DNA of 64,000 nt from Pseudanabaena galeata CCNP1313. GTDB lineage: Bacteria; Cyanobacteriota; Cyanobacteriia; Pseudanabaenales; Pseudanabaenaceae. Numbering within the stretch: position 1 is the first letter of the stretch; the number at the start of each line of letters is the position of its first letter. Shown piece by piece: positions 1 to 64,000 of the stretch. The notes beneath the pieces were generated by a model. It worked only from the letters and a program-made list of their open reading frames with translations, ran no database searches and was not told the origin of the DNA. The position numbers were made by a program, and so were the translations under genes. The DNA is taken from contig NZ_CP112874.1 of the NCBI RefSeq assembly GCF_029910235.1, positions 1,736,001 through 1,800,000 of the forward strand, given 5' to 3'.

Positions 1-26
1 TAGATAAGTTACGCGAAGGTGCTTAA
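1..26 (+). CDS. C-terminal tail of an upstream gene (partial)
   Basis: One plus-strand frame reads DKLREGA and then TAA at 24-26, directly followed by a terminator-like hairpin. This fits the last codons of a gene that starts before the window. Too little is present to identify it, and chance cannot be excluded. Confidence 0.4.
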
Positions 27-27
27 C

Positions 28-58
28 AAAAAAGTCTGTGCATCGCACAGACTTTTTT
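28..58 (+). terminator. Rho-independent terminator hairpin
   Basis: Perfect 14-bp arms at 28-41 and 45-58 with a 3-base loop. The arms begin with six A and end with six T, so the hairpin can act on either strand. It lies two bases after the putative stop at 24-26. Confidence 0.7.
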
Positions 59-66
59 GTTGTTTA

Positions 67-302
67 ACTGATGTTGCGTGGAACGCAGATGATAAATCTT
101 TTGCTACTAGCGTGACAGGGCAACCACGGGGGGATTGCCCCTACCCGAAAAATTGCAGATGATAAATCTTTTGCTGCTAGCGTAACAGGGCAACCACGGG
201 GGGATTGCCCCTACCCGAAAAATTCATGTTCTGTAGGGGCTGTGCCCCCGTGCCAGCCCCAGACCTATGCTATGACAAGAATTCCTTCCACGTAACATCA
301 GT
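67..302. repeat. Family A MITE-like element, copy 1
   Basis: The ends are inverted repeats, ACTGATGTTGCGTGGAA at the left and the matching TTCCACGTAACATCAGT at the right. The flanking hexamers TGTTTA (61-66) and TATTTA (303-308) match at 5 of 6 positions, like an old target duplication. Inside, a 70-bp unit is duplicated in tandem (85-154 and 155-224). The core carries the GGGGCAATCCCCCC and GGGGGCACAGCCCC type palindromes seen in the other copies. No coding capacity. The last base forms part of the stop codon of the minus-strand TPR gene. Confidence 0.75.
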
Positions 303-1399
303 TATTTAAGCTCTGCCAGAGCTTTACGAGCTTGGGTTAAACCATCAATGTTGCCTTGTTGATTAAAGAATCGCTCAGCACTTTCTAACATCTTGCGAGC
401 TTCGATCGCCCGTTGTTGAGTCGCTAATAACTTACCTAAAGCTAGATAAGTTACCGCATCCTCTGGTTCAATCTCAATAATTTGACGATAGGCAACGATC
501 GCACCCGATAGCGAACCTTGCTGAATATAGATATCAGCGATCACCCGTTGTAACTCGATCAAATTATTGGCAGGAATATTTCTAGCTCCTGCGGCGCGGC
601 GGAGAGAGGTGATCGCTTCAGCATAATTGCCTTCACTTTGAAAGACCTTAGAAATGGCAAGATTGGCTTGAGGGTGTCGAGGATCGACTTCTAAAGCTCG
701 TTTGTACTTAGAGATCGCCTCTTCATATTGATTTTGCTCAGCAAATAAACCACCAAGCGCCACCAATACATCAGCGTCAAAAGGCGCAATTTTATCAGCT
801 TGGTTATAGGCGGCAAAAGCCCCTGTCCGATCTCCTGAGAGTTTTAAAACATAGCCCAAATTCAAATAAATTTTGGCATTCCTAGGTGCAACTGCGATCG
901 CTTGACGATAAATCTTGGCGGCTTCGGCATATTGTTTTTGTTCCGTCAACAAAAAGCCAACACTGTTGTAAGCATCAATATTTTTGCGATCCAAGGCAAT
1001 TACACGACGATAGGCGGTTAATGCGCTGGGATAGTCTTTAATGCGGACATAGACAAAACCCAAAGCATTAAAGGCTTTGGCATTATTGGCATCTAGTTTG
1101 GTGGCTTTATCTAGAGCCGCGATCGCCCCAGAATAATTATTCTGTTGGGTTAGTAAAAAGCCAAGACTAGTTAAAATGCGCGAGTTTTTTGGCTCTAAAG
1201 TCGCTGCTTGTTGATAAGCAGCGATCGCCCCTGCTATGTTATTGTTTTGCCACAGTTGCCGCCCTTGCCTGATCCATTCTGTCGCATCTTTTTTGGTTTG
1301 GGCATAGACACTTTCGGAAATCGGTACAACAATCGCCCCTGCGATCGCTATTACTAGAGCAAGATTTGTCAGTTTGGTGAGTGAACGAAACAAAGGCAT
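302..1399 (-). CDS. secreted TPR repeat protein
   Basis: A 365-residue protein with an N-terminal hydrophobic signal segment (about residues 10-33, ending VYAQ) and then nine consecutive 34-residue tetratricopeptide repeats covering about 37-345. Typical TPR positions are visible (LGF at position 8, A-Y/A pairs, P-N/D at the ends). TPR arrays are protein-binding scaffolds; an exported one would act in the periplasm or at a membrane. No catalytic domain is seen. It lies downstream of hemB and the pentapeptide gene on the same strand, with a hairpin in the 158-bp gap. Its TAA stop straddles the border of a family A repeat. The partner is unknown. Confidence 0.85.
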   Translation of the reverse strand: MPLFRSLTKLTNLALVIAIAGAIVVPISESVYAQTKKDATEWIRQGRQLWQNNNIAGAIAAYQQAATLEPKNSRILTSLGFLLTQQNNYSGAIAALDKATKLDANNAKAFNALGFVYVRIKDYPSALTAYRRVIALDRKNIDAYNSVGFLLTEQKQYAEAAKIYRQAIAVAPRNAKIYLNLGYVLKLSGDRTGAFAAYNQADKIAPFDADVLVALGGLFAEQNQYEEAISKYKRALEVDPRHPQANLAISKVFQSEGNYAEAITSLRRAAGARNIPANNLIELQRVIADIYIQQGSLSGAIVAYRQIIEIEPEDAVTYLALGKLLATQQRAIEARKMLESAERFFNQQGNIDGLTQARKALAELK

Positions 1400-1465
1400 A
1401 AGCTTTCTGATTTACGTTAATTAATTTTTATAGTTAAGTGCTTCGCTGTAAAGTTAAGTAATCAA

Positions 1466-1500
1466 TTTTTGATGGTGCGGCTTCGCCGCACCATCAAAAA
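1466..1500. repeat. perfect hairpin, loop TTC
   Basis: 16-bp perfect arms (1466-1481 and 1485-1500) with a TTC loop closed by GC pairs. T-rich at one end and A-rich at the other, so it may also terminate transcription between the pentapeptide and TPR genes. Confidence 0.7.
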
Positions 1501-1557
1501 TATAATTTTTTATTAAGTTACAGAATCCTATGCGGACAACGCTTGAACATAAAAATT

Positions 1558-2277
1558 TTATTCTTCTGGGTTTACCTCTTCCATATTAACAAGCATATTA
1601 ACCAGCTCAACTGAGTTAGGTGCATTACGTGCATCCGTAAAATCTGTGCCTTCAATACTCTTAAGGGTCGATAGATAGGTTCCTGTCAAATCTGCACCAA
1701 TTAACTTGGCATTAGCTAGATTTGCCCAATTTAGCTTGGCATTAGTCAAATTGGCTCGGCTAAGATCGGCTCCAGCGAGATTTGCACCCGTTAAATTTGC
1801 CCTTGTGAGGTCAGCTTCGGTGAGATTTGCCCCCCGCAAGTCTGCGCCATTCAGGTAAGCTCCTGTCAAAAAGGCGTTTGATAAATTTGCCCGACATAGG
1901 CGTGATCGCGTGAGGTTAGCGCTAGTCAAAAACGCATTACTAAAATTAGTCTCTACTAAGACCGCATCACTGAGATCGGCTTCAATTAAAAATGCTTCGG
2001 AGAGATTTGCACCAATTAACGAAGCTTGTTCGAGAATAGTGCCATTGAGATTTGCTTGAATCAGAATTGAACCGCTTAAATTTGCTCTTACTAAATTTGC
2101 CAGATTTAGTTCCACATCTTCTAAATTGGCAATATCAAGAGTTATTTCCTCAAGATCTGATTCAATAAAATTTGCTCCAGTCAAATTCGCTCCAGTCAAA
2201 ATCAATCCGATGAGCGATCGCTTACTAAAGTCGCGATCGCCCAAAGCGTAACTTTCGAGAAGTTCTTTTGCATTCAT
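1558..2277 (-). CDS. pentapeptide repeat protein
   Basis: A 239-residue protein made almost wholly of A(D/N)LXX pentapeptide repeats from about residue 28 to 215, for example GANLTGANF, RANLSGSIL and GADLRGANL. Such arrays fold into a right-handed quadrilateral beta-helix. The family is greatly expanded in cyanobacteria and most members have no assigned function. The start ATG at 2277 lies 17 bp after the hemB stop on the same strand, so the two are probably cotranscribed. No signal peptide or extra domain is visible. Confidence 0.9.
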   Translation of the reverse strand: MNAKELLESYALGDRDFSKRSLIGLILTGANLTGANFIESDLEEITLDIANLEDVELNLANLVRANLSGSILIQANLNGTILEQASLIGANLSEAFLIEADLSDAVLVETNFSNAFLTSANLTRSRLCRANLSNAFLTGAYLNGADLRGANLTEADLTRANLTGANLAGADLSRANLTNAKLNWANLANAKLIGADLTGTYLSTLKSIEGTDFTDARNAPNSVELVNMLVNMEEVNPEE

Positions 2278-2294
2278 GATTGATTGACAGATGA

Positions 2295-3320
<1,026 letters not shown>

Positions 3321-3388
3321 TTAAAAACATTTAGTAAAACATTTATTTTTTAGATATGTATTATACCAGAATCACTAACACTAATTCC

Positions 3389-3536
3389 AAAAAGAAAAGC
3401 AGCGCGATGCGCCACTTTTCTTTACAAATCCCTAAACGCTTTAGTAAAAGAAAGGCAGCGCTTCGCGCCACTTTTCTTTACAAATACCAAAACATTACCT
3501 AAAAAGAAAGGCAGCGCGAAGCGCTGCCTTTCTTTT
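3389..3536. repeat. three tandem hairpin units
   Basis: Three related units of about 37-40 bp at 3389-3428, 3445-3484 and 3500-3536, each of the form AAAAGAAA-GGCAGCGC-GCG..-TTTCTTT. Only the third is a perfect palindrome (loop GAA). The first two have lost symmetry at GCGCCAC. The third contains the TAA stop of purB (3535-3537) and probably acts as its terminator. Confidence 0.75.
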
Positions 3537-4830
3537 AAATACCCAAACGTTGATAGATTTGGTCAAGATTTTTAAGATGCTTATTAGGATCGAAGCAAGC
3601 TGCTAACTCTTCTTCAGAGAAAGTTTTCTTGACGGTTTCATCTTCGCTGATCAACTTACGGAAATCACCGTCAGTTTTATTCCATGCAAGGTGGGCGGCT
3701 TTCTGCACGATCGCATAGCTATCTTCACGGCTCAAGCCCTTAGTGACCAGTCCGAGTAGCACCTGCTGACTGAAGACCACACCACCATAACAATAGAGAT
3801 TGCGCTCCATGTTGTGGGTATGTACCAACAGATTTTTGGTTAAATCCGTGATTTCTCGAAGCATGAAGTGAGTGAGAATGCAGCTATCAGGTAGCAATAC
3901 CCGTTCCGCCGCACTGTGGGAAATATCGCGTTCATGCCATAGCGCCACATTTTCTAGAGCCGTAGTTGCATAGCCACGTAACAAACGCGCCATACCCGTT
4001 AAACGCTCCGAACGGATCGGATTGCGCTTGTGAGGCATTGCTGACGAGCCTTTTTGCCCCTTGGTGAAATGCTCTTCCACTTCGAGGACATCGGTACGCT
4101 GAAGGTTACGAATTTCGACGGCAAAGCGCTCGATCGATGCGCCGATTAGGGCTAGTACTTGCGAGAACTCGGCATGGCGATCGCGAGAAATTACCTGCGT
4201 CGATGCACAATCGGGCTGTAGTCCCAACTTTTGACAGGCGATCGCCTCAATACGCGGATCGACATTGGCATAGGTTCCCACTGCGCCCGAAATTTTACCG
4301 ACAGCAATAGTTTTGCTTAAGTTCAATAGGCGATCGCGATGGCGCAACATTTCTGCTAACCAACCAGCGAGCTTAAATCCAAAGGTAATTGGTTCGGCAT
4401 GGATACCATGCGTCCGACCCGACATAATCGTGTAGCGATGTTGTTGGGCTTGGTAGCGAATCGCTTGGATGGCTTCTTCTAACTGGGCTTGGATGATTTC
4501 TAAGCTATCGACTAATTGCACTGCTAGAGCCGTATCTAGCACATCGGAACTAGTCAAACCGAGGTGGATGTAGCGCCCTGCATCACCTACATATTCATTT
4601 ACGTTGGTCAAAAACGCGATCATGTCGTGCTTGACCGTTAACTCAATTTCATTGACGCGATCGGCATCAAAATTTGCTTTCGCCTTAATTTCTTCGACCG
4701 CATCGGCAGGAATATATCCCAGTTCAGCCTGTGCTTCGCAAACGGCGATCTCAACTTGCAACCAAGTTTGATATTTGTGCCGATCCGTCCATAACCGACC
4801 CATTTCGGGTAACGTATAGCGTTCTATCAA
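3535..4830 (-). CDS. purB: adenylosuccinate lyase
   Basis: A 431-residue member of the fumarase/aspartase superfamily. It cleaves SAICAR and adenylosuccinate, releasing fumarate, in de novo purine and AMP synthesis. The superfamily signature GSSAMPHKRNP is present near residue 262, with the flexible-loop catalytic serine. The general acid/base histidine region SGRTHGIHAEP lies near residue 139 and TSSDVLDTA near 93. The length is normal for the bacterial short form. Start ATG at 4830. It stands alone, with a hairpin fused to its stop codon. Confidence 0.97.
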   Translation of the reverse strand: MIERYTLPEMGRLWTDRHKYQTWLQVEIAVCEAQAELGYIPADAVEEIKAKANFDADRVNEIELTVKHDMIAFLTNVNEYVGDAGRYIHLGLTSSDVLDTALAVQLVDSLEIIQAQLEEAIQAIRYQAQQHRYTIMSGRTHGIHAEPITFGFKLAGWLAEMLRHRDRLLNLSKTIAVGKISGAVGTYANVDPRIEAIACQKLGLQPDCASTQVISRDRHAEFSQVLALIGASIERFAVEIRNLQRTDVLEVEEHFTKGQKGSSAMPHKRNPIRSERLTGMARLLRGYATTALENVALWHERDISHSAAERVLLPDSCILTHFMLREITDLTKNLLVHTHNMERNLYCYGGVVFSQQVLLGLVTKGLSREDSYAIVQKAAHLAWNKTDGDFRKLISEDETVKKTFSEEELAACFDPNKHLKNLDQIYQRLGI

Positions 4831-5262
4831 AACTTACGCTCTTAAAATAATCACAATTTTTAATTATAGCAAGCTTTTTTAGAGATTGCTACAATCAAAG
4901 CCACATGTCAGCAATTCTCATTATAAAGATCGGTTTTTTGAAAGCTCGGCAAAGTCGAGCTTTCAAAAAACCGATTTTAGTGTTTACAGCACCTTTGGCG
5001 CTGTAAACACTAAAATCAGTTTCACTATGAGAGATTTTGATCACATGTAAGTAACTCCCCAAAATTAAAACCTAAGCCCAGAAGCTGTCCCGCCCGCATA
5101 GCGGGCGGGACAGCTTCTGGGCTTAGGTTATGCCTAGCTACTTATCAGTAAAAAACAAAACCTGAATAGCGAGAGGCGGCATAAGTGCCGCCTCTCGCTA
5201 TTCAGGTTTATAGCTATCAAACCCCAAAATTTGATCGGCATTCTCCCATTTTTGTTGAGCTT
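4831..5262. other. intergenic region with four perfect hairpins
   Basis: No ORF of note. Four long perfect hairpins occur in a row: 4931-4973 (17-bp arms), 4973-5017 (18-bp arms, sharing the G at 4973 with the first), 5069-5129 (29-bp arms, loop ATA) and 5158-5209 (23-bp arms, loop ATAAGT). Their arm sequences are unrelated to each other. The purB promoter should lie just upstream of 4830, but I cannot place it. Confidence 0.75.
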
Positions 5263-5356
5263 CTATAGCGCTCCTAAATGAGTTGTAAGATTTTGAGTGT
5301 TGAGAGAGTGCGCCCCGAAGGGGTGCACTCTCTCAACCTATTTAGGATTGCTATAG
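5263..5356. repeat. Family B element (IS630-type MITE-like), copy 1
   Basis: 94 bp with imperfect terminal inverted repeats (CTATAGCGCTCCTAAATGAGTTG against CTATAGCAATCCTAAATAGGTTG, which differ at a few positions) and an inner hairpin of GTTGAGAGAGTGCGCCCC type. Both ends are flanked by TA, as expected for TA-target insertion. It matches the copy at 43868-43960 in reverse orientation. The 140 bp from here to the cyclase gene holds nothing else I can name. Confidence 0.75.
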
Positions 5357-5503
5357 ATGTTCAGTAAAATGTCTGATGCTACAAATTGATTAAGTGAGTT
5401 AGGGTTGAGCAAGTTTTTCAGGCTGTGATTGATATATGTCATTGTTCCAATTACGATCGCAGATCAATTATTTGCCCTCCCGATCCGAGGATAAATAAAA
5501 TTG

Positions 5504-7108
5504 ATGAGCGCAACAAATGAGGCAAATCAGACACAGGTCAACCTTGTTGCTGCATTCCAAGCTGCACAAGATATTTCGCGAGAGTTAAATGTTGACAAGT
5601 TAGTTAGTCTGAGCCTTTCAGCATTACTTGAACTATCAGACGCACAATCAGGTGTTGTGATTTTAGTTGATGATCAAAAATTTACGATCGCTGCCATAAT
5701 TTCTGAGCGATCGCCAAACTTAGAAATCTCTCAGAACTTGACTCTTGCTAGTGCAGATGCTTCTAGTTTGCCAATCTTAATGGTGCGCCATACCCTCGAC
5801 AATCGCACAGAAACCATCTGGAATCAAAATAGCCCTGATCCACATTTCGCTGATGATCCCTATTGGTTAATGCATTCTCCACAAGCAGCGCTATGCATTC
5901 CCCTATGTGAGGATGGTGAACTGATAGGAGCAATTTATTTAGAAGATCGGGTCAGCCAAAAACTACTACAGACTGATTACTTACAAGTTTTACGATCGCT
6001 CTGTCAACAACTCGCTATTTCACTGGTGCGATCGCGTGAATTCTCTAATATTAACCAACACAAGGAATTTGAAGAAGCTTTAAAACGCAGTAACTCACTT
6101 CTGACAGCCCAGCGTGAAGCCTCTGTTGATGGAGTGTTAGCAGTAGATGAGCAAGGACGGATTGTGAGCTATAACAATCGATTTTGTGAGTTATGGCAAA
6201 TTCCTGAATCAGTTCTCCAATCCGTGGAATACGGAGGATTGCTGAGCCTCTTGCAACATCATCTCCAACTACCTGATGGACTAGTTGAAGCCCTTGAAAA
6301 TGCCTATGATTCTGCTGAGAAGTATACTCAACGAGAAATTTATCTAGCAGATCATCGTGTAATTGATTGCTATTCGGGACAGGTGCATTCTCCCGATGGG
6401 AAGTTCTATGGGATGGTTTGGTATTTTCGTGATGTCACAGAACGTATCTGCATACTTCAAGAACTACGAGCCGAACAAGAACGTTCTGAGCGGTTATTGC
6501 TGAATATGTTGCCTGAGAAGATTGCCAAAAAACTCAAACATAGCCGCGCCTCAATGGCAGATGGATTTGAAGAAGTATCAGTTTTATTTGCAGATATTGT
6601 GGGCTTTACCGAACTTTCTTGCAACATGTCACCAGTCCAGTTGGTCGGTCTGCTCAACCGTATTTTTTCGATGTTTGATAATTTGTGCGATCAATACAAA
6701 CTTGAAAAGATCAAAACCATCGGTGATGCCTATATGGTGGTGAGTGGATTGCCTGAACCAAGAGCCGATCATGCGGCGGCGATCGCCAATATGGCTCTCG
6801 ATATGCAAAAAGCCATCTCTCAAGTTAAGTCCCGTGAAGGTATCCAAATTTCGATGCGAATTGGCATTAATTCGGGACCAGTCATTGCGGGTGTGATTGG
6901 AACGAAAAAGTTTATTTATGATCTCTGGGGTGATACGGTCAACGTCGCTAGTCGGATGGAGTCATTGGGAACGGCTAAGGCAATTCAAGTTACAGAAGCA
7001 ACATATTTACGGTTACGCGATCAATTTAATTTTGAGCGACGTGGGTTGATTCCTGTCAAAGGCAAAGGCGAAATGATGACCTATTGGCTAGTGGGGAAAG
7101 TCAATTAA
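5504..7108 (+). CDS. GAF-PAS class III adenylate cyclase
   Basis: A 534-residue signalling protein making cAMP from ATP. The order is GAF (about 15-175), a short helical linker, PAS (about 195-315) and a class III cyclase domain (about 345-534). Metal-binding aspartates are in LFADIVGF and IGDAYMVVSG. The substrate-specificity residues look like the Lys/Asp pair of adenylate cyclases (KIKTIGD and FIYDLWGD), not the Glu/Cys pair of guanylate cyclases. An ATG at 5504 with AGGATAAA upstream is preferred to the TTG at 5501. No transmembrane segment is visible. The TAA stop lies at the edge of a family C repeat. A CpdA-like phosphodiesterase gene follows 2.9 kb downstream. Confidence 0.93.
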   Translation: MSATNEANQTQVNLVAAFQAAQDISRELNVDKLVSLSLSALLELSDAQSGVVILVDDQKFTIAAIISERSPNLEISQNLTLASADASSLPILMVRHTLDNRTETIWNQNSPDPHFADDPYWLMHSPQAALCIPLCEDGELIGAIYLEDRVSQKLLQTDYLQVLRSLCQQLAISLVRSREFSNINQHKEFEEALKRSNSLLTAQREASVDGVLAVDEQGRIVSYNNRFCELWQIPESVLQSVEYGGLLSLLQHHLQLPDGLVEALENAYDSAEKYTQREIYLADHRVIDCYSGQVHSPDGKFYGMVWYFRDVTERICILQELRAEQERSERLLLNMLPEKIAKKLKHSRASMADGFEEVSVLFADIVGFTELSCNMSPVQLVGLLNRIFSMFDNLCDQYKLEKIKTIGDAYMVVSGLPEPRADHAAAIANMALDMQKAISQVKSREGIQISMRIGINSGPVIAGVIGTKKFIYDLWGDTVNVASRMESLGTAKAIQVTEATYLRLRDQFNFERRGLIPVKGKGEMMTYWLVGKVN

Positions 7109-7250
7109 GAGTGTGTTTGAGAAGTTTTTCACCCCCTCTAACTCCCCCTTTCAAGGGGGAGGATTCAGGTTTCCCCCCTTTGAAAGGGGGGATTAAGGGG
7201 GGTAAAAGCAGAAATTTATGCTAGACAGGAGACTTCTCAAATACGCTCTA
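7107..7250. repeat. Family C element, copy 1
   Basis: About 143 bp with terminal inverted repeats AGAGTGTGTTTGAGAAGT and, at the right end inverted, AGAGCGTATTTGAGAAGT. The interior has two runs of the CCCCTCTAACTCCCCC and CCCCCCTTTGAAAGGGGGG kind. A second copy, inverted, is at 24275-24416. The left end contributes the last base of the cyclase stop codon. Confidence 0.75.
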
Positions 7251-7305
7251 AAGTCAGGTAGTGAAATCTTGCTAGAATGAGATGAGGAAATATTGACATG
7301 AGCAT

Positions 7306-8178
7306 ATGAAGTTTATCAGCCCTAAAACTGATTTTGCGTTCAAGAAAATCTTTGGCTCTGAACAAAGCCATGATGTCTTGATCAGTTTTTTGAATGCGAT
7401 GATTTACAACGGCGATCGCAGAATCTCGCAATTAGAAATTCTCAATCCTTATTTAACTCCGCGCATCCGAGGTGTTAAGGATACTTATCTTGATGTCAAA
7501 GCCAAGTTGGATAATGGCACAAGCGTAATTATCGAAATGCAAGTATTAAATATCGAAGGATTTGAGAAGCGAATTCTCTACAATGCCGCTAAAGCTTACT
7601 CGATTCAACTTGGTATCGGACAATCCTACTCGCTCCTAAATCCAGTAATTGCGCTCACGATTACTGATTTTGTGATGTTTCCTGAAATAAATCAATTGAC
7701 TTCTCGGTTTATTTTAAAAGAGAAAGACTTTTTAATTGACTATCCCATCTACGATTTGGAACTTGTATTTGTCGAGTTGCCAAAGTTTGATAAAACGCTC
7801 ATAGAGCTAGAAACCTTGGCGGACAAGTGGTTATATTTCCTTAAACACGCAATCGATTTAGATGTTGTGCCAGAAAGTATGAATCTAGTCCCAGAAATTA
7901 AGCAAGCCTTTGAATTTGCGAGAGAAGGAAATCTCTCACCTGAAGAATTAGACGAGTTAGAACATCAAGAGTTCTTTATCCAAGATCAACATAATGCGAT
8001 CGTCAAGGCTTTGAAACAAGGAGAGAAACAGGGACTAGAGCAAGGTAAAACTGAGGCAAAGCTAGAAATGGCTGTAAAATTGCTGGATCTTCTTGATGAT
8101 GCCGCAGTTAGTCATGCGACTGGATTGAGTTTGCCAGAAATAGCAAAATTAAGAAGTATACGATCGCAAAATCAATAA
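7306..8178 (+). CDS. Rpn/PD-(D/E)XK nuclease-family transposase-like protein
   Basis: A 290-residue protein whose opening, KTDFAFKKIFGSE, and the following LDVKAKLDNG...IIEMQ block (about 60-80) are typical of the Rpn/PDDEXK_2 family, in which the D and E-x-Q residues form the nuclease core. Family members promote recombination or act as DNA endonucleases and are very numerous in cyanobacteria. The C-terminus has the usual Gln/Glu-rich helix (KQGEKQGLEQGKTEAK) and a short HTH-like tail. It stands alone between a family C repeat and a convergent HD gene. No partner is seen. Confidence 0.85.
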   Translation: MKFISPKTDFAFKKIFGSEQSHDVLISFLNAMIYNGDRRISQLEILNPYLTPRIRGVKDTYLDVKAKLDNGTSVIIEMQVLNIEGFEKRILYNAAKAYSIQLGIGQSYSLLNPVIALTITDFVMFPEINQLTSRFILKEKDFLIDYPIYDLELVFVELPKFDKTLIELETLADKWLYFLKHAIDLDVVPESMNLVPEIKQAFEFAREGNLSPEELDELEHQEFFIQDQHNAIVKALKQGEKQGLEQGKTEAKLEMAVKLLDLLDDAAVSHATGLSLPEIAKLRSIRSQNQ

Positions 8179-8196
8179 TTCTTCGTCTTGAGAATG

Positions 8197-9432
8197 TCAA
8201 GGATGCACTAGCCATGCTCTTTGAATTGGCTGCACGATCGCCTGTACCAGTGGTGATAATCTTGCAATATCCTGTAAACCTTGCTCCGTCTGGACATTGA
8301 TCCCTTGTTTGTAAATGCTATACCCCTTAGTCCGCGCCACCCGAATTCCACAATAGTACTTAGGCTCTAGCCCTTGAGAAATTAGTTTCTCGCGCCAACT
8401 TTCGAGACTCTCTTGCTGCTGAATGTCATCTAAATGCGAAATATCCGTAGCTCGGAATAAATCGCGATCTAAAAAACGACGGCATAAATCTGCAAGTGTG
8501 CGATCGCTGCTGTCGCGCCATCGATGCATATGATAGGCAAACACAGTGTCATCGGAGGCGAAATATTCCTCACAGGTAAGCGATTGCGGATCTTGAGTTA
8601 GCCAAGCGGTCATGGTGCGATCGCTAAATATTTCTCCCGCAGAAATTAAAATCTTTGCCCTCCGAAAAATCCTTTCTAACAAAAATCTTGCCGCTAGGTT
8701 TTTGGGATGGTTGTATACCTGCAAATACATAAAATAGCGCACCGTCAAATAATGCTCGATCGCTACCATTCCCTTCCGCCCAATCACTAAGTTCTGCGAA
8801 ATTGGATCAAAACGTAGAGCTAATAAAATGCGATCAAGATCTAACTGTCCATATTTAGCACCCGTGAAATAACTATCACGTTCTAGATAATCAAGGCGAT
8901 CGCAATCGATTTGACTAGAAACTAGCTGATAGATTAATGGCACTGCATATTTTTTGGTAAATACCTTTTCTAATTCAGTAATTAAGTCCGTCGAAAAGTT
9001 ATTGAGAACCTCCGCAATTTTGCCGAACTTTAATAATCGTAAAGTCCATATTTCATGATTACTCCCAAACACTTCTTCCGATGCATGGCTATAGGCTCCA
9101 TGCCCAAGATCATGAAGCAACGCCGCAACTAATACAACTGTCCGATGGATTGTCAGGTAAGGATATTTAGTGGCGATCGCATCAAAGGCGCGACGGGTCA
9201 AAGCCATTACACCTAGGGAATGGGTGAATCGTGAACCCTCAGCCCCATGAAATGTAAAGTAAGCAATATCAAGCTGACGAATCCGTCTCAAGCGCTGGAA
9301 TTCAGGTGTATCAATTAGTTGAATTAGTAGAGATTCAGTGAGATCGTTGCCATCAAGAGTAATCGCGCCATGGATAGGATCGTTATAGGTTCGAGACTTG
9401 CCAAATAGCATAAGTACCTGTGCAGAATACAT
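8197..9432 (-). CDS. HD-domain phosphohydrolase
   Basis: A 411-residue HD-superfamily protein of the dNTPase-like group. The metal motif is visible as LLHDLGHGAYSHASE (about 107-121), preceded by FTHSLGVM and followed by IDCDRLDYLERD. The opening YNDPIHGAI is typical of this family. The substrate is not determined by sequence; homologues hydrolyse dNTPs or other nucleotides. An alternative start, ATG at 9411 (MLFGKSRTYND), would drop seven residues and may be the true one, since the upstream ATG nearly touches a perfect hairpin. Confidence 0.85.
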   Translation of the reverse strand: MYSAQVLMLFGKSRTYNDPIHGAITLDGNDLTESLLIQLIDTPEFQRLRRIRQLDIAYFTFHGAEGSRFTHSLGVMALTRRAFDAIATKYPYLTIHRTVVLVAALLHDLGHGAYSHASEEVFGSNHEIWTLRLLKFGKIAEVLNNFSTDLITELEKVFTKKYAVPLIYQLVSSQIDCDRLDYLERDSYFTGAKYGQLDLDRILLALRFDPISQNLVIGRKGMVAIEHYLTVRYFMYLQVYNHPKNLAARFLLERIFRRAKILISAGEIFSDRTMTAWLTQDPQSLTCEEYFASDDTVFAYHMHRWRDSSDRTLADLCRRFLDRDLFRATDISHLDDIQQQESLESWREKLISQGLEPKYYCGIRVARTKGYSIYKQGINVQTEQGLQDIARLSPLVQAIVQPIQRAWLVHP

Positions 9433-9433
9433 T

Positions 9434-9486
9434 ACCCAATCCCGTAAGGTTGCATCCCGCAGGGATGCAACCTTACGGGATTGGGT
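9434..9486. repeat. perfect hairpin, loop GCA
   Basis: 25-bp perfect arms (9434-9458 and 9462-9486) directly upstream of the HD gene, in the position where a leader or promoter would be expected. Confidence 0.7.
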
Positions 9487-9966
9487 TTAAAATTAATTAT
9501 GCCTACCTTCTCACCAAAGGATTAGCGATGCACCGCCTCGCGCCGCACCGCAGGAGTATCTACTTAGAGTTTAGATGTGCTGTGATACAAATCACATTGC
9601 ATTGACTACAGATATCATAAGTTAATAAGCAGACATATGATTCTTACATCTGCTTTTTGCCTTAGTTTTTTGATAATCCTTCAAATAATTTGCAAACAAC
9701 AATATAAACAGATCAAAAATCAGGTCTTCTGCTCTATGGGCTGAGCAGTTATTACTTTCTTAGATGCATCAAAGTATTCTCAAAAAGTAACTATATAACA
9801 ATAGAAATAAATAGTTGCTACTTACAGCAATTACCGATCAAAAAACCACAACAATTTTTTTTGAAAGTTTTGAGAACCAACACTTTCAAAAAAATTGTTG
9901 GTTCAGGTTTGAGCGCAAAATGCTGTAAAGCTTATCTGTACAAGCCTAGGTAGTATAAAGAATACA
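9487..9966. other. intergenic region containing a family F element (9822-9928)
   Basis: AT-rich and without a convincing gene. At 9822-9928 is a family F element: its ends read TTACAGCA at the left and TGCTGTAA at the right, with ACCGATCAAAAAACC and GGTTTGAGCGCAAAA inside, around an inner inverted repeat of TTTTGAAAG type. Related sequences occur at 18929-19030 and near 40786. The short plus-strand frame at 9420-9605 is not credible as a gene. Confidence 0.55.
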
Positions 9967-10779
9967 ATGAATTATGGTAGTTTCGTTTCCATTGCACAAC
10001 TAACTGATATTCATCTATTTGAAGATATCAAACAGTCTCTGGTTGGCATCCAAACAGAAGCCTCTTTTCAAGAGGTTTTAATTAATGTTAAAAGAACCTT
10101 GTCACAGATTGATTTATTGCTTTTGACGGGGGATTTGACTCAAGATGGTAGTGCAACATCATACGATCGCTTGCGGCGATCGCTGGATAAGTTTGGGATT
10201 CATTCCTATTGCTTAGCTGGTAATCATGATGATTTGTCCTTAATGCAAACCCATTTACCTAGCGAATACGTTCACCTCAGCCGCTCTCTAGATGTTGGTA
10301 AGTGGCGAATTTTGTTACTTAGCTCGGTTGTTGTGGGAGCAGTCCATGGATACTTAGCACCATCAGAACTATTATGGCTAGAAGATACTCTTAACGCATA
10401 TCCTGATCGCCCTACTTTAATCGCCTTTCATCATCCTGCTGTGCCACTTGGTTCTAAATGGATGGATGGTATTTGTTTGGAAAATCAAGATCAATTCTGG
10501 GAAATATGCGATCGCCATCCGCAAATAGAAGTTGTCTTGAATGGACATGCCCATCAAGACTTTGATCAAGTTTATGAAACCCCCCATAATTCTGTGCGCT
10601 GTTTGGTGACTCCTTCAACTTGCATTCAATTTGAGCCACAAAATCCCAAGTTTCAAATTGACAGTCAACCTCCCGGATTTCGCCATTTACGTCTCTATCC
10701 CAATGGAGTAATGGAAACAGAAGTCCATCGTCTCAAAGTTGGCAGTTTCCATCCTGATCTCGCAGCGATCGGCTATTAA
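9967..10779 (+). CDS. CpdA-like metallophosphoesterase (cyclic nucleotide phosphodiesterase)
   Basis: A 270-residue calcineurin-type phosphoesterase with the full dimetal motif set: QLTDIHLF (about 12-19), LTGDLTQDG (about 54-62), AGNHDD (about 85-90), FHHPAVP (about 155) and NGHAHQDFD (about 195). The arrangement matches the class III cAMP phosphodiesterase (CpdA) subgroup, which hydrolyses 3',5'-cAMP in the cytoplasm. The adenylate cyclase 2.9 kb upstream supports a cAMP role, but the two are not an operon. Substrate specificity is inferred, so I give no gene symbol. Confidence 0.85.
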   Translation: MNYGSFVSIAQLTDIHLFEDIKQSLVGIQTEASFQEVLINVKRTLSQIDLLLLTGDLTQDGSATSYDRLRRSLDKFGIHSYCLAGNHDDLSLMQTHLPSEYVHLSRSLDVGKWRILLLSSVVVGAVHGYLAPSELLWLEDTLNAYPDRPTLIAFHHPAVPLGSKWMDGICLENQDQFWEICDRHPQIEVVLNGHAHQDFDQVYETPHNSVRCLVTPSTCIQFEPQNPKFQIDSQPPGFRHLRLYPNGVMETEVHRLKVGSFHPDLAAIGY

Positions 10780-10821
10780 AATTACAAACTATTTCTGACC
10801 TTTTAATGTCCTTTTGAAAGA

Positions 10822-10955
10822 GGGCTTGGAGACCAAGCCCCTACCTATCCAAAAATGAAGGGGCTTGGTCTCCAAGCCCATGTCTTTGCTTTCTATCAAA
10901 ATCCAATATTTATGTTGAGAGTGTTGCTTTGCAACACTCTCAACATAAATATTGG
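10822..10955. repeat. two inverted repeats before proB
   Basis: First, 20-bp arms GGGCTTGGAGACCAAGCCCC at 10822-10841 and its complement at 10860-10879, with an 18-bp spacer. Second, a perfect 25-bp hairpin with arms 10903-10927 and 10931-10955 and loop TTT. A fragment like the end of family F (GCGCAAAGCACTGTA) follows at 10968. Confidence 0.65.
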
Positions 10956-11021
10956 GTTTTATTTCAGCGCAAAGCACTGTAGGATAAAAAATCTAGCGAT
11001 TTTTTATCCTACTCTTTACAA

Positions 11022-12155
11022 ATGCAACCGCAGATCATTGTTATTAAAATTGGCACGTCTAGCCTTAGTGATCCCGAATCAGGAGATTTACAACTAGCGA
11101 CGATCGCCAAATTAGTTGAAGCGATCGTGCATCTACGACGGGAAGGACATAGCGTTGTCTTAGTTTCTTCGGGTGCGGTGGGCATTGGCTGTGGCAGGCT
11201 AGGGCTAAAACAACGTCCGCGCAAAATCTCCAAAAAGCAAGCCGTCGCAGCCGTAGGACAAGGGCGCTTAATCAGGATTTATGACGACTTTTTTGGCTCT
11301 TTGCAACAGCCCGTCGCTCAAGTTTTATTAACACGCGGCAACCTGATTCAGCGACAGCATTACATGAATGTCCATGCCACATTCCATGAATTACTGGAAA
11401 TGGGCGTAGTGCCAATTGTGAATGAGAATGACACGGTTGCTGTCGATGAATTAAAGTTTGGTGATAATGATACGCTATCGGCTCTAGTAGCTAGTCTGGT
11501 CGAGGCTGATTGGTTATTTCTATTAACCGATGTTGATCGCCTTTATTCCGATGACCCACGCCAAAATCCTGAAGCCAAGCCGATTGAGTTTGTGGAATAT
11601 TCAGAACTTCAAGAACTCAGACAAGCGATCGGTGAGAAACAAGCATTAGGCGCTCAAGGTGGTGGTACACAATGGGGAACTGGCGGCATGACCACAAAAC
11701 TTGATGCAGCTCGCATTGCCTCGGCGGCTGGAGTTCGTACAGTAATCACCAGAGGTGCTTTTCCCGATCGCCTGTCAGCGATTCTTCGTGGCGAGAATTT
11801 CGGTACGCAATTCGCGGCTCAACCGAAAACAGTGAATGCCCGTAAACGCTGGATTGCCTATGGAATGGTTCCCTTGGGCAAGTTGTTCTTAGACGATGGA
11901 GCCGTACAGGCGGTTATTCGCAAAGGGCGATCGCTCTTACCTGCGGGAATTACGCAAGTAGAAGGAAAGTTTGAGGCGAATGAGTCCGTAAGTTTGTGCG
12001 ATCGCGATGGCAAAGAAGTCGCGAGGGGTATCTCTAACTACAGCAGCAGTGATATCCTTCGCATTCTTGGTTCTCAATCAGAAGACATTCCTAAATTACT
12101 AGGCTTTGATGGCGAAGAGACAGTAATTCATCGAGACAATTTAGTGAGCCTTTAA
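11022..12155 (+). CDS. proB: glutamate 5-kinase
   Basis: A 377-residue cytoplasmic kinase that phosphorylates L-glutamate, the first step of proline synthesis. The amino-acid kinase fold covers about 1-260, with KIGTSSLS at the N-terminus, [11 protein letters not shown] near 49, the glutamate-binding [17 protein letters not shown] near 138 and [12 protein letters not shown] near 217. A C-terminal PUA domain (about 275-365) is present, as in the long bacterial form. ATG at 11022. proA is not adjacent. The stop codon is built into a terminator hairpin. Confidence 0.96.
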
Positions 12156-12194
12156 ATCAAAAAAAACGGCTACGCCGTTTTTTTTTGATTTAAA
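12150..12194. terminator. terminator hairpin of proB
   Basis: 21-bp perfect arms (12150-12170 and 12174-12194), loop TAC. It contains the proB TAA stop and an A8/T8 tract, so it fits a terminator. A second perfect hairpin (12228-12250 and 12254-12276, loop GAA) follows before the convergent DUF4255 gene. Confidence 0.7.
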
Positions 12195-12296
12195 GGCAAA
12201 GCCCTTAGGACTCTGCAATTTAATAAAGAACCGATTTTTGATGGCGCGGCGAAGCCGCGCCATCAAAAATCGGTTCCTTATTTTACGGTGAAGCCC

Positions 12297-13559
12297 TTAT
12301 GTAATAACTATTTTGGGACTATTGTACCAATTGTACGTTGGACTATCAGGATCATCATCTACACCCAACTTACTCTCAGCACCATCAATCCGTATCCGCA
12401 CCAGATACTCACCTGCCTTAATATTCGCAATTGGCATCTCAATGGTGGAAACAGTACTAGGCAAAGGAGGACGATCAAATAGATAGATGGATGGATTATC
12501 AGATGTCCATTCATTCAAGGCTAAGACTATTTTTTGTTTCTCCCGTACTAATACATCTAACTGAACTACAATTACCGCCGATCGCAAATTATCTTCGATC
12601 TCTTCTAACTGGGTCACAGATACATTCACAATCGTCGGACAGAGGACAAAAGGCATCACATTTGAGGCGATCGCATTAGTAATTAACGGTGAAGTGCTAC
12701 CGATTCGATGGATTACTTGCAAACTCTGCACTCCAGCTTGGATCTGGGGTAAATCCATATCCTCCAGAGAAAAAATAATTTCGCGAGCTTGTACGGAAGT
12801 AGGACTAATTACTAAATCCCCAACATGGATTTCTACTGTCTGACTTTGGAGGTTGCGCCCACGAATAATCATCACACTACCGATCACAATCGGCTCAAAT
12901 CGACTACCCTGAGCCACGACTTGCTCAATGTAGGGTGATGCAGGAAACGGAGCCAGCCCTGCGGGGGAAGCATCGCGAATTGGTAAGGCTCTCTGGAAGT
13001 TTTCCCGACCTTCGACGATTACCAGACAAGCACGGTAGGCGATCGATAATACATAGGGAACTTGATAAAATACTGACCAAGCCTTAGATAGATCCTCCAG
13101 TGAAATATCCACAGGCACAATATGAACCTGTTGAATCTGATCAGCAAGATCGGAAGCAGCTAGAAATGGGAATGTAGAATCATTGCAGGTAGAACGAATC
13201 AGTTCAGGTGTAAGAATTCGCTTGTCAACAAGGGTACTTACCACACTTCCCAAAACCCTCTGAGGTTGTAGTTCCGCATCATTGCCATAGCAACTCATCA
13301 TGTAAAAAAGATCGATCGCCACTTGACGATTAAGGGGATTTCCCTTGGTACGATTAGGAGTGGAGTCATAGTTAGCTAAAGAAGAATTACTGGTTACTTG
13401 ATACAAGAAAATATTTACTCCCACTTCTGGCGCACCCGTAGAAATTCCTCCTGGAGGTAAAGTGGTGGCTCGTGCTCCTTCAATATCCTGCTGAATCACT
13501 GTTTGCAAGACCCTTTGTAAAGTTGCCGTTACCGTCGCGATCGCTAAATAATTACTCAT
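12297..13559 (-). CDS. Pvc16-like DUF4255 protein of a contractile injection system
   Basis: A 420-residue protein. The N-terminal DUF4255/Pvc16_N domain (about 4-190) shows LFYMMSCYG near 85 and YQVPYVLSIAYR near 170, with an IPT/TIG-like beta domain after it (about 220-310). In extracellular contractile injection systems this family is encoded beside the sheath and is thought to cap or terminate the tail. The start ATG at 13559 overlaps the stop of the response regulator by 8 nt (ATGAGTAA), so translation is coupled; the ATG six bases upstream (13565) is less likely. It diverges from the sheath operon. The family call is firm; the cap role is from family knowledge. Confidence 0.85.
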   Translation of the reverse strand: MSNYLAIATVTATLQRVLQTVIQQDIEGARATTLPPGGISTGAPEVGVNIFLYQVTSNSSLANYDSTPNRTKGNPLNRQVAIDLFYMMSCYGNDAELQPQRVLGSVVSTLVDKRILTPELIRSTCNDSTFPFLAASDLADQIQQVHIVPVDISLEDLSKAWSVFYQVPYVLSIAYRACLVIVEGRENFQRALPIRDASPAGLAPFPASPYIEQVVAQGSRFEPIVIGSVMIIRGRNLQSQTVEIHVGDLVISPTSVQAREIIFSLEDMDLPQIQAGVQSLQVIHRIGSTSPLITNAIASNVMPFVLCPTIVNVSVTQLEEIEDNLRSAVIVVQLDVLVREKQKIVLALNEWTSDNPSIYLFDRPPLPSTVSTIEMPIANIKAGEYLVRIRIDGAESKLGVDDDPDSPTYNWYNSPKIVIT

Positions 13560-14250
13560 CTGCACTCACCAAACCTAATTTCAAAGCTCTGACGATCGCC
13601 TGTGTCCGACTAGCCACACCCAACTTCTCAAATACACTAGTGAGATGCGCTTTGACTGTAGCGATCGTCACATGTAGATATCGAGAGATATCTTCGTTAG
13701 AGGCTCCCTTAATCAACCAGTTCAATACCTCCTGTTCGCGATCGGTGAGATGGATAGTGGAATGTCCCTGTAGCGATCGCCCTGCATAGAAATGAAAAAT
13801 CCGAAAGAAACTCGTGGCAATATCGGGGGGCAAAAAGATTTCATCATTCATAACTGTCGAAATTGCCTCATAAAGTTGACTGCCAATGCGATCTTTCGCC
13901 ACATATCCTCTAGCTCCCAACTGCATCGATCTAAATACTAATTCATCTTCACGATGCGATGACAAAATTAAAACCTTGCCATGATAGTCTAACTTTTTAA
14001 GATCCATCAATACTTTTAACCCGCTATCTTCGGGTAATTTTAAATCGAGTTTGACATCCAAAAGAATTAAAGAAGGCTTCTGCTCGACTACTAGTTTAAT
14101 CGCTTGAACACAAGAAGTTGCTTCTCCGACAATCTTAAACTGAAGATAACAATCATCACTATAAAAACTCAGTAATGTATGTAAACCCCGACGAAAATCA
14201 GAGTCATCTTCTACCAATAAAACCGATACTATTTGAGCCGTTGTTGTCAT
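13552..14250 (-). CDS. LuxR/NarL-type response regulator coupled to the injection-system gene
   Basis: A 232-residue regulator with an N-terminal receiver (about 9-130) and a C-terminal LuxR-type HTH (about 165-230, LTDREQEVLNWLIKGASN). The phospho-acceptor is the Asp in LILLDVK (about residue 60), with LSSHRE and GYVAKD downstream as the usual switch positions. No histidine kinase lies next to it. It overlaps the DUF4255 gene by 8 nt and diverges from the sheath gene across a 404-bp gap, so it is a likely regulator of this injection-system locus. That link is inferred from position only. Confidence 0.88.
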   Translation of the reverse strand: MTTTAQIVSVLLVEDDSDFRRGLHTLLSFYSDDCYLQFKIVGEATSCVQAIKLVVEQKPSLILLDVKLDLKLPEDSGLKVLMDLKKLDYHGKVLILSSHREDELVFRSMQLGARGYVAKDRIGSQLYEAISTVMNDEIFLPPDIATSFFRIFHFYAGRSLQGHSTIHLTDREQEVLNWLIKGASNEDISRYLHVTIATVKAHLTSVFEKLGVASRTQAIVRALKLGLVSADE

Positions 14251-14654
14251 AGATCAGTGGTCATCGATCATTGATTTTTAGCAATTCTTACTCCCTTCCC
14301 AGTGAAGAATTATACGTTGCGGCGCAACGCGCCGCAACGCTAATTATTGATTTTTGATGTATATTTCTTTGGTGGGAAGAGAGTAACAGATCTCTTTTTA
14401 ATTCTTAGCAATTGATTTGTAGTTATAGCTATATCCATTTCAGTTAAGACATAAACCCAAAAGAGAGTTGTGGCGCATAGCGCCGCAACTCTCTTTTGGG
14501 TTTTGGGTTTTTCTTAACATAATTGTCTACCGCTATAACTTCAAGAGCTTTAGAGAATCTCATCCTTACTTAGAAGTATAGACTAAAGTCTAATAACCCT
14601 TAATTTCGATCATCCCTACTGTATACGTCTATAGACATAGTTAAAGGGTGGCAT
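14251..14654. promoter_or_regulatory. divergent control region of the injection-system locus
   Basis: 404 bp between the response regulator and the sheath gene. It holds a GC-rich palindrome at 14313-14336 (GTTGCGGCGCAACGCGCC type), a near-perfect hairpin at about 14453-14502 (AACCCAAAAGAGAGTTG arms) and a purine-rich ribosome site, AAAGGGTGG, 4 bp before the sheath ATG. The region must contain the two divergent promoters, but I cannot place -10/-35 boxes with confidence. Confidence 0.5.
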
Positions 14655-16364
14655 ATGGCACTAGACTACTTCGCCCCGGGCGTATACGTCGAAGAGGTTG
14701 ATAAAGGCAGTCGTCCCATTGAAGGCATCAGCCTCAGTGTGGCGGGCTTTATCGGATTTACCGAAGACGTTCGCGGTGATGCTGATCTGTTTAAACCAAT
14801 GATGGTTACATCATGGGATCAGTATCGTGAATACTTTGCAGCTCCTGGTTCTGATGGTTACACCGACTTCGATGCTTACTTGCCCTTCGCTGTTAATGGT
14901 TGGTTTGTCAATGGCGGTGGACGCTGCTGGGTAACGAGCATTGGCACAAAACTGCCTGGATCTGAGCCTCCAGCCCCTGAAGCAACCGCACTTCGCATTG
15001 GCACATCAAATAACAAGCCCACCTTGATGTTTAACATCAAGCCAGCCGATGCTTCTGAGAGCCAGTTAGCGTTACCTTCAACGGGCGATCGCATCAAAGT
15101 CATCATTCAAGAAAGCACTCCCAAGCCATTACCCGAAGACGCTCCTGCCGATGCCGAGCCACCCTTAAATACTGGTGAATTCTTCAACGTTGTTGTTGTC
15201 CAAGGCGGACAAGAATTGGAGAAATACGAACATGTCTCGATGAATCCACAGGTTGCGCCCGATGTTGCTGACTATGTAGTAACGGCGATCGCTGATTCTG
15301 AATATGTCACCATCGCCGACATTTCTACCAGCGGACAACCACTCTCTCGTCGTCCCGCTAACGGAGCTTATGAGATTGCGCCACCTCCTTACATTTCCAC
15401 CGTTGATCGCTTTGCGCGTGACTTGCTAGGACAAAGAGACGATCGCACTGGCATTCAAGGCATGTTTGAAATCGATGAAACAGCGATGATTGCTTGCCCG
15501 GACCTTATGCGCGTCTATGAAGCTGGTCTGATCGACATCGATCAAGTACATGGGGTCATGGAAATGATGCTCAGCATGTGCGAAAACTCCTTCCCAGGGC
15601 CTGCCTTCCGCATGGCAGTGATTGATCCCCCACCGATCAAGCCCTCCAAAGGCATGGAAGCTGTACCACCCGATCGCCAAAAACCTCAAGACGTAGCCCA
15701 ATGGTTGAGCATGTTCAACCGTCGCTCCATGTTTGGCGCACTCTATTACCCTTGGATCAAAGTCGCAAACCCTCGCAAAGGCGGCAAGCCATCCTACGTT
15801 CCTCCTTGCGGTCATGTCATGGGTCTATGGTGTCGCACTGACCAATCACGCGGTATCTTCAAGGCTCCCGCCAACGACACTCCTAGAGGTGTGCTTGGCT
15901 TAGCCTACGAAACCAACATGCGCGAGCAAGAAATGCTCAACCCCATCGGTATTAACTGCATTCGTAACTTTGCTAGCTACAATCGCGGCTTCAAGGTATG
16001 GGGCGCACGTACCTTGGTCGAGCCAGACAACATTCAATGGCGCTACATCAGTGTCCGCCGTCTGATTAGCTATATTGAGAAATCAATTGAAATTGGGACT
16101 CAATGGGTGGTATTTGAGCCTAACGATACTGACCTATGGGCAAGAGTAACTCGTACTGTCAGTAACTTCTTAGAAGGACTTTGGCGGAATGGGGCTTTAT
16201 TTGGCGGCGCATCCTCAGAAGCGTTTTATGTCAAATGTGATGCCACCCTCAATACCCATGAAACGATGATGATGGGTCGGCTATACATTGAGGTCGGTAT
16301 TTGTCCTGTCCGTCCTGCTGAATTTGTGATCTTCCGCGTCAGTCAGTGGTCGCCTAACAGCTAA
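14655..16364 (+). CDS. contractile tail sheath protein
   Basis: A 569-residue phage-tail-sheath-like protein of the contractile injection system type. The N-terminus, YFAPGVYVEEVDKGSRPIEG, is the standard start of the family. The C-terminal conserved sheath domain (about 440-565) includes NPIGINCIRNF, GFKVWGARTL and RRLISYIEKSIEIG. The sheath surrounds the tube and contracts to drive it through membranes. Related cyanobacterial proteins belong to thylakoid-anchored systems. It heads a plus-strand run with three tube-like genes and an assembly protein. No capsid, portal or terminase gene is present, so this is not a prophage tail. Confidence 0.95.
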   Translation: MALDYFAPGVYVEEVDKGSRPIEGISLSVAGFIGFTEDVRGDADLFKPMMVTSWDQYREYFAAPGSDGYTDFDAYLPFAVNGWFVNGGGRCWVTSIGTKLPGSEPPAPEATALRIGTSNNKPTLMFNIKPADASESQLALPSTGDRIKVIIQESTPKPLPEDAPADAEPPLNTGEFFNVVVVQGGQELEKYEHVSMNPQVAPDVADYVVTAIADSEYVTIADISTSGQPLSRRPANGAYEIAPPPYISTVDRFARDLLGQRDDRTGIQGMFEIDETAMIACPDLMRVYEAGLIDIDQVHGVMEMMLSMCENSFPGPAFRMAVIDPPPIKPSKGMEAVPPDRQKPQDVAQWLSMFNRRSMFGALYYPWIKVANPRKGGKPSYVPPCGHVMGLWCRTDQSRGIFKAPANDTPRGVLGLAYETNMREQEMLNPIGINCIRNFASYNRGFKVWGARTLVEPDNIQWRYISVRRLISYIEKSIEIGTQWVVFEPNDTDLWARVTRTVSNFLEGLWRNGALFGGASSEAFYVKCDATLNTHETMMMGRLYIEVGICPVRPAEFVIFRVSQWSPNS

Positions 16365-16371
16365 TTATCTA

Positions 16372-16404
16372 ATAAGAAGAACATCCATAGGATGTTCTTC
16401 TTAT
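16372..16404. terminator. hairpin after the sheath gene
   Basis: 15-bp perfect arms (16372-16386 and 16390-16404) with a 3-base loop, 8 bp after the sheath stop. A second near-perfect hairpin (about 16422-16457, TTTTTTGTGGAG arms) follows. These could lower read-through from sheath to tube genes or stabilise the sheath mRNA. Confidence 0.55.
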
Positions 16405-16580
16405 AGACTCGCAGTGAAAGATTTTTTGTGGAGCGGCTTAGCCACTCCACAAAAAATTGTTTCTTTATTAGATTTTGCTTTTTTAAGATTTGTGCTGTGA
16501 TTCTTACAGATTTATGGCTTTAGATTTTAAAATAGTTAACAATCAGCACAGACCTATAACTCAGATTTCAAGGAGGAAGA

Positions 16581-17054
16581 ATGGCTGAACTTATACCAAT
16601 TCCTACTAGTCGATACTATGTAGAATTTGATGGACTGACTGACAAGTTGATTAAAAGTGTTTCTGAAGTTACCTTTACAGGGCAAACCGCAGGACATGAA
16701 AAGCCTCTAGCCTCAACCAAAGGTGGTAAGACCATTTGGCAGAGTACGTCAGCAGGTTTTGAAGAAAACCCCAATGTCACCATTGAAGTCTATGTCACCG
16801 AAGGCGACATGGACTTTTACAATTGGATGTTAGCAACTATGCCCAAGAGTGAAGGGGGACAAGGTAAATGGTCTTCCAGCCGTAAGAACGGATCAATCGT
16901 TGCTTACGATAGTGAAGATAATGAAGCAATTCGTTGGAGTTTAACTAATTGTTGGATTAAGTCTTACAAGGTCAGCGACTTTAATTCTGAAAGTAAGGAT
17001 CTGGCTGTTGAGACCTTTGAAATTATCGCCGAGCAAATCAACCGCGTTAAGTAG
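16581..17054 (+). CDS. tail tube protein 1 (T4 gp19-like)
   Basis: A 157-residue protein of the phage T4 gp19/eCIS inner tube family. It opens PIPTSRYYVEFDGL, has the central GGKTIWQSTSAGF loop and NVTIEVYVTEGDMDFYNW, and ends with VETFEIIAEQINRV, the terminal strand pattern of the family. Hexameric rings of such proteins stack to form the tube inside the sheath. An ideal AAGGAGGAAG Shine-Dalgarno lies 4 bp before the ATG, suggesting high expression. It is paralogous to the next gene. Confidence 0.92.
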   Translation: MAELIPIPTSRYYVEFDGLTDKLIKSVSEVTFTGQTAGHEKPLASTKGGKTIWQSTSAGFEENPNVTIEVYVTEGDMDFYNWMLATMPKSEGGQGKWSSSRKNGSIVAYDSEDNEAIRWSLTNCWIKSYKVSDFNSESKDLAVETFEIIAEQINRVK

Positions 17055-17135
17055 AGAGATCTACTGACATGTGAGTTGATTTTAAATTTTTTGGTTTTGG
17101 TTTTGATATAGAACTTAGGATGAGGTCAATCAACT

Positions 17136-17609
17136 ATGGCAAAAGGTGAAATTTTAGCCTGCTCTAAATACTACTTTAACTTATCGGGTTTGGATGACCT
17201 AGTTGTTAAAAGCGTAGGGGGTATTGGTTCAACTCTGCAAACCGCAGGGGACAGTAAATCCTATGGAGTATCCAAGAGTGGTAAGTCAGTTATTCAAGCA
17301 ACTGTCACAGGTACAAGCAATAGCAATATTACAGTTGAATTTGTCTGTACCCTTGGCGACGATCGCCTAATTAAATGGTACAGCGCCTCACATTCCGAAG
17401 CACTCGGTGGTGGTGGAACCCAAACTAAGGGTGAGCGCAAAACAGGTACGATCACTCTTTACAATCAAGGCGGCGAGGCTGCTGCAACTTGGGAATTAAC
17501 TGGGGTAATGCCTTCCAGCTATAAATCAACTAAGCTAGAAGCTGGTGCTGAGGGTCTAGCAACCGAGACGATCGAGTTTGTCTATGAATCTTTGCATCGC
17601 AAAACATAA
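17136..17609 (+). CDS. tail tube protein 2 (T4 gp19-like)
   Basis: A 157-residue paralogue of the preceding tube protein: SKYYFNLSGLDDLVVKSVGG at the N-terminus, SKSGKSVIQATVTG in the middle and ATETIEFVYESL at the end. Having more than one gp19-like protein is normal in extracellular contractile injection systems, where one forms the tube body and others the baseplate end. Which role this copy has cannot be read from sequence. It lies 81 bp after the first tube gene and 59 bp before the third; a short inverted repeat (GTATGAGTGG) follows its stop. Confidence 0.9.
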   Translation: MAKGEILACSKYYFNLSGLDDLVVKSVGGIGSTLQTAGDSKSYGVSKSGKSVIQATVTGTSNSNITVEFVCTLGDDRLIKWYSASHSEALGGGGTQTKGERKTGTITLYNQGGEAAATWELTGVMPSSYKSTKLEAGAEGLATETIEFVYESLHRKT

Positions 17610-17668
17610 AAGATGCGTATGAGTGGTGTTCTGCGCCACTCATACTAAATTTCCAGAAGGTAGGTTGT

Positions 17669-18160
17669 ATGTCAGAAGAACAGCAAATAGAATTTTTAGC
17701 TAAGTCTAAATTTTATGTAGAAATTACTTTACAGGGCAGTCTAGAACAAATTGATGGCTACTTTATGGAATGTAGCGGATTGTCTCGAAGTCAAGAAGCG
17801 ATTGAAATTGTTGAAGTTACTCCGCAAGTATGGGGGAGGAGTGGTTCGACAAAAGGACGGGTTATCCGTACAAAGCTTCCAGGAAATGTCAAAAGTGAGA
17901 ATATTACGCTCAAACAAGGATTGAATATTTCCATGACCATGTGGAAATGGTTAAAAGCAGTGGAAGATGGTAACTGGGCGCAACAACTACGAGATGGTGA
18001 TATCACTATTTATGACCAAGCTTCAATAGAAAAAGCAAGGTTTCGATTTAATGGCGCTTGGCCGATGCGTTACAAAATTTCCGAATTTAAAGCTGATGCT
18101 AGCGAATTTGCGATTACTGAGGTAGAGTTATGCGTTAGTGACTTTTTACGGATTAATTAA
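17669..18160 (+). CDS. tail tube protein 3 / tube initiator (T4 gp19-like)
   Basis: A 163-residue gp19-family protein, more diverged than the first two: FYVEITLQGSLEQIDGYFMECSGL read in two parts, LPGNVKSENITLKQGL, and TEVELCVSDFLRI at the end. The GYF..CSGL element and the ITLKQGL/MWKWL block are typical of tube-initiator or baseplate-proximal gp19 paralogues (Pvc5/Afp5-like). It is preceded by AGAAGGTAGG 7 bp before the ATG. It is followed after 29 bp by the assembly protein gene. Confidence 0.88.
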   Translation: MSEEQQIEFLAKSKFYVEITLQGSLEQIDGYFMECSGLSRSQEAIEIVEVTPQVWGRSGSTKGRVIRTKLPGNVKSENITLKQGLNISMTMWKWLKAVEDGNWAQQLRDGDITIYDQASIEKARFRFNGAWPMRYKISEFKADASEFAITEVELCVSDFLRIN

Positions 18161-18189
18161 TAGATTAACTAAACACATATGGTTTAAAT

Positions 18190-18489
18190 ATGATTCAAAC
18201 AGAGTTTGAATTTACGCTACCCAAGGGCTACGTAGATGGTGATGGGAATCTACATCGTAAAGGTGTAATGCGACTATCAAGGGCAATCGACGAGATTACA
18301 CCGATGCGAGATCCTCGTGTTAGGAATAATCCTGCTTACGCAACAGTAATTATTTTGTCTAGGGTAATTACAAAATTAGGTGGGTTAGAAGAGATCAGTT
18401 CAATGGTCATCGAAAATTTATTTGCCATTGATCTTAGTTATTTGCAAAAGTTTTATCGTCAGATTAATGAACTAGAAGATTCTGAGTAG
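18190..18489 (+). CDS. tail assembly protein of the injection system
   Basis: A 99-residue protein resembling the small phage tail assembly proteins found after tube genes in contractile injection clusters: an N-terminal TLPKGYVDGDGNLHRKG, then VMRLSRAIDEI, DPRVRNNPAY and a helical C-terminus, FAIDLSYLQKFYRQIN. In phages, proteins at this position act as assembly chaperones or tape-measure partners. The role here is inferred from position and likeness. It is the last plus-strand gene of this cluster; baseplate and spike genes do not follow. Confidence 0.75.
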   Translation: MIQTEFEFTLPKGYVDGDGNLHRKGVMRLSRAIDEITPMRDPRVRNNPAYATVIILSRVITKLGGLEEISSMVIENLFAIDLSYLQKFYRQINELEDSE

Positions 18490-18512
18490 GAAGTCTTTTG
18501 ACCGTCACGAAT

Positions 18513-18851
18513 TTATGCGTCCTTAGCAATTTCCTCTAATATCTGGTCAAATACCTTTCTCAAAATTAACTTTTCCGTTGGAAATATATGGGGAACTTCA
18601 TCGATCGCCTCCAAAGAGTTGTTATCTAAAACTAGACAACTTTCGCCATCAGCCATCAGCCATTCTAGTTGGAGTAAAGCATCGCGATCGCCTAATTCGC
18701 TAGTATATCCCTCCCGAAATTCAAGCTCTATATCTGATTCATAACCATCAACAGGAATAAAAGCAGTTAGTTTAGCGTGATAACGAAGATTAAAATCTAC
18801 AGCATATCCGAGCCTGATTAAGACTTTTTCTAACAATGAATAAGTAAGCAT
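18513..18851 (-). CDS. hypothetical protein, 112 aa
   Basis: I do not recognise this protein. It has 112 residues, is acidic (many Asp/Glu), and has no signal peptide, membrane segment or cysteine. Predicted features are alternating beta strands (LTAFIPVDGYESDIELEF) and a C-terminal helix (FDQILEEIAKD). It lies on the opposite strand just after the injection-system genes, 23 bp from the assembly protein stop. It could be a small effector-associated or unrelated housekeeping protein; nothing in the sequence decides this. Confidence 0.6.
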   Translation of the reverse strand: MLTYSLLEKVLIRLGYAVDFNLRYHAKLTAFIPVDGYESDIELEFREGYTSELGDRDALLQLEWLMADGESCLVLDNNSLEAIDEVPHIFPTEKLILRKVFDQILEEIAKDA

Positions 18852-18928
18852 ATGATGATCCTAAACTGCTAGGGACTCCATCGACCCAAACTTCGGGATC
18901 ACTATTATATCGTGGCGATCGCTTTCCA

Positions 18929-19030
18929 ACAGCACTTTGCGCTCAAACCCGAACCAAAAATTTTGTAAAAGTGTTGCTTCGCAACACTTTTACAAAATTC
19001 TTATGGTTCCTTTGATCGGTAATAGCTGTA
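18929..19030. repeat. Family F element, copy 2
   Basis: It begins ACAGCACTTTGCGCTCAAACC and ends GGTTCCTTTGATCGGTAATAGCTGTA, the inverted counterpart of the copy at 9822-9928. In the middle is a perfect hairpin, TTTTGTAAAAGTGTTGC-TTC-GCAACACTTTTACAAAA in two arms. It ends exactly where the stop codon of the WD40 gene begins (19031). Confidence 0.6.
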
Positions 19031-22000
19031 TTACAGATCAACTGCTCCTAATGCTTTAAGTGTAGATTTTTGAGCAGCAGTTAATCCCTTGATCCTAGCA
19101 ATATTCATATCTTCATAGGGTTTAGGAATTTTCAATGATTGGAGCCTTTTGCCAGATTGCAAATCCCAAAGTCTAGTCACTCCATCCTCACTTCCATTAG
19201 CTAAAATCTGTCCATCAGCACTGAAAATCACATCTCCCATATAGCCAATATCTAATTTTTCTTTTAAATTGTTGAGGTACTGATTAGTCTGCAAACACCA
19301 GAGCTTTACCTCGGCGGCATATCCTCCAAAGGCAAGGATTGATAATTTAGGATTTAAGGCTATTGTCCAGACTGGGAATTGGCTGGGGAGAGTGCTTACA
19401 CAAAATCCTGTTGTTAGATTCCAGAACTTAAGAGAGTGATCCATACTGCCACTAATTAATATGTCATCTTGACTAAAAGCTAAACTTTCGATGCGATCGC
19501 TATGTTCTGATAGTGTTATTAAACATTCCTGCGATCGCAAATCCCAAATTTTAATCATGCCATCCCAACTACCACTAGCAAGGATTTCAACCTTGGGATG
19601 GATCGCTAGAGCTTGGACAGGGCTATGATGACCATGCAGAGTATTTAAGCATTTTGAAGTTGGGAGATGCCAAAGTTTGATGGTTTGGTCACCACTTCCA
19701 GAAGCTAAGATTTCACCATTAGCAGTAAAAGCAACAAATCTTACCCAAGCGGAATGCCCTTGGAGAATTTGCGTGCAGGTTCCATTTTTGACATTAAAGA
19801 TCTTGATGGTATGGTCATAATTACCACAGGCAAAGGTTTGCTGGTCAGGGCTAAAGGCAACTTGCATCACTCCAGATGTGCCGAGATCAAAATTTCTCAA
19901 ACATTTTGCATTCTGAGCATCCCAAACCCTCACGCTCTGCTCTTCATAGCTAAAGGAAAAGAGAAGCTTATTGTCAGGACTAAAGGCAACAGGTTTAGTA
20001 GCTTTATGATATCCCCGAATCGTTCTGATACATTGACCTGTATCTACATCCCACAACTTCACAATCCGATCATCACTACCACTAACTAAAGTTTTCGCAT
20101 CGGGACTAAAGGTCACTGACCAAATGCGATTTTTGTGACCATATAAGGTTCTAATTACTTCGCCTGTATCTACTGACCAAAGCTTCACAGTTTCATCATC
20201 ACCTGCACTCACCAGCATTTGACCATCGGCACTAAAAGCAATCGACCAAATCTGTTTTTGATGTCCTGCGATCGCTTTCACGATTTTGCCAGTATGAATA
20301 TCCCAAATCTTGACAAGGCAATCTTCTCCAGCGCTGGCAATCTGTCCATCGGAGCGATCGCTTTGTGGCGCAAAGGCAACAGAGTAGACAGCATTAGTAT
20401 CAACAATTGTGCGAACACATTCTCCAGTTAATACACTCCATAGTTTAATGGTGCGATCCAAGCTGCAACTAGCAATCATTTGCCCATCAGGACTAAAGGC
20501 GACCGATCGCACGATCTGCTCATGTCCCTCTAGGGTCGTCATGCATTTGCCCGTTGCGACTTCGGTGAGTTTGACCGTGCGATCGCCACCACCACTGGCT
20601 ATCAGCAGATCGTCAGGGCTAAAGGCAATACTGGCTACCCCAAGTGCATGGGCTTCTATCGAAAGTAAACATGCTCCTGTATTCACGTTCCACAACTTCA
20701 CCATGCGATCGAGACCTCCACTAGCAAGCATTTGCCCATCCTTGCTAAATGCTAGAGAAAATATAAATTCACTATGAGCAGGAGTTTTAAGCAGTTGACT
20801 ACCATCAGCAACTCGCCAAAGATAAATCCAGCCCCTTACGTCACTAGTTGCTATAATCTTGCCATCGGGACTGAAGGCTGTCGCTATCACACTACTAAAA
20901 GTCACTCTAAAAGCCGATCTGGCAAGATCGCAGTTAGTAAAGTTAACTTGAGGAAGTTCCACTTCTCTGAGATCAGCCTGCCAAATGGATAAATTAGAGA
21001 AGTCATAACCAGTTAGATCAATATTTAGACAACAGAGCAGGTTAACAAGATTGCCACCTGCATATCCTTGCTTTGGTACAGTCTCCGCTTTCAGTCGAGT
21101 TAGAGTTGTGGCGATTGCTTGATAACCTAACTTATCGGCAATGGGCTGAAGGATAAACCGAATTTGAGCATCACGAATATAGTCTTTCGCTGTGGCTTCG
21201 ATGAGGGCATGACTATGGAGTAGATTTATCTTCTGTTCGGTGAAGTTAATCTCCTGACAGATCTTGTCAATGAATTGATAATTGACATATTCCATCACTA
21301 CAGGCTGGAGTGTAAACCCATTAGCCATAACTTCTATGAGCGATCGCTTTTTCAATAATTCCAGAGTCACAATCAGTTTTTGCTTTGATTCTATGGACAG
21401 CAAATTCTCTTTTAGGGCAATTACTGATATTGGCTCACGGGCGATCGCTAACCAGTACATTACTTCTTGCTCAGACTCCGATAGTCTCAAAAACTGACGT
21501 TGGAGCAGATCTTGGATATCTCCAAAAGTCAGCCCCCCCTCTCGCATTAAGGCTAGCATTTGCGAGACATCGCCACCCAGTAAATCGCGAATCCCTGCGG
21601 CGACAATTTTTAGAGCTAGAGGATTTCCCGCATAGTGGGTAATGATTTCCTGCCATTCGGCATCGTTTGCCCTCATAGATTCTCTCGCCAATATCTGCAA
21701 GCCATCCTGTTGTGATAAGCCCGATAAAGGCAGCGATCGCACTGAGCTTCCCATCAATCTCGATAATTCTGGCGGTGCTTCGCGACTGGTAACCACTAAG
21801 CAGCTTTGATGATTACGTTCCCCAATATATCTAATCAAATCACCATAGCCTTCATAACCAGATCGATAGCCAGAGAGATAGCCAGAGCGATCGCTCAGAA
21901 TCGACTCCCAGTTATCAATCACTAACAAACATCGCCGCGCATCTAGATAGCGCATCAGCAGGTCAAGTTGTGCGGGTAAATTATCTGGTAGTTCGAGCGG

Positions 22001-22480
22001 TTGAGGGTGAGAGAGAAATTGCAAAATATCGGTGAGGATGCTTGCAAAAGATGGGGCATTACGTAGCGATCGCCAGATCGTAAATTCAAATTCTTCTTTT
22101 AATTGATGGGCGAGTTGTGATGCTAGGGAAGTTTTGCCCATGCCGCCCATGCCCAAAATGGTGACAATTTGATAGCGATCGCTGATTACCCATTGCTCTA
22201 GCTGTTGCAGTTCAGTAGTACGTCCATAGAAATTACCTACCTGTTGAGCCTCTTTTAAATCAACTTGCGGAGTCTTTGCGATCGCCTCTTGCCAATCTAT
22301 ACCCAAAAATTGACAAAGCTGTATGAAGGTATCTTGGCGAATGTCATCCCCTTGAAAGAAACGTTTGGCGACACCAATCGATCCCGCTTTTTCTAAGACT
22401 TGGCTAGCAGTCTGGGACAGTCCAAGCTGACGTAATTTATCCTTGAGTATTTGCTGTCCTCGTTTAGACGCTTTTGCCAT
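19031..22480 (-). CDS. HTH-NB-ARC-WD40 STAND protein
   Basis: A 1149-residue STAND-type NTPase. An N-terminal helical, HTH-like region (1-75) precedes an NB-ARC ATPase (about 85-420) with Walker A GMGGMGKTSLA and Walker B CLLVIDNWES. A short pentapeptide-like linker (about 490-520) leads into 14 WD40 repeats (about 525-1125), enough for two seven-bladed propellers. The design is that of an NLR: a sensor array, an NTPase switch and an N-terminal output or adaptor. Cyanobacteria have many such proteins; some STAND proteins defend against phage. This one stands alone without an obvious effector, so its output is unknown. ATG at 22480. Confidence 0.9.
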   Translation of the reverse strand: MAKASKRGQQILKDKLRQLGLSQTASQVLEKAGSIGVAKRFFQGDDIRQDTFIQLCQFLGIDWQEAIAKTPQVDLKEAQQVGNFYGRTTELQQLEQWVISDRYQIVTILGMGGMGKTSLASQLAHQLKEEFEFTIWRSLRNAPSFASILTDILQFLSHPQPLELPDNLPAQLDLLMRYLDARRCLLVIDNWESILSDRSGYLSGYRSGYEGYGDLIRYIGERNHQSCLVVTSREAPPELSRLMGSSVRSLPLSGLSQQDGLQILARESMRANDAEWQEIITHYAGNPLALKIVAAGIRDLLGGDVSQMLALMREGGLTFGDIQDLLQRQFLRLSESEQEVMYWLAIAREPISVIALKENLLSIESKQKLIVTLELLKKRSLIEVMANGFTLQPVVMEYVNYQFIDKICQEINFTEQKINLLHSHALIEATAKDYIRDAQIRFILQPIADKLGYQAIATTLTRLKAETVPKQGYAGGNLVNLLCCLNIDLTGYDFSNLSIWQADLREVELPQVNFTNCDLARSAFRVTFSSVIATAFSPDGKIIATSDVRGWIYLWRVADGSQLLKTPAHSEFIFSLAFSKDGQMLASGGLDRMVKLWNVNTGACLLSIEAHALGVASIAFSPDDLLIASGGGDRTVKLTEVATGKCMTTLEGHEQIVRSVAFSPDGQMIASCSLDRTIKLWSVLTGECVRTIVDTNAVYSVAFAPQSDRSDGQIASAGEDCLVKIWDIHTGKIVKAIAGHQKQIWSIAFSADGQMLVSAGDDETVKLWSVDTGEVIRTLYGHKNRIWSVTFSPDAKTLVSGSDDRIVKLWDVDTGQCIRTIRGYHKATKPVAFSPDNKLLFSFSYEEQSVRVWDAQNAKCLRNFDLGTSGVMQVAFSPDQQTFACGNYDHTIKIFNVKNGTCTQILQGHSAWVRFVAFTANGEILASGSGDQTIKLWHLPTSKCLNTLHGHHSPVQALAIHPKVEILASGSWDGMIKIWDLRSQECLITLSEHSDRIESLAFSQDDILISGSMDHSLKFWNLTTGFCVSTLPSQFPVWTIALNPKLSILAFGGYAAEVKLWCLQTNQYLNNLKEKLDIGYMGDVIFSADGQILANGSEDGVTRLWDLQSGKRLQSLKIPKPYEDMNIARIKGLTAAQKSTLKALGAVDL

Positions 22481-22677
22481 ATTTTTTTGCCATAGTTCTA
22501 AAGGGCTAGCACTCTCAATGAGTTGGCTAGCCCTATTTTACAGATCGAAGTAATCGCGATCGCAAAATACCGATCCCATTAGCGATCCTTTTACCGATCC
22601 TAAAAGTGAGTCTTTAGTACAAGTTAGCTCAGGCATTCTATTAAACAAGCGTTATTTATAGCTAATCGGAGTTAGAC

Positions 22678-22866
22678 ATGAACAAGAATTTTTGGCTCAA
22701 GGGATTTCAAGTTAAGGCAATCATCATCTCGCTATCGTTAGCCTTACCAGTCGTTGTCATGGCACAAACCTACAGCGATCGCCAAGTCAATTCTTATACT
22801 TCTCAAGTACCTACATATTCTTACTCCATCGCTGACTTAGCCAACGCAATGCGTTGGTATTGGTGA
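22678..22866 (+). CDS. small exported protein, 62 aa
   Basis: A 62-residue protein with a clear signal peptide: positively charged start (MNKNFWLKGFQVK), a hydrophobic core and a cleavage-like VMAQ about residue 30. The mature part would be only about 33 residues, rich in Tyr and Ser (TYSYS), ending RWYW. A CGGAG ribosome site is placed 6-7 bp before the ATG. I know no family for it. The good signal peptide and ribosome site support a real gene. Confidence 0.55.
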   Translation: MNKNFWLKGFQVKAIIISLSLALPVVVMAQTYSDRQVNSYTSQVPTYSYSIADLANAMRWYW

Positions 22867-22929
22867 AATGCACAGGTTCTCATTTACATATTCATGAGAG
22901 ATTGAAATAAAACAATGTGTTATCAAGTA

Positions 22930-23095
22930 ACTGATGTTACGTGGAACGCAGATGATGAATCTCTTGCTGCTAGAGTAACAGGGCAAGCACGGGGGCATTG
23001 CCCCTACCTGAGAAATTCATGTTTTGTAGGGGCTGCGCCCCCGTGCCAGCCCCCAACCTTGAGGATCGCAGGAATTCCTTCCACGTAACATCAGT
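22930..23095. repeat. Family A MITE-like element, copy 2, with target duplication
   Basis: 166 bp with perfect 17-bp terminal inverted repeats (ACTGATGTTACGTGGAA). It is flanked by a direct repeat, CAAGTA, at 22924-22929 and 23096-23101, a clean 6-bp target duplication. The interior matches copy 1 without the 70-bp internal duplication. This is the best preserved copy and defines the ends of the family. Confidence 0.85.
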
Positions 23096-23225
23096 CAAGT
23101 AACTCAAAATTTAGCGATCAATATACAAATAATAAATGGCAAGCGGTTCTATATGATTAAGAAGTGAAACCTCGACAAATTTATAGATTGTCGTTATTCA
23201 TAAACATTATTGGAGGAAGATACCC

Positions 23226-24269
23226 ATGCAAATTGAAAAAGAGGATCTAGACTGGGCTGTTGACCAAGATTTGATCGATGCAAATGTAGCTGATAGTCTC
23301 TGGCAGGCTTTACTTGTAAGGAAACAGCACGTACCAAAATTTGATTTTGCTAACGTGTCCTACTACTTTGGCGCACTCATCATCATTTTTGGGATGTTTT
23401 TCTTTCTGACCCTTGCTTGGGCATCACTGGGTGGACTGGGTATCTTCGCCCTATCTTGCATTTACATCTTAATTTTTGCTCGTGCTGGACGACACTTGTG
23501 GTTTGATCGCGGACTAAAAGTTCCTGGAGGTTTGCTCACAACTATTGCTGTATGCATGGTTCCACTTGCAATTTATGGTTTTCAGCGCATGACGGGTATC
23601 TGGCCAAGTGGAGATCCTGGTAGCTATCGCAACTACCATATGTGGGTAAAAGCTAGTTGGTTTTACATGGAATTAGGCACAGTTCTCGCTGGGATGCTTG
23701 CCCTTTGGTGGATTCGCTTTCCCTTCCTAACAATGCCGATCGCTTACTCGCTATGGTACATGTCAATGGATTTGACACCGTTGATTTTTGGTAAAAATGA
23801 ATTTGCTTGGAATGAGCGATGTCTAGTTTCTTTCTGGTTTGGCATAGCCACTGTCGTCATTGCTTTTTTCATTGATCGGCACATCCGCCGCAGTCAGGGT
23901 GACTTTGCCTTTTGGCTATACTTGTCTGGACTAATGGCTTTTTGGGGAGGTTTAACGCTGATGAATTCTGGTGGCGAATGGGAGAGATTCCTCTATTTCC
24001 TAATTAATCTGTTTTTGATTCTTCTCTCTGTTTTGCTCAGAAGACGTGTATTTGTCATCTTCGGCGCTATGGGAGTGATCGGTTATGTAGGACATCTTGC
24101 ATACACAGTATTTAGTAATTCGCTACTGTTTCCGATCGCGCTTTCTTTTGTTGGTGTTTTCATAATTTTTGCTGGGATACAATACCAAAAAAATTACACA
24201 AATTGGGAAAAGTGGTTACATCGTATCCTTCCTGAATCTTTGCTACAAATTTTGCCAAAGGATATTTGA
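23226..24269 (+). CDS. DUF2157-like integral membrane protein
   Basis: A 347-residue protein with a soluble N-terminus (1-45, EKEDLDWAVDQDLIDANVADSLW) and about eight to ten transmembrane segments from residue 46 on. The short soluble start followed by a continuous membrane domain resembles DUF2157-type proteins, whose function is unknown. GGAGGAAGATACCC lies just upstream of the ATG as a strong ribosome site. Its stop is 5 bp before a family C repeat. No substrate-binding motif is apparent. Confidence 0.75.
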   Translation: MQIEKEDLDWAVDQDLIDANVADSLWQALLVRKQHVPKFDFANVSYYFGALIIIFGMFFFLTLAWASLGGLGIFALSCIYILIFARAGRHLWFDRGLKVPGGLLTTIAVCMVPLAIYGFQRMTGIWPSGDPGSYRNYHMWVKASWFYMELGTVLAGMLALWWIRFPFLTMPIAYSLWYMSMDLTPLIFGKNEFAWNERCLVSFWFGIATVVIAFFIDRHIRRSQGDFAFWLYLSGLMAFWGGLTLMNSGGEWERFLYFLINLFLILLSVLLRRRVFVIFGAMGVIGYVGHLAYTVFSNSLLFPIALSFVGVFIIFAGIQYQKNYTNWEKWLHRILPESLLQILPKDI

Positions 24270-24274
24270 GTCTG

Positions 24275-24416
24275 AGAGCGTGTTTAAGAAGTCTCTTATT
24301 TAGCGTAAATTTCTGCTTTTACCCCCCTTAATCCCCCCTTGCAAAGGGGGGGAACTCAGATTCTCCCCCTTGTAAAGAGGGAGTTAGAGGGGGTAAAAAC
24401 TTCTCAAACACGCTCT
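24275..24416. repeat. Family C element, copy 2
   Basis: About 142 bp, inverted relative to 7107-7250, with terminal repeats AGAGCGTGTTTAAGAAGT and ACTTCTCAAACACGCTCT-like ends. The C-run/G-run interior is conserved, so the whole element can fold into one long hairpin. No target duplication is clear to me. Confidence 0.75.
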
Positions 24417-24485
24417 AAGAATGAAGAGATTATCAGTCAATATATTTTGACTTTTGCTAAAGTTCTATTTTGATGTGAAAAATTT

Positions 24486-25210
24486 GTGAGCTATTTAGAA
24501 GCATTTTCGCCAGACTATGCGATCGCACGGGAGCGCTTTCGAGCAAAGTCTTTGGCTTGTGGTTACGATTGCATAGCCTATCCAATTGATCGAGTGAGTC
24601 CAAATGGTGAAGAACTAACAATTGATGTGGCGATCGCAGGCGCACCTAACCCCAAAAGAACCGTAGTAATTTCCAGTGGGTTCCATGGTGTAGAAGGCTT
24701 CTGAGGCTCAGCAATCCAACTAGCTTTGTTAGAACAGCAGCAAATAATTACTTCGCGATCGCCTGATACGAGAGTAGTACTCATTCATGCCCTAAATCCC
24801 TATGGCTTTGCAATGTCAGTTCGACGAAAGCGAAAAATGGTAAGAATCGCTTAGCGATTCTTACCATTTTTCGCCATTTGCGGCGTGCTTTGCACGCCGC
24901 AAATGGCTATATCGAACTCACGTTAAATTTAATGCGTTCCTAAATCCAACATCACCACCATCAAAGTTTGACCCCTATATATTGCAAGCTATTTGGCTAA
25001 TCTTGAAGTATGGTATGACTAGTTTAAGGAACACTCTTCCCGTAGGACAATATGATTATCCAAAAGGGCTTTTCTTTGGTGGTAATGCTCCATCGAAAAC
25101 TCAAGAGGTTCTTGCTGAAAATTTATCTCAATGGATCGGTAATACTTCAGAAGTATTGCATCTTGATTTCCACACAGGCCTAGGAAAATGGGGAACTTAC
25201 CTGAGTAATT
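24486..25210 (+). pseudogene. DUF2817 (M14-like carboxypeptidase family) pseudogene
   Basis: From a GTG at 24486 the frame gives ARERFRAKSLACGYD, ISSGFHGVEGF and then TGA at 24702-24704, where the family continues with another residue before GSAIQLALL. After the stop it goes on to VLIHALNPYGFA and is then interrupted by a family E hairpin element (24816-24926). Beyond that, in a shifted frame, family-like sequence returns: LQAIWLILKYGM, YDYPKGLFFGG and HLDFHTGLGKWGTY, ending about 25210 where the match stops. So the gene has a nonsense codon, an insertion and a lost C-terminus. The intact protein would be a predicted zinc-dependent hydrolase; this one cannot work. Confidence 0.85.
24816..24926. 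repeat. Family E double-hairpin element, copy 1
   Basis: Ends read TGTCAGTTCGACGAAAG and TATCGAACTCACGTTAA, an imperfect inverted repeat. Inside are two adjacent perfect hairpins: GCGAAAAATGGTAAGAATCGC with its complement, and GCCATTTGCGGCGTGC with its complement. It is inserted in the DUF2817 pseudogene. A full inverted copy is at 36627-36747. Confidence 0.8.
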
Positions 25211-25214
25211 TCTC

Positions 25215-25570
25215 TCTCAATTCCATCATATTCAATTAAAACTTTATTGTCCTTGATACTCACATAAATCAAATTACCACGCACACGCCGATCCCGATTT
25301 AGTAACTAGATTTACGATAACAAGTTTTAACGGGATTTTAGCGATCGCTAGTTTACCAATAGGTTCAATAAATATAATCGCTTTCTCTAAATCATTAACT
25401 TGAGACTGGCCGCGAAACTGTTTGATTTAGATGGCGATTTGTTTATTTCCTTGCCGAATGCCAATAAAACCACTTGCACCAAGATCAACAAACAAAAAGC
25501 GATCGCCAAATTCGATACAGATCGCGATCGCCTGTTGATAGTTTTGCCGCGCTTCTGCATATTCTCGTAT
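25215..25570 (-). pseudogene. remnants of TPR, xisH and xisI genes
   Basis: Read on the minus strand from about 25570, one TPR-like unit (EARQNYQQAIAI...EFGDR) runs straight into xisH-like sequence: FLFVDLGASGFIGIRQGN, KQIAI, a TAA in place of the usual Glu, then QFRGQSQVNDLEKAI. The family's middle part is missing and the frame continues IFIEPIGKLAIAKIPLKLVI. Downstream, in another frame, GNLIYVSIKDNKVLIEYDG resembles the C-terminus of XisI. XisH and XisI are the paired fdxN-element excision controlling factors, widespread in filamentous cyanobacteria. The piece is a decayed fusion with nonsense, deletion and frameshift. Confidence 0.65.
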
Positions 25571-25589
25571 AAACATGCATGAAAATTGC

Positions 25590-25962
25590 CTATGATAAGT
25601 TTAGATAGTCTCTAACTTGGTATAAAAAATCCTTTGCGTTTTGTAGGGTGATCTTTACTTGTTCTGTAGTTAGTTCTACTTCCTCGCCATAATCAGCTAG
25701 TTGTCTCAAATCGTAGGTATCACCTAAGATAACAGAAAGCTCATTAGAGAGTTTGCTTGTTTTGATAAAGTGCAATCTAAATAGTTTGATGAGTCCTTTG
25801 TGGGTGCTGGCGTTAATGTTTTCAGAGATTAGAATGGCTTGAGTTGCGAAGTACATTGAATAGTAAGCCCGTGAAATTGAGGCTCGATAACGGTTACTTT
25901 CCAAGAGTTGCTGTTTCTAGTTCTTCTTGAGATAGATTTATGTAGAATTGGATTTGGCTCAT
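25590..25962 (-). pseudogene. HEPN-domain gene with an N-terminal frameshift
   Basis: The long frame (25590-25904, TTG-initiated) gives ESNRYRASISRAYYSMYFATQ, the core helix of the HEPN family, then STHKGLIKLF and a helical C-terminus. Upstream, another frame from ATG 25962 gives MSQIQFYINLSQEELETA, the expected N-terminus, which stops at once. Loss of about two bases near 25915-25920 (where AKLLESNRYR would be expected) explains both. The ATG at 25962 overlaps the MNT stop as ATGA. A clear Rx4-6H RNase motif is not visible. It is either inactivated or a sequencing slip. Confidence 0.75.
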
Positions 25963-26294
25963 AGAGCGATTCCTTCTCTACGGATATTGTTTAAAAGTGG
26001 GGTAGATTTGTTTTTGAAGTCTTCTTCTGAGATGGGAATTACGGATAAGAGTTCGTCGTATTGAAGGCTAAGTCTAGATTTGATTGCGCCCATGTGAAAA
26101 ATCTCAGTGGGAGGGGAGATGGGAGATTTGAGGATAACGGCAACATCAATGTCTGAGTCGGTTGTAGCTTGATTGCGTGCCTGTGAACCGTACAAAACCA
26201 GTTGCAAGAATTTACTGCCATACAGGTGTTGCAGTTCTTCTCGAAATTCTGTTAATAGGCTATTTAACTTTGGTGCTAATGTTGATTGATTCAT
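25959..26294 (-). CDS. MNT-type minimal nucleotidyltransferase
   Basis: A 111-residue Pol-beta superfamily nucleotidyltransferase. The GS motif LVLYGSQARNQA (about 33-44) and the catalytic DSDIDVAVIL (about 48-57) are intact. In MNT-HEPN systems this protein nucleotidylates and neutralises the HEPN toxin. The stop overlaps the HEPN start (ATGA), the classic operon form, but the HEPN frame is broken. ATG at 26294, 49 bp after the DUF433 gene on the same strand. Confidence 0.88.
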   Translation of the reverse strand: MNQSTLAPKLNSLLTEFREELQHLYGSKFLQLVLYGSQARNQATTDSDIDVAVILKSPISPPTEIFHMGAIKSRLSLQYDELLSVIPISEEDFKNKSTPLLNNIRREGIAL

Positions 26295-26343
26295 ATTTTT
26301 CCCTTAAGAGATTATCCGCGATCGCAATGTTCATTGTCGTAAC

Positions 26344-26544
26344 CTATTTCGCTCCAGTAGCAAAGGCAAATACGGCTCTAAGTGAATTTTGGTTTAGGGT
26401 AGGATAGTTTTCAAATATTTGTTGTTCTGTCCAACCTGCGGACAATAAGCCCAATATAAATTCGACGGAAAGCCTTGTGCCTTTGATGACTGGCTTGCCG
26501 AATAATATATCGGGATCGGAGTGGATATAGGTTTCCCAGTTCAT
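26344..26544 (-). CDS. DUF433 antitoxin-like protein
   Basis: A 66-residue DUF433 protein with the family core HSDPDILFGKPVIKGTRLSV and the HTH-like LLSAGWTEQQIFENYPTL. Such proteins are usually antitoxin-like partners of PIN-type (DUF5615) genes. No such partner follows; the next genes on the strand are MNT and HEPN. The C-terminus (FAFATGAK) is shorter than in many members, so it may be slightly truncated. Confidence 0.8.
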   Translation of the reverse strand: MNWETYIHSDPDILFGKPVIKGTRLSVEFILGLLSAGWTEQQIFENYPTLNQNSLRAVFAFATGAK

Positions 26545-26620
26545 GTAATCACTTCTCTAAGTGCTAATTTGATTTTAACAATTTTAAGATCTCTTCAACA
26601 AAAGTAATCTGTGAAGGCAA

Positions 26621-26686
26621 AGATCCCCGACTTTTTTTGTGACTAGTGCAGATGGTCTATGACAGCAAAGAAAAAGTCGGGGATCT
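26621..26686. repeat. inverted repeat AGATCCCCGACTTTTT
   Basis: Perfect 16-bp arms at 26621-26636 and 26671-26686 with a 34-bp spacer, upstream of the IS1380 element and the DUF433 gene. I saw no second copy in this window. Confidence 0.6.
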
Positions 26687-26733
26687 GAATCTCGGCTTTT
26701 AAAGTTTTTTATTCCTGACTACTGAATGCTTAG

Positions 26734-28362
26734 CCTGAATTATGCATGACAAGGGGAACGAGAACAAGAAAAAGAGCCTAAAAGCTATTAGAATTAGGCT
26801 CTTCAGAATAATAATAGATGTATTTTCTCATGACAGAGTGTAATCAAGAAGCAAAGATCGAATTTTATAAAAAAAAGCGACTAGAAGTAAAGTTTAGTGG
26901 CGAACAATTGAGTAGTGAAGGTGGAATACTGCTGGTGAGACAAGCAGAAGAGAAAGTTAAAATTATCGAAGAGATGGCAGAGAGAATCGAGGATAAGCGA
27001 GACCAGAATAAAATCAGACACAGCATGGAACAGTTAATCCAGCAAAGGGTATTGCAAATAGCCAGTGGCTATGAAGATGCCATCGATAGCAATCAGCTGA
27101 GAAAAGACCCAATTTTAAAAATTGCCTGCAATCGGTTGCCAATAGATGAAGAAGAGGAACTACTGGCAAGTCAGTCAACCATGACGCGGTTAGAGAATCG
27201 GATTGCGAAATCAGAGAACAAAGCCATGAGGCGGTTATTTATCGAGAAATATATCGAACAGCACAAGACCCCTCCCAAACAAATCGTACTAGACATAGAT
27301 GGGTGGGATGCGCCAACGCACGGAGAGCAACAGATGAGCTTTTTTCATGGATACTATGATCATCATATCTACTATCCCGTATTGATCAATGAAGCAAAAA
27401 GTGGATATCCTCTAGTATTGCAACTGAGAGCAGGGAATAGTCATGCAGGGAAAGGAGTCGCACCAATATTACGTTGGCTATTCTGGCGATTAAAACGGGA
27501 ATGGGCAGGAGTCGAAATCATTTTGCGGGGTGATGGAGGATTCTCCTTACCCGAAATCATCAAAGTCTGCGAGCGTTCGGGTGTTGGCTATGTTTGTGGA
27601 TTTTCTAGTAATGCTGTTTTAAAGCGCAAGGTAGCTAATTTGCTGGAACGCGCAAGATTGCAATATTGTCAGACGAGAGAAAAAGCGCGGTTGTTTGATG
27701 ATGTTTACTACCAATCTAGTTCATGGTCAGAACCACGACGCTTAGTAATGAAAGCGGAATGGCTAGAAAAAGGGGCTAATCCACGTTTTCTGATTACCAA
27801 TTTGGCGTTACCACCCCAAGAACTTTACGATAAATTTTATGTCTATAGAGGGGCGGATTCTGAGCATCGTATCAAGGAATTGAAATTGGGTATCAAGGCA
27901 GGTCGCCTCAGTTGTCATAGTTTTACGGCTAACCAGTTTCGGCTGCTTCTGGCTCAGGCTGCCTATATTCTCATGTTAACGATTCGACAAGCGGCGGCGG
28001 CAACGACATTAGCCAAAGCTCAAGTAATTCGCTTACGCGATTCTTTGCTCAAATGTGCGGCTCATGTCAAAGTGTCGGTTAGGCGGGTGCTGGTAGAATT
28101 GCCAAATTTCTTTCCCTTTGCTAAAGAATTCTGTCTGATTTCTCAGCGTTTATCCGAGCCTAACTTCTGTATTTTTGATTAGTTTTTGACCTCTCATAGG
28201 ATTAATCTATCTCTTTGTAGCCATTTAAGTCCATTTTTGCCATTAATTCTTGTTTCTGTTGCTTTTTCTTCTTTTAATTGATGCAAATCTCTCCATTCTT
28301 AACTTAACGATCTGTTTTTGCTTGGATTTCGTTTCTCTTTCCCATCTCGTGAATAATACAGG
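26734..28362 (+). mobile_element. IS1380-family insertion sequence, intact
   Basis: 1629 bp. The ends are imperfect inverted repeats: CCTGAATTATGCATGACAAG on the left and, inverted, CCTGTATTATTCACGAGATG on the right. The direct repeat TTAG at 26730-26733 and 28363-28366 is a 4-bp target duplication, as expected for this family. The one transposase gene is open over its full length. A short hairpin (26772-26781 with 26794-26803, AAGAGCCTAA arms) lies in the leader. The insertion falls at the stop codon of the minus-strand TPR gene and leaves it intact. Confidence 0.88.
26818..28182 (+). CDS. IS1380-family DDE transposase
   Basis: A 454-residue transposase of full family length. The N-terminal region (EVKFSGEQLSSEGGILLV) and the catalytic blocks VLDIDGWDAPTHGEQQ (first Asp), ILRGDGGFSLPEI (second Asp) and ADSEHRIKELKLGI (Glu) are present in the right order, so the enzyme may be active. 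The second ATG, four codons later (MTECNQ), is an equally likely start. The C-terminal helices FRLLLAQAAYILML fit the family. Confidence 0.93.
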   Translation: MYFLMTECNQEAKIEFYKKKRLEVKFSGEQLSSEGGILLVRQAEEKVKIIEEMAERIEDKRDQNKIRHSMEQLIQQRVLQIASGYEDAIDSNQLRKDPILKIACNRLPIDEEEELLASQSTMTRLENRIAKSENKAMRRLFIEKYIEQHKTPPKQIVLDIDGWDAPTHGEQQMSFFHGYYDHHIYYPVLINEAKSGYPLVLQLRAGNSHAGKGVAPILRWLFWRLKREWAGVEIILRGDGGFSLPEIIKVCERSGVGYVCGFSSNAVLKRKVANLLERARLQYCQTREKARLFDDVYYQSSSWSEPRRLVMKAEWLEKGANPRFLITNLALPPQELYDKFYVYRGADSEHRIKELKLGIKAGRLSCHSFTANQFRLLLAQAAYILMLTIRQAAAATTLAKAQVIRLRDSLLKCAAHVKVSVRRVLVELPNFFPFAKEFCLISQRLSEPNFCIFD

Positions 28363-29880
28363 TTAGGCTAGTTTTTCAACGGTTACGTCTAAAATCTTTG
28401 CCATCGCTTCTAATAGGCTCTGGTCTTGGGTAGCTTGATAGATGTGAGAGAGATTATTTACAGTCATTTCCACACTATGCTGATCTTGGAATTGAGCAAA
28501 GATTTCTAAGGCTTGTAATAGATTTTGACCTGCTTCTGTGAAGTTGTTTTCTGCTTCTGCTAATAGTCCTAAATTGTGGTATGTACTGGCTTGGGAGTAG
28601 CGATCTCCAAATTCGATTTTGATCGCGAGAGCTTGTTGATAGTTTTGTCGCGCTTCCGTATATTCTCGTAATTCTTCGGCAACTCTTCCTAACTGATGGT
28701 ATGTGCGGGCTTGGGAGTAGCGATCTCCAAATTCGATTTTGATCGCCAGAGCCTGTTGATAATTTTGCCGTGCTTTTTCATATTCTTGTAATTTTTGGGC
28801 AACAATTCCTAATTGGTGGTATGTTCTGGCTTCGGAGTAGTGATCGCCAAATTCGATATTGATCGCTAAAGCTTGTTGATAGTTTTGACGTGCTTGCTCA
28901 TATTCTTGCAATACTTGAGCTATATATCCTAACTGGTGATACGTGCTAGCTTGAGAATAGCGATCGCTAATCTCCTTTTCAATTTCTAAACATTGATTGA
29001 GATATAATCTTGCCTGCTCAAATCCCCTTAAGTCGAGGTAAATATCACCCAAATTAAATAAAGCCAAGGCTTCTCCACGTTTGTAATCAAGTTCCCGACT
29101 AAGCTCGATCGCCTGTTGAAAATAGAACTTTGCTTTATCAAACTCACGGATTGATTGATGAGCCTTACCTAATTGATTGAGCAATTCTAACCTCGTGCGA
29201 CTACTTGCTTCCGTATCTTCAGTATATTCTTGCAATAGCCTCTCTAATAAATCAATACGTTCCCCTTGTTCGGGTTTAGCAAAATAGCGATTGGGATTAT
29301 GAGAAAAGTTAGAGACTTCGGCAGTTAAGCGATCGCGGGTTTCGGGAGGAGTTTGGAATCTAAATGTTGCCGATGTCCATGCCCAAAAGTCAGGGGCAAA
29401 CTGGGCGATACGAGTTACAGCATAGTCAGGTAACGCAAATAGAACGGGATGGGGAATCGAGATGGGGAAAGAATCACGAGCATAATTGAGATTGGTTAAT
29501 ATAGGCGGATTGTCACCACTGTATGAGATCGCCTTTTCCAAACCTTGCAAAATCAAAACTAATTTTTTGTCAGGCTGTATCTCGATCTTGGTGAGCTCTT
29601 GCTTAATAGCCTCCAATAAAAACCGCAAGTCTGGGTCATCAAAACGTAGCACCACAAACTGAATGACTTGACATTTAGGATGCTCCTGCAAAGCAGCAAT
29701 CAGAATATCAATATCAGGTGGAAAGTTGATCTCAGCAAACGCCACCTTAAAACCTTTGGACATCTGCACAAAGGCAAGCAAAATCTGAAACACTTCCTGA
29801 TTATGCTCTAGCAGCGAAATAATCTGAGCGCGATCATCGTTAGGGATTTGAGAGACTGCTGATGGCTTTGGTGAAAGCAT
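28363..29880 (-). CDS. TPR protein paired with an AAA ATPase
   Basis: A 505-residue protein. The N-terminal domain (about 1-190) resembles the non-P-loop half of cyanobacterial NTPase/TPR proteins (LVLILQGLEKAI, HPVLFALPDYAV, PDFWAWTSATFRF); I see no Walker A. The C-terminal half has six to seven 40-residue TPR units (about 230-480), four of them nearly identical (EARQNYQQALAIKIEFGDR), a sign of recent repeat amplification. It overlaps the ATPase gene by 41 nt. The stop codon lies in the target duplication of the IS1380 element. Function unknown; the pair probably works together. Confidence 0.8.
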   Translation of the reverse strand: MLSPKPSAVSQIPNDDRAQIISLLEHNQEVFQILLAFVQMSKGFKVAFAEINFPPDIDILIAALQEHPKCQVIQFVVLRFDDPDLRFLLEAIKQELTKIEIQPDKKLVLILQGLEKAISYSGDNPPILTNLNYARDSFPISIPHPVLFALPDYAVTRIAQFAPDFWAWTSATFRFQTPPETRDRLTAEVSNFSHNPNRYFAKPEQGERIDLLERLLQEYTEDTEASSRTRLELLNQLGKAHQSIREFDKAKFYFQQAIELSRELDYKRGEALALFNLGDIYLDLRGFEQARLYLNQCLEIEKEISDRYSQASTYHQLGYIAQVLQEYEQARQNYQQALAINIEFGDHYSEARTYHQLGIVAQKLQEYEKARQNYQQALAIKIEFGDRYSQARTYHQLGRVAEELREYTEARQNYQQALAIKIEFGDRYSQASTYHNLGLLAEAENNFTEAGQNLLQALEIFAQFQDQHSVEMTVNNLSHIYQATQDQSLLEAMAKILDVTVEKLA

Positions 29881-31195
29881 TGCTACGCATAAGTAAAGGG
29901 TTGGGATAAGTCCAGCGATCGCTACCGTTATATTCTAGAACCGCCGTACTATAGAGCATCTGGACTTTAACATCCTCTTCATCGGAAAAATCTTTGTTTA
30001 AGGCGATATAAGCCAACTCGTTAAAATATTTTTTATTAGAAAGCGATCGCTCCAAACTAAACTGAAGTTGCTTAATCGCATATTCCACATCCTCAGCCAA
30101 GATCTTGTCATGTTCGCGACCACTTGCCGTCAAACAAGCTCTCTGCATCAACTGCATCAATTGCCGAATATGCCCACCACTTGCCTTTACTAATTCCATT
30201 AACTCACGGCGCGAATCAAAAATCACATTCACATCCACCCGTTTTTCAATGATTTTTGCCACCGCTTCTAAACTCGTTTTATTGAACTCTAAGGGATATT
30301 TAGCGCGATCGAGTTCATAGATATTCACCATCGGCACAATATGCGGATCGTCAAAGGAATTACTCAACCCACGCGAAGAGTAGAGTGCCGAGATCGGAAC
30401 TGTGTAAATTATCGAACAGTGTAATGATGTAAGTTGAGCTGCATAGTCAAAAAACAACTTGTTAGATACCTCAAGCGGACAGCGATCGAGGTTATCGACA
30501 ATTACCAAAAAGCCTTTGTAATTAGGAAACTTCTTCCGCAGTTTTTTTAGCCCATCCCCCAACAATAAATTAATGTCCCCTTTCATACGGGTAAACTCTT
30601 TTTTCAAGGTCTCCCGAATCGTTGTTTTTTGAGACGAAGAATTCTTGAAAACCCCTTTTAACTTGAATAAAAGCTTGGCAAAGAATGAAGCCTCACTACC
30701 CAAACTAGCTGATGCTTCGACATCCAGAGACAAGGCGACTGATCGCTCGTCTTCTGTCGTAACCACTTTGAACCAATCCTCTACACTCTTGAGTAATTGC
30801 TGATCAAAGGTAATTTTAATTTTGGGATCTCGCAAAGCTTGCTCTACCTGACCGATCACCATTAAATAGATATCAATATAATCCAAATCATTAATATCAG
30901 TTTCGTCTTCCACATTCAAAAAGACAGTCAAATATTGATCCTTACACTTATCCTCAATGCGCCGTAACTCAGTACTTTTGCCACAGCCACGATGTCCTGT
31001 AAACAAAATCGTAGAAAATGACTCTGGTTTCTGCTGCTGCAAAATTTGCCCAACCTGAGTGATTGCCTCACTATTTCTCGCTTCTAGCAATGGCAAATAA
31101 AATCGCTCTAAGCCCTTGCCCTGAAGTGGCTCAACATCACAGATTTCATAGGCATCTGTGAGATTTGTGGCTAAATCACTAGCGGGATTGGTCAT
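29840..31195 (-). CDS. AAA ATPase (ORC/Cdc6-like)
   Basis: A 451-residue P-loop ATPase. Walker A is FTGHRGCGKSTEL (about 65-77) and Walker B is GFLVIVDNLDRCP (about 235). A long charged insert (about 150-215) lies between them, and a winged-helix-like region may follow at the C-terminus (about 380-451). The arrangement resembles KAP or ORC/Cdc6-type ATPases used as switches in defence and signalling pairs. It is the first gene of a two-gene unit with the TPR protein, overlapping by 41 nt. No known system is matched with confidence. Confidence 0.8.
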   Translation of the reverse strand: MTNPASDLATNLTDAYEICDVEPLQGKGLERFYLPLLEARNSEAITQVGQILQQQKPESFSTILFTGHRGCGKSTELRRIEDKCKDQYLTVFLNVEDETDINDLDYIDIYLMVIGQVEQALRDPKIKITFDQQLLKSVEDWFKVVTTEDERSVALSLDVEASASLGSEASFFAKLLFKLKGVFKNSSSQKTTIRETLKKEFTRMKGDINLLLGDGLKKLRKKFPNYKGFLVIVDNLDRCPLEVSNKLFFDYAAQLTSLHCSIIYTVPISALYSSRGLSNSFDDPHIVPMVNIYELDRAKYPLEFNKTSLEAVAKIIEKRVDVNVIFDSRRELMELVKASGGHIRQLMQLMQRACLTASGREHDKILAEDVEYAIKQLQFSLERSLSNKKYFNELAYIALNKDFSDEEDVKVQMLYSTAVLEYNGSDRWTYPNPLLMRSNAFTKAISSLSNP

Positions 31196-31356
31196 GACTG
31201 GTTTTAGCTTAAATTTATGTCTAGGCTACGCAGCTAAATCATAGCAGCTAAAGTCTTGCCAAGAATTGAGAAAAACTTAACCTGACTTAACCTGAGATTG
31301 TGGATGCTAAGGTTGATGCTAAAATATGCCTTGATATTTTGTTAGGAAAACAATCT

Positions 31357-31587
31357 ATGACGACTAGACGTACTGATAGCGCCTTTCCTGTAAGTTATAA
31401 CCGCGATACTGATAGTTTGGTTGAAGGATTGACTAAACGTGAATACTTCGCAATTTTGCTCATGCAAGCCTATACAAACACCAACACAAAATTTGAAGAC
31501 GATTACCAAAAGGCGCGTCTAGCTGTTGCAGAAGCCGATGCTTTGATCGATATTCTTGCCTATGAAGCTAATCCTAAAGCTTTGTGA
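31357..31587 (+). CDS. hypothetical phage-like small protein, 76 aa
   Basis: Best start ATG at 31357 (MTTRRTDSAFPVSYN); the longer form from 31300 is not supported. The protein contains LTKREYFAILLMQAYTN and AVAEADALIDILAYE, a pattern seen in small phage or accessory proteins of unknown role. It has no membrane segment. It lies between the divergent ATPase gene and def. Confidence 0.6.
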   Translation: MTTRRTDSAFPVSYNRDTDSLVEGLTKREYFAILLMQAYTNTNTKFEDDYQKARLAVAEADALIDILAYEANPKAL

Positions 31588-31668
31588 AGAACGACCGATC
31601 GCTTAAATCCGCCTAATTTTTGCCAATAAGTTCTGGCTGTCCCAAAATCAATTAATTAAAAAGTAGTC

Positions 31669-32220
31669 ATGTTGATTCCAGCTATTGACAAAATATTTAC
31701 CAAAAAGCTAACTATTCATCAGCTTGGCAATCCAGCTTTGAGAGAGATTGCCAAGCCGATCGCCAATGTACGCGATCGCGAAATTCAGAAGTTAATTGAT
31801 GAAATGCTGGTTACGCTCAAAGAAAGTAAGGGCGTAGGCTTAGCGGCTCCTCAAGTTGGGCGATCGCTGCAATTAATCATCATCGCTTCCCATCCCAATG
31901 AGCGTTATCCCAACGCGCCCCAAATGGAACCAACGGCGATGATTAATCCCAAAATCATTTCCTCCTCAGGGGAAACTGAAAAAGGCTGGGAAGGTTGTCT
32001 GTCAGTACCGATGATTCGGGGGCTAGTGCCACGCGATCGCCAAATCGAAGTGGAATATCTAGATCGTCAAGGTGATCGGCAAGTCACAAAGCTAACTGAT
32101 TTTGTGGCAAGAATCTTTCTACATGAATATGATCATCTCGAAGGAAAAGTGTTTCTAGATCGCGTGGAAACTAATTTGGATCTAGTTACAGAAGCTGAAT
32201 ATCATAAAATCAATAAGTAA
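31669..32220 (+). CDS. def: peptide deformylase
   Basis: A 183-residue metalloenzyme that removes the N-formyl group from nascent proteins. All three motifs are present: GVGLAAPQVG (about 56), EGCLSVP (about 108, metal Cys) and LHEYDHLEG (about 150, metal His pair and catalytic Glu). The usual HEFDH has Tyr in place of Phe. ATG at 31669. Its stop is 6 bp before a family A repeat. Confidence 0.96.
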   Translation: MLIPAIDKIFTKKLTIHQLGNPALREIAKPIANVRDREIQKLIDEMLVTLKESKGVGLAAPQVGRSLQLIIIASHPNERYPNAPQMEPTAMINPKIISSSGETEKGWEGCLSVPMIRGLVPRDRQIEVEYLDRQGDRQVTKLTDFVARIFLHEYDHLEGKVFLDRVETNLDLVTEAEYHKINK

Positions 32221-32226
32221 TTAGTA

Positions 32227-32357
32227 ACTGATGTTACGCAGAACGTAGATGACGAATCTCTTGCCGCTAGCCACGCAGGGCAACCACGGGGGGATTGCCC
32301 CTACCTACAATAGATTTATATTTATGTTCGGGCTGTGCCCCCGTGCCAGCCCCCAAC
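32227..32357. repeat. Family A element, copy 3 (right end lost)
   Basis: The left end ACTGATGTTACGC and the core (GATTGCCCCTAC, GCCCCCGTGCCAGCC) are conserved, but the right terminal repeat is absent; the sequence instead runs into the start of the DUF2237 gene. A fourth, end-worn copy is at about 32791-32935. Confidence 0.65.
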
Positions 32358-32384
32358 ATCGGCTATTGCTCAGGATTAAAAATT

Positions 32385-32747
32385 ATGGCAGTCATCAAAA
32401 ATGTTTTGGGCGAAAATCTGGCGCTATGTTGTTCATCGCCAGTCACAGGCTTTTATCGTGACGGATTTTGTCAGACAGGAGCGCAAGATCTGGGAGTTCA
32501 TGTCATCTGTGCCCAAGTTACCGATGAATTTTTAGACTACACCAAGGCTCAAGGCAATGACTTAAGAACACCCGCACCCATGTTTAATTTTGTGGGACTA
32601 AAGGCAGGCGATCGCTGGTGTTTATGTGCATCACGATGGAAGGAAGCACTAGACGCAGGCGTTGCGCCCCCTGTAGATCTCGCTGCTACCCATGAAGCGG
32701 CTTTAAAAATTGTGTCTCTCGATGAACTCAAAAAACACTCAATTTAA
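32385..32747 (+). CDS. DUF2237 protein
   Basis: A 120-residue protein starting at ATG 32385 (MAVIKNVLGEN). The longer frame from 32295 lies in the repeat and is not native. The family features are complete: CCSSPVTGFYRDGFC, TGAQDLGVHVICAQVT, GNDLRTPAPMFNF and GDRWCLCASRWKEAL, including four conserved cysteines. The family is widespread, of unknown function. A hairpin (AACCCAAAAGA type) follows the stop. Confidence 0.9.
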   Translation: MAVIKNVLGENLALCCSSPVTGFYRDGFCQTGAQDLGVHVICAQVTDEFLDYTKAQGNDLRTPAPMFNFVGLKAGDRWCLCASRWKEALDAGVAPPVDLAATHEAALKIVSLDELKKHSI

Positions 32748-32790
32748 ACCCAAAAGACTGACTTATCCATTCTTTTGGGTTTAAATTGCT

Positions 32791-32935
32791 AATGATGAAT
32801 CTTTTGCTGCTAACGTGGCAGGGCAACCACGGGGGGATTGCCCCTACCCAATTCATAATTCATGTTATGTAGGGGCTGCGCCCCCGTGCCAGCCCCAGCC
32901 CCAGCTATCGTAGAAATTCTATCGGCGTAGGGTGT
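32791..32935. repeat. Family A element, copy 4 (both ends worn)
   Basis: It keeps GATGAATCTTTTGCTGCTAACG, GGGGGGATTGCCCCTACC and GCGCCCCCGTGCCAGCC in two or three pieces but neither perfect terminal repeat. It separates DUF2237 from the convergent pyrF, whose stop is at 32941. Confidence 0.6.
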
Positions 32936-32940
32936 TGTTA

Positions 32941-33651
32941 CTACAATTCTTGACAAATCTTTTCCCAAGCAGCAACAGGATCAGGTGCAGCAACAATTGG
33001 TCTACCAATTACTAAATAATTAGCACCTGCGGCGATCGCCTCTTTGGGAGTCATTACCCGACTTTGATCGCCAACTGCGGCTCCTGCGGGGCGTACTCCG
33101 GGGGTGACGAAGCAAAAATCATCACCAAGCAGCGATCGCAGATTTTTTACCTCATGTGGTGAACAAACAGCACCAGTTAGCCCGCTTTCTTGTGCTAAAA
33201 GCACCAGTTTTGAAACATATTCAGAGACTTCAAGGGACACTTTGAGATCGGTTGCTAGTTCCGTAGCCGAAATACTGGTTAATAGTGACACTGCCAAAAG
33301 TTGGGTTGACGAACCTTGGACTTCAGCTTGCGCCGCTCGCATCATGGCACTACCGCCCGAAGCATGAATTGTTAGGAAATCCGCACCATATTTCGTAGCT
33401 ACTCGACAAGCCGACCCAACTGTATTGGGGATGTCATGCAGCTTTAAATCTAAAAATATCTTTTTATGACGAGCCTTAAGTTCGCGCAAAATCGTACCGC
33501 CATCAGCGATAAATAGCTCTAGTCCCACTTTCCAGAAACCTACTTGGGGCAAGCGATCGCACAAATTTATAGCTTCGGTAGCTGATGGGACATCCATCGC
33601 CACAATAATTTTTGATTGGGGATCGGTTTCAGGATTAAGGTTTATTTTCAT
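32941..33651 (-). CDS. pyrF: orotidine 5'-phosphate decarboxylase
   Basis: A 236-residue enzyme that decarboxylates OMP to UMP, the last step of de novo pyrimidine synthesis. The catalytic signature FLDLKLHDIPNT is near residue 66, MDVPSATEA near 19, and the phosphate-binding VTPGVRPAG and YLVIGRPI near 185 and 212. Length is normal for the short bacterial form. ATG at 33651. It is divergent from the nucleotidyltransferase gene, with 66 bp between. Confidence 0.96.
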   Translation of the reverse strand: MKINLNPETDPQSKIIVAMDVPSATEAINLCDRLPQVGFWKVGLELFIADGGTILRELKARHKKIFLDLKLHDIPNTVGSACRVATKYGADFLTIHASGGSAMMRAAQAEVQGSSTQLLAVSLLTSISATELATDLKVSLEVSEYVSKLVLLAQESGLTGAVCSPHEVKNLRSLLGDDFCFVTPGVRPAGAAVGDQSRVMTPKEAIAAGANYLVIGRPIVAAPDPVAAWEKICQEL

Positions 33652-33717
33652 TGCTTTATCGCAAATTTGAACGATACTAGAGCCTAATCCTATTACGTAT
33701 TGGCGTTCGGAGGATCT

Positions 33718-36276
33718 ATGCGCGCGGTATTGATGGCAGGTGGTTCAGGAACAAGATTACGCCCACTCACTTGTGATATGCCAAAACCGATGGTATCGGT
33801 GCTAAATCGACCTATTACTGAGCATATTCTCAATTTGTTGAAGCGTCACGGCATCCGAGAAGTAATTGCCACCTTGCATTACTTACCCGATGTCATTCGC
33901 GAACATTTTGGCGACGGCTCAGACTTTGGCGTAAATATGATGTACGTGGTTGAGGAAGATCAACCACTGGGAACCGCAGGTTGCGTCAAAAATGTCGAAA
34001 GTCTTTTAGATAGTACTTTCATGGTCATTAGTGGCGATAGTATTACCGACTTTGATCTCACCGCCGCCCTCAAATTTCATCGCGCCAAAAAATCCCAAGC
34101 TACTCTGATTTTGCGCCGAGTCAGCGATCCCATGGCTTTTGGGGTGGTAATTACCGATGAGGAAGATCGCATTCAAAGATTTTTGGAAAAACCATCAACG
34201 AGCGAAGTTTTTTCCGATACGGTGAATACAGGCATTTACATTCTTGAACCTGAAGTTTTAGATTTTTTACCAGCTAATGAGCCAAGCGACTTTTCTACCG
34301 ATTTGTTTCCATTATTACTCGCCAAAAATGTACCGATGTATGGGTATATCGCCAGTGGTTATTGGTGTGATATTGGCTCTTTGGATGCGTATCGACAGGC
34401 TCAATATGATGCGATCAGAGGGCGAGTTCACTTAGATCTAGACTATGTGCAGTTACGGACAGGCTTATGGATTGGCAAACATACAGTCATTTCACCCACC
34501 GTCCAAATTGAGCCGCCTGTATTGATTGGGAGTAATTGCTCCATCGGCGATCGCACTAAGATTTCCGCAGGTACGATCATTGGCGATCGCGTCACCATTG
34601 GCTCCGACTGCGATCTGCAACGACCGATTATTGGCAATAGTGCCATGATTAGCGAAGAGTGCCATCTGTGGGCATGTACCATCTCTCGCAATGTTCGTGT
34701 TAGTCGCCGCGCCCATGTGATGGAAGGAGCGGTAGTTGGCTCTAATTCAGTAATTGGTGAAGAGGCGAGAGTTTTCCCGAATGTGCGAATTTGGCCGAGC
34801 AAACATGTGGAAGCTGGCGCAACCCTAACCACCAATTTGATTTGGGGCGCGATGGCTTCACGGAATTTGTTTGGACAACATAGTGTGTCTGGCTTAGCCA
34901 ATGTCGATATTACGCCCGAATTTGCCGTGAAGTTGGGGGCAGCCTATGGTGCAACATTGCGTCCCAATTCCCATGTAATGGTTTCACGGGATCAGCGCAC
35001 GATTTGCCGAATGCTAACGCGATCGCTAATTTCAGGATTAATGTCTGTAGGCATTAATGTTGAAAACCTTGAAGCAACAGCGATCCCCATTTCACGGTTT
35101 ATTGCCCCCAGTCTAGGCGTTGTCGGCGGTATTCATGTGCGAGTCCATCCCGATCGCAATGACTGCGTGATGATTGAGTTTCTGGATGCTAATGGGATCA
35201 ATATCAACAAATCCGCAGAGAAAAAGATTGAAGGCACATTTTTTAAAGAAGACTTTCGCAGGGCAAGGATTGAAGAAATCGGCGAAATTAGTTACCCCAC
35301 TCGCGTATTAGATTATTACAACAGCGGCTTTGCCAAAAATATTGACGTTGAGGCGATCAGATTTAGCGATTGTAAAAAGATTGTCATTGATTATGTTTAC
35401 GCAGTATCAGGAGCAGTTTTACCGCGCATTTTAGGCAAATTTAGCACCGATGTGGTGGTTCTCAATGCCAGCCTCAATGAAGTTGCTCCTGCCCCCGTCG
35501 ATCGCGAAAAAATGTTAATTCAGTTAACCGATGTGGTCAAGGCGGTAAGAGGTAACTTTGGCGTACAGGTCTATGCTAATGGTGAAAAATTTATCTTGAT
35601 CGATGAATTAGGAAAATCCATTCGTGATGAAACCTTAACGGGCTTAATGGTGGAAATGGTGCTGACCTCACAGGTTGGCGGCACAGTAGTTGTTCCTGTT
35701 TCGGCTTCGGGTATGGTGGAACTGATTGCCGAAAAGCATGGTGGTAAAGTAATCCGCACCCGTGCTAATCCAACGGCGTTGATGGCGACTTGCCATAGTA
35801 ATGAGGGCGTAGTCCTTGGCGGTTCCGCCGAAATGGGCTTTATTTTTCCGCAGCTTCACCCCGGCTTTGATGCCATGTTTAGCATTGCCAAGATCATGGA
35901 ATGGATCACCCTACAAAAGCGATCGTTGTCGCAAGTCCGTTCACATTTGCCCCGTTGTCATTTTCGGAAACAGATGGTGCGCTGTCCTTGGAGTATTAAG
36001 GGGACACTCATGCGCCACCTAGTCGAATCTTACGGACGCGAAAAAATGGAGCTGATCGATGGCGTGAAGGTTTTTTATGGCGATCGCGATTGGGTTTTAG
36101 TGTTACCTGATGCAGGTGATCCGATTGTGCATGTTTTTGCCAATGGCTTTGATACCCCCTTGAGCAATGGGCAAGCATGGTCTGAGCGTAATCTTCAAGA
36201 TGTTTGCAGTCATATTGAGGGCTTCTGTAAGCTACAAATTGCGCTGTCTAAAGATTCTGTACTTCTAGATAATTAG
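33718..36276 (+). CDS. sugar-phosphate nucleotidyltransferase fused to a degenerate phosphomannomutase domain
   Basis: 852 residues from ATG 33718, chosen because GGAGG lies 4 bp upstream; the TTG at 33700 is poorer. The N-terminal nucleotidyltransferase (about 1-235) has AGGSGTRLRPLT and a likely mannose-1-phosphate guanylyltransferase fold. A hexapeptide LbH domain (about 250-380) follows, then a phosphomannomutase-like domain (about 385-850). There the TASHNP phosphoserine loop reads RVHPDRND (about 470) and the DGDGDR metal loop reads ANGEK (about 617). The mutase half therefore looks inactive. Probable role: nucleotide sugar supply for polysaccharide. Confidence 0.85.
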   Translation: MRAVLMAGGSGTRLRPLTCDMPKPMVSVLNRPITEHILNLLKRHGIREVIATLHYLPDVIREHFGDGSDFGVNMMYVVEEDQPLGTAGCVKNVESLLDSTFMVISGDSITDFDLTAALKFHRAKKSQATLILRRVSDPMAFGVVITDEEDRIQRFLEKPSTSEVFSDTVNTGIYILEPEVLDFLPANEPSDFSTDLFPLLLAKNVPMYGYIASGYWCDIGSLDAYRQAQYDAIRGRVHLDLDYVQLRTGLWIGKHTVISPTVQIEPPVLIGSNCSIGDRTKISAGTIIGDRVTIGSDCDLQRPIIGNSAMISEECHLWACTISRNVRVSRRAHVMEGAVVGSNSVIGEEARVFPNVRIWPSKHVEAGATLTTNLIWGAMASRNLFGQHSVSGLANVDITPEFAVKLGAAYGATLRPNSHVMVSRDQRTICRMLTRSLISGLMSVGINVENLEATAIPISRFIAPSLGVVGGIHVRVHPDRNDCVMIEFLDANGININKSAEKKIEGTFFKEDFRRARIEEIGEISYPTRVLDYYNSGFAKNIDVEAIRFSDCKKIVIDYVYAVSGAVLPRILGKFSTDVVVLNASLNEVAPAPVDREKMLIQLTDVVKAVRGNFGVQVYANGEKFILIDELGKSIRDETLTGLMVEMVLTSQVGGTVVVPVSASGMVELIAEKHGGKVIRTRANPTALMATCHSNEGVVLGGSAEMGFIFPQLHPGFDAMFSIAKIMEWITLQKRSLSQVRSHLPRCHFRKQMVRCPWSIKGTLMRHLVESYGREKMELIDGVKVFYGDRDWVLVLPDAGDPIVHVFANGFDTPLSNGQAWSERNLQDVCSHIEGFCKLQIALSKDSVLLDN

Positions 36277-36288
36277 GGGCTTGCCCAA

Positions 36289-36329
36289 AACTTTTATGTA
36301 GCGCGGCAAAGCCGCGCTACATAAAAGTT
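36289..36329. terminator. perfect hairpin after the nucleotidyltransferase gene
   Basis: 19-bp perfect arms (36289-36307 and 36311-36329), loop AAA, 12 bp after the stop. It lacks a T-run, so it is a possible rather than certain terminator. Confidence 0.55.
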
Positions 36330-36440
36330 CTTGAGTCTTTGGGAGATTTTTTACTAAATGGGTTGACAAAACCCCATCACCCTTTGCTATAGTAAGTACC
36401 GCGCAATCAAAGAGATTTGTGAAACGCACCCAAACATTAT

Positions 36441-36512
36441 TGGGGTGTCGCCAAGCGGTAAGGCATCTGGTTTTGGTCCAGACATTCCGAGGTTCGAATC
36501 CTTGCACCCCAG
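36441..36512 (+). tRNA. tRNA-Gln (anticodon TTG)
   Basis: A 72-nt cloverleaf. Acceptor stem TGGGGTG pairs with CACCCCA, discriminator G; the anticodon loop TTTTGGT lies between TCTGG and CCAGA arms, giving anticodon TTG. The T-arm region is GAGGTTCGAATCCTT. CCA is not encoded. The following sequence holds a small hairpin (36532-36562). Confidence 0.95.
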
Positions 36513-36582
36513 TTCTAGCAATGTTATACCAATGTAATTAATGGCTACGCCATTAATTACATCACTTTGCACCCAAATCAAT

Positions 36583-36625
36583 AAAAAAATTGAAAGCGTT
36601 GCTTCGCAACGCTTTCAATTTTTTT
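36583..36625. terminator. perfect hairpin downstream of tRNA-Gln
   Basis: 20-bp perfect arms (36583-36602 and 36606-36625), loop TTC, ending in seven T. It is a good terminator candidate for the tRNA transcript, and it directly adjoins a family E element. Confidence 0.65.
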
Positions 36626-36626
36626 A

Positions 36627-36747
36627 TTTTAACGTGAGTTCGATATCGCCATTTGCGGCGTGCTTCGCACGCCGCAAATGGCGAAAAATGGTAAGAATCG
36701 CTTAGCGATTCTTACCATTTTTCGCTTTCGTCGAACTGACGTTAAAA
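36627..36747. repeat. Family E double-hairpin element, copy 2
   Basis: About 121 bp with terminal inverted repeats TTTTAACGT(G/C)AGTTCGA. It contains the same two hairpins as 24816-24926, in reverse order (GCCATTTGCGGCG arms, then GCGAAAAATGG arms). This is the most complete copy and defines the ends of the family. Confidence 0.8.
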
Positions 36748-36782
36748 TTTAGCGTCTTTAGGCATCTCGGCTTTAGATGGAA

Positions 36783-39700
36783 TCAGTAGTTTCTTGGTTC
36801 CTTCAAGTCCAACTCAAAACTGAAAGTACTGCCAACACCAATCTCGCTGACCACCGTAATTTCACCGCCCATTTTTTTAACAAGGTCTTGACTAATTGCC
36901 AAACCCAATCCAGCACCTTGAAATTGCAATTCACGTTTGCCGACCTGCTCGAAGGGTAAGAATATACTTTCAATGTCTGTTGCGGCAATACCCACACCTG
37001 TATCGGCGATCGCAAATCGCATTAGTTCTTTGGTGTTGCCATTACCATCGTCGGACTGAATTTTTGAGACTGAAAAGGTGACAGTACCTGTAGAAGTAAA
37101 CTTGATAGCATTGCCAAGTAAATTGAGTAGAACTTGTCGCAATCGCATTTCGTCAGCATAGATATTATCTGGCAGATTGGGAGCGAAATGAGTTGTAAGG
37201 TTTAGACTCTTTTCAGCAGCTTTGATAGAAATCATATCTACAGTGATTTGCAGAAAATTTGCCAGAGGTAGCAAACTTGGCTCAATTGCTATCTTTTTGG
37301 ATTCAATTCTGGAGATATCGAGGAGATCTTGAATTAGAGAGAAAAGATGCTCTCCAGATTGATAAATTATCTCCGCGAATTCTTTGATATCTGGTGCTAT
37401 CTCTGTCTGTGATTTTAGAAGTTGTGAAAAGCCTAATATTGAATTTAAGGGAGTACGAAACTCATGGCTCATATTTCCAAGAAATCTGCATTTAGCCAGA
37501 TTTGCAGCTTCAGAGGCAAGTATTGCTTCTGCTAATTCTTGGTTTTGGGCGATGAGTTGTTGTTTTTGGACTTTGCGTTCCGTGATGTCTTCAATTGCAA
37601 TCACAATCATCTTACCAATATTGGCTTGATAGAGTTCAGAGGCATTGAGTAACATGGTGCGCGTACCGAGGTGCGTAAAATCTTGGGTGATTTCATAATC
37701 TTGGACGGAAATACTATGGGCGAGGATGTCATTGAGGAGCGATCGCAGTTGGGAAATATTCCAATCTCCTTGCCCTAGAGCATAAATCGACTGTCCCTCT
37801 GTCTGACTGGGCAACATTTGGAAAATTTGATAAAAAGCGAGGTTTGCAGTAATCACTCGCAAATCTGAGTCTAGCACTAGCAGGGGCTGACGCAGAGTTT
37901 CTACGATCGCTTTGGAATAGTTGCGTGAGAATTCTAATTCTAGAGAATTTTTTTTAATCGTATCAATATCAATCAAACTAATCACGACCCCATCAATGAC
38001 GTTTTCAATGGTGCGATAGGGACGAATTCGCAAACTATACCAATGCTGTGATCGATCTTGCACTTCCTGCTCGAAGGGAATCAGGGTAATGATTACCGCA
38101 GACGCTAATCCAAGTAAATCTGCACCATCAATATTAGTTTGAATATCGCTAAAAGGTCGCCCCACATCAGTGGGAATCAGATTAAATACCTGCTCCGCCA
38201 TAGGTGTAAAGCGTCTGATGTGCAAATCACCAGATAGCATCAAAATCGCGATATTTACGCTACTTAGCAGGTTTTGCATATCGTTATTGGACTGCTGTAG
38301 CTGGAGATTGCGACTGCGTAGTTCGTCATTGACAGTGCTTAGCTCTTCATTTGTTGCTTGGACTTCTTCTTTGGCGGTTTCTAGTTCTTCATTGGCACTC
38401 TGTAATTCTTCATTACTAGACAAAAACTCTTCACTGGCGACTCTTAGTTCTTGATTAGTGGATTCATGGGTTTCGACAATTGTTCGCAAATATTTTTTTG
38501 TGCTTTCTAATTCATTTGTGAGTCGTACCACAGCTAATTCTGCTTCGGTCTGCCGCACTTTGCGCGACTTGGCTTGAGGTATTAGTGCTAAAGCTGCTGC
38601 GGAAGGTTTGGGTCGGCTCTCAAATAGCACCAAAAAATAGCGATCGCTATTGATTTTTAATGGAATCACATCCAGCTTGACTAGCACTCCCTGAGACATC
38701 TCGATCCCATCTTTGGTAAACGGGAGATCGTGTTGCTTGGCATTGTGAATCGCCGATCGCAGTTCTAGCCTTAATTCTGTCCGCGCCATTTTTAGTAAAT
38801 TGAGACTTGCCTTGCCTGATGGCTGTTCCAAGTAAGGACTAGTCTGCCCACGAAACTGTAAAATTTCTAGCTCTTCATTAATTGTCACGCCCACAGGTGT
38901 ATAGCGACTCAACACCACCCGATCAGCGAGTTGTTCTAGATCGCTATCCGTCGCCGACTCACTAAGTTTAGAAATATTTACAGGTAAAGTTTCATAGGTG
39001 CTTTTAACAAAATTAAAATTCATCCGTGCAGGCGTAATTTTACGTTTATAAATGCGTTGTTTTTTATCGATGATCGCAAATAAATCCGTAGCATTACCGA
39101 TGCCTTCAGAACTTCCTAACATCAGAAATCCATCGGGGTTAAGTGCATAGTGAAAAACTGGCATAATCTTTTTCTGAAGCACAGGTTCCAGATAGATCAG
39201 CATATTCCGACAACTGATCAGATCTAGCCGTGAGAATGGCGGATCGCTAGTCAAGTTTTGCCGCGCAAATACACAGCAATCCCTTACCAAACGCCCAATC
39301 TGATAACCGCCTTCTACGGGTATAAAAAAGCGACTCAGCCGTTCTGGAGAGACTTCTTTCAACAAATTCTCTTCGTAAAATCCGATCCTTGCCTTGCTAA
39401 TGACTACTTCACTAATATCCGTTGCAAAAATTTTAATTTGATGTCGGATTGGGCGATCGTCAAAGAATTCCATTAGACAGATCGCGATTGAATAAACTTC
39501 CTCACCCGTGGAGCAACCTGCAACCCAGATCCGAATCGGTACATCGGATGGCTTGTTTTGGCAAATCACAGGAAATGCTAACTCCTTCAACGCGACAAAG
39601 GAGTCGGGTTCTCGAAAGAAACTGGTAACATTTATTAAGATATCGTGGTATAAACTCTCAACTTCGTTGGGATTCTCTTGTAAATATGTGCTGTAAACCT

Positions 39701-40547
39701 CCATATTTTTTAGACTGATCAGTCCCATCCGTCGCGCTATTCTGCGCTCTATAGTACCTTTTTTGTAATTGCTAAAATCTATACCCATTGCATTGTGTAG
39801 AAGCGCAAAAATCTTCGACAAAGCCTCTGAATTCTCAGTAAATGCTGGTGCAGAACTATCATCAAACTCTTCGTTCTCTTTTATATTGAGTTCAAAATCA
39901 CTCTCGCGATTGCCTTGGCTGATGTTGACCAATTCTGCCGCAATCTCGGCAGGTGATAACACAAAATCAACATAGCCCGAAGCGATCGCAATCATCGGCA
40001 TGGTTTGAAATTCAGCAGATTCTAAATCTTGAGCAAAGGTAATCCCACCCACCGACTTGATCGCACCTAGCCCCGCCGTTCCATCTTCATTACTTCCCGA
40101 CAGGACGATCGCGATCGACTGACTACCGCGATCAGCAGCTAGGGAGCTAAAGAATCCATCGATCGCCATGTACTTCCCTCTGACCTGACGACGTGGCTCA
40201 CACTTTAGTAAGCCCTGATCGAGGGTCATCAAAGTATTGGGGGGAATCACATAGACATTATTTGGGACAATCCTCATGCCTTCCTGCGCTTGATTGACAG
40301 GCATCCGCGTCGTTTTTTGCAGAATTTCGCTTAACCGACTGTCATGATCGGGCGCTAAATGTTGGATGAGAACAAAGCCCATACCAATATCGTCTGGTAA
40401 ATTCCTTAATAATTGCGTAAATGCTTGTAATCCACCTGCGGACGCACCAATAGCGGCGATCGCGAAACATTCCTGAGAATTTTGTTGCGATTCTTGCGAT
40501 AAATCCGAAGAGTTAGTGGTTCTCAGGTTTCGTTCGGAATCGGGCAT
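36783..40547 (-). CDS. CheB-CheR-PAS-histidine kinase fusion
   Basis: A 1254-residue signalling protein. CheB methylesterase (about 28-215) has GASAGGLQAF (Ser), IQHLAPDHDSRL (His) and SGSNEDGTAGL (Asp). CheR methyltransferase (about 245-490) has the SAM site VAGCSTGEEVYSIA and CRNMLIYLE. Then come a long coiled coil (about 660-745), two PAS-like regions and a histidine kinase (about 1010-1250) with H-box GNMSHEFRTPLNS, N-box LRQVLLNLLGNAIKF, and ADTGVGIA/GAGLGLAIS. No receiver domain and no chemotaxis operon are adjacent, so it is probably a stand-alone hybrid regulator. ATG at 40547. Confidence 0.92.
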   Translation of the reverse strand: MPDSERNLRTTNSSDLSQESQQNSQECFAIAAIGASAGGLQAFTQLLRNLPDDIGMGFVLIQHLAPDHDSRLSEILQKTTRMPVNQAQEGMRIVPNNVYVIPPNTLMTLDQGLLKCEPRRQVRGKYMAIDGFFSSLAADRGSQSIAIVLSGSNEDGTAGLGAIKSVGGITFAQDLESAEFQTMPMIAIASGYVDFVLSPAEIAAELVNISQGNRESDFELNIKENEEFDDSSAPAFTENSEALSKIFALLHNAMGIDFSNYKKGTIERRIARRMGLISLKNMEVYSTYLQENPNEVESLYHDILINVTSFFREPDSFVALKELAFPVICQNKPSDVPIRIWVAGCSTGEEVYSIAICLMEFFDDRPIRHQIKIFATDISEVVISKARIGFYEENLLKEVSPERLSRFFIPVEGGYQIGRLVRDCCVFARQNLTSDPPFSRLDLISCRNMLIYLEPVLQKKIMPVFHYALNPDGFLMLGSSEGIGNATDLFAIIDKKQRIYKRKITPARMNFNFVKSTYETLPVNISKLSESATDSDLEQLADRVVLSRYTPVGVTINEELEILQFRGQTSPYLEQPSGKASLNLLKMARTELRLELRSAIHNAKQHDLPFTKDGIEMSQGVLVKLDVIPLKINSDRYFLVLFESRPKPSAAALALIPQAKSRKVRQTEAELAVVRLTNELESTKKYLRTIVETHESTNQELRVASEEFLSSNEELQSANEELETAKEEVQATNEELSTVNDELRSRNLQLQQSNNDMQNLLSSVNIAILMLSGDLHIRRFTPMAEQVFNLIPTDVGRPFSDIQTNIDGADLLGLASAVIITLIPFEQEVQDRSQHWYSLRIRPYRTIENVIDGVVISLIDIDTIKKNSLELEFSRNYSKAIVETLRQPLLVLDSDLRVITANLAFYQIFQMLPSQTEGQSIYALGQGDWNISQLRSLLNDILAHSISVQDYEITQDFTHLGTRTMLLNASELYQANIGKMIVIAIEDITERKVQKQQLIAQNQELAEAILASEAANLAKCRFLGNMSHEFRTPLNSILGFSQLLKSQTEIAPDIKEFAEIIYQSGEHLFSLIQDLLDISRIESKKIAIEPSLLPLANFLQITVDMISIKAAEKSLNLTTHFAPNLPDNIYADEMRLRQVLLNLLGNAIKFTSTGTVTFSVSKIQSDDGNGNTKELMRFAIADTGVGIAATDIESIFLPFEQVGKRELQFQGAGLGLAISQDLVKKMGGEITVVSEIGVGSTFSFELDLKEPRNY

Positions 40548-40927
40548 TACAACAACCTTTATTTCATGTAATTGTTATATTACTTTACCATTGAGGTCTC
40601 AGCAATTACGCAAGAGGTTTTGTTCGCTTCACCTTTGATAGCAAAGCACAACAAATGGCTCCGCCATTTGTTGTCAACAATTCTCATTATGAAACCAATT
40701 TTGGAGTTTCTAGCGCCTTCGGCGCTGGAAACTCCAAAATTAGTTTTTTGAAAGCGTTGTAAAGCAGCGCTTTCAAAAATTTTCTTGGTTTGGGTTTGAG
40801 CGCAAAGTGCTGTAAGGGACTTACACAAAATAGCTGAACCCAAAAACAATGTGGCGGGCTAAGCCCGCCACATTGTTTTTGGGTTTTATAGGGATCATTT
40901 TTTCCTTGGAGTTCCCTAAATAGTCTC
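40548..40927. other. intergenic region with hairpins and family F fragment
   Basis: No credible gene. It holds a CAAATGGCTCCGCCATTTG hairpin near 40651, a GAGTTTCTAGCGCC hairpin near 40706, a GAAAGCGTTGTAAAGCAGCGCTTTC near-palindrome around 40753, a family F right end (TTTGAGCGCAAAGTGCTGTAA) ending about 40815, and a perfect 24-bp-arm hairpin at 40837-40885. Confidence 0.6.
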
Positions 40928-41076
40928 TAAGAAACCATTTAAGAATTGTCTAGATCCCCCCAGCCCCCCCTTAAAAAAGGGGGGAGAATTAAATTCTTCC
41001 CCCTTTTTAAGGGGGATTGAAGGGGATCTCTTAGAGCTTTTGACTGTAGAAAGTAATTCTTAAATGGTTTCTAAGA
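40928..41076. repeat. Family D element, copy 1
   Basis: About 149 bp with terminal inverted repeats TAAGAAACCATTTAAGAATT; the interior holds AGATCCCCCC and GGGGGGAGAATT/AATTCTTCCCCC arms, so the element folds into one long hairpin. The right end reads TTAGAAACC on the minus strand and supplies the TAG stop codon of the mntB gene (41071-41073). Confidence 0.8.
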
Positions 41077-41925
41077 CTCAGTAATTTGTTGACGCGATCG
41101 CACTAGCATTCCATGCTTAGGTGCAAAAATCATCGCCACTAGAAATAGCAAGGTTTGCAAAACTACAATACAACCACCCGTAGAACCATCAATGTGATAG
41201 CTAATATAGGTTCCCATCACACTAGAAAACATCCCCGAAGCCATGGCAATCAGCATCATATGGTCAAAGCGATCGCTTAATAGATAGGCCGTGGCTCCGG
41301 GGGTAATCAGCATCGCCACCACTAAAATAATCCCCACGGTCTGAAGTCCCGCAACCGCAGTTAGAGAAAGCAAAGACAATAAAATGTAGTACAGGAATGT
41401 TGTATTTAAACCAATCGATCGCGCATGGGTAGCATCAAAACAAAATAGAACTAAATCTTTGCGTAATAGCGCTAGGGTTACTAAGGTGATAACGCTAATA
41501 ATCACAGTCTGGACAATATCACTGTCCGAAATTCCAAGGACATTGCCAAAGAGAATATGCCCTAAATCGACAGAACTTTTAATTTTGGAAATCATCACAA
41601 TCCCAAAGGCAAATAGTCCTGTAAACACCAATCCAATCACCGTATCTTCCTTAATGCGCGTATTGGACTTAATAAATCCGATCGCCATGACCGAACCCAC
41701 ACCAAACACAAAGGCTCCGATCGCAAAGGGAATATTGACCACATAGGCAAGTACCACCCCCGGTAATACTGCATGGGAAACTGCATCCCCCATTAGCGCC
41801 CAGCCCTTGAGGATCATGAAGCAAGATAGCGCCGAGCAGACAATCCCGACCAAGGCACTAACCCAAATCGCTTTGACCATAAACCCGTACTGCAAGGGCG
41901 CTGTAAACCAATTCACTAATTCCAT
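41071..41925 (-). CDS. mntB: manganese/zinc ABC transporter permease
   Basis: A 284-residue ABC-3 family permease with eight or nine transmembrane segments, typical of metal transporters (WALMGDAVSHAVLPG near 43, GIVMISKIKSS near 107, TAVAGLQTVGIILVVAM near 185). It moves the metal through the plasma membrane, powered by the ATPase encoded upstream. Gene order binding protein-ATPase-permease is that of cyanobacterial mntCAB. The stop codon is provided by a family D repeat. Metal choice (Mn rather than Zn) is inferred from order and the binding protein. Confidence 0.87.
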   Translation of the reverse strand: MELVNWFTAPLQYGFMVKAIWVSALVGIVCSALSCFMILKGWALMGDAVSHAVLPGVVLAYVVNIPFAIGAFVFGVGSVMAIGFIKSNTRIKEDTVIGLVFTGLFAFGIVMISKIKSSVDLGHILFGNVLGISDSDIVQTVIISVITLVTLALLRKDLVLFCFDATHARSIGLNTTFLYYILLSLLSLTAVAGLQTVGIILVVAMLITPGATAYLLSDRFDHMMLIAMASGMFSSVMGTYISYHIDGSTGGCIVVLQTLLFLVAMIFAPKHGMLVRSRQQITES

Positions 41926-41973
41926 TACTTTTATTCCTAAAAATTCTCAAGACTAAAAATGGCTACGCCATTT

Positions 41974-42735
41974 TTAGTCTTGCTGCAACTGACTTTTTGA
42001 ACGGGATAAATCGATCGCCGAACCGCCAAAAGTACGCGAAAGATTTTCTTCGGTAAATACTTCTGAAGTCTCACCATAGGCAAGAATTGTGCGATTGATT
42101 AGCACCACTTGATCGCAAAATGTCGTAATCGAATCTAAGTCATGGGTAGAGATGAGAATCGTATAACCTGCATTACGCAGTTCCATTAACAGATTAATCA
42201 TCATCTTCTCAGTCTTGACATCAACCCCTGCAAATGGCTCATCTAGTAGTAAAACATTAGCCTGTTGAGATAAGGCTCTGGCAAAAAATGTCCGTTTCTT
42301 TTGACCACCTGATAGCTCTCCAATTTGGCGATCGCGCATTTCCCACATTTCCACACGCTCTAAGCTATCACGCACTGCATGTTTATCTAGCGATCGGGGA
42401 ATCCGCAGGAAATTCATATAGCCATAGCGTCCCATCATCACCACATCATGCACACTCACAGGAAAGTTCCAATCTACTTCTTCCGTTTGTGGTACATAGG
42501 CAACGAGATTATTTTTCTGGACAAGGCGGATTGGTAATCCATTAATTAAAACTCTCCCGCTCACAGGCTTCACAAAGCCCATTACCGCCTTAAATAGTGT
42601 GGATTTGCCTGCGCCATTCATTCCGACTAAGCCACAGATTGTTCCTGCTTTGAGTTGGAGTGAGGCTTTATGTAAAGCGACCTTGCCATGGTAGGCAACA
42701 GTTATATTCTCAATGTCAATGCTAGGTGTATTCAT
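41974..42735 (-). CDS. mntA: manganese/zinc ABC transporter ATPase
   Basis: 253 residues from ATG 42735, which has GGAGAAC upstream. The longer frame to 42786 begins in a hairpin and is not favoured. Walker A GMNGAGKSTLF (about 38), signature LSGGQKKRTFFA (about 138), Walker B VLLLDEPFAGVD (about 160) and the H-loop STHD are intact. It energises the permease encoded 48 bp downstream. A perfect hairpin (GACTAAAAATGGC arms, loop TAC) sits between the two genes and another (AGAGTGTTTGG arms) before this start. Confidence 0.9.
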   Translation of the reverse strand: MNTPSIDIENITVAYHGKVALHKASLQLKAGTICGLVGMNGAGKSTLFKAVMGFVKPVSGRVLINGLPIRLVQKNNLVAYVPQTEEVDWNFPVSVHDVVMMGRYGYMNFLRIPRSLDKHAVRDSLERVEMWEMRDRQIGELSGGQKKRTFFARALSQQANVLLLDEPFAGVDVKTEKMMINLLMELRNAGYTILISTHDLDSITTFCDQVVLINRTILAYGETSEVFTEENLSRTFGGSAIDLSRSKSQLQQD

Positions 42736-42791
42736 AATTGTTCTCCATTTATCTTGATTTAGAGAGTGTTTGGTGCGAAGCCCCAAACACT

Positions 42792-43796
42792 CTACTGTAA
42801 GCCTTTGATTAAAGTATTGATGTTATATTCCAGTAGCTTGAGATAGGTCGGAGTCAGTCCATCGGGAGGCGAAAGAGAATCTACATAAAAGACACCGCCA
42901 TACTTTGCGCCAGTTTCTTTCACCACCTGTTGCATCGCCTTATCACTGACGGTACTCTCACAAAATACGGTCGGGATTTTATTAGCTTTCACTACTTCAA
43001 TCACTTTTTCGATTTGTTTAGGAGTAGCTTGCTGTTCCGCATTCACTGACCAAATGTAAACTTCCTTTAATCCATAATCGCGAGCAATATAAGAAAATGC
43101 ACCTTCACAACTGACGATGTAGCGCTTGTCAGGGGGGATTACAGCGATCGCTTGTTTTAATTTTGCATCAAGGGCTTGAATTTGCTGACTATAGGCTTGA
43201 GCATTTGCGTCATAGGTGGCGGCATTTGCAGGATCGATTTTTACTAAAGCCTTGCGAATATTTTCAACATAGATCAATGCGTTTTGAGGCGACATCCAAG
43301 CATGGGGATTGGGTTTACCTTGATAGGCATCTTCGCTAATATCGATCGGTTGAATGCCTTCACTCAAGGTCAAGCGATCGACTTTAGGAAAGCTGTTATA
43401 AAAGCGCTCAGCCCAACGTTCTAGGTTCAAGCCATTATCTAAAATCAAATCGGCTGATTGTCCGCGTCGCAGGTCACTTGGAGTTGGCTCATAACCATGA
43501 ATTTCAGCCCCCGCCTTGGTAATTGACTCGACGATCGCTTTATCTCCTGCCACATTTTGCGCCATGTCAGCCAGCACGGTAAACGTAGTCAGAATCACTT
43601 TTTGATCTTTTTTGTCTTTACTCTCTAATGCACTGGTGGAATTAGGGATGGGGCTAGCTGGATTGGATGTCGGCGGCAAGCTGCATCCACTTAGCCCTAT
43701 GGCAAACATAAGACCAGTCAGAATAGCTTGCTGACTTTTTCGAGAGGTAAAAATTTTATGACTAATGAGTTGAGAAGTCTTCATGATTACTTTCAT
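42792..43796 (-). CDS. mntC: manganese-binding lipoprotein of the ABC transporter
   Basis: 334 residues from ATG 43796 (MKVIMKTSQL). The longer frame to 43946 runs into repeat DNA and is rejected. The signal peptide ends in a lipobox, IGLSGC, so the mature protein is tethered to the membrane. The ZnuA/PsaA-family metal ligands are present: His in EIHGYEP, His in PNPHAWMSP, Glu in FCESTVSD and Asp in YVDSLSPPDG. There is no histidine-rich loop, which favours Mn over Zn. It is the first gene of the mntC-mntA-mntB unit. Confidence 0.88.
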   Translation of the reverse strand: MKVIMKTSQLISHKIFTSRKSQQAILTGLMFAIGLSGCSLPPTSNPASPIPNSTSALESKDKKDQKVILTTFTVLADMAQNVAGDKAIVESITKAGAEIHGYEPTPSDLRRGQSADLILDNGLNLERWAERFYNSFPKVDRLTLSEGIQPIDISEDAYQGKPNPHAWMSPQNALIYVENIRKALVKIDPANAATYDANAQAYSQQIQALDAKLKQAIAVIPPDKRYIVSCEGAFSYIARDYGLKEVYIWSVNAEQQATPKQIEKVIEVVKANKIPTVFCESTVSDKAMQQVVKETGAKYGGVFYVDSLSPPDGLTPTYLKLLEYNINTLIKGLQ

Positions 43797-43867
43797 AATC
43801 GTTTCATTTTCTAGAATATAGCACATGCAAGCAAAAAATGAATCGATTATGAAAAAGCCGCAAATGG

Positions 43868-43960
43868 CTATAGCAATCCTAAATAGGTTGAGAGAGTGCG
43901 CCCCTTCGGGGCGCACTCTCTCAACCCTCAAAATCATACAACTCATTTAGGAGCGCTATA
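43868..43960. repeat. Family B element, copy 2, nested in a family E remnant
   Basis: The reverse of 5263-5356, with imperfect inverted ends and the same inner hairpin (GAGAGAGTGCGCCCC arms, loop TTC). It splits a family E sequence: GCCGCAAATGGCTA lies to the left and TATCGAACTTACGTTAA to the right. Removing TA-TAGC...GCGCTA with one TA restores GGCTATATCGAAC, as found at 56272. So it is a TA-target insertion into an older repeat. Confidence 0.8.
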
Positions 43961-44018
43961 TATCGAACTTACGTTAAAAAAATATCTGAATAGCTGGATA
44001 AAAGCGATAAAATTAGGA

Positions 44019-44480
44019 ATGCATTTATTACAATTAATGAAGCTGCAATCTATGCCTTATGTTGCAATTGGTTATCTAATAGCTTTGTTCTTAGGATACT
44101 TAGTTGGAGGCTATCTACTTGCTGCTTACAATGTTAACCTGATCATCTTGATCGGAAATTATCTAATTACTTTGAGATTAGCTCAAACAGGAAGTGACTC
44201 AATTAGTCTGGCGATCGCATGGCTTTCTATGTGGATCTGGGGGGCGGTATTTGTATGGGCAAAACCATTTAGATTAGAAGAAACCAATCCTCAAACCATA
44301 GCCTTATTATTGTTGTCTTGCTGGATACTCGCTACTGGTATAATTTTTTTATTAGCATTTGCTAAAGAAAGGATGTATAAGTTAAGGCTCAACAAACGCC
44401 AATCTATTTATGGATTAACAATACTTACATGGGGGGCAATAACACTTGGCTGGCAAATATATCAATGGGCAAATAATTAG
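44019..44480 (+). CDS. small membrane protein, 153 aa
   Basis: 153 residues from ATG 44019 (MHLLQLMKLQSM). The upstream part of the open frame is repeat DNA. Four to five transmembrane segments are visible (YVAIGYLIALFLGYLVGG, LIILIGNYLITL, SLAIAWLSMWIWGAVFVW, IALLLLSCWILATG, GLTILTWGAITLGW). I do not recognise a family. It may form a pair with the next gene, 18 bp downstream on the same strand. Confidence 0.65.
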   Translation: MHLLQLMKLQSMPYVAIGYLIALFLGYLVGGYLLAAYNVNLIILIGNYLITLRLAQTGSDSISLAIAWLSMWIWGAVFVWAKPFRLEETNPQTIALLLLSCWILATGIIFLLAFAKERMYKLRLNKRQSIYGLTILTWGAITLGWQIYQWANN

Positions 44481-44498
44481 CACTTCCAGAACAACAAA

Positions 44499-44915
44499 AT
44501 GAATCAATTTCATAAAAATTATGCTGAGAGAGATGCTGATTACTACATGCATCAAGTCCCTGTACAAATTTTAAAAAAATTAGATGCCGATGAAAGAGAG
44601 AATCTAAAATCAGTTATTCACACAGCCATCCCTCGCCCCTCTCCAAAGTTGATCGATCTTAGGTTTGCGATCGACCTTATTTTCACTCGTTACTTTGTGG
44701 TGCTAATGATTGGCAAGGACATGCGTAAACAGCAAAGACCACATCAAGTTAACGGCTTTGCCAAAGTTGCTAATGTAATTACAGCAGTTTTATTAATTAT
44801 TGCGATGAGTCTACTTATTAGCTCTGTCACAATTTTAATTCTTTATCTCATTAAGTCAGCTTTAGGAATAGACTTTTTCCCAGGACATATTACTAATGTT
44901 TTATTCAAGAATTAA
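44499..44915 (+). CDS. hypothetical membrane-anchored protein, 138 aa
   Basis: A 138-residue protein with a soluble N-terminal half (1-85, including YMHQVPVQILKKLDADE and RFAIDLIFTRYFVVLMIGKD) and a long hydrophobic C-terminal stretch (about 90-125) that could make one or two membrane segments. No family is recognised. It follows the preceding membrane protein gene closely. Its end overlaps by 4 bp the end of the convergent K+ channel gene. Confidence 0.65.
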   Translation: MNQFHKNYAERDADYYMHQVPVQILKKLDADERENLKSVIHTAIPRPSPKLIDLRFAIDLIFTRYFVVLMIGKDMRKQQRPHQVNGFAKVANVITAVLLIIAMSLLISSVTILILYLIKSALGIDFFPGHITNVLFKN

Positions 44916-45718
44916 CAGTTTTCCAGTTTAGTGCCACATATCTTACAAAATTGTGCGTCAGCATCATGTAAAGATAATCCACAACCTGAGCAGACAAAAT
45001 CCTTAGTCCTATCATTGATGCGATCGCCTTGATTAGCAGTCTGGACTAAACGCTTAAATAATTCTCCCAACTGCACAGGAATTAGCGCAATGCCAGTGAG
45101 TACCATTAACACCGTAGTCAGTTTGCCTGCGTCAGACTTGGGCATGACATCGCTATAGCCAACGGTAGTCATGGTGAAAATAGAAAAATAAAAAGCATCA
45201 AGAAAATTATGAAACTTGGGATTGCTGGGATGTTCGATTTGATAAACCAAACCTGAGAAGACAAACACGATCGCAAATAATGTGAAAAGTATCCTAAATA
45301 AGATGGCTATATCTTCATTCTTGTTCTCAAATAAAGACCTTGACTCTACTAACCGAATCAAGCGCAAAATCCGAAACCAGCGCAATAAACGAATAAAGGC
45401 TACATCACTCGCCCCAAAAAAGAATGGCAAAATTGCAACTAGGTCGATAATTGCATAGAGACTAAATAGATGTTTGAACTTCTGTTCAGCTACGCAAAGC
45501 CGCAGAAAATACTCTATTACGAATACACCAAGGATAATGTCATCTAATAAATTGAGTCGGGAACGGGTAATCTCCGATATTTCGTAGGTTTGGGCGACAA
45601 AACTTATCGCAGAGGCAAACACAAGGAGTGCGATCGCGATGTTGATTAGTTTGCCAATTGGTGTAGCAAGGTCATCAAGATAAAAGTTAATCTTCTGGAT
45701 AATTTTTTGTCTTAACAT
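44912..45718 (-). CDS. voltage-gated-type K+ channel with C-terminal zinc ribbon
   Basis: A 268-residue six-transmembrane ion channel. S1-S4 lie at about 22-150; the S4-like helix RLLRWFRILRLIRLV (about 109-123) carries regular arginines. The pore loop is TMTTVGYSDV (about 187), a K+-type filter with TVGY and D. After S6 the cytoplasmic tail ends in a CxxC...CxxC zinc ribbon (CSGCGLSLHDADAQFCKIC, about 243-261). That ribbon is an uncommon ending and could sense redox or metal or simply stabilise tetramers. A perfect hairpin (45757-45811) lies in its upstream region. Confidence 0.88.
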   Translation of the reverse strand: MLRQKIIQKINFYLDDLATPIGKLINIAIALLVFASAISFVAQTYEISEITRSRLNLLDDIILGVFVIEYFLRLCVAEQKFKHLFSLYAIIDLVAILPFFFGASDVAFIRLLRWFRILRLIRLVESRSLFENKNEDIAILFRILFTLFAIVFVFSGLVYQIEHPSNPKFHNFLDAFYFSIFTMTTVGYSDVMPKSDAGKLTTVLMVLTGIALIPVQLGELFKRLVQTANQGDRINDRTKDFVCSGCGLSLHDADAQFCKICGTKLENC

Positions 45719-45756
45719 AACGAATTAAATAATACCAAATTGCAGCTTTTCAAAAA

Positions 45757-45811
45757 CAAAGCCCGAAAATTAAAGGTCTTGCATAGCAGAACCTTTAATT
45801 TTCGGGCTTTG
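45757..45811. repeat. perfect hairpin between the K+ channel and rlmD
   Basis: 21-bp perfect arms (45757-45777 and 45791-45811) with a 13-bp loop, lying between two divergent promoters. It is not a terminator by position. Confidence 0.65.
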
Positions 45812-45860
45812 CGACAAGCTATAATCAAACATCTCCAGCCACAGATTTATTTAGGAAACC

Positions 45861-47225
45861 ATGCTACTACAGGGACAAAAAATTACGCTCACCATCGACG
45901 ATCTCGCTGATAGCGGCGATGGGGTGGGACGTTATGAAAATATCGCGATTTTTGTCCCCAATAGTGTTCCTGGCGATCGCATTACTGCAAAATTAGAATT
46001 TGTAAAAAAGAACTTTGCTCATGGGAGTATTGAGAAAATTCTTGCGCCCTCAAGCGATCGCGTCCGTCCGAGTTGCATCGTTGCCGATAAATGTGGTGGT
46101 TGTCAATGGCAAGCAGTTAGCTATCCTGCTCAATTAAGAACCAAACAAAATATTGTCCAGCAAGCTTTACAGAGAATCGGTGGATTTAATCCCGAAGTTC
46201 TCGAAGAACTGATCTCGCCTATTGTCGGCGCAGCCGATAGTTTGCATTATCGCAACAAAGTTACTTATCCCCTCGCTACTGGTCGAGATGGCAATCTAAA
46301 AGCAGGTTACTATCAAAAGGGAAGCCACAAAATTGTCAATCTCAATCAATGTCCTGCCCAAGATGAAAGGCTTGATCCGATGCTTGCCGAATTGAAAATG
46401 GATATTCACAATCAATGTTGGGAAATCTATGATGAGAAAACTCACACAGGACTGCTCCGCCATTTAGGACTTCGCATTGGCAGATCCACAGGTGAGATTC
46501 TGATTACTCTAGTAACAAGAGATTGGGATGTTCCGAACTTGGGAGTATTTGCTCAAACATGGCTAGAACGCTATGACAAAGTAGTTGGCGTAATTCTCAA
46601 TTGCAATCCCGATAAAACCAATGCCATTTTTGGCAAAGAAAGCCGTTGCATTGCAGGCAAAGATTATCTATTGGAGAAGTTTGCAGGTTTAACCTTCCGT
46701 TTGCGTGGTGATACTTTCTTTCAAGTCTATACCGAGCAAGCCGAAAGGATGCTAAAAATTATTGAAGCAGAACTTAATCTCGAAGGAACCGAAATTCTCT
46801 TAGATGCCTATGCAGGTATTGGCACGATCGCTTTGCCATTAGCTGAACAAGTCAAACAGGCGATCGCGATCGAAATTCAGCCTCAGGCAACGGCTCAAGG
46901 CAAACTCAATGCTGAACTCAATGGTATTGACAATGTGGTTTTCCATACTGGCAAAGTCGAAGAATTAATCAGTACGCTCAATCTCCAACCCGATATCGTC
47001 ATCCTCGATCCTCCCCGCAAAGGTTGTGAACCTGAAGTAATTACCTTTTTACGCGAAAATCCCCCCGATCGCCTTGTCTATGTCAGTTGCAATCCCGCTA
47101 CTCAAGCTAGAGATTTAAAATTATTGTGTGAAGGCGATCGCTACCAACTCACCCGCATTCAACCCATCGATTTCTTCCCACAAACATCTCACGTTGAGGC
47201 GATCGCCTTTCTCAAAAAATCGTAA
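45861..47225 (+). CDS. rlmD: 23S rRNA (uracil-5-)-methyltransferase RlmD-like
   Basis: A 454-residue TrmA/RlmD-family SAM-dependent RNA methyltransferase. A TRAM domain (about 4-60) is followed by a CGGCQW cluster (about 79) with other cysteines that can hold a 4Fe-4S cluster, then the Rossmann domain with DAYAGIGTIALPLAE (about 313) and DPPRKGCEPE (about 380). The catalytic cysteine is in VYVSCNPATQ (about 408). It methylates uracil C5 in rRNA; the exact position (U1939 as in E. coli) is inferred from the family. ATG at 45861. Confidence 0.92.
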   Translation: MLLQGQKITLTIDDLADSGDGVGRYENIAIFVPNSVPGDRITAKLEFVKKNFAHGSIEKILAPSSDRVRPSCIVADKCGGCQWQAVSYPAQLRTKQNIVQQALQRIGGFNPEVLEELISPIVGAADSLHYRNKVTYPLATGRDGNLKAGYYQKGSHKIVNLNQCPAQDERLDPMLAELKMDIHNQCWEIYDEKTHTGLLRHLGLRIGRSTGEILITLVTRDWDVPNLGVFAQTWLERYDKVVGVILNCNPDKTNAIFGKESRCIAGKDYLLEKFAGLTFRLRGDTFFQVYTEQAERMLKIIEAELNLEGTEILLDAYAGIGTIALPLAEQVKQAIAIEIQPQATAQGKLNAELNGIDNVVFHTGKVEELISTLNLQPDIVILDPPRKGCEPEVITFLRENPPDRLVYVSCNPATQARDLKLLCEGDRYQLTRIQPIDFFPQTSHVEAIAFLKKS

Positions 47226-47306
47226 GCGCGATATCTGACAGACTATATAATCACATCTAAATGAGTAGAAATTTATCAACTTGAGGCTAAACAAAAGGGA
47301 TAAAGA

Positions 47307-48533
47307 ATGTTAATTAACTTGAACTTAAAAGGAATTGGTTCTGTAAGCGGCAATCTTGACATTGACTTTGGAGAGCGCCTCAACATTCTTACGGGTGACA
47401 ATGGCTTAGGTAAAAGTTTTTTACTTGATGTAATCTGGTTTGCCTTGACAGATAATTGGGTTGGCTTGCCCGCACTACCAAATTTCGACCAAAAAGATCC
47501 TCCATATATTCACTTTCAAGCTAGTAATGGAGAAAAAGGTGAGAGTGTCTTTTTATTTGACAAACAAAAATGGCAAGATTTTCAGCGTCCACAAGAAGAT
47601 GAGATCGTTATCTACAGCCGTATTAATGGAGGATTTTCGATATTCGATCCACTTAGAAAATTTAATTCTAAGGAAGTTTATAACTTTACATCACAACAAG
47701 TTTTAAACGGATTAATACTTAATGATGGCTCCATACCTTGTATGGGACTAATTCATGATCTTGACTATTGGCAGCTAAAGCGATCAGAAACACCTTATCA
47801 AATTATCCAAAGTGTAATTCAACATTTGTCACATCCTGATGAACCAATGCAAGTTGGAGCATCGATAAGACTTTCAGTAGATGATAGCCGTCAAATTCCC
47901 ACCCTCTGCTTACCCTATGGTAATGTTCCAGTTACTCAAGTTTCTTCAGGTATTCAAAGAATTCTAAGTTTGGCATATATGCTTGTCTGGGCTTGGGATG
48001 GACATATTCAAGTTGCAAAACTCAAAAGAACTGAGCCACTCAATAAAATTGTTTTTCTAATTGATGAGCTGGAATCGCATTTACATCCCAAATGGCAAAG
48101 AACTATTCTTCCCGCTATTCTTCAAGTTTGCAAATTATTAAATCCAGAAATCGAAGTGCAAGTTGTTACAACGACACATTCACCGATGGTATTAGCATCT
48201 GCCGAACCCTATTTTGATGAGGAAACAGACAAATTATTTCTTTTTGACTTAAATGGAAGTGAGGTAACTCTAAATGAAGTTCCTTGGGTAAAGCAGGGTG
48301 ATGTCGTGGGATGGCTGACTTCAGAAATTTTTGACCTGAAACAAGCGAGATCGCGTGAAGCAGAGGCAGCAATTGGTGCGGCTCAAGCATGGGCTACTGA
48401 AGATCATGATTATGTATATCCTGATAATTTACAAACACTTGCCCAAATTCAAGCAGAACTTGAACGAGTTATTCCTGGACACGATCCTTTCTGGATTGGC
48501 TGGACTGTCAAAAATGAGGCAAGGCAGCAATGA
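47307..48533 (+). CDS. Septu-like (PtuA-type) AAA ATPase
   Basis: A 408-residue ABC-type ATPase of the kind found in Septu and OLD-like defence systems. Walker A is LTGDNGLGKSFLLD (about 30-43), a signature-like VSSGIQRILSLAY is at about 214 and Walker B is FLIDELESHLHPKWQ (about 251-265), followed by TTHSPMVLAS. There is no TOPRIM nuclease domain. The TGA stop overlaps the start of the next gene (ATGA), so the pair is coupled. By likeness and context it is a candidate anti-phage ATPase; the assignment is inference. Confidence 0.8.
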   Translation: MLINLNLKGIGSVSGNLDIDFGERLNILTGDNGLGKSFLLDVIWFALTDNWVGLPALPNFDQKDPPYIHFQASNGEKGESVFLFDKQKWQDFQRPQEDEIVIYSRINGGFSIFDPLRKFNSKEVYNFTSQQVLNGLILNDGSIPCMGLIHDLDYWQLKRSETPYQIIQSVIQHLSHPDEPMQVGASIRLSVDDSRQIPTLCLPYGNVPVTQVSSGIQRILSLAYMLVWAWDGHIQVAKLKRTEPLNKIVFLIDELESHLHPKWQRTILPAILQVCKLLNPEIEVQVVTTTHSPMVLASAEPYFDEETDKLFLFDLNGSEVTLNEVPWVKQGDVVGWLTSEIFDLKQARSREAEAAIGAAQAWATEDHDYVYPDNLQTLAQIQAELERVIPGHDPFWIGWTVKNEARQQ

Positions 48534-49096
48534 TTCATTTTGATTGTGTACCAGAGCCTCCAGATTTTGATCGAGAAGTCAGACAAAAAGGCGAAGACTG
48601 GCTAGCAAAAAATCCTGACAAGAAAAGACCAAGAGATTTATGGTCACCTTTTAGAAAACATCTTGCCGATGGATTTCAAAATCTTTGTGGATATTCAGTA
48701 ATGTTTGAGCCAATTGGCACAGTAGATCATTACATTAGTTGCCATCAAGAGCGAACAAAAGCATATGACTGGTCTAATTATCGTTTTGCCTCGGCTTGGA
48801 TCAATAGCTCTAAGAGGGCAGACGATCAAATTTTAGATCCATTTGAGGTTGGAGACGAATGGTTTGAAGTAGAATTACTCACGTTTAGCTTAGTGCCTCA
48901 GATTGAGAAAATCCCTAGTTCTGAAATAGAAAAAGTCAAACAAACTCAGCGAAAATTAAATAATGAGGTAATTGTACGACAGCGCAGGGAATGGTATCGA
49001 ACCTATGCTGATGGAGAGATCAGTCTTGATGGACTAGAGAAAAAAGCTCCGCTTGTTGCCCGTGCGATCCGAAAACGGCTTATCGAACTCACGTAA
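48530..49096 (+). CDS. Septu-like (PtuB-type) HNH nuclease
   Basis: A 188-residue protein. An HNH-like core is seen at about 50-85: CGYSVMFEPIG, VDHYISCHQ (catalytic His candidate) and YDWSNYRFASAWINSSK (Asn positions). The paired CxxC zinc cysteines of typical HNH enzymes are mostly absent, so the fold is diverged. The C-terminal part is helical and charged (EKVKQTQRKLNNEVIVRQRREW). It overlaps the ATPase by 4 nt. The last codons (LIELT-stop) are identical to the end of a family E repeat, suggesting that the C-terminus was made by an inserted element. Confidence 0.75.
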   Translation: MIHFDCVPEPPDFDREVRQKGEDWLAKNPDKKRPRDLWSPFRKHLADGFQNLCGYSVMFEPIGTVDHYISCHQERTKAYDWSNYRFASAWINSSKRADDQILDPFEVGDEWFEVELLTFSLVPQIEKIPSSEIEKVKQTQRKLNNEVIVRQRREWYRTYADGEISLDGLEKKAPLVARAIRKRLIELT

Positions 49097-49132
49097 TGTT
49101 ATGTTAGAAAATCTGTCTTTATACTTGTTGTA

Positions 49133-50215
49133 ATGTCTAAAAACTATAAGATTACCCTTCTCCCTGGTGATGGGATTGGTCCCGAAATTATGAAAGTAGC
49201 GGTGGCGGTGCTACAGGCGATCGCCCCAAAATTTGATATTACCTTTGCTTTTGAAACGGCTCTAGTTGGTGGTGCAGCGATCGATGCGACGGGGCATCCT
49301 CTGCCTGAAGAAACTTTGCAGCTTTGCAAGAATAGTGATGCCGTATTACTGGCGGCTGTTGGCGGTGAAAAGTGGGACACGATGCCCTCAAATTTACGTC
49401 CTGAGCAAGCATTGCTAGGCTTACGTGGTGGTATGGGCTTATTTGCAAATTTACGTCCTGCTCAGATTTTGCCGCAATTAATTGATGCATCGACCTTGAA
49501 GCGTGAAGTTGTAGAAGGAGTAGACATTTTAGTAGTACGAGAACTGACGGGCGGAATTTATTTTGGTAAGCCCAAGGGTATCGTCACCGATGAAAATGGT
49601 GTGCGGCGTGGCTTTAATACGATGGTGTACACCGAGCCAGAAATTGATCGCATTGCCAGAGTTGGTTTTGAAGCGGCTCAAAAACGTCGTGGCTCGGTTT
49701 GCTCCGTTGATAAGTCCAATGTCTTGGAAGTGTCACAACTATGGCGCGATCGCGTGACGAGTATTGCTAGCGAATATCCTGATGTGAAACTGTCCCATAT
49801 GTACGTGGATAATGCCGCCATGCAAATTATTCGCAATCCTAAACAGTTTGATGTGATTCTCACCAGTAATCTCTTTGGCGACATTCTCTCCGATGCGGCG
49901 GCAATGTTAACAGGAAGTATTGGCATGTTGCCATCGGCTAGCCTCGGTGAAGCAGGCAACGCGGGGGTATTTGAACCCGTGCATGGTTCGGCTCCTGATA
50001 TTGCTGGTAAGGATTTGGCTAATCCTCTCGCTCAAGTCTTGAGTGCCGCGATGATGTTGCGCTATGCCTTTAATGAAGGGGATGCGGCTGAGGCGATCGA
50101 AGTAGCAGTAAATAAAGTTCTCGATTCGGGCAAGCGGACTGGGGACATCATGGCGGATGGATGCGAAAAATTGGGATGCATAGCCATGGGAGAAGCCTTA
50201 CTAGCTGCACTCTAA
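49133..50215 (+). CDS. leuB: 3-isopropylmalate dehydrogenase
   Basis: A 360-residue NAD-dependent dehydrogenase acting in leucine synthesis (3-isopropylmalate to 2-oxoisocaproate). It opens with [14 protein letters not shown], has the substrate arginines in [12 protein letters not shown] and FANLRPAQ (about 88-108), [12 protein letters not shown] (about 136), the Mg-binding [17 protein letters not shown] near 243 and the NAD site [17 protein letters not shown] near 280. Length is normal. It follows the Septu-like pair by 36 bp but is a housekeeping gene; shared transcription is possible. A short terminator-like hairpin is at 50214-50247. Confidence 0.97.
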
Positions 50216-50349
50216 AAAGAGGCGGATAGTAAAGCCGTCTCTTTTTGGGCAATCTGATACAAATAACTCTTGGTTCTACTCCTCAGAAGCGGTTACACTC
50301 TAAATACAGCAGGCTATATAAATTGCTGCAAAGTAATCATTCACAGTGC

Positions 50350-50384
50350 ATTTTGTTGTGGGCGCGAAGCGCCCACAACAAAAT
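50350..50384. repeat. perfect hairpin upstream of the YyaL-type gene
   Basis: 16-bp perfect arms (50350-50365 and 50369-50384), loop GAA closed by GC pairs, 41 bp before the next start. Confidence 0.65.
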
Positions 50385-50425
50385 AATTACCTAAAATCTA
50401 AATATTTCAGCCAAGTTTTGCCCCT

Positions 50426-52459
50426 ATGTCCAATCGTCTCGCACAATCGCAAAGTCTCTATCTTCGTAAACACGCTGATAACCCGATCGATTGGTATCCT
50501 TGGGGTGATGAAGCTTTAGAAAAAGCAAGAAACGAAAACAAGCCGATATTTCTGTCGATCGGTTACTCCAGTTGCCATTGGTGTACGGTGATGGAGCATG
50601 AAGCGTTCTCGGATACGTTAATTGCAGACTATATGAACGATCGCTTTGTGGCGATTAAAGTGGATCGCGAAGAACGACCAGACTTAGACAGCATCTATAT
50701 GCAAGCCGTGCAGATCATGGGCGAAAGTGGCGGCTGGCCTTTAAATTTATTTCTTGCTCCTGATGATTTAGTTCCTTTTTATGGCGGGACATATTTTCCG
50801 ATCGAGCCACGCTATGGAAGACCAGGATTCTTGCGAGTACTCCAATCAATTCTGGAAATCTATCACGATCGCAATCAAGATATTCAAGATTACAAAGATC
50901 AGATTATTCGGAATCTGCACCAAGTTAATAAACTCATCCCTGTACCAATTATTAGTGATGAAGTATTAGCTAATGGAATCGCTAAATGTGCTGAAGTCGT
51001 CACTAATCGTGATTATGGAACTTGTTTCCCGATGATTCCCTATGCCAATTTTTTGCTGAGGGCTAGTCGCTTTGAAGATAACAGTACAGAACTCAAAAAT
51101 AAAGCTCAAGAGCGTGGTTTGGCTCTGGCTTTGGGCGGTATTTTTGATCACGTTGCAGGGGGATGGCATCGCTACACTGTGGATCATACTTGGACAGTCC
51201 CACACTTTGAGAAGATGCTCTATGACAATGGCTTGATCATGGAATATCTAGCTAATCTCTGGTTGTCGGGCTTGCATGAACCTGCGATCGCTCGTAGTTG
51301 TGAACTAACGGCTACATGGCTCCAGCGCGAAATGTTAGCAGAAGAAGGTTGCTTCTATGCTTCTCAGGATGCGGATAGTGAAGGAAGGGAAGGGAAGTTT
51401 TGGGTGTGGAGCTATGCCGAACTGAAAAAGATTTTTAGTCCAACGGAACTTGACTTATTAATCCAAGAGTTCACGATTTCCATAGCTGGCAACTTTGAAG
51501 AAACTAATGTCTTGCAACGTAAACAGGCGGGGGAACTATCCCCAGAGATAGAAGCTTGTTTAACAAAGCTATTTCGTCGTCGTTATGGCGAACATTCGCG
51601 TCCCACCGATGCTTTCCCTGTAGCCCGCAGTCAAGATGATATTCGGGAAATTGATTGGGAAGGGCGTGTTCCACCTGTAACTGACACTAAGGCGATTACG
51701 GCTTGGAATGCTCTGATGATTTCAGGTTTAGCCAATGCCTATCGAGCATTTCAGCAGCCAATTTATAAACAACTTGCAGTTAATGCTGCTAAGTTTATTC
51801 TGGAAAATCAATGGATTGAAGGCAGGTTGCAACGGATTAATTATGAAGGACAAGCGTCAGTAGCAGCGCAATCTGAAGACTATGCTTTATTAATTAAGGC
51901 GCTTCTCGATCTGCATCAAGCGATTCCTGAAGAGGCGAATTTTTATCTGCAACAGGCGATCGCTATCCAAGCTGAATTTGATCGCGATTTCTGGGATGCT
52001 CTATCAGGTGGCTATTTCAACACTACCAGCGAGTCTAGTCAACATTTACTATTGCGAGAGCGCAATTATCAAGATAATGCTACGCCTTCTGCCAATGGAG
52101 TGGCGATCGCTAATTTAGTGCGTTTGGCAAGTGTAACTGAGAAATTAGAATATCTAGATCGCGCCGAGTTAGCTCTCAAACGCTTTGGGCATGTGATTAG
52201 CAATAGTCCCGTCGCCTGCCCTAGTCTATTGGTTGCCTTTGACTTGTTCCGAAACCATACGCTGGTTCGCACGAATCCCGATCACTATGCCTATCTCAAT
52301 CGTCAATATTTACCTGTAGTCATGCTACGAGTCGATAAACAGTTACCAAATCCTGAGGCGATCGCGATGGTTTGTCAGGGTTTTGCTTGTCTAGAGCCTG
52401 CAATGAGTATAGAAATATGCGATCGGCAGTTATTACGAAGTACAACTAGGGTCAAATAA
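50426..52459 (+). CDS. YyaL/SSP411-type thioredoxin-domain protein
   Basis: A 677-residue DUF255 family protein. The N-terminal thioredoxin-like domain (about 1-165) has [13 protein letters not shown] with a CxxC pair, and [12 protein letters not shown]. The rest is an (alpha/alpha)6-barrel like those of glycan-processing enzymes ([21 protein letters not shown] in two parts, about 250, and [12 protein letters not shown], about 314). The family is conserved from bacteria to animals, without a settled activity. A good terminator hairpin (52459-52493) starts at its stop codon. Confidence 0.9.
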
Positions 52460-52493
52460 AAAGAAAAGCGGCTCCTTGAACCGCTTTTCTTTT
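52459..52493 (+). terminator. terminator hairpin of the YyaL-type gene
   Basis: AAAAGAAAAGCGG at 52459-52471 and its complement at 52481-52493, ending in T-rich sequence that runs into a family D element. Confidence 0.75.
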
Positions 52494-52641
52494 TAGAAAC
52501 CATTTAAGAATTGTCTAGATCCCCCCCATCCCCCCTTAAAAAGGGGGGAGAATTTGAATTCTTCCCCCTTTTTAAGGCGGATTGAGGGGGATCTCTTAGA
52601 ACTTTTGACCGCAGAAAGTAATTCTTAAATTGTTTCTTAAG
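52493..52641. repeat. Family D element, copy 2
   Basis: About 149 bp, the same orientation and structure as 40928-41076 (AAACCATTTAAGAATTGTC at the left, AATTCTTAAATTGTTTC at the right). Again the right end supplies the stop (TAA at 52637-52639) of the minus-strand gene next to it, here the antiporter. Confidence 0.8.
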
Positions 52642-54022
52642 CTAACTCTGCATTAGCTGGTGGTTCTTCAGTCTTGCCAAAGGCAATTCTTAAAAATGGA
52701 GGTGCAAGGAAGGTGGTCAAAATCACCATAATGATAATCGCCACTTCGAGAGGCTTGTCGATCGCACCGCTAGCAGTGCCAATGCCAGCAAATACGAGAC
52801 CGACTTCACCACGGGGAACCATGCCAATCCCGATCGCTAAGCGATTGATATTGGGTATTCCGAAAACTACCCAACCTGTGATGACTTTGCCGATGATGGC
52901 GACGGCAAGCAGAAATACAGCAATTAATAATCCGCTCCGATTTTCGGGAATCATCGGATTGAGGACACTGAGATCGGCTCTCGCACCGACAGTTACAAAG
53001 AACACGGGTACGAGTAAATCGGCAACAGGTTTAATCAGTTCATCTAATTCATTGCGAGCATCAGTTTCATCAAGCACTAACCCTGCGGCAAAGGCTCCTA
53101 AGATCGCTTCTAAATGGATCGCATTGCCGATAAAGGCCATTGCATAGGCAAATATAAAAGCAGGAATGACGATATTGCCGCGAGTTTTGAGCTTGGAAAC
53201 CAAAGCCACAAAACTTTTGTTAAAAAAGCCACCTAAGAGTATGGAACCAAATAAGAAGGCGATCGCGCTAACTAATAGAATTGCAACGTTAGTAATATCT
53301 ACTTCACCTGTTTTTGCCAAACTGGCGACCACGGCAAGAACGATGATCCCTAATACGTCATCAATGACTGCTGCACCAACGATGATTTGTCCTTCCTTGG
53401 ATTTTAGCTGACCAATTTCTGCCAAGACCTTAGAAGTAATCCCAATACTGGTTGCTGTGAGTGCTGCTCCTGCAAAAATGGCAGGAATCGCCGCCACATG
53501 AAAGAAATACATCAGTCCAATAGTTCCAGCCGCAAAGGGAGCCGTTACACCGATAAAGGCTACTACAAAAGCTTGGATACCAACTTCCTTAAGTTGGCGA
53601 ATATCTGACTCTAAACCAATCTCAAATAGCAGGACAATTACGCCCAATTCAGCTATTACCGAGATTACTTCACTTTGCTGGGCAAATACGCTGTTAACTG
53701 CTTCGGGTGACAGTTGATTCAACATCTGCAACAAGGACATGACTACAGAGTCGGATGCTGTAAAACCACCCTCAGGAAAAATCACTAAGCGCAAGGCGGA
53801 TACACCAACAATTACACCCGCAACTAATTCTCCTAAAACGGGAGGTAGGTCTAGCCGTCTAGCAATTTCACTGCCAACTTTGCTAGATAGGTAAATAATC
53901 ACAAAGGTGAGCAATACCCCTGAAAGAATAATTGGCGCATTTTCTGACTCGGCGGTGGCCAGTAGAGGCTGAGGTATCTGTAATCCAGATAAATGATTGG
54001 CGATCGCATTGATCGAAAACAT
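52637..54022 (-). CDS. CPA2-type cation:proton antiporter
   Basis: A 461-residue membrane antiporter of the NapA/KefB group with about 12 transmembrane segments. It starts with a short lumenal or periplasmic stretch, then FVIIYLSSKVGSEIA, LPPVLGELVAGVIVG, ELGVIVLLFEIGLESD (about 126-141), the VIDDVLGIIVLAVVAS motif (about 219-234, with the paired Asp) and LEAILGAFAAGLVLDE. There is no C-terminal RCK domain. It exchanges Na+ or K+ for protons; the ion cannot be read. It lies upstream of the convergent YyaL gene and downstream of bicA on the same strand, which would fit Na+ cycling for bicarbonate uptake. Confidence 0.88.
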   Translation of the reverse strand: MFSINAIANHLSGLQIPQPLLATAESENAPIILSGVLLTFVIIYLSSKVGSEIARRLDLPPVLGELVAGVIVGVSALRLVIFPEGGFTASDSVVMSLLQMLNQLSPEAVNSVFAQQSEVISVIAELGVIVLLFEIGLESDIRQLKEVGIQAFVVAFIGVTAPFAAGTIGLMYFFHVAAIPAIFAGAALTATSIGITSKVLAEIGQLKSKEGQIIVGAAVIDDVLGIIVLAVVASLAKTGEVDITNVAILLVSAIAFLFGSILLGGFFNKSFVALVSKLKTRGNIVIPAFIFAYAMAFIGNAIHLEAILGAFAAGLVLDETDARNELDELIKPVADLLVPVFFVTVGARADLSVLNPMIPENRSGLLIAVFLLAVAIIGKVITGWVVFGIPNINRLAIGIGMVPRGEVGLVFAGIGTASGAIDKPLEVAIIIMVILTTFLAPPFLRIAFGKTEEPPANAELA

Positions 54023-54141
54023 AGGCTATTTTCCTTTATGTTAGGGGTGATCCAAGAAACCCAAGTTTCACATTATTACGGTTTCGGTTATCTGTCTCTA
54101 GTGCTATCAGCTACAGTTTTTGAGAATGTAAGGCTGTAGAT

Positions 54142-54227
54142 GTAGGATGCGTTAGTGCAACGTAACGCATCAATAAGGCATCAATTAGTTATCAATGATG
54201 GGTTACGCGATCGCTAACCCATCCTAC
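54142..54227. repeat. MITE-like inverted repeat (family G)
   Basis: 86 bp with 14-bp terminal repeats GTAGGATGCGTTAG and, inverted, GTAGGATGGGTTAG (13 of 14). The inner part has TGCAACGTAACGCATCAA. I see only this copy here, between bicA and the antiporter gene. Confidence 0.6.
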
Positions 54228-54247
54228 TAATTTCTACGAATTTCCTA

Positions 54248-55927
54248 TTAGACCGCCTTGCTATTTACTAAATCAACGGCTTTTTGTAAGGCTTCAGTGC
54301 GATCGCTCTGGACGTGATCGACCGAAATCAACTCAAAAATACCAAGTTTGTCTAAACGCTTCGACACCTTTGGGCTAGCTCCGACCACATAGACCTCCAA
54401 GCCCTTGTCATGGGCATCACGAATTGCATTTTCGATCGCTAGGGAAGCCGTCACACCCATTGAAGGCACATCGGTTAGATCCATTACCAAGACATCGGCT
54501 TCGCGCATAGCGTTATGTTCACGGGAGATCGCCTTCGATAGACCAAAAATCATCGAACCACTGAGATAAAACAGCAATACACGACCGTTGGCTTGGTCTA
54601 GTAAATCCTTTTGTTCTCTGGTCAAACGTGCGTCATCATCGGTATCGGAAATCAACTTCACTTCCTTGGATTGCAATTCGCTCAAGCGTTCAATCGTGAG
54701 GATATTCGCGATAAATACACCAATACCAACGGCGACAATCAAATCCACAAATACAGTTAGCAATAACACGCCATACATGATCAAAGAGCCTTTGACCGAA
54801 ATTTTGTGCGATCGCTTCAAGAAGCTCCAATCAAGAATATCCAGACCAACCTTGAGCGCAATACCAGCGAGAACCGCCATCGGAATTGGTTCCGTATATT
54901 TTGCCGCGCCCAAGACTACTACTAACAACACCAATGCACGGGTCAAGCCAGACAGTGCCGAAGTGGCTCCAGTTTGAATATTTACCACTGTTCCCATGGT
55001 TGCACCAGCCCCCGGAAGCCCGCCGCAAATACCTGAAACGATATTAGCGATACCTTGACCGATTAATTCTTTATCAGATTTATGCTCAGTGCGAGTGATG
55101 CTATCAGCCACAACTGCTGTAAGCAGAGTATCAATACATCCGAGAATCCCTAGCATGAAGCCATCAACTAACATGATCGTAACTTCATCAGCACCAAATA
55201 CTGGTAAACGGAACTGGGGTAAACCTACGGGAATTGGACCAACATCACTAATGCGACGAATACCTTCGACACCATTAAATACAGTTACCGAGATGACCGT
55301 ACCGACAATTAGAGCAATTAATTGCGGTGGAACTACTTTCTTAATTTGTTTAGGAGTTAAGAAAATAATGGCGAGGGTAACAACACTCAGAATTACTTCA
55401 GGTAGATTATCGGGAGCGGTCGCTTTAGATAGCAAATCGGGAATCAATAAGAAAGTCCCTAAAACACCACCTTTGGGGGGAGTCTGACCTACAAATGGGG
55501 CGATTTGTAAAATCACCAAAATTACGCCAATCCCTGACATAAAGCCAGAAATAACGCTGTAGGGCATCAGGGTGATGTATTTACCAAGTTTGAAATAGCC
55601 AAATACGATTTGGCATAGTCCCGCGATCATCACTACGGTAAAAGCCATCGCCAATCCGTTTTCAGGACTCTTGGCAACCAAGCTCGCCACAATAGTAGTC
55701 ATGACTACGGTCATCGGACCAGTTGGCTCAGAAATCAAGGTGGGTGTACCACCAAACAACGCCGCAAAGAATCCTACACAAACTGCACCATACAACCCTG
55801 CGATCGGTCCAGCACCAGAAGCGACACCGAAGGCAAGCGCTAGGGGTAAAGAGACGATCGCGGCAGTTAAACCGCCAAACATATCGCCACGAAGATTATC
55901 AAAACGAATCTTATTAGTTATCGCCAT
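54248..55927 (-). CDS. bicA: SulP-family bicarbonate transporter BicA
   Basis: A 559-residue SulP transporter. The N-terminus (ITNKIRFDNLRGDMFGGLTA) and FGVASGAGPIAGLYGA, LISEPTGPMTVVMTT and MPYSVISGFMSGIGVI are very close to the cyanobacterial BicA sequence I know. There are about 14 membrane segments (about 15-400), then a C-terminal STAS domain (about 440-555, FYLSGSMIFGLSKAI, TDVPSMGVTASLA). BicA is a Na+-dependent, low-affinity, high-flux bicarbonate transporter of the carbon-concentrating mechanism in the plasma membrane. ATG at 55927. Sulfate genes lie nearby, but the likeness favours bicarbonate. Confidence 0.88.
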   Translation of the reverse strand: MAITNKIRFDNLRGDMFGGLTAAIVSLPLALAFGVASGAGPIAGLYGAVCVGFFAALFGGTPTLISEPTGPMTVVMTTIVASLVAKSPENGLAMAFTVVMIAGLCQIVFGYFKLGKYITLMPYSVISGFMSGIGVILVILQIAPFVGQTPPKGGVLGTFLLIPDLLSKATAPDNLPEVILSVVTLAIIFLTPKQIKKVVPPQLIALIVGTVISVTVFNGVEGIRRISDVGPIPVGLPQFRLPVFGADEVTIMLVDGFMLGILGCIDTLLTAVVADSITRTEHKSDKELIGQGIANIVSGICGGLPGAGATMGTVVNIQTGATSALSGLTRALVLLVVVLGAAKYTEPIPMAVLAGIALKVGLDILDWSFLKRSHKISVKGSLIMYGVLLLTVFVDLIVAVGIGVFIANILTIERLSELQSKEVKLISDTDDDARLTREQKDLLDQANGRVLLFYLSGSMIFGLSKAISREHNAMREADVLVMDLTDVPSMGVTASLAIENAIRDAHDKGLEVYVVGASPKVSKRLDKLGIFELISVDHVQSDRTEALQKAVDLVNSKAV

Positions 55928-56331
55928 TATTGTTCAAATCAACCTGAATCATTAGTGAGTTTTAAAGAGTGATTAAAGTTTTTTTTAGCTCTATGATCAA
56001 CATTACATGATGAAATACATTGACACAAATCAATTATTAATAGCTATATCATAGATATTCCTCTATGATATAGCTATTCTGTAAGTAGAAAATATGCTTG
56101 CTTGTGTCAATTAGTTACACTATTCACTCCAAATTAGGCGATCGCATTATTTTGATGTCAATCAAAAAGCGATCGAGAAATATTCACAGACATCAGATTC
56201 AGGATATAAACAGTTAAACTGCAATAACATGACGTGAGTTCGATATAGCCATTTGCGTCGTGCTTCGCACGCCGCAAATGGCTATATCGAACTCAAAGGA
56301 ATCCGTAAATTAAGTTCCATTTAATCGTTGG
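55928..56331. other. intergenic region with a short family E element (56234-56298)
   Basis: The bicA promoter should lie here, but no boxes are certain. At 56040-56085 an inverted repeat of ATAGCTATATCATAGA type is present. At 56234-56298 a reduced family E element keeps the ends (GTGAGTTCGATATAGCC and GGCTATATCGAACTC) and only the GCCATTTGCG hairpin. A hairpin AAGGTTTACTGCG-GCATACCG-CACAGTAAACCTT follows at about 56332-56367. Confidence 0.6.
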
Positions 56332-56368
56332 AAGGTTTACTGCGCGGCATACCGCACAGTAAACCTTC

Positions 56369-56670
56369 ATTCACGTTCATTAGGATTATGGGTTTTACGT
56401 TCCAATATTTCCTTGAGAACTAGAGTAACAACTGCTAACAGAGCGAGCAGAACTGCCGCCGAATAAGCAACTTCATTCTCATAGTTCTTGTAGGCTTCTT
56501 CAACAAAAAGAGGCAAGCTTTGGGTTTTTGACGCAATATTGCCAGACACGACTGAAACCGCACCAAACTCACCCATAGCCCTCGCATTAGTCAATACTAA
56601 GCCATAGAGTAAACCCCATCGGATATTGGGAACAACAACTTTCCAGAAAATCTGCCAGTCACCAGCCCCA
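56369..56670 (-). pseudogene. duplicated 3' end of cysW (302 bp)
   Basis: This matches 61651-61952, the 3' end of cysW, base for base with no gap and only four mismatches, three of them silent. It encodes the last 100 or so residues (WKVVVPNIRWGLLYG to HNPNERE) but has no start or N-terminal half; the open frame begins in the rhodanese gene. The copy ends exactly at the stop codon of the rhodanese gene (56671). Recent duplication or gene conversion is the only simple explanation. Confidence 0.92.
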
Positions 56671-57651
56671 TTAGGCAAGAGGACGCTCTGCACCAGTTTC
56701 TATAGGCAAATCCGACTGACTGTATTCAGTCCAAGAACCTTCATATACTCTGACCTTGGGATAGCCCAGCAGATGCTTTAAGACTACATACTGCAAAGAT
56801 GCTTCGCGACCTGTGGTGCAAGTGACAATAATATCCTTAGACTTATCAATCTTTTTATCATCAAGAATCTTTTGGATTTCGGCTAGAGGCTTGAGCTTGT
56901 GAGGATTTTGAGGATCGGTGAAGGTCGGCCAAGGGATATTTCTCGCTCCAGGGATGTGACCATTGCGAACAAAGAGATCAACTTTGCCAGCAAAGGCATT
57001 AGCGGGACGAGGATCGATAAATCTTACGTCTTTCTTATCAAGCAAGTCTTTTACTTGAGCAAGGGTGACGCGGATATTCCTTTGATCATTGACACTAAGT
57101 TTGCCTGTTTTATATTTAGGAAACTCTTTGGTGACAGGTTCTTTCGCATCTTTGTAGCCATTAAAGCCGCCATCTAATACTGCAACCTGTCCTTTAAAAC
57201 CAATGCGCTCTAAGGCATAGGCAATTTGGCTAGAACCGAGGATATTATTACCTTCGGAGTAAACCAAGACTTTGCTTTTGTCATTAACTCCAGCCTTGGC
57301 AAGTAAATCACCAAGCTTGTCAGAGTCTAAAAGCTGCACTGGTAAGCCATCCTTGGGAACACGGACAAGGTTATCGGCAAAGTTAACGGCATTAGGAAGA
57401 TGTTCTTTGAAATAGTCAAGGGGATTCCACCGCACATCTAAAATCCGTAGGTTGGGATCATTAGCATTGGCTTTTACCCAGCTTGGGGGAACGAAGGAAA
57501 TCTTGGTTGCGGAACTTTGGGCGAGGAGGGGAGAGCTAGAGAAGAAGGCGATCGCCACGACTACAGACATGACTGCGGCAGCGATAAAGGCGAGAGGTTT
57601 AAACTTAAATCTGAGCGACTTTGCTCTAGAATTTCTGCGGGTAATAGTCAT
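56671..57651 (-). CDS. exported two-domain rhodanese (thiosulfate sulfurtransferase)
   Basis: A 326-residue protein with a basic N-terminus and a signal segment (about 20-45, ending LLAQSS). Two rhodanese domains follow (about 50-175 and 190-315). The first is presumably non-catalytic; the second carries the active-site cysteine in IIVTCTTGREAS (about 270). It transfers sulfur from thiosulfate or mercaptopyruvate to acceptors in the periplasm or lumen. It lies in the sulfate-uptake region, divergent from cysA, with a shared-type promoter motif 59 bp upstream. Its stop codon abuts the cysW duplicate. Confidence 0.92.
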   Translation of the reverse strand: MTITRRNSRAKSLRFKFKPLAFIAAAVMSVVVAIAFFSSSPLLAQSSATKISFVPPSWVKANANDPNLRILDVRWNPLDYFKEHLPNAVNFADNLVRVPKDGLPVQLLDSDKLGDLLAKAGVNDKSKVLVYSEGNNILGSSQIAYALERIGFKGQVAVLDGGFNGYKDAKEPVTKEFPKYKTGKLSVNDQRNIRVTLAQVKDLLDKKDVRFIDPRPANAFAGKVDLFVRNGHIPGARNIPWPTFTDPQNPHKLKPLAEIQKILDDKKIDKSKDIIVTCTTGREASLQYVVLKHLLGYPKVRVYEGSWTEYSQSDLPIETGAERPLA

Positions 57652-57709
57652 GGGATTTATATTTTATAGAGGGAAAAGCTTGTCTAACTTTAATCTACTA
57701 CATTACCAT

Positions 57710-57724
57710 GTAAATACCGTATTT
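57710..57724. promoter_or_regulatory. putative sulfur-regulator site before the rhodanese gene
   Basis: GTAAATACCGTATTT: a near-palindrome AAATAC-C-GTATTT. Its first 12 bases are the exact reverse complement of 59666-59677 before cysK. It lies 59 bp from the rhodanese start. Confidence 0.5.
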
Positions 57725-57904
57725 TGCTCTCCTCGAAGCACTACTTCAGTGTAAATTTTTGCTTAAGACCTACCACCGAAGAGATGAGGAGCAGTGTGAA
57801 GCCCCTTTACTAACTTTTCACTACCTGATTATTAAAGTGAGTTTGCACATTACTGGTGCTTAGTAAAAACAAAGCTAATTCGCAACAGTTAATTAATCTA
57901 CGGT

Positions 57905-57927
57905 AAATACGTGGACATAACGTATTT
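57905..57927. promoter_or_regulatory. putative sulfur-regulator site before cysA
   Basis: AAATACGT at 57905-57912 and ACGTATTT at 57920-57927, perfect 8-bp arms with a 7-bp spacer, 50 bp before the cysA start. Resembles the sites before the rhodanese and cysK/cysR genes. Confidence 0.5.
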
Positions 57928-57977
57928 TTAATGCTAGAAATATTCTAAGTTACATAATTTTGATGCTGTGAGTCACA

Positions 57978-58985
57978 ATGAGCATTCTGGTTCAAGATAT
58001 TACCAAGCAGTTTGGCGATTTTTTAGCAGTTGATAGGGTTAGCTTGATAGTAGAAAGTGGTTCTTTAGTAGCTTTGCTAGGTCCATCAGGTTCAGGTAAG
58101 TCAACTCTCTTGCGAATCATGGCAGGTTTAGAAAAATCTGATCATGGTCAAATTTGGATTGAAAATGAAGACGCAACTTACCGCTCAGTGCAAGAACGCC
58201 TAATTGGATTCGTATTTCAGCACTATGCTTTGTTTAAGCATTTGACAGTGCGTAGCAATATCGCCTTTGGCTTAAATATTCGTAAGGCATCTAAAAGCCT
58301 AGTTAAACAAAAGGTTGATGAATTGCTGGACTTAATTCAACTCAGAGGATTGGGCGATCGCTATCCATCTCAACTATCGGGTGGTCAGCGTCAGCGCGTA
58401 GCCCTTGCGCGATCACTAGCGGCTCAGCCCAAGACTCTCCTACTCGATGAACCCTTTGGTGCATTGGATGCGAAGGTACGGAAGGAACTACGCACATGGC
58501 TTCGCCAACTCCATGAACAAGTTCATGTGACTACAATTTTTGTCACCCATGACCAAGAAGAAGCGATGGAAGTCGCTGATCGCGTGGTGATTATGAATAA
58601 TGGCAGAGTTGAACAAATTGGTACACCAGCCGAAATTTATGATAATCCTACTTCGGAATTTGTGATGCGTTTTATCGGTGAAACCAATGTTATCTCAGGT
58701 GCGCGTCGCCATTTCCCCGATCTTGAAATTGCAGATCATCATCAAGTATTCTTACGTCCCCACGATCTGGCGATTAGAGCCGAACCAGAAGAAACCTTTG
58801 CCCCCGCAACTGTCAGCTATGCCTTTAATCTTGGTCGTGAAGGTCATGCGGAATTGCTACTACAAGACAATCAAAAACTCGTCGTCAAACTAGATCGCGA
58901 TCGCTTTGACAGTCTCTCGCTCTATCCTCAAAAAGAAGTCTATGTCAAACCTTTAAAAACTAAAATCTTTGCTGAAGTTGCTTAG
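57978..58985 (+). CDS. cysA: sulfate/thiosulfate ABC transporter ATPase
   Basis: A 335-residue ABC ATPase. Walker [12 protein letters not shown] (about 35), Q-loop [11 protein letters not shown] (about 77), signature [16 protein letters not shown] (about 133), Walker [16 protein letters not shown] (about 154) and the H-loop [14 protein letters not shown] are all intact. A TOBE-like C-terminal domain covers about 240-335 ([11 protein letters not shown]). It drives sulfate uptake with CysT and CysW, encoded 3.5 kb away on the opposite strand. ATG at 57978. A bidirectional terminator follows. Confidence 0.94.
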
Positions 58986-58993
58986 CCAAGAAA

Positions 58994-59024
58994 CAAAAAA
59001 GCACCCTCAAAGGGTGCTTTTTTG
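58994..59024. terminator. bidirectional terminator between cysA and the regulator
   Basis: 13-bp perfect arms CAAAAAAGCACCC and GGGTGCTTTTTTG with a 5-bp loop. It has T-runs on both strands, between two convergent genes. Confidence 0.88.
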
Positions 59025-59025
59025 T

Positions 59026-59616
59026 CTAAATTTCATAGTGCCATTGTTCGGTAGACTCTGCCAAAAATCTGAGTTTGCGACCTTTACGAGACAAGAACCC
59101 AATCTTTTCAAGATCATTAATAATGCGGGTGACCGTGACGCGAGTAGAGCCGATTAATTCTGCGAGTTCTTGATGGGTTAGTTGCAGACCAATCAACCTG
59201 CCATCACGATGATCCTCTTCACCAAAGCGATCGCTTAACCAAGCTAATAGCAACCTTACAGCCTCATCCTTAGCGCGACTATGGGCAATCTTTAGCAAAA
59301 ACTCACTGGTTTGATTGCGGCGAATCATTGCTTCAACGTGATTTCCCCACTGCGATCTCGGTATTTCTGTTAACTGCACATCCGTTAAGCATTCCATTTC
59401 ATAAGGGTATAACTGTGATAATTCACTGCCAATGAGATCACCCGCAGCCCATAAACCAGAGCAAATTACTTGACCATCCTCATTCCATGTGAGCGATCGC
59501 ACCACGCCCGACTCAATTTTCCAGAGGTAATTAGTTTTGCGGGGCAGCATCTCACGACGCTTATAGGCAATGCCAGTAGTCTTTTCAAGGTGAATCATCA
59601 GATACTCTATCGGCAA
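59026..59616 (-). CDS. cysR: Crp/Fnr-family regulator, CysR-like
   Basis: A 196-residue regulator with a shortened cyclic-nucleotide-binding-like beta domain (about 10-105) and a Crp-type winged helix (about 125-195, LTHQELAELIGSTRVTVTRIIND). It lacks the residues expected for cAMP binding. Divergent placement from cysK, and between cysA and cysK, fits CysR, the cyanobacterial regulator of sulfate uptake genes. The true start may be the later ATG (59598, MIHLEKTTG). It is the best candidate to bind the inverted repeats found in the region; this is not shown. Confidence 0.8.
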   Translation of the reverse strand: MPIEYLMIHLEKTTGIAYKRREMLPRKTNYLWKIESGVVRSLTWNEDGQVICSGLWAAGDLIGSELSQLYPYEMECLTDVQLTEIPRSQWGNHVEAMIRRNQTSEFLLKIAHSRAKDEAVRLLLAWLSDRFGEEDHRDGRLIGLQLTHQELAELIGSTRVTVTRIINDLEKIGFLSRKGRKLRFLAESTEQWHYEI

Positions 59617-59662
59617 ACAGTAGATTTTATTTGTATTACGTTGAAAAGTATTGTATCTTACT

Positions 59663-59694
59663 AAGTACGGTATTTACACGATGTTACCGTACTT
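59663..59694. promoter_or_regulatory. inverted repeat between the CysR-like gene and cysK
   Basis: Perfect 10-bp arms AAGTACGGTA (59663-59672) and TACCGTACTT (59685-59694), 12-bp spacer. It lies 47 bp from the regulator start and 54 bp from cysK. It includes TACGGTATTTAC, shared with the rhodanese promoter. Confidence 0.6.
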
Positions 59695-59748
59695 TTATGG
59701 ATTTCTACTTCTTGCTCTCATCGGAGTCCTCATCCCCCAACAACTTTT

Positions 59749-60717
59749 ATGAAAATTGCTCAAAATATCACACAACTCATTGGTAGTACGCCCCTCGTTG
59801 CCCTAAATAACATCCCTAAAAAAGATGGTTCTCTCGCCAAAATTGTCTTGAAATTAGAAAGTATTAATCCTTCTTCTTCTGTTAAGGATCGTATCGGCTT
59901 AGCGATGATTGAAGATGCTGAAGCTCAAGGTTTGATTAGTCCTGCCAAAACTATATTGGTGGAACCAACTTCGGGTAATACAGGGATTGCCTTGGCAATG
60001 GTGGCAGCCGCTAAGGGCTATCGCTTAATTTTGACGATGCCTGAGACTATGAGTCTAGAGCGCCGTGCCATGCTCAGAGCCTATGGTGCAGAGCTAGAGT
60101 TGACTAATGCTAGTGAAGGAATGCGTGGCGCGATTCGGCGTGCGGGAGAAATCGCTGACTCTACGCCTAATGCTTATATGCTGCAACAGTTTAATAATCC
60201 AGCCAATCCTGCCGTGCATCGGCGCACCACTGCGGAAGAAATTTGGAATGATACGGATGGGCAAGTGGATATTGTGATTGCGGGTGTGGGAACTGGCGGC
60301 ACAATTACGGGTGTTGCCGAAGTGATTAAGCAGCGTAAACCGAGTTTTAAGGCGATCGCTGTAGAACCTCTCAACAGCCCCGTCTTGGCGGGTGGTACAC
60401 CAGGGGCACACAGAATTCAGGGAATCGGTGCAGGATTTATCCCCCAAGTTTTACGCACGGACTTGATTGATGAAATTATTGGTATTTCTGATGAGGCAGC
60501 AATCGCTTACGGTCGGCGCTTAGCCCGTGAGGAAGGTTTACTTTCAGGGATTTCGTCAGGGGCGGCTCTGGCGGCAGCGATCGCTGTGGGTAAGCGGGAA
60601 GAAAATCGCGATCTTTTAATTGTGGTGGTTCAACCAAGTTTTGGCGAGCGCTATCTCAGTACAGCTCTATTCCAAGAGCCTGAATTTGCGAATTCATCTT
60701 TGGTTTCTTCAAGATAA
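59749..60717 (+). CDS. cysK: cysteine synthase (O-acetylserine sulfhydrylase)
   Basis: A 322-residue PLP enzyme joining sulfide and O-acetylserine to cysteine. The PLP lysine is in SSSVKDRIG (about 42), the substrate loop [10 protein letters not shown] near 68, the phosphate-binding GTGGTITG near 180 and [10 protein letters not shown] near 265. Length is normal for CysK. ATG at 59749. Divergent from the CysR-like gene and followed by an Rrf2-type regulator 89 bp on. Confidence 0.95.
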
Positions 60718-60806
60718 AAGCATTCATCCCTAGGTCAATTAATCCTGTACTAAGTGGAGCATTAATTGACCTGAAAAAATATCTATAAACTGAGTCTAAA
60801 AAATCA

Positions 60807-61241
60807 ATGGAACTATCTTGTAAGGTGGATTATGCTTGTATTGCCCTAATACAACTAGCGATACGACATGGACAAGGGCAGCCAATCTCTGTTAACGAAA
60901 TTGCTCACAGCCAAAATATTCCCATTCGCTACCTCGATCAAGTCATGGGAATGTTAAGGAGAGCAGGCATTATTACTAGTCAGAGAGGATCTAAAGGAGG
61001 CTATCACCTTGCCCAAGAACCTTGGCAAATTAGAATTATTGACGTGGTGGTTGGTCTTAACGGTGAAGACTCTAGAGAGTTACAAAATGATAATCAAATC
61101 ACACCTGAAAAACTAGTTATTGCAGATATAAGAGAACTTACCAGAAGGGGGGCGCTTGATGTATTAAGCAAACATACCCTAGAAGATTTAGTCAGAAAAT
61201 GTGAAGAGAAAAAACGCTCAGGCATAATGTTTTATATTTGA
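60807..61241 (+). CDS. Rrf2-family transcriptional regulator
   Basis: A 144-residue Rrf2 protein with the winged-helix N-terminus (CKVDYACIALIQLAIRHGQG, then SVNEIAHSQNIPIRYLDQVM and RGSKGGYHLA). The three cysteines that bind an Fe-S cluster in IscR are not there: only C5, C11 and C131 occur, none in the cluster loop. This favours a CymR-like regulator that responds to cysteine metabolism, which would suit its position after cysK. A hairpin (AAATTCCACATAA arms) follows. Confidence 0.88.
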   Translation: MELSCKVDYACIALIQLAIRHGQGQPISVNEIAHSQNIPIRYLDQVMGMLRRAGIITSQRGSKGGYHLAQEPWQIRIIDVVVGLNGEDSRELQNDNQITPEKLVIADIRELTRRGALDVLSKHTLEDLVRKCEEKKRSGIMFYI

Positions 61242-61306
61242 AATTCCACATAAAAGAGTGCCGCATTGCGAATCTCTCTTATGTGGAATTTATATTTGTA
61301 GAGAAA

Positions 61307-61576
61307 TTACAAAGCCGTGTTTGGTTCACGATTGTCTTCCCAAATCTCGATATCAAGATCGTTTAGATAGGCGATCGCGGTTTGAATTTGGGCTTGGTTA
61401 CCGTTAAGACCGAGATGAAACCAACCACTACCAGCATTTACACCGAGGGTTGCGGAAATAATGTTTACAGTGACTCCATGCTGTGAAATTAAGTTGGAAA
61501 TCACAGGCTCACTGTGTAAATCTTCGGGGATACGGATCTTGACATCTTTAGCCACAGGGCGAGTATCAATAGCCAT
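61307..61576 (-). CDS. NIL-domain protein
   Basis: 89 residues from ATG 61576 (MAIDTRPVAKDVKI), which has AGGAG 9 bp upstream. The frame to 61624 is less likely. The NIL domain (about 10-85) has the typical VKIRIPEDLHSEPVISNL and GWFHLGLNGNQAQIQTAI. NIL domains occur on methionine ABC transporter ATPases and beside sulfate transporters in cyanobacteria, where they may bind sulfur amino acids. It lies 74 bp from the end of cysW on the same strand. Confidence 0.85.
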   Translation of the reverse strand: MAIDTRPVAKDVKIRIPEDLHSEPVISNLISQHGVTVNIISATLGVNAGSGWFHLGLNGNQAQIQTAIAYLNDLDIEIWEDNREPNTAL

Positions 61577-61648
61577 AGAATTAATCTCCTTTTGATAATT
61601 TGGTGTGATGATATGCTGTTGCACAGCTCATCACATCATCTATTTTTG

Positions 61649-62527
61649 CTATTCACGTTCATTAGGATTGTGAGTTTTACGTTCCAATATTTCCTTGAGA
61701 ACTAGAGTAACAACTGCTAACAGAGCGAGCAGAACTGCCGCCGAATAAGCAACTTCATTCTCATAGTTCTTGTAGGCTTCTTCAACAAAAAGAGGCAAGC
61801 TTTGGGTTTTTGACGCAATATTGCCAGACACGACTGAAACCGCACCAAACTCACCCATAGCCCTCGCATTAGTCAACACTAAGCCATAGAGTAAACCCCA
61901 TCGGATATTGGGAACAACAACTTTCCAGAAAATCTGCCAGTCACTAGCCCCAAGCGTTCGTGCCGCCTCTTCTTGCTCTGTTCCCATTTCATCCAATACA
62001 GGAATCACTTCACGGGCAATAAAAGGCATACTTACAAAGATGGTCGCCAACAGCATTCCTGGGAAGGCAAATACAATTTTGATGTTGTTTGCTTCTAGAA
62101 ATGATCCGAACCAACCAATGCGACCGTATAGCAAAACGATCATTAAACCTGCAACTACTGGAGAAATCGAGAAAGGCAGGTCAATAATGCTAAGTAATAG
62201 TGCTTTCCCAGGGAACTTATTGCGGGCGATCGCCCAAGCGGCACTCAAGCCAAAAATAGTATTTAACGGCAAAGCGATCGCCGCTAATAGAGCCGTTAAC
62301 TTAATCGCTTCCAGCAAATCGTCACGCTTAAAAGCCTCGATAAGCGGGGTTAGCCCCTTAGAAAAGGCCTGCACAAATACATTGATGGCGGGAATGAACA
62401 GCACTAATCCTAGATAGAGAAAGGCGATCGTAATTAAAATCGCAGGAGCTAAGCTTTTTTTGCGTTTACTTTTTGATTCAGGCGCACTTTGAGGATAGTT
62501 ACTGACTGAGGGATTGAGATTAGCCAT
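61649..62527 (-). CDS. cysW: sulfate ABC transporter permease CysW
   Basis: 292 residues from ATG 62527 (MANLNPSVSN), which overlaps the cysT stop by 8 nt (ATGGCTAA). The frame to 62563 would overlap more. Six membrane segments and the EAA loop (EEAARTLGASDWQIFWKVV, about 180-198) that docks on CysA are intact. The last 302 bp are duplicated at 56369-56670 with four changes. It forms the membrane channel with CysT. Confidence 0.93.
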   Translation of the reverse strand: MANLNPSVSNYPQSAPESKSKRKKSLAPAILITIAFLYLGLVLFIPAINVFVQAFSKGLTPLIEAFKRDDLLEAIKLTALLAAIALPLNTIFGLSAAWAIARNKFPGKALLLSIIDLPFSISPVVAGLMIVLLYGRIGWFGSFLEANNIKIVFAFPGMLLATIFVSMPFIAREVIPVLDEMGTEQEEAARTLGASDWQIFWKVVVPNIRWGLLYGLVLTNARAMGEFGAVSVVSGNIASKTQSLPLFVEEAYKNYENEVAYSAAVLLALLAVVTLVLKEILERKTHNPNERE

Positions 62528-63377
62528 ACTTTTTGCTCCATGCTTGTAATAAATTGATTGCAAGTAGGCTCACAAAGGAAATCGCCAACATCACCACACC
62601 GATCACGGTTGCGCCTACATAGTCATATTGCTCTAATCTTTGAAAGATCAAAATCGGTGTAATCAAGTCCTTAAATGGAGTATTGGAAGCAATAATTACG
62701 GTGGAGCCATACTCACCGACAGCTCGGGAAAAGCCAAGGGCAACCCCTGTCAAGATCGAAGGCGCAAGCGGTGGCAAAATCACTTTCGTAAAAGTCTGGA
62801 TTTGGGAAGCTCCCAATGACCAAGCGGCTTCTTCAATTTCCTTTTCTAAATCCGTGAGTACAGGTTGCACGGTGCGAACAATGAACGGCAAAGAGATAAA
62901 GGTCATCGCCACAAATACACCAATGCGACTAAAGGCAACTTTGATACCTAAAGGAGCAAGGAGAGAACCTAGCCAACCATTGTCACTGTAAACCGTAGCT
63001 AGGGTCAGTCCAGCTACGGCGGTGGGCAAGGCAAAGGGCAGATCAACGATCGCTTCGAGGAAGCGCTTGCCAAAGAAGTCGTAACGTACAATCACCCATG
63101 CAATTAATGTGCCGAAAATACCATTAATGGCGGCGGCGGCAAAGGCAGTCACAAAGGTGATTTCGTAACTAGAGAGGGCAAGGGGAGATGTGGCTGTTTT
63201 CCAGAAATTCTCGAAGGGTTCGCTCGCCGCCTTGGTGATCAATGCGATGATCGGCAATATTAGGAGAAATAGAAGATAGGTAAAGGTAATTACCCATGTC
63301 CAAGGAATTTTGGAGATCAGTTTGAGAATAGGGTTAGTTTTTTTCCTATGCTCACTCGATGAAGTTGCCACTACCAT
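62520..63377 (-). CDS. cysT: sulfate ABC transporter permease CysT
   Basis: A 285-residue permease with six membrane segments and an EAA loop (IEEAAWSLGASQIQTFTKV, about 188-206) and the family motif SRAVGEYGSTVIIASN near 223. It is paralogous to CysW. It follows the binding protein gene by 69 bp, where a short GGGGCTTAAGCCCC palindrome is located. Order sbpA-cysT-cysW-NIL on the minus strand. Confidence 0.93.
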   Translation of the reverse strand: MVVATSSSEHRKKTNPILKLISKIPWTWVITFTYLLFLLILPIIALITKAASEPFENFWKTATSPLALSSYEITFVTAFAAAAINGIFGTLIAWVIVRYDFFGKRFLEAIVDLPFALPTAVAGLTLATVYSDNGWLGSLLAPLGIKVAFSRIGVFVAMTFISLPFIVRTVQPVLTDLEKEIEEAAWSLGASQIQTFTKVILPPLAPSILTGVALGFSRAVGEYGSTVIIASNTPFKDLITPILIFQRLEQYDYVGATVIGVVMLAISFVSLLAINLLQAWSKKYG

Positions 63378-63446
63378 ATTTTTTGATGTTTAAAATGCGA
63401 AAGCAAGATATGAGAACAAGGGGCTTAAGCCCCTTGTCTGAGGTGA

Positions 63447-64000
63447 TTAACGTTTAATTTTGGCTTGAATTTGGTCAAAAGCTGCACCATCAGCAAAAAA
63501 CTTCTTATTGATCGCATCCCAGCCGCCAAGATCCTTGACGGTTGACAGATTTTTGACCACAGGATAAAGATCCGCAAATTGCTTTTCCTTGGCTACAGTT
63601 TCATCGACAGGTCGAAAGCCAACCTTGGCAAATTCAGTTTGAGCTTCTGGGGAATATAGGAATTTCACAAAGGCTTCGGCAACTTCTTTCGTACCATGCT
63701 TAGCCACATTCTTATCAACAACTGCGATCGGGTTATCGATTGAGAAATTAACTTCGGGAATTACATAATTAGTCTTAATTCCTCTTTGTGAGGCAAGAAT
63801 AATTTCATTCTCATAGTTAATCAGTGCGTCACCTTGCCCCTGCTTAAAGAATGCATCGGTAGCTTCTCTGGCATCTTTAGTCAAAATCGGTACATTGGTA
63901 TAAACCCTAGTTAGAGCTTCTAGAGCCTTTTCATCGCTACCACCCTTTTTAAAAGCGGCATTCCAGAGCGCTAAGAAGTTCCAACGGGCTACACCTGATG
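63447..64000 (-). CDS. sbpA: sulfate-binding protein, C-terminal part (cut by window end)
   Basis: The frame stays open to the end of the window; upstream of the internal Met at 63884 it reads GVARWNFLALWNAAFKKGG and YTNVPILTKDAREATDAFF, typical of the Sbp family. The region GQGDALINYENEI and FLYSPEAQTEFAKVGFRPV complete the C-terminus. The N-terminus with its signal peptide lies outside. The protein captures sulfate in the periplasm for CysT/CysW/CysA. It is partial only because of the window edge, not broken. Confidence 0.92.
   Translation of the reverse strand, partial: SGVARWNFLALWNAAFKKGGSDEKALEALTRVYTNVPILTKDAREATDAFFKQGQGDALINYENEIILASQRGIKTNYVIPEVNFSIDNPIAVVDKNVAKHGTKEVAEAFVKFLYSPEAQTEFAKVGFRPVDETVAKEKQFADLYPVVKNLSTVKDLGGWDAINKKFFADGAAFDQIQAKIKR

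What the first reader, a model, noticed from the sequence alone, without database searches (positions are those of the whole stretch)
12297..18489. Partial contractile injection system locus without baseplate
Sheath, three gp19-like tube paralogues, a small assembly protein and a DUF4255 (Pvc16-like) protein lie together, but no baseplate, spike, LysM or AAA ATPase gene and no capsid gene follows. The flanks are unrelated genes. Cyanobacterial thylakoid-anchored systems are known to be split; this looks like the structural half of one. The remaining half and any cargo should be elsewhere in the genome.
Basis: partly seen in the sequence, partly recalled or inferred. Interest (0 to 1): 0.65.

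Follow-up and report, generated by a model that had tools for sequence, protein, structure and literature searches.

The report
A cyanobacterial molecular syringe in three pieces
This stretch holds one part of a phage-tail-like protein syringe whose other parts sit far away on the same chromosome; similar scattering is seen in other cyanobacteria, so such systems are easily overlooked by searches that expect one gene cluster.

Summary
The rest lies on the same chromosome: AAA module 342 kb from the sheath, baseplate-spike-effector module 1.66 Mb away. Sheath and baseplate J occur in exactly the same 19 of 26 Pseudanabaena genomes, and together in 94 of the 106 class genomes (388 searched) that have either. 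In 12 of 22 few-contig genomes holding both they lie 124 kb or more apart; the linked/unlinked state needs 8 changes on a quick sheath tree. Thirteen genes tested from the three modules show purifying selection. 'Thylakoid-anchored' is not supported: sheath and baseplate J are nearest the cytoplasmic Streptomyces (IId) system, and two of three known anchor features are absent (third untested). Instead the baseplate module carries a bitopic protein (beta-sandwiches, membrane helix, propeller) whose cytosolic part shares a domain with Cis12: a candidate dock. A 14-bp palindrome, unique in the genome and invariant in 18 of 18 loci, is a probable operator before the sheath. No expression or particle data. 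New variant of a known kind.

The parts
12297..13565 (-). Pvc16-like (DUF4255) tail-terminator/cap gene, second gene of the leftward pair
   Evidence: PF14065 E 2.5e-35; in place in 17 of 18 relatives, the 18th contig cut
13552..14250 (-). Response regulator (REC plus LuxR/GerE HTH), overlapping the Pvc16 gene; probable regulator of the module
   Evidence: PF00072 3.5e-18, PF00196 1.9e-18; in place in 17 of 18 relatives, the 18th contig cut
14579..14592 (.). TAGACTAAAGTCTA palindrome, candidate operator, 62 nt before the sheath start
   Evidence: Invariant in 18 of 18 loci, the window included; only exact TAGACTNNAGTCTA in the 5.84-Mb genome; degenerate form before the sheath in 11 of 31 loci of other genera
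14655..16364 (+). Contractile sheath
   Evidence: PF17482, PF04984; PDB 8bky/9gtp 357 bits
16581..17054 (+). gp19-like tube protein a
   Evidence: PF06841 9.6e-22
17136..17609 (+). gp19-like tube protein b
   Evidence: PF06841 2e-17
17669..18160 (+). gp19-like tube protein c
   Evidence: PF06841 1.5e-27; TIGR02241 79 bits
18190..18489 (+). Small tail-assembly-like protein 1 (99 aa), probable paralogue of the 102-aa protein of module C
   Evidence: In place in 17 of 18 relatives, the 18th contig cut; two copies side by side in Kovacikia and Brasilonema both match it

Best explanation
The window locus is module A (sheath, tubes, cap, small assembly protein, response regulator) of a complete contractile injection system related to the Streptomyces (IId, 'cytoplasmic CIS') lineage and encoded in three unlinked chromosomal modules. 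Module C (C1:1405.8-1413 k) gives the Pvc15-like AAA ATPase, a second small assembly protein, DUF6760 and a bitopic membrane protein. Module B (C1:84.3-113 k) gives a fourth gp19, a 2254-aa repetitive disordered protein, a CIS_tube (PF19266) protein, VgrG, a DUF4280 (PAAR-position) protein, gp25, baseplate J, Cis12, a Cis13-like protein, sensor and bitopic membrane proteins, and an eCIS_core (DUF4157) effector. Shown by sequence: every structural part expected is there as an open frame; sheath, gp25, baseplate J and the AAA orthologue are single; sheath, baseplate J and AAA are inherited together although unlinked; 13 genes tested are under purifying selection. Inferred: the proteins assemble one particle in trans; the module A response regulator switches sheath/tube production through the palindrome at 14579; the particle is docked to a cell membrane by the beta-sandwich/TM/propeller proteins through the domain they share with Cis12, and fires there under stress, loaded with eCIS_core cargo (the last step by analogy only).
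For: Parts in three places. Order within modules conserved as far as the fetched stretches reach. Sheath and baseplate J in the same 19 of 26 genus genomes (Fisher 1.5e-6, not corrected for descent), AAA in 18 of those 19. Class: 99 sheath, 101 baseplate J, 94 both of 388. All three modules on one 125-kb plasmid in Pseudanabaena sp. ABRG5-3; homologous genes in one cluster in S. clavuligerus. dN/dS 0.01-0.19. IId-like sheath and baseplate. Operator. Shared domain of Cis12 and the bitopic proteins: hhalign 95.2%, 94.6%, 98.7%; models and Foldseek.
Against: No expression, particle or localisation data. One of the 19 (G017) has no AAA match at E <= 1e-60 and its sheath is split into two pieces. 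VgrG and its neighbours were not seen upstream of gp25 in G008, G014 and G017 although 3.7 kb or more was read, so some genomes may be split further. In the class five genomes have the sheath only and seven baseplate J only. The palindrome is not at modules B or C of Pseudanabaena, so common control of the modules is not shown. The propeller protein was detected after baseplate J in 36 of 62 named loci with enough sequence, so it may not be universal. Which membrane is unknown. The hhalign scores are single pairwise comparisons.
Confidence: 0.82

Rival explanations
1. Module A is a decaying remnant of a phage tail or of a CIS, no longer part of a machine.
For: Genes split from the rest; palindromic repeats in its spacers; a split sheath in one relative (G017); some class genomes with only one of the two genes, among them G204 and G215 with few contigs and 99% completeness.
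Against: Open frames with sheath dN/dS 0.010-0.025; exact co-occurrence with unlinked baseplate genes in the genus; 0 of 617 matching phage records cover 80% of the sheath; a scan of viral contigs with six exact peptide patterns, which finds close relatives only, gave none.
Confidence: 0.05
2. It is a thylakoid-anchored CIS (tCIS) of the Anabaena type whose operon was split.
For: Cyanobacterial host; a sister-genus genome (G005) has an Anabaena-like sheath; weak CIS13_fam (34.5 bits, cut-off 370) and CIS12_fam (47.4, cut-off 860) hits.
Against: Sheath and baseplate J are nearest the Streptomyces system; in the sheath tree three Anabaena-like rows are far away, on long branches; no strong membrane helix in 34 Cis13 homologues (own protein: one stretch at 1.74) and Cis12 of about 360 aa instead of 1100.
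Confidence: 0.08
3. The three loci encode two or more different machines that merely co-occur (for example a module B baseplate serving another tail).
For: Relatives G008 and G025 hold a second CIS with its own sheaths; class genomes with only sheath or only baseplate J exist.
Against: The window's genome has one sheath and one baseplate J, and the same genes stand together in linked genomes such as G208, G114, G168, G185, G262 and on plasmid ABRG53d.
Confidence: 0.05

Closest known systems
Streptomyces coelicolor cytoplasmic CIS (CIS-Sc, subtype IId; PMC10066040 and PMC12237407, passages seen)
   Same: Nearest solved sheath (8bky/9gtp) and baseplate J (9gtp); gene set and partial order shared with the S. 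clavuligerus plasmid cluster, including a LuxR-type regulator next to DUF4255; a membrane protein near the baseplate genes.
   Different: One cluster there, three unlinked modules here. No sequence similarity between the module B kinase-TM-PBP protein and the S. clavuligerus protein at the CisA position. Cis12 has an extra N-terminal beta-sandwich domain; extra sensor and propeller membrane proteins.
Anabaena thylakoid-anchored CIS (tCIS; PMC8894136, abstract and passages seen)
   Same: Cyanobacterial CIS with DUF4157-type cargo.
   Different: One cluster of 15 ORFs; Cis13 with a membrane helix, Cis12 with a 610-1100 extension, Cis19 crown. Our sheath is 161 bits to All3325 against 357 to Streptomyces.
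Roseiflexus/Deinococcota IId CIS (PMC12998442, passages seen)
   Same: Subtype IId lineage; a Deinococcus plasmid sheath is 39% identical.
   Different: Described as gene clusters; dispersal over contigs there is of draft MAGs.
Published eCIS catalogue (Geller et al., PMC8213781, passages seen)
   Same: LuxR/GerE regulator reported next to 25.8% of eCIS loci.
   Different: Their method groups genes within 12 kb and needs at least ten core genes; I expect none of our three modules alone to pass (inference).

Membership tests
Contractile injection system (eCIS superfamily) | Sheath, gp19 tube, gp25, VgrG spike, baseplate J, Tail_P2_I/Cis12, AAA ATPase, Pvc16 cap in one genome | tested here: met
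Contractile injection system (eCIS superfamily) | No phage head genes beside them | tested here: inconclusive
   Head genes were not searched by profile; none was recognised among the ORFs listed for the three loci
Contractile injection system (eCIS superfamily) | eCIS_core (DUF4157) cargo gene in the system | tested here: met
   PF13699 E 3.1e-32 in the 633-aa protein of module B
CIS subtype IId (Streptomyces-type cytoplasmic CIS) | Sheath and baseplate J nearest to the Streptomyces system among solved structures | tested here: met
CIS subtype IId (Streptomyces-type cytoplasmic CIS) | Place inside the IId clade in a formal tree | tested here: inconclusive
   quick tree: the cyanobacterial rows stand beside a group of S. 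clavuligerus, Deinococcus and the second systems of G008/G025; supports 89, long branches warned of; no IIa-c rows included
CIS subtype IId (Streptomyces-type cytoplasmic CIS) | CisA homologue (not universal: 75 of 120 genomes in PMC12237407) | tested here: not met
   BLASTP E 0.28 against the protein at the CisA position of S. clavuligerus, whose identity with CisA I did not test; an analogue by architecture exists (weak kinase hit, TM, PBP_like_2)
CIS subtype IId (Streptomyces-type cytoplasmic CIS) | Particles free in the cytoplasm until stress | not testable with these tools
   Needs cryo-tomography
Thylakoid-anchored CIS (Anabaena) | Transmembrane helix in Cis13 | tested here: not met
   By hydropathy only: 0 of 34 complete homologues reach a 19-residue mean of 2.2 (range 1.12-1.95); the own protein has one stretch at 1.74
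Thylakoid-anchored CIS (Anabaena) | Cis12 extension (residues 610-1100) | tested here: not met
   40 complete Cis12 homologues are 154-516 aa, median 358
Thylakoid-anchored CIS (Anabaena) | Cis19 crown protein | not tested
   No Cis19 sequence was used as query
Thylakoid-anchored CIS (Anabaena) | tCIS-type sheath | tested here: not met
   All3325 161 bits against 357 for Streptomyces; a sister-genus sheath (G005) scores 410 bits to All3325

The most novel reading that the evidence does not exclude
Cyanobacteria of many families carry a membrane-docked CIS that is stably run from scattered modules: the baseplate is held on a membrane by bitopic beta-sandwich/TM/propeller proteins that reuse a Cis12 domain (a docking mode distinct from CisA and from the tCIS anchors), while a response regulator bound to a dedicated palindrome releases sheath and tube production separately, so that sheath loading is the regulated step.
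Probability: 0.3. Interest if true: 0.8.

Novelty: new variant of a known kind. Interest (0 to 1): 0.6.

Why it matters
The CIS catalogue whose method I saw is built by looking for linked core genes (PMC8213781), so a lineage that scatters its genes would be undercounted or filed as incomplete. Outside the window's own family, 75 of 350 sampled cyanobacterial genomes hold this sheath and baseplate J pair (94 of 388 in all), often far apart. It also offers a natural test of whether such a machine can be assembled from independently regulated loci, and two concrete, testable parts: a probable operator and a candidate membrane dock.

Tried and rejected
Looked for the operator at modules B and C of Pseudanabaena: at two mismatches three scattered sites (in L105, L110, L126), not shared between genomes; the looser form gave one site inside an effector gene (L008) and one inside the 966-aa gene (L120); exact form elsewhere in the genome none. 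So I do not claim that the modules share this control. Aligned the divergent spacer of module C in 17 genomes: no comparable invariant block. Tried to make the kinase-TM-PBP protein a CisA homologue: no similarity to the S. clavuligerus protein at that position. Asked PDB sequences for relatives of the Pvc16 and Cis13-like proteins: none at E <= 1. Considered a conserved insertion site: module A follows proB in 3 (G000, G025, G016) of the 18 genomes in which both were found, so that site is local. Kovacikia minuta first looked like a single complete cluster, but its gp25 lies apart near transposase-like ORFs and its baseplate J is 124 kb from the sheath. Considered the giant module B protein as a tape measure: plausible by position, not tested.

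Rows dropped before counts: the sheath tree left out G333, G265 and G017 of the 25 linked genomes; the operator count used the 31 loci whose sheath start was readable, leaving out the Streptomyces, Deinococcus and duplicate ABRG5-3 records, and the regulator was scored by a tblastn hit over 60 bits; the neighbour counts used 62 and 38 of 80 named loci with enough flank; 57 of 94 genomes have the two genes on different contigs and, apart from G236 (listed with 20 contigs), come from assemblies that I did not score by contig number, so they say nothing on distance. The fourth gp19, the 70-aa and the kinase-like genes lie beyond the stretches fetched for the other Pseudanabaena genomes and were checked only in ABRG5-3. 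The degenerate operator form was chosen after seeing the sites, and some loci are near copies (G069/G050), so its Fisher value is optimistic. dS is above 1 in many pairs and saturated in two, so dN/dS is approximate. Fisher values for co-occurrence do not correct for descent.
Full report
WHAT IS THERE. Between proB (11022-12155) and a 112-aa ORF the window holds two divergent gene groups. Leftward: a LuxR-type response regulator (14250-13552) and, overlapping it, a Pvc16/DUF4255 gene (13565-12297). Rightward: sheath (14655-16364), three gp19 tube genes and a 99-aa small assembly-like protein (18190-18489). The window is C1:1736001-1800000 of a 5.84-Mb, six-contig assembly. Close named relatives are Pseudanabaena sp. 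ABRG5-3 (sheath 95% identical) and Pseudanabaena sp. SR411 (baseplate J 95%).

THE REST OF THE MACHINE. Whole-genome searches place gp25, baseplate J, the close AAA orthologue and the fourth gp19, each at one further place; the other parts were read as ORFs beside them. Module B, C1:84.3-113 k, reads leftward: 809-aa protein (weak kinase hit, TM, PBP_like_2), 70-aa protein, fourth gp19, a 2254-aa repetitive disordered protein, a CIS_tube (PF19266) protein, VgrG, DUF4280 (PAAR position), gp25, baseplate J (TIGR02243, 609 bits), Cis12 (Tail_P2_I; TIGR02242 116 bits), a Cis13-like protein (34.5 bits, far below the model's cut-off), a dCache-HAMP sensor and a 721-aa propeller membrane protein; at its far end a TPR gene, and rightward a pentapeptide gene, an eCIS_core (DUF4157) effector and a 449-aa neighbour. 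Module C, C1:1405.8-1413 k: pentapeptide protein, AAA ATPase (58% identical to the one beside the Kovacikia sheath), 73-aa protein, and divergently a 966-aa bitopic protein, a second small assembly protein and DUF6760. Distances: sheath to AAA 342 kb, AAA to baseplate J 1.31 Mb, sheath to baseplate J 1.66 Mb.

IS IT ONE SYSTEM? In the order (38 genomes) the strong sheath and strong baseplate J hits fall in exactly the same 19 of 26 genomes of the genus; the AAA orthologue is in 18 of these 19, not in G017. G007, of a sister genus and 85% complete, has baseplate J near a contig end without a sheath. Seen in the fetched stretches of the 19: sheath and two gp19 19, the other module A genes 18 (G031 cut); AAA 18, DUF6760 16; baseplate J, Cis12, Cis13, dCache and propeller 19; gp25 16; VgrG, the CIS_tube protein and the giant 13; DUF4280 9. 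Most misses are contig ends, but in G008, G014 and G017 the VgrG side was not found upstream of gp25. In Pseudanabaena sp. ABRG5-3 all three modules lie on one 125-kb plasmid, A and C 5 kb apart and B on the other side of a nif cluster. In S. clavuligerus the homologues form one plasmid cluster. Pairwise dN/dS between the window's genome and four relatives is 0.010-0.025 for the sheath and at most 0.19 for the 13 genes tested, with two saturated pairs.

HOW COMMON IS THE SPLIT? Of 388 genomes drawn from the class (all 38 of the own family among them), 99 have the sheath (E <= 1e-80), 101 baseplate J, 94 both. In 37 of the 94 the two share a contig: 25 within 53 kb, 12 at 124 kb or more; the other 57 have them on different contigs. 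In the 22 genomes listed with at most 10 contigs and both genes, 10 are within 53 kb and 12 are 124 kb to 1.9 Mb apart (shorter way round if circular). In 8 of the 10 such unlinked genomes outside Pseudanabaena the distant block starts at gp25, without VgrG in the stretch read; G126 takes the VgrG side along and G306 leaves gp25 behind. On a quick sheath tree of 53 rows the linked/unlinked label of 34 scored rows needs 8 changes (tree errors could lower this). G013 (1.29 Mb apart) and G032 (53 kb apart) have almost identical sheaths. Of 80 named loci fetched by baseplate J, 38 have 9.5 kb or more on both sides, and a sheath lies in that stretch in 1; linked genomes can have gaps up to 53 kb, so this is not a count of split systems. 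Five genomes have the sheath only and seven baseplate J only; several are incomplete, but G204 and G215 are listed at 99% and may hold decaying systems.

WHICH LINEAGE? Sheath: PDB 8bky/9gtp (S. coelicolor CIS, title) 357 bits, Anabaena All3325 161 bits. Baseplate J: 9gtp 377 bits, no Anabaena chain. An Anabaena-like sheath exists in a sister genus (G005, 410 bits to All3325), so both kinds occur in the family. Type IId eCIS have been noted in filamentous cyanobacteria before (PMC10020575, passages), so the lineage itself is not new. I found no report of its genes being unlinked (searches, listings only, open-access library only; passages of seven papers). The Geller catalogue groups genes within 12 kb and requires at least ten core genes (PMC8213781, passages).

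REGULATION. The spacer between regulator and sheath varies from 118 to 533 bases in 18 genomes, yet TAGACTAAAGTCTA is invariant in all 18, 62-65 bases before the sheath start. It is the only exact TAGACTNNAGTCTA in the genome. In other genera the looser TMGACNNNNGTCKA lies within 2 kb before the sheath in 11 of 31 loci, against at most 2 for the 59 other orders of the half-site letters; it is there in 10 of 14 loci with the regulator and 1 of 17 without (Fisher 3.5e-4; the form was chosen after seeing the sites). The exception, L154, has a regulator-like gene (39%) beside gp25 in its other module. In the plain genome-wide permutation test another palindrome (ATCGA half-site) was slightly more frequent (31 against 28). 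I infer that this is the regulator's operator; binding is untested. In Pseudanabaena only module A has it. In seven loci of other genera the regulator stands next to the kinase-like/TM/PBP gene, which may be its sensor.

A CANDIDATE DOCK. The propeller protein (modelled in Pseudanabaena sp. SR411, mean pLDDT 88.5, pTM 0.57) has, by my reading of its strands, three beta-sandwich regions (6-355), one helix at 361-378 and a WD40 propeller. A membrane helix passes my hydropathy threshold in 25 of 32 homologues. Its cytosolic part is homologous to that of the module C bitopic protein (hhalign 98.7%, 290 columns) and, over 85 columns, to the N-terminal domain of Cis12 (95.2%). The Cis12 model (mean pLDDT 72.3, domain 54-147 about 90) matches Streptomyces 9gtp and MSP/ASH/PapD-like domains; whole-model TM scores are low. 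S. clavuligerus Cis12 is only 222 aa and aligns from our residue 182 on, so the domain looks like an addition. I infer a docking chain from baseplate through Cis12 to a membrane; which membrane is unknown.

FUNCTION. By analogy with Streptomyces (cell death under stress, CisA-dependent firing; PMC10066040, PMC12237407, passages) and Anabaena (ghost cells; PMC8894136, passages), the likeliest role is a cell-internal, stress-triggered machine loaded with eCIS_core cargo. This step rests on analogy alone.

VERDICT. Not a fragment: a complete, maintained CIS in three pieces, of a IId-like lineage, with a probable dedicated operator and a candidate membrane dock.

Noticed in passing
window 12150-12282, 14417-14544, 18929-19030 (also near 1440-1530, 9823-9929, 40744-40813): MITE- or REP-like palindromes forming strong hairpins sit in the spacers around and inside module A, and some recur elsewhere in the window; they may explain the differing spacer lengths and could be substrates for rearrangement.
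   Followed up: partly
L013 12401-19165 (C1:96.4-103.2 k): A 2254-aa disordered protein with 68 [ILVMA]Q[RKT] motifs (shuffled mean 10, maximum 20), 42 of them IQR; giant counterparts in ABRG5-3 (2531 aa, 51 motifs) and Kovacikia (2316 aa, 40 motifs). The two effector-region proteins carry 7 and 5 (shuffled means 2.4 and 1.4, reached by the best of 500 shuffles). Possibly a tape measure or cargo-binding filament.
   Followed up: partly
L044 (G025:C47), L045 (G008:C6): Two Pseudanabaena genomes hold a second CIS with at least two sheath genes close together; the G025 one is also nearest to the Streptomyces sheath (350 bits).
   Followed up: partly
L046/L041 (G017:C68): In G017 the sheath matches as two separate pieces and no AAA orthologue was found: a decaying system or a sequencing error.
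   Followed up: no
L008 16649-17998: 449-aa neighbour of the eCIS_core effector, without a Pfam hit but with a similar N-terminus; its C-terminal part has a His-Gly and a later Ala-Cys that recall clan CD peptidases (by eye, from recall only).
   Followed up: no
window 36783-40547: CheB-CheR-PAS-histidine kinase fusion of 1254 aa.
   Followed up: no
window 19031-22480: 1149-aa protein with a P-loop-like motif (by eye) and a long WD40 array, to the right of module A; whether it accompanies module A in relatives was not tested.
   Followed up: no
NZ_AP017564.1 (ABRG53d): The ABRG5-3 plasmid that carries all three CIS modules also carries a nif cluster.
   Followed up: no
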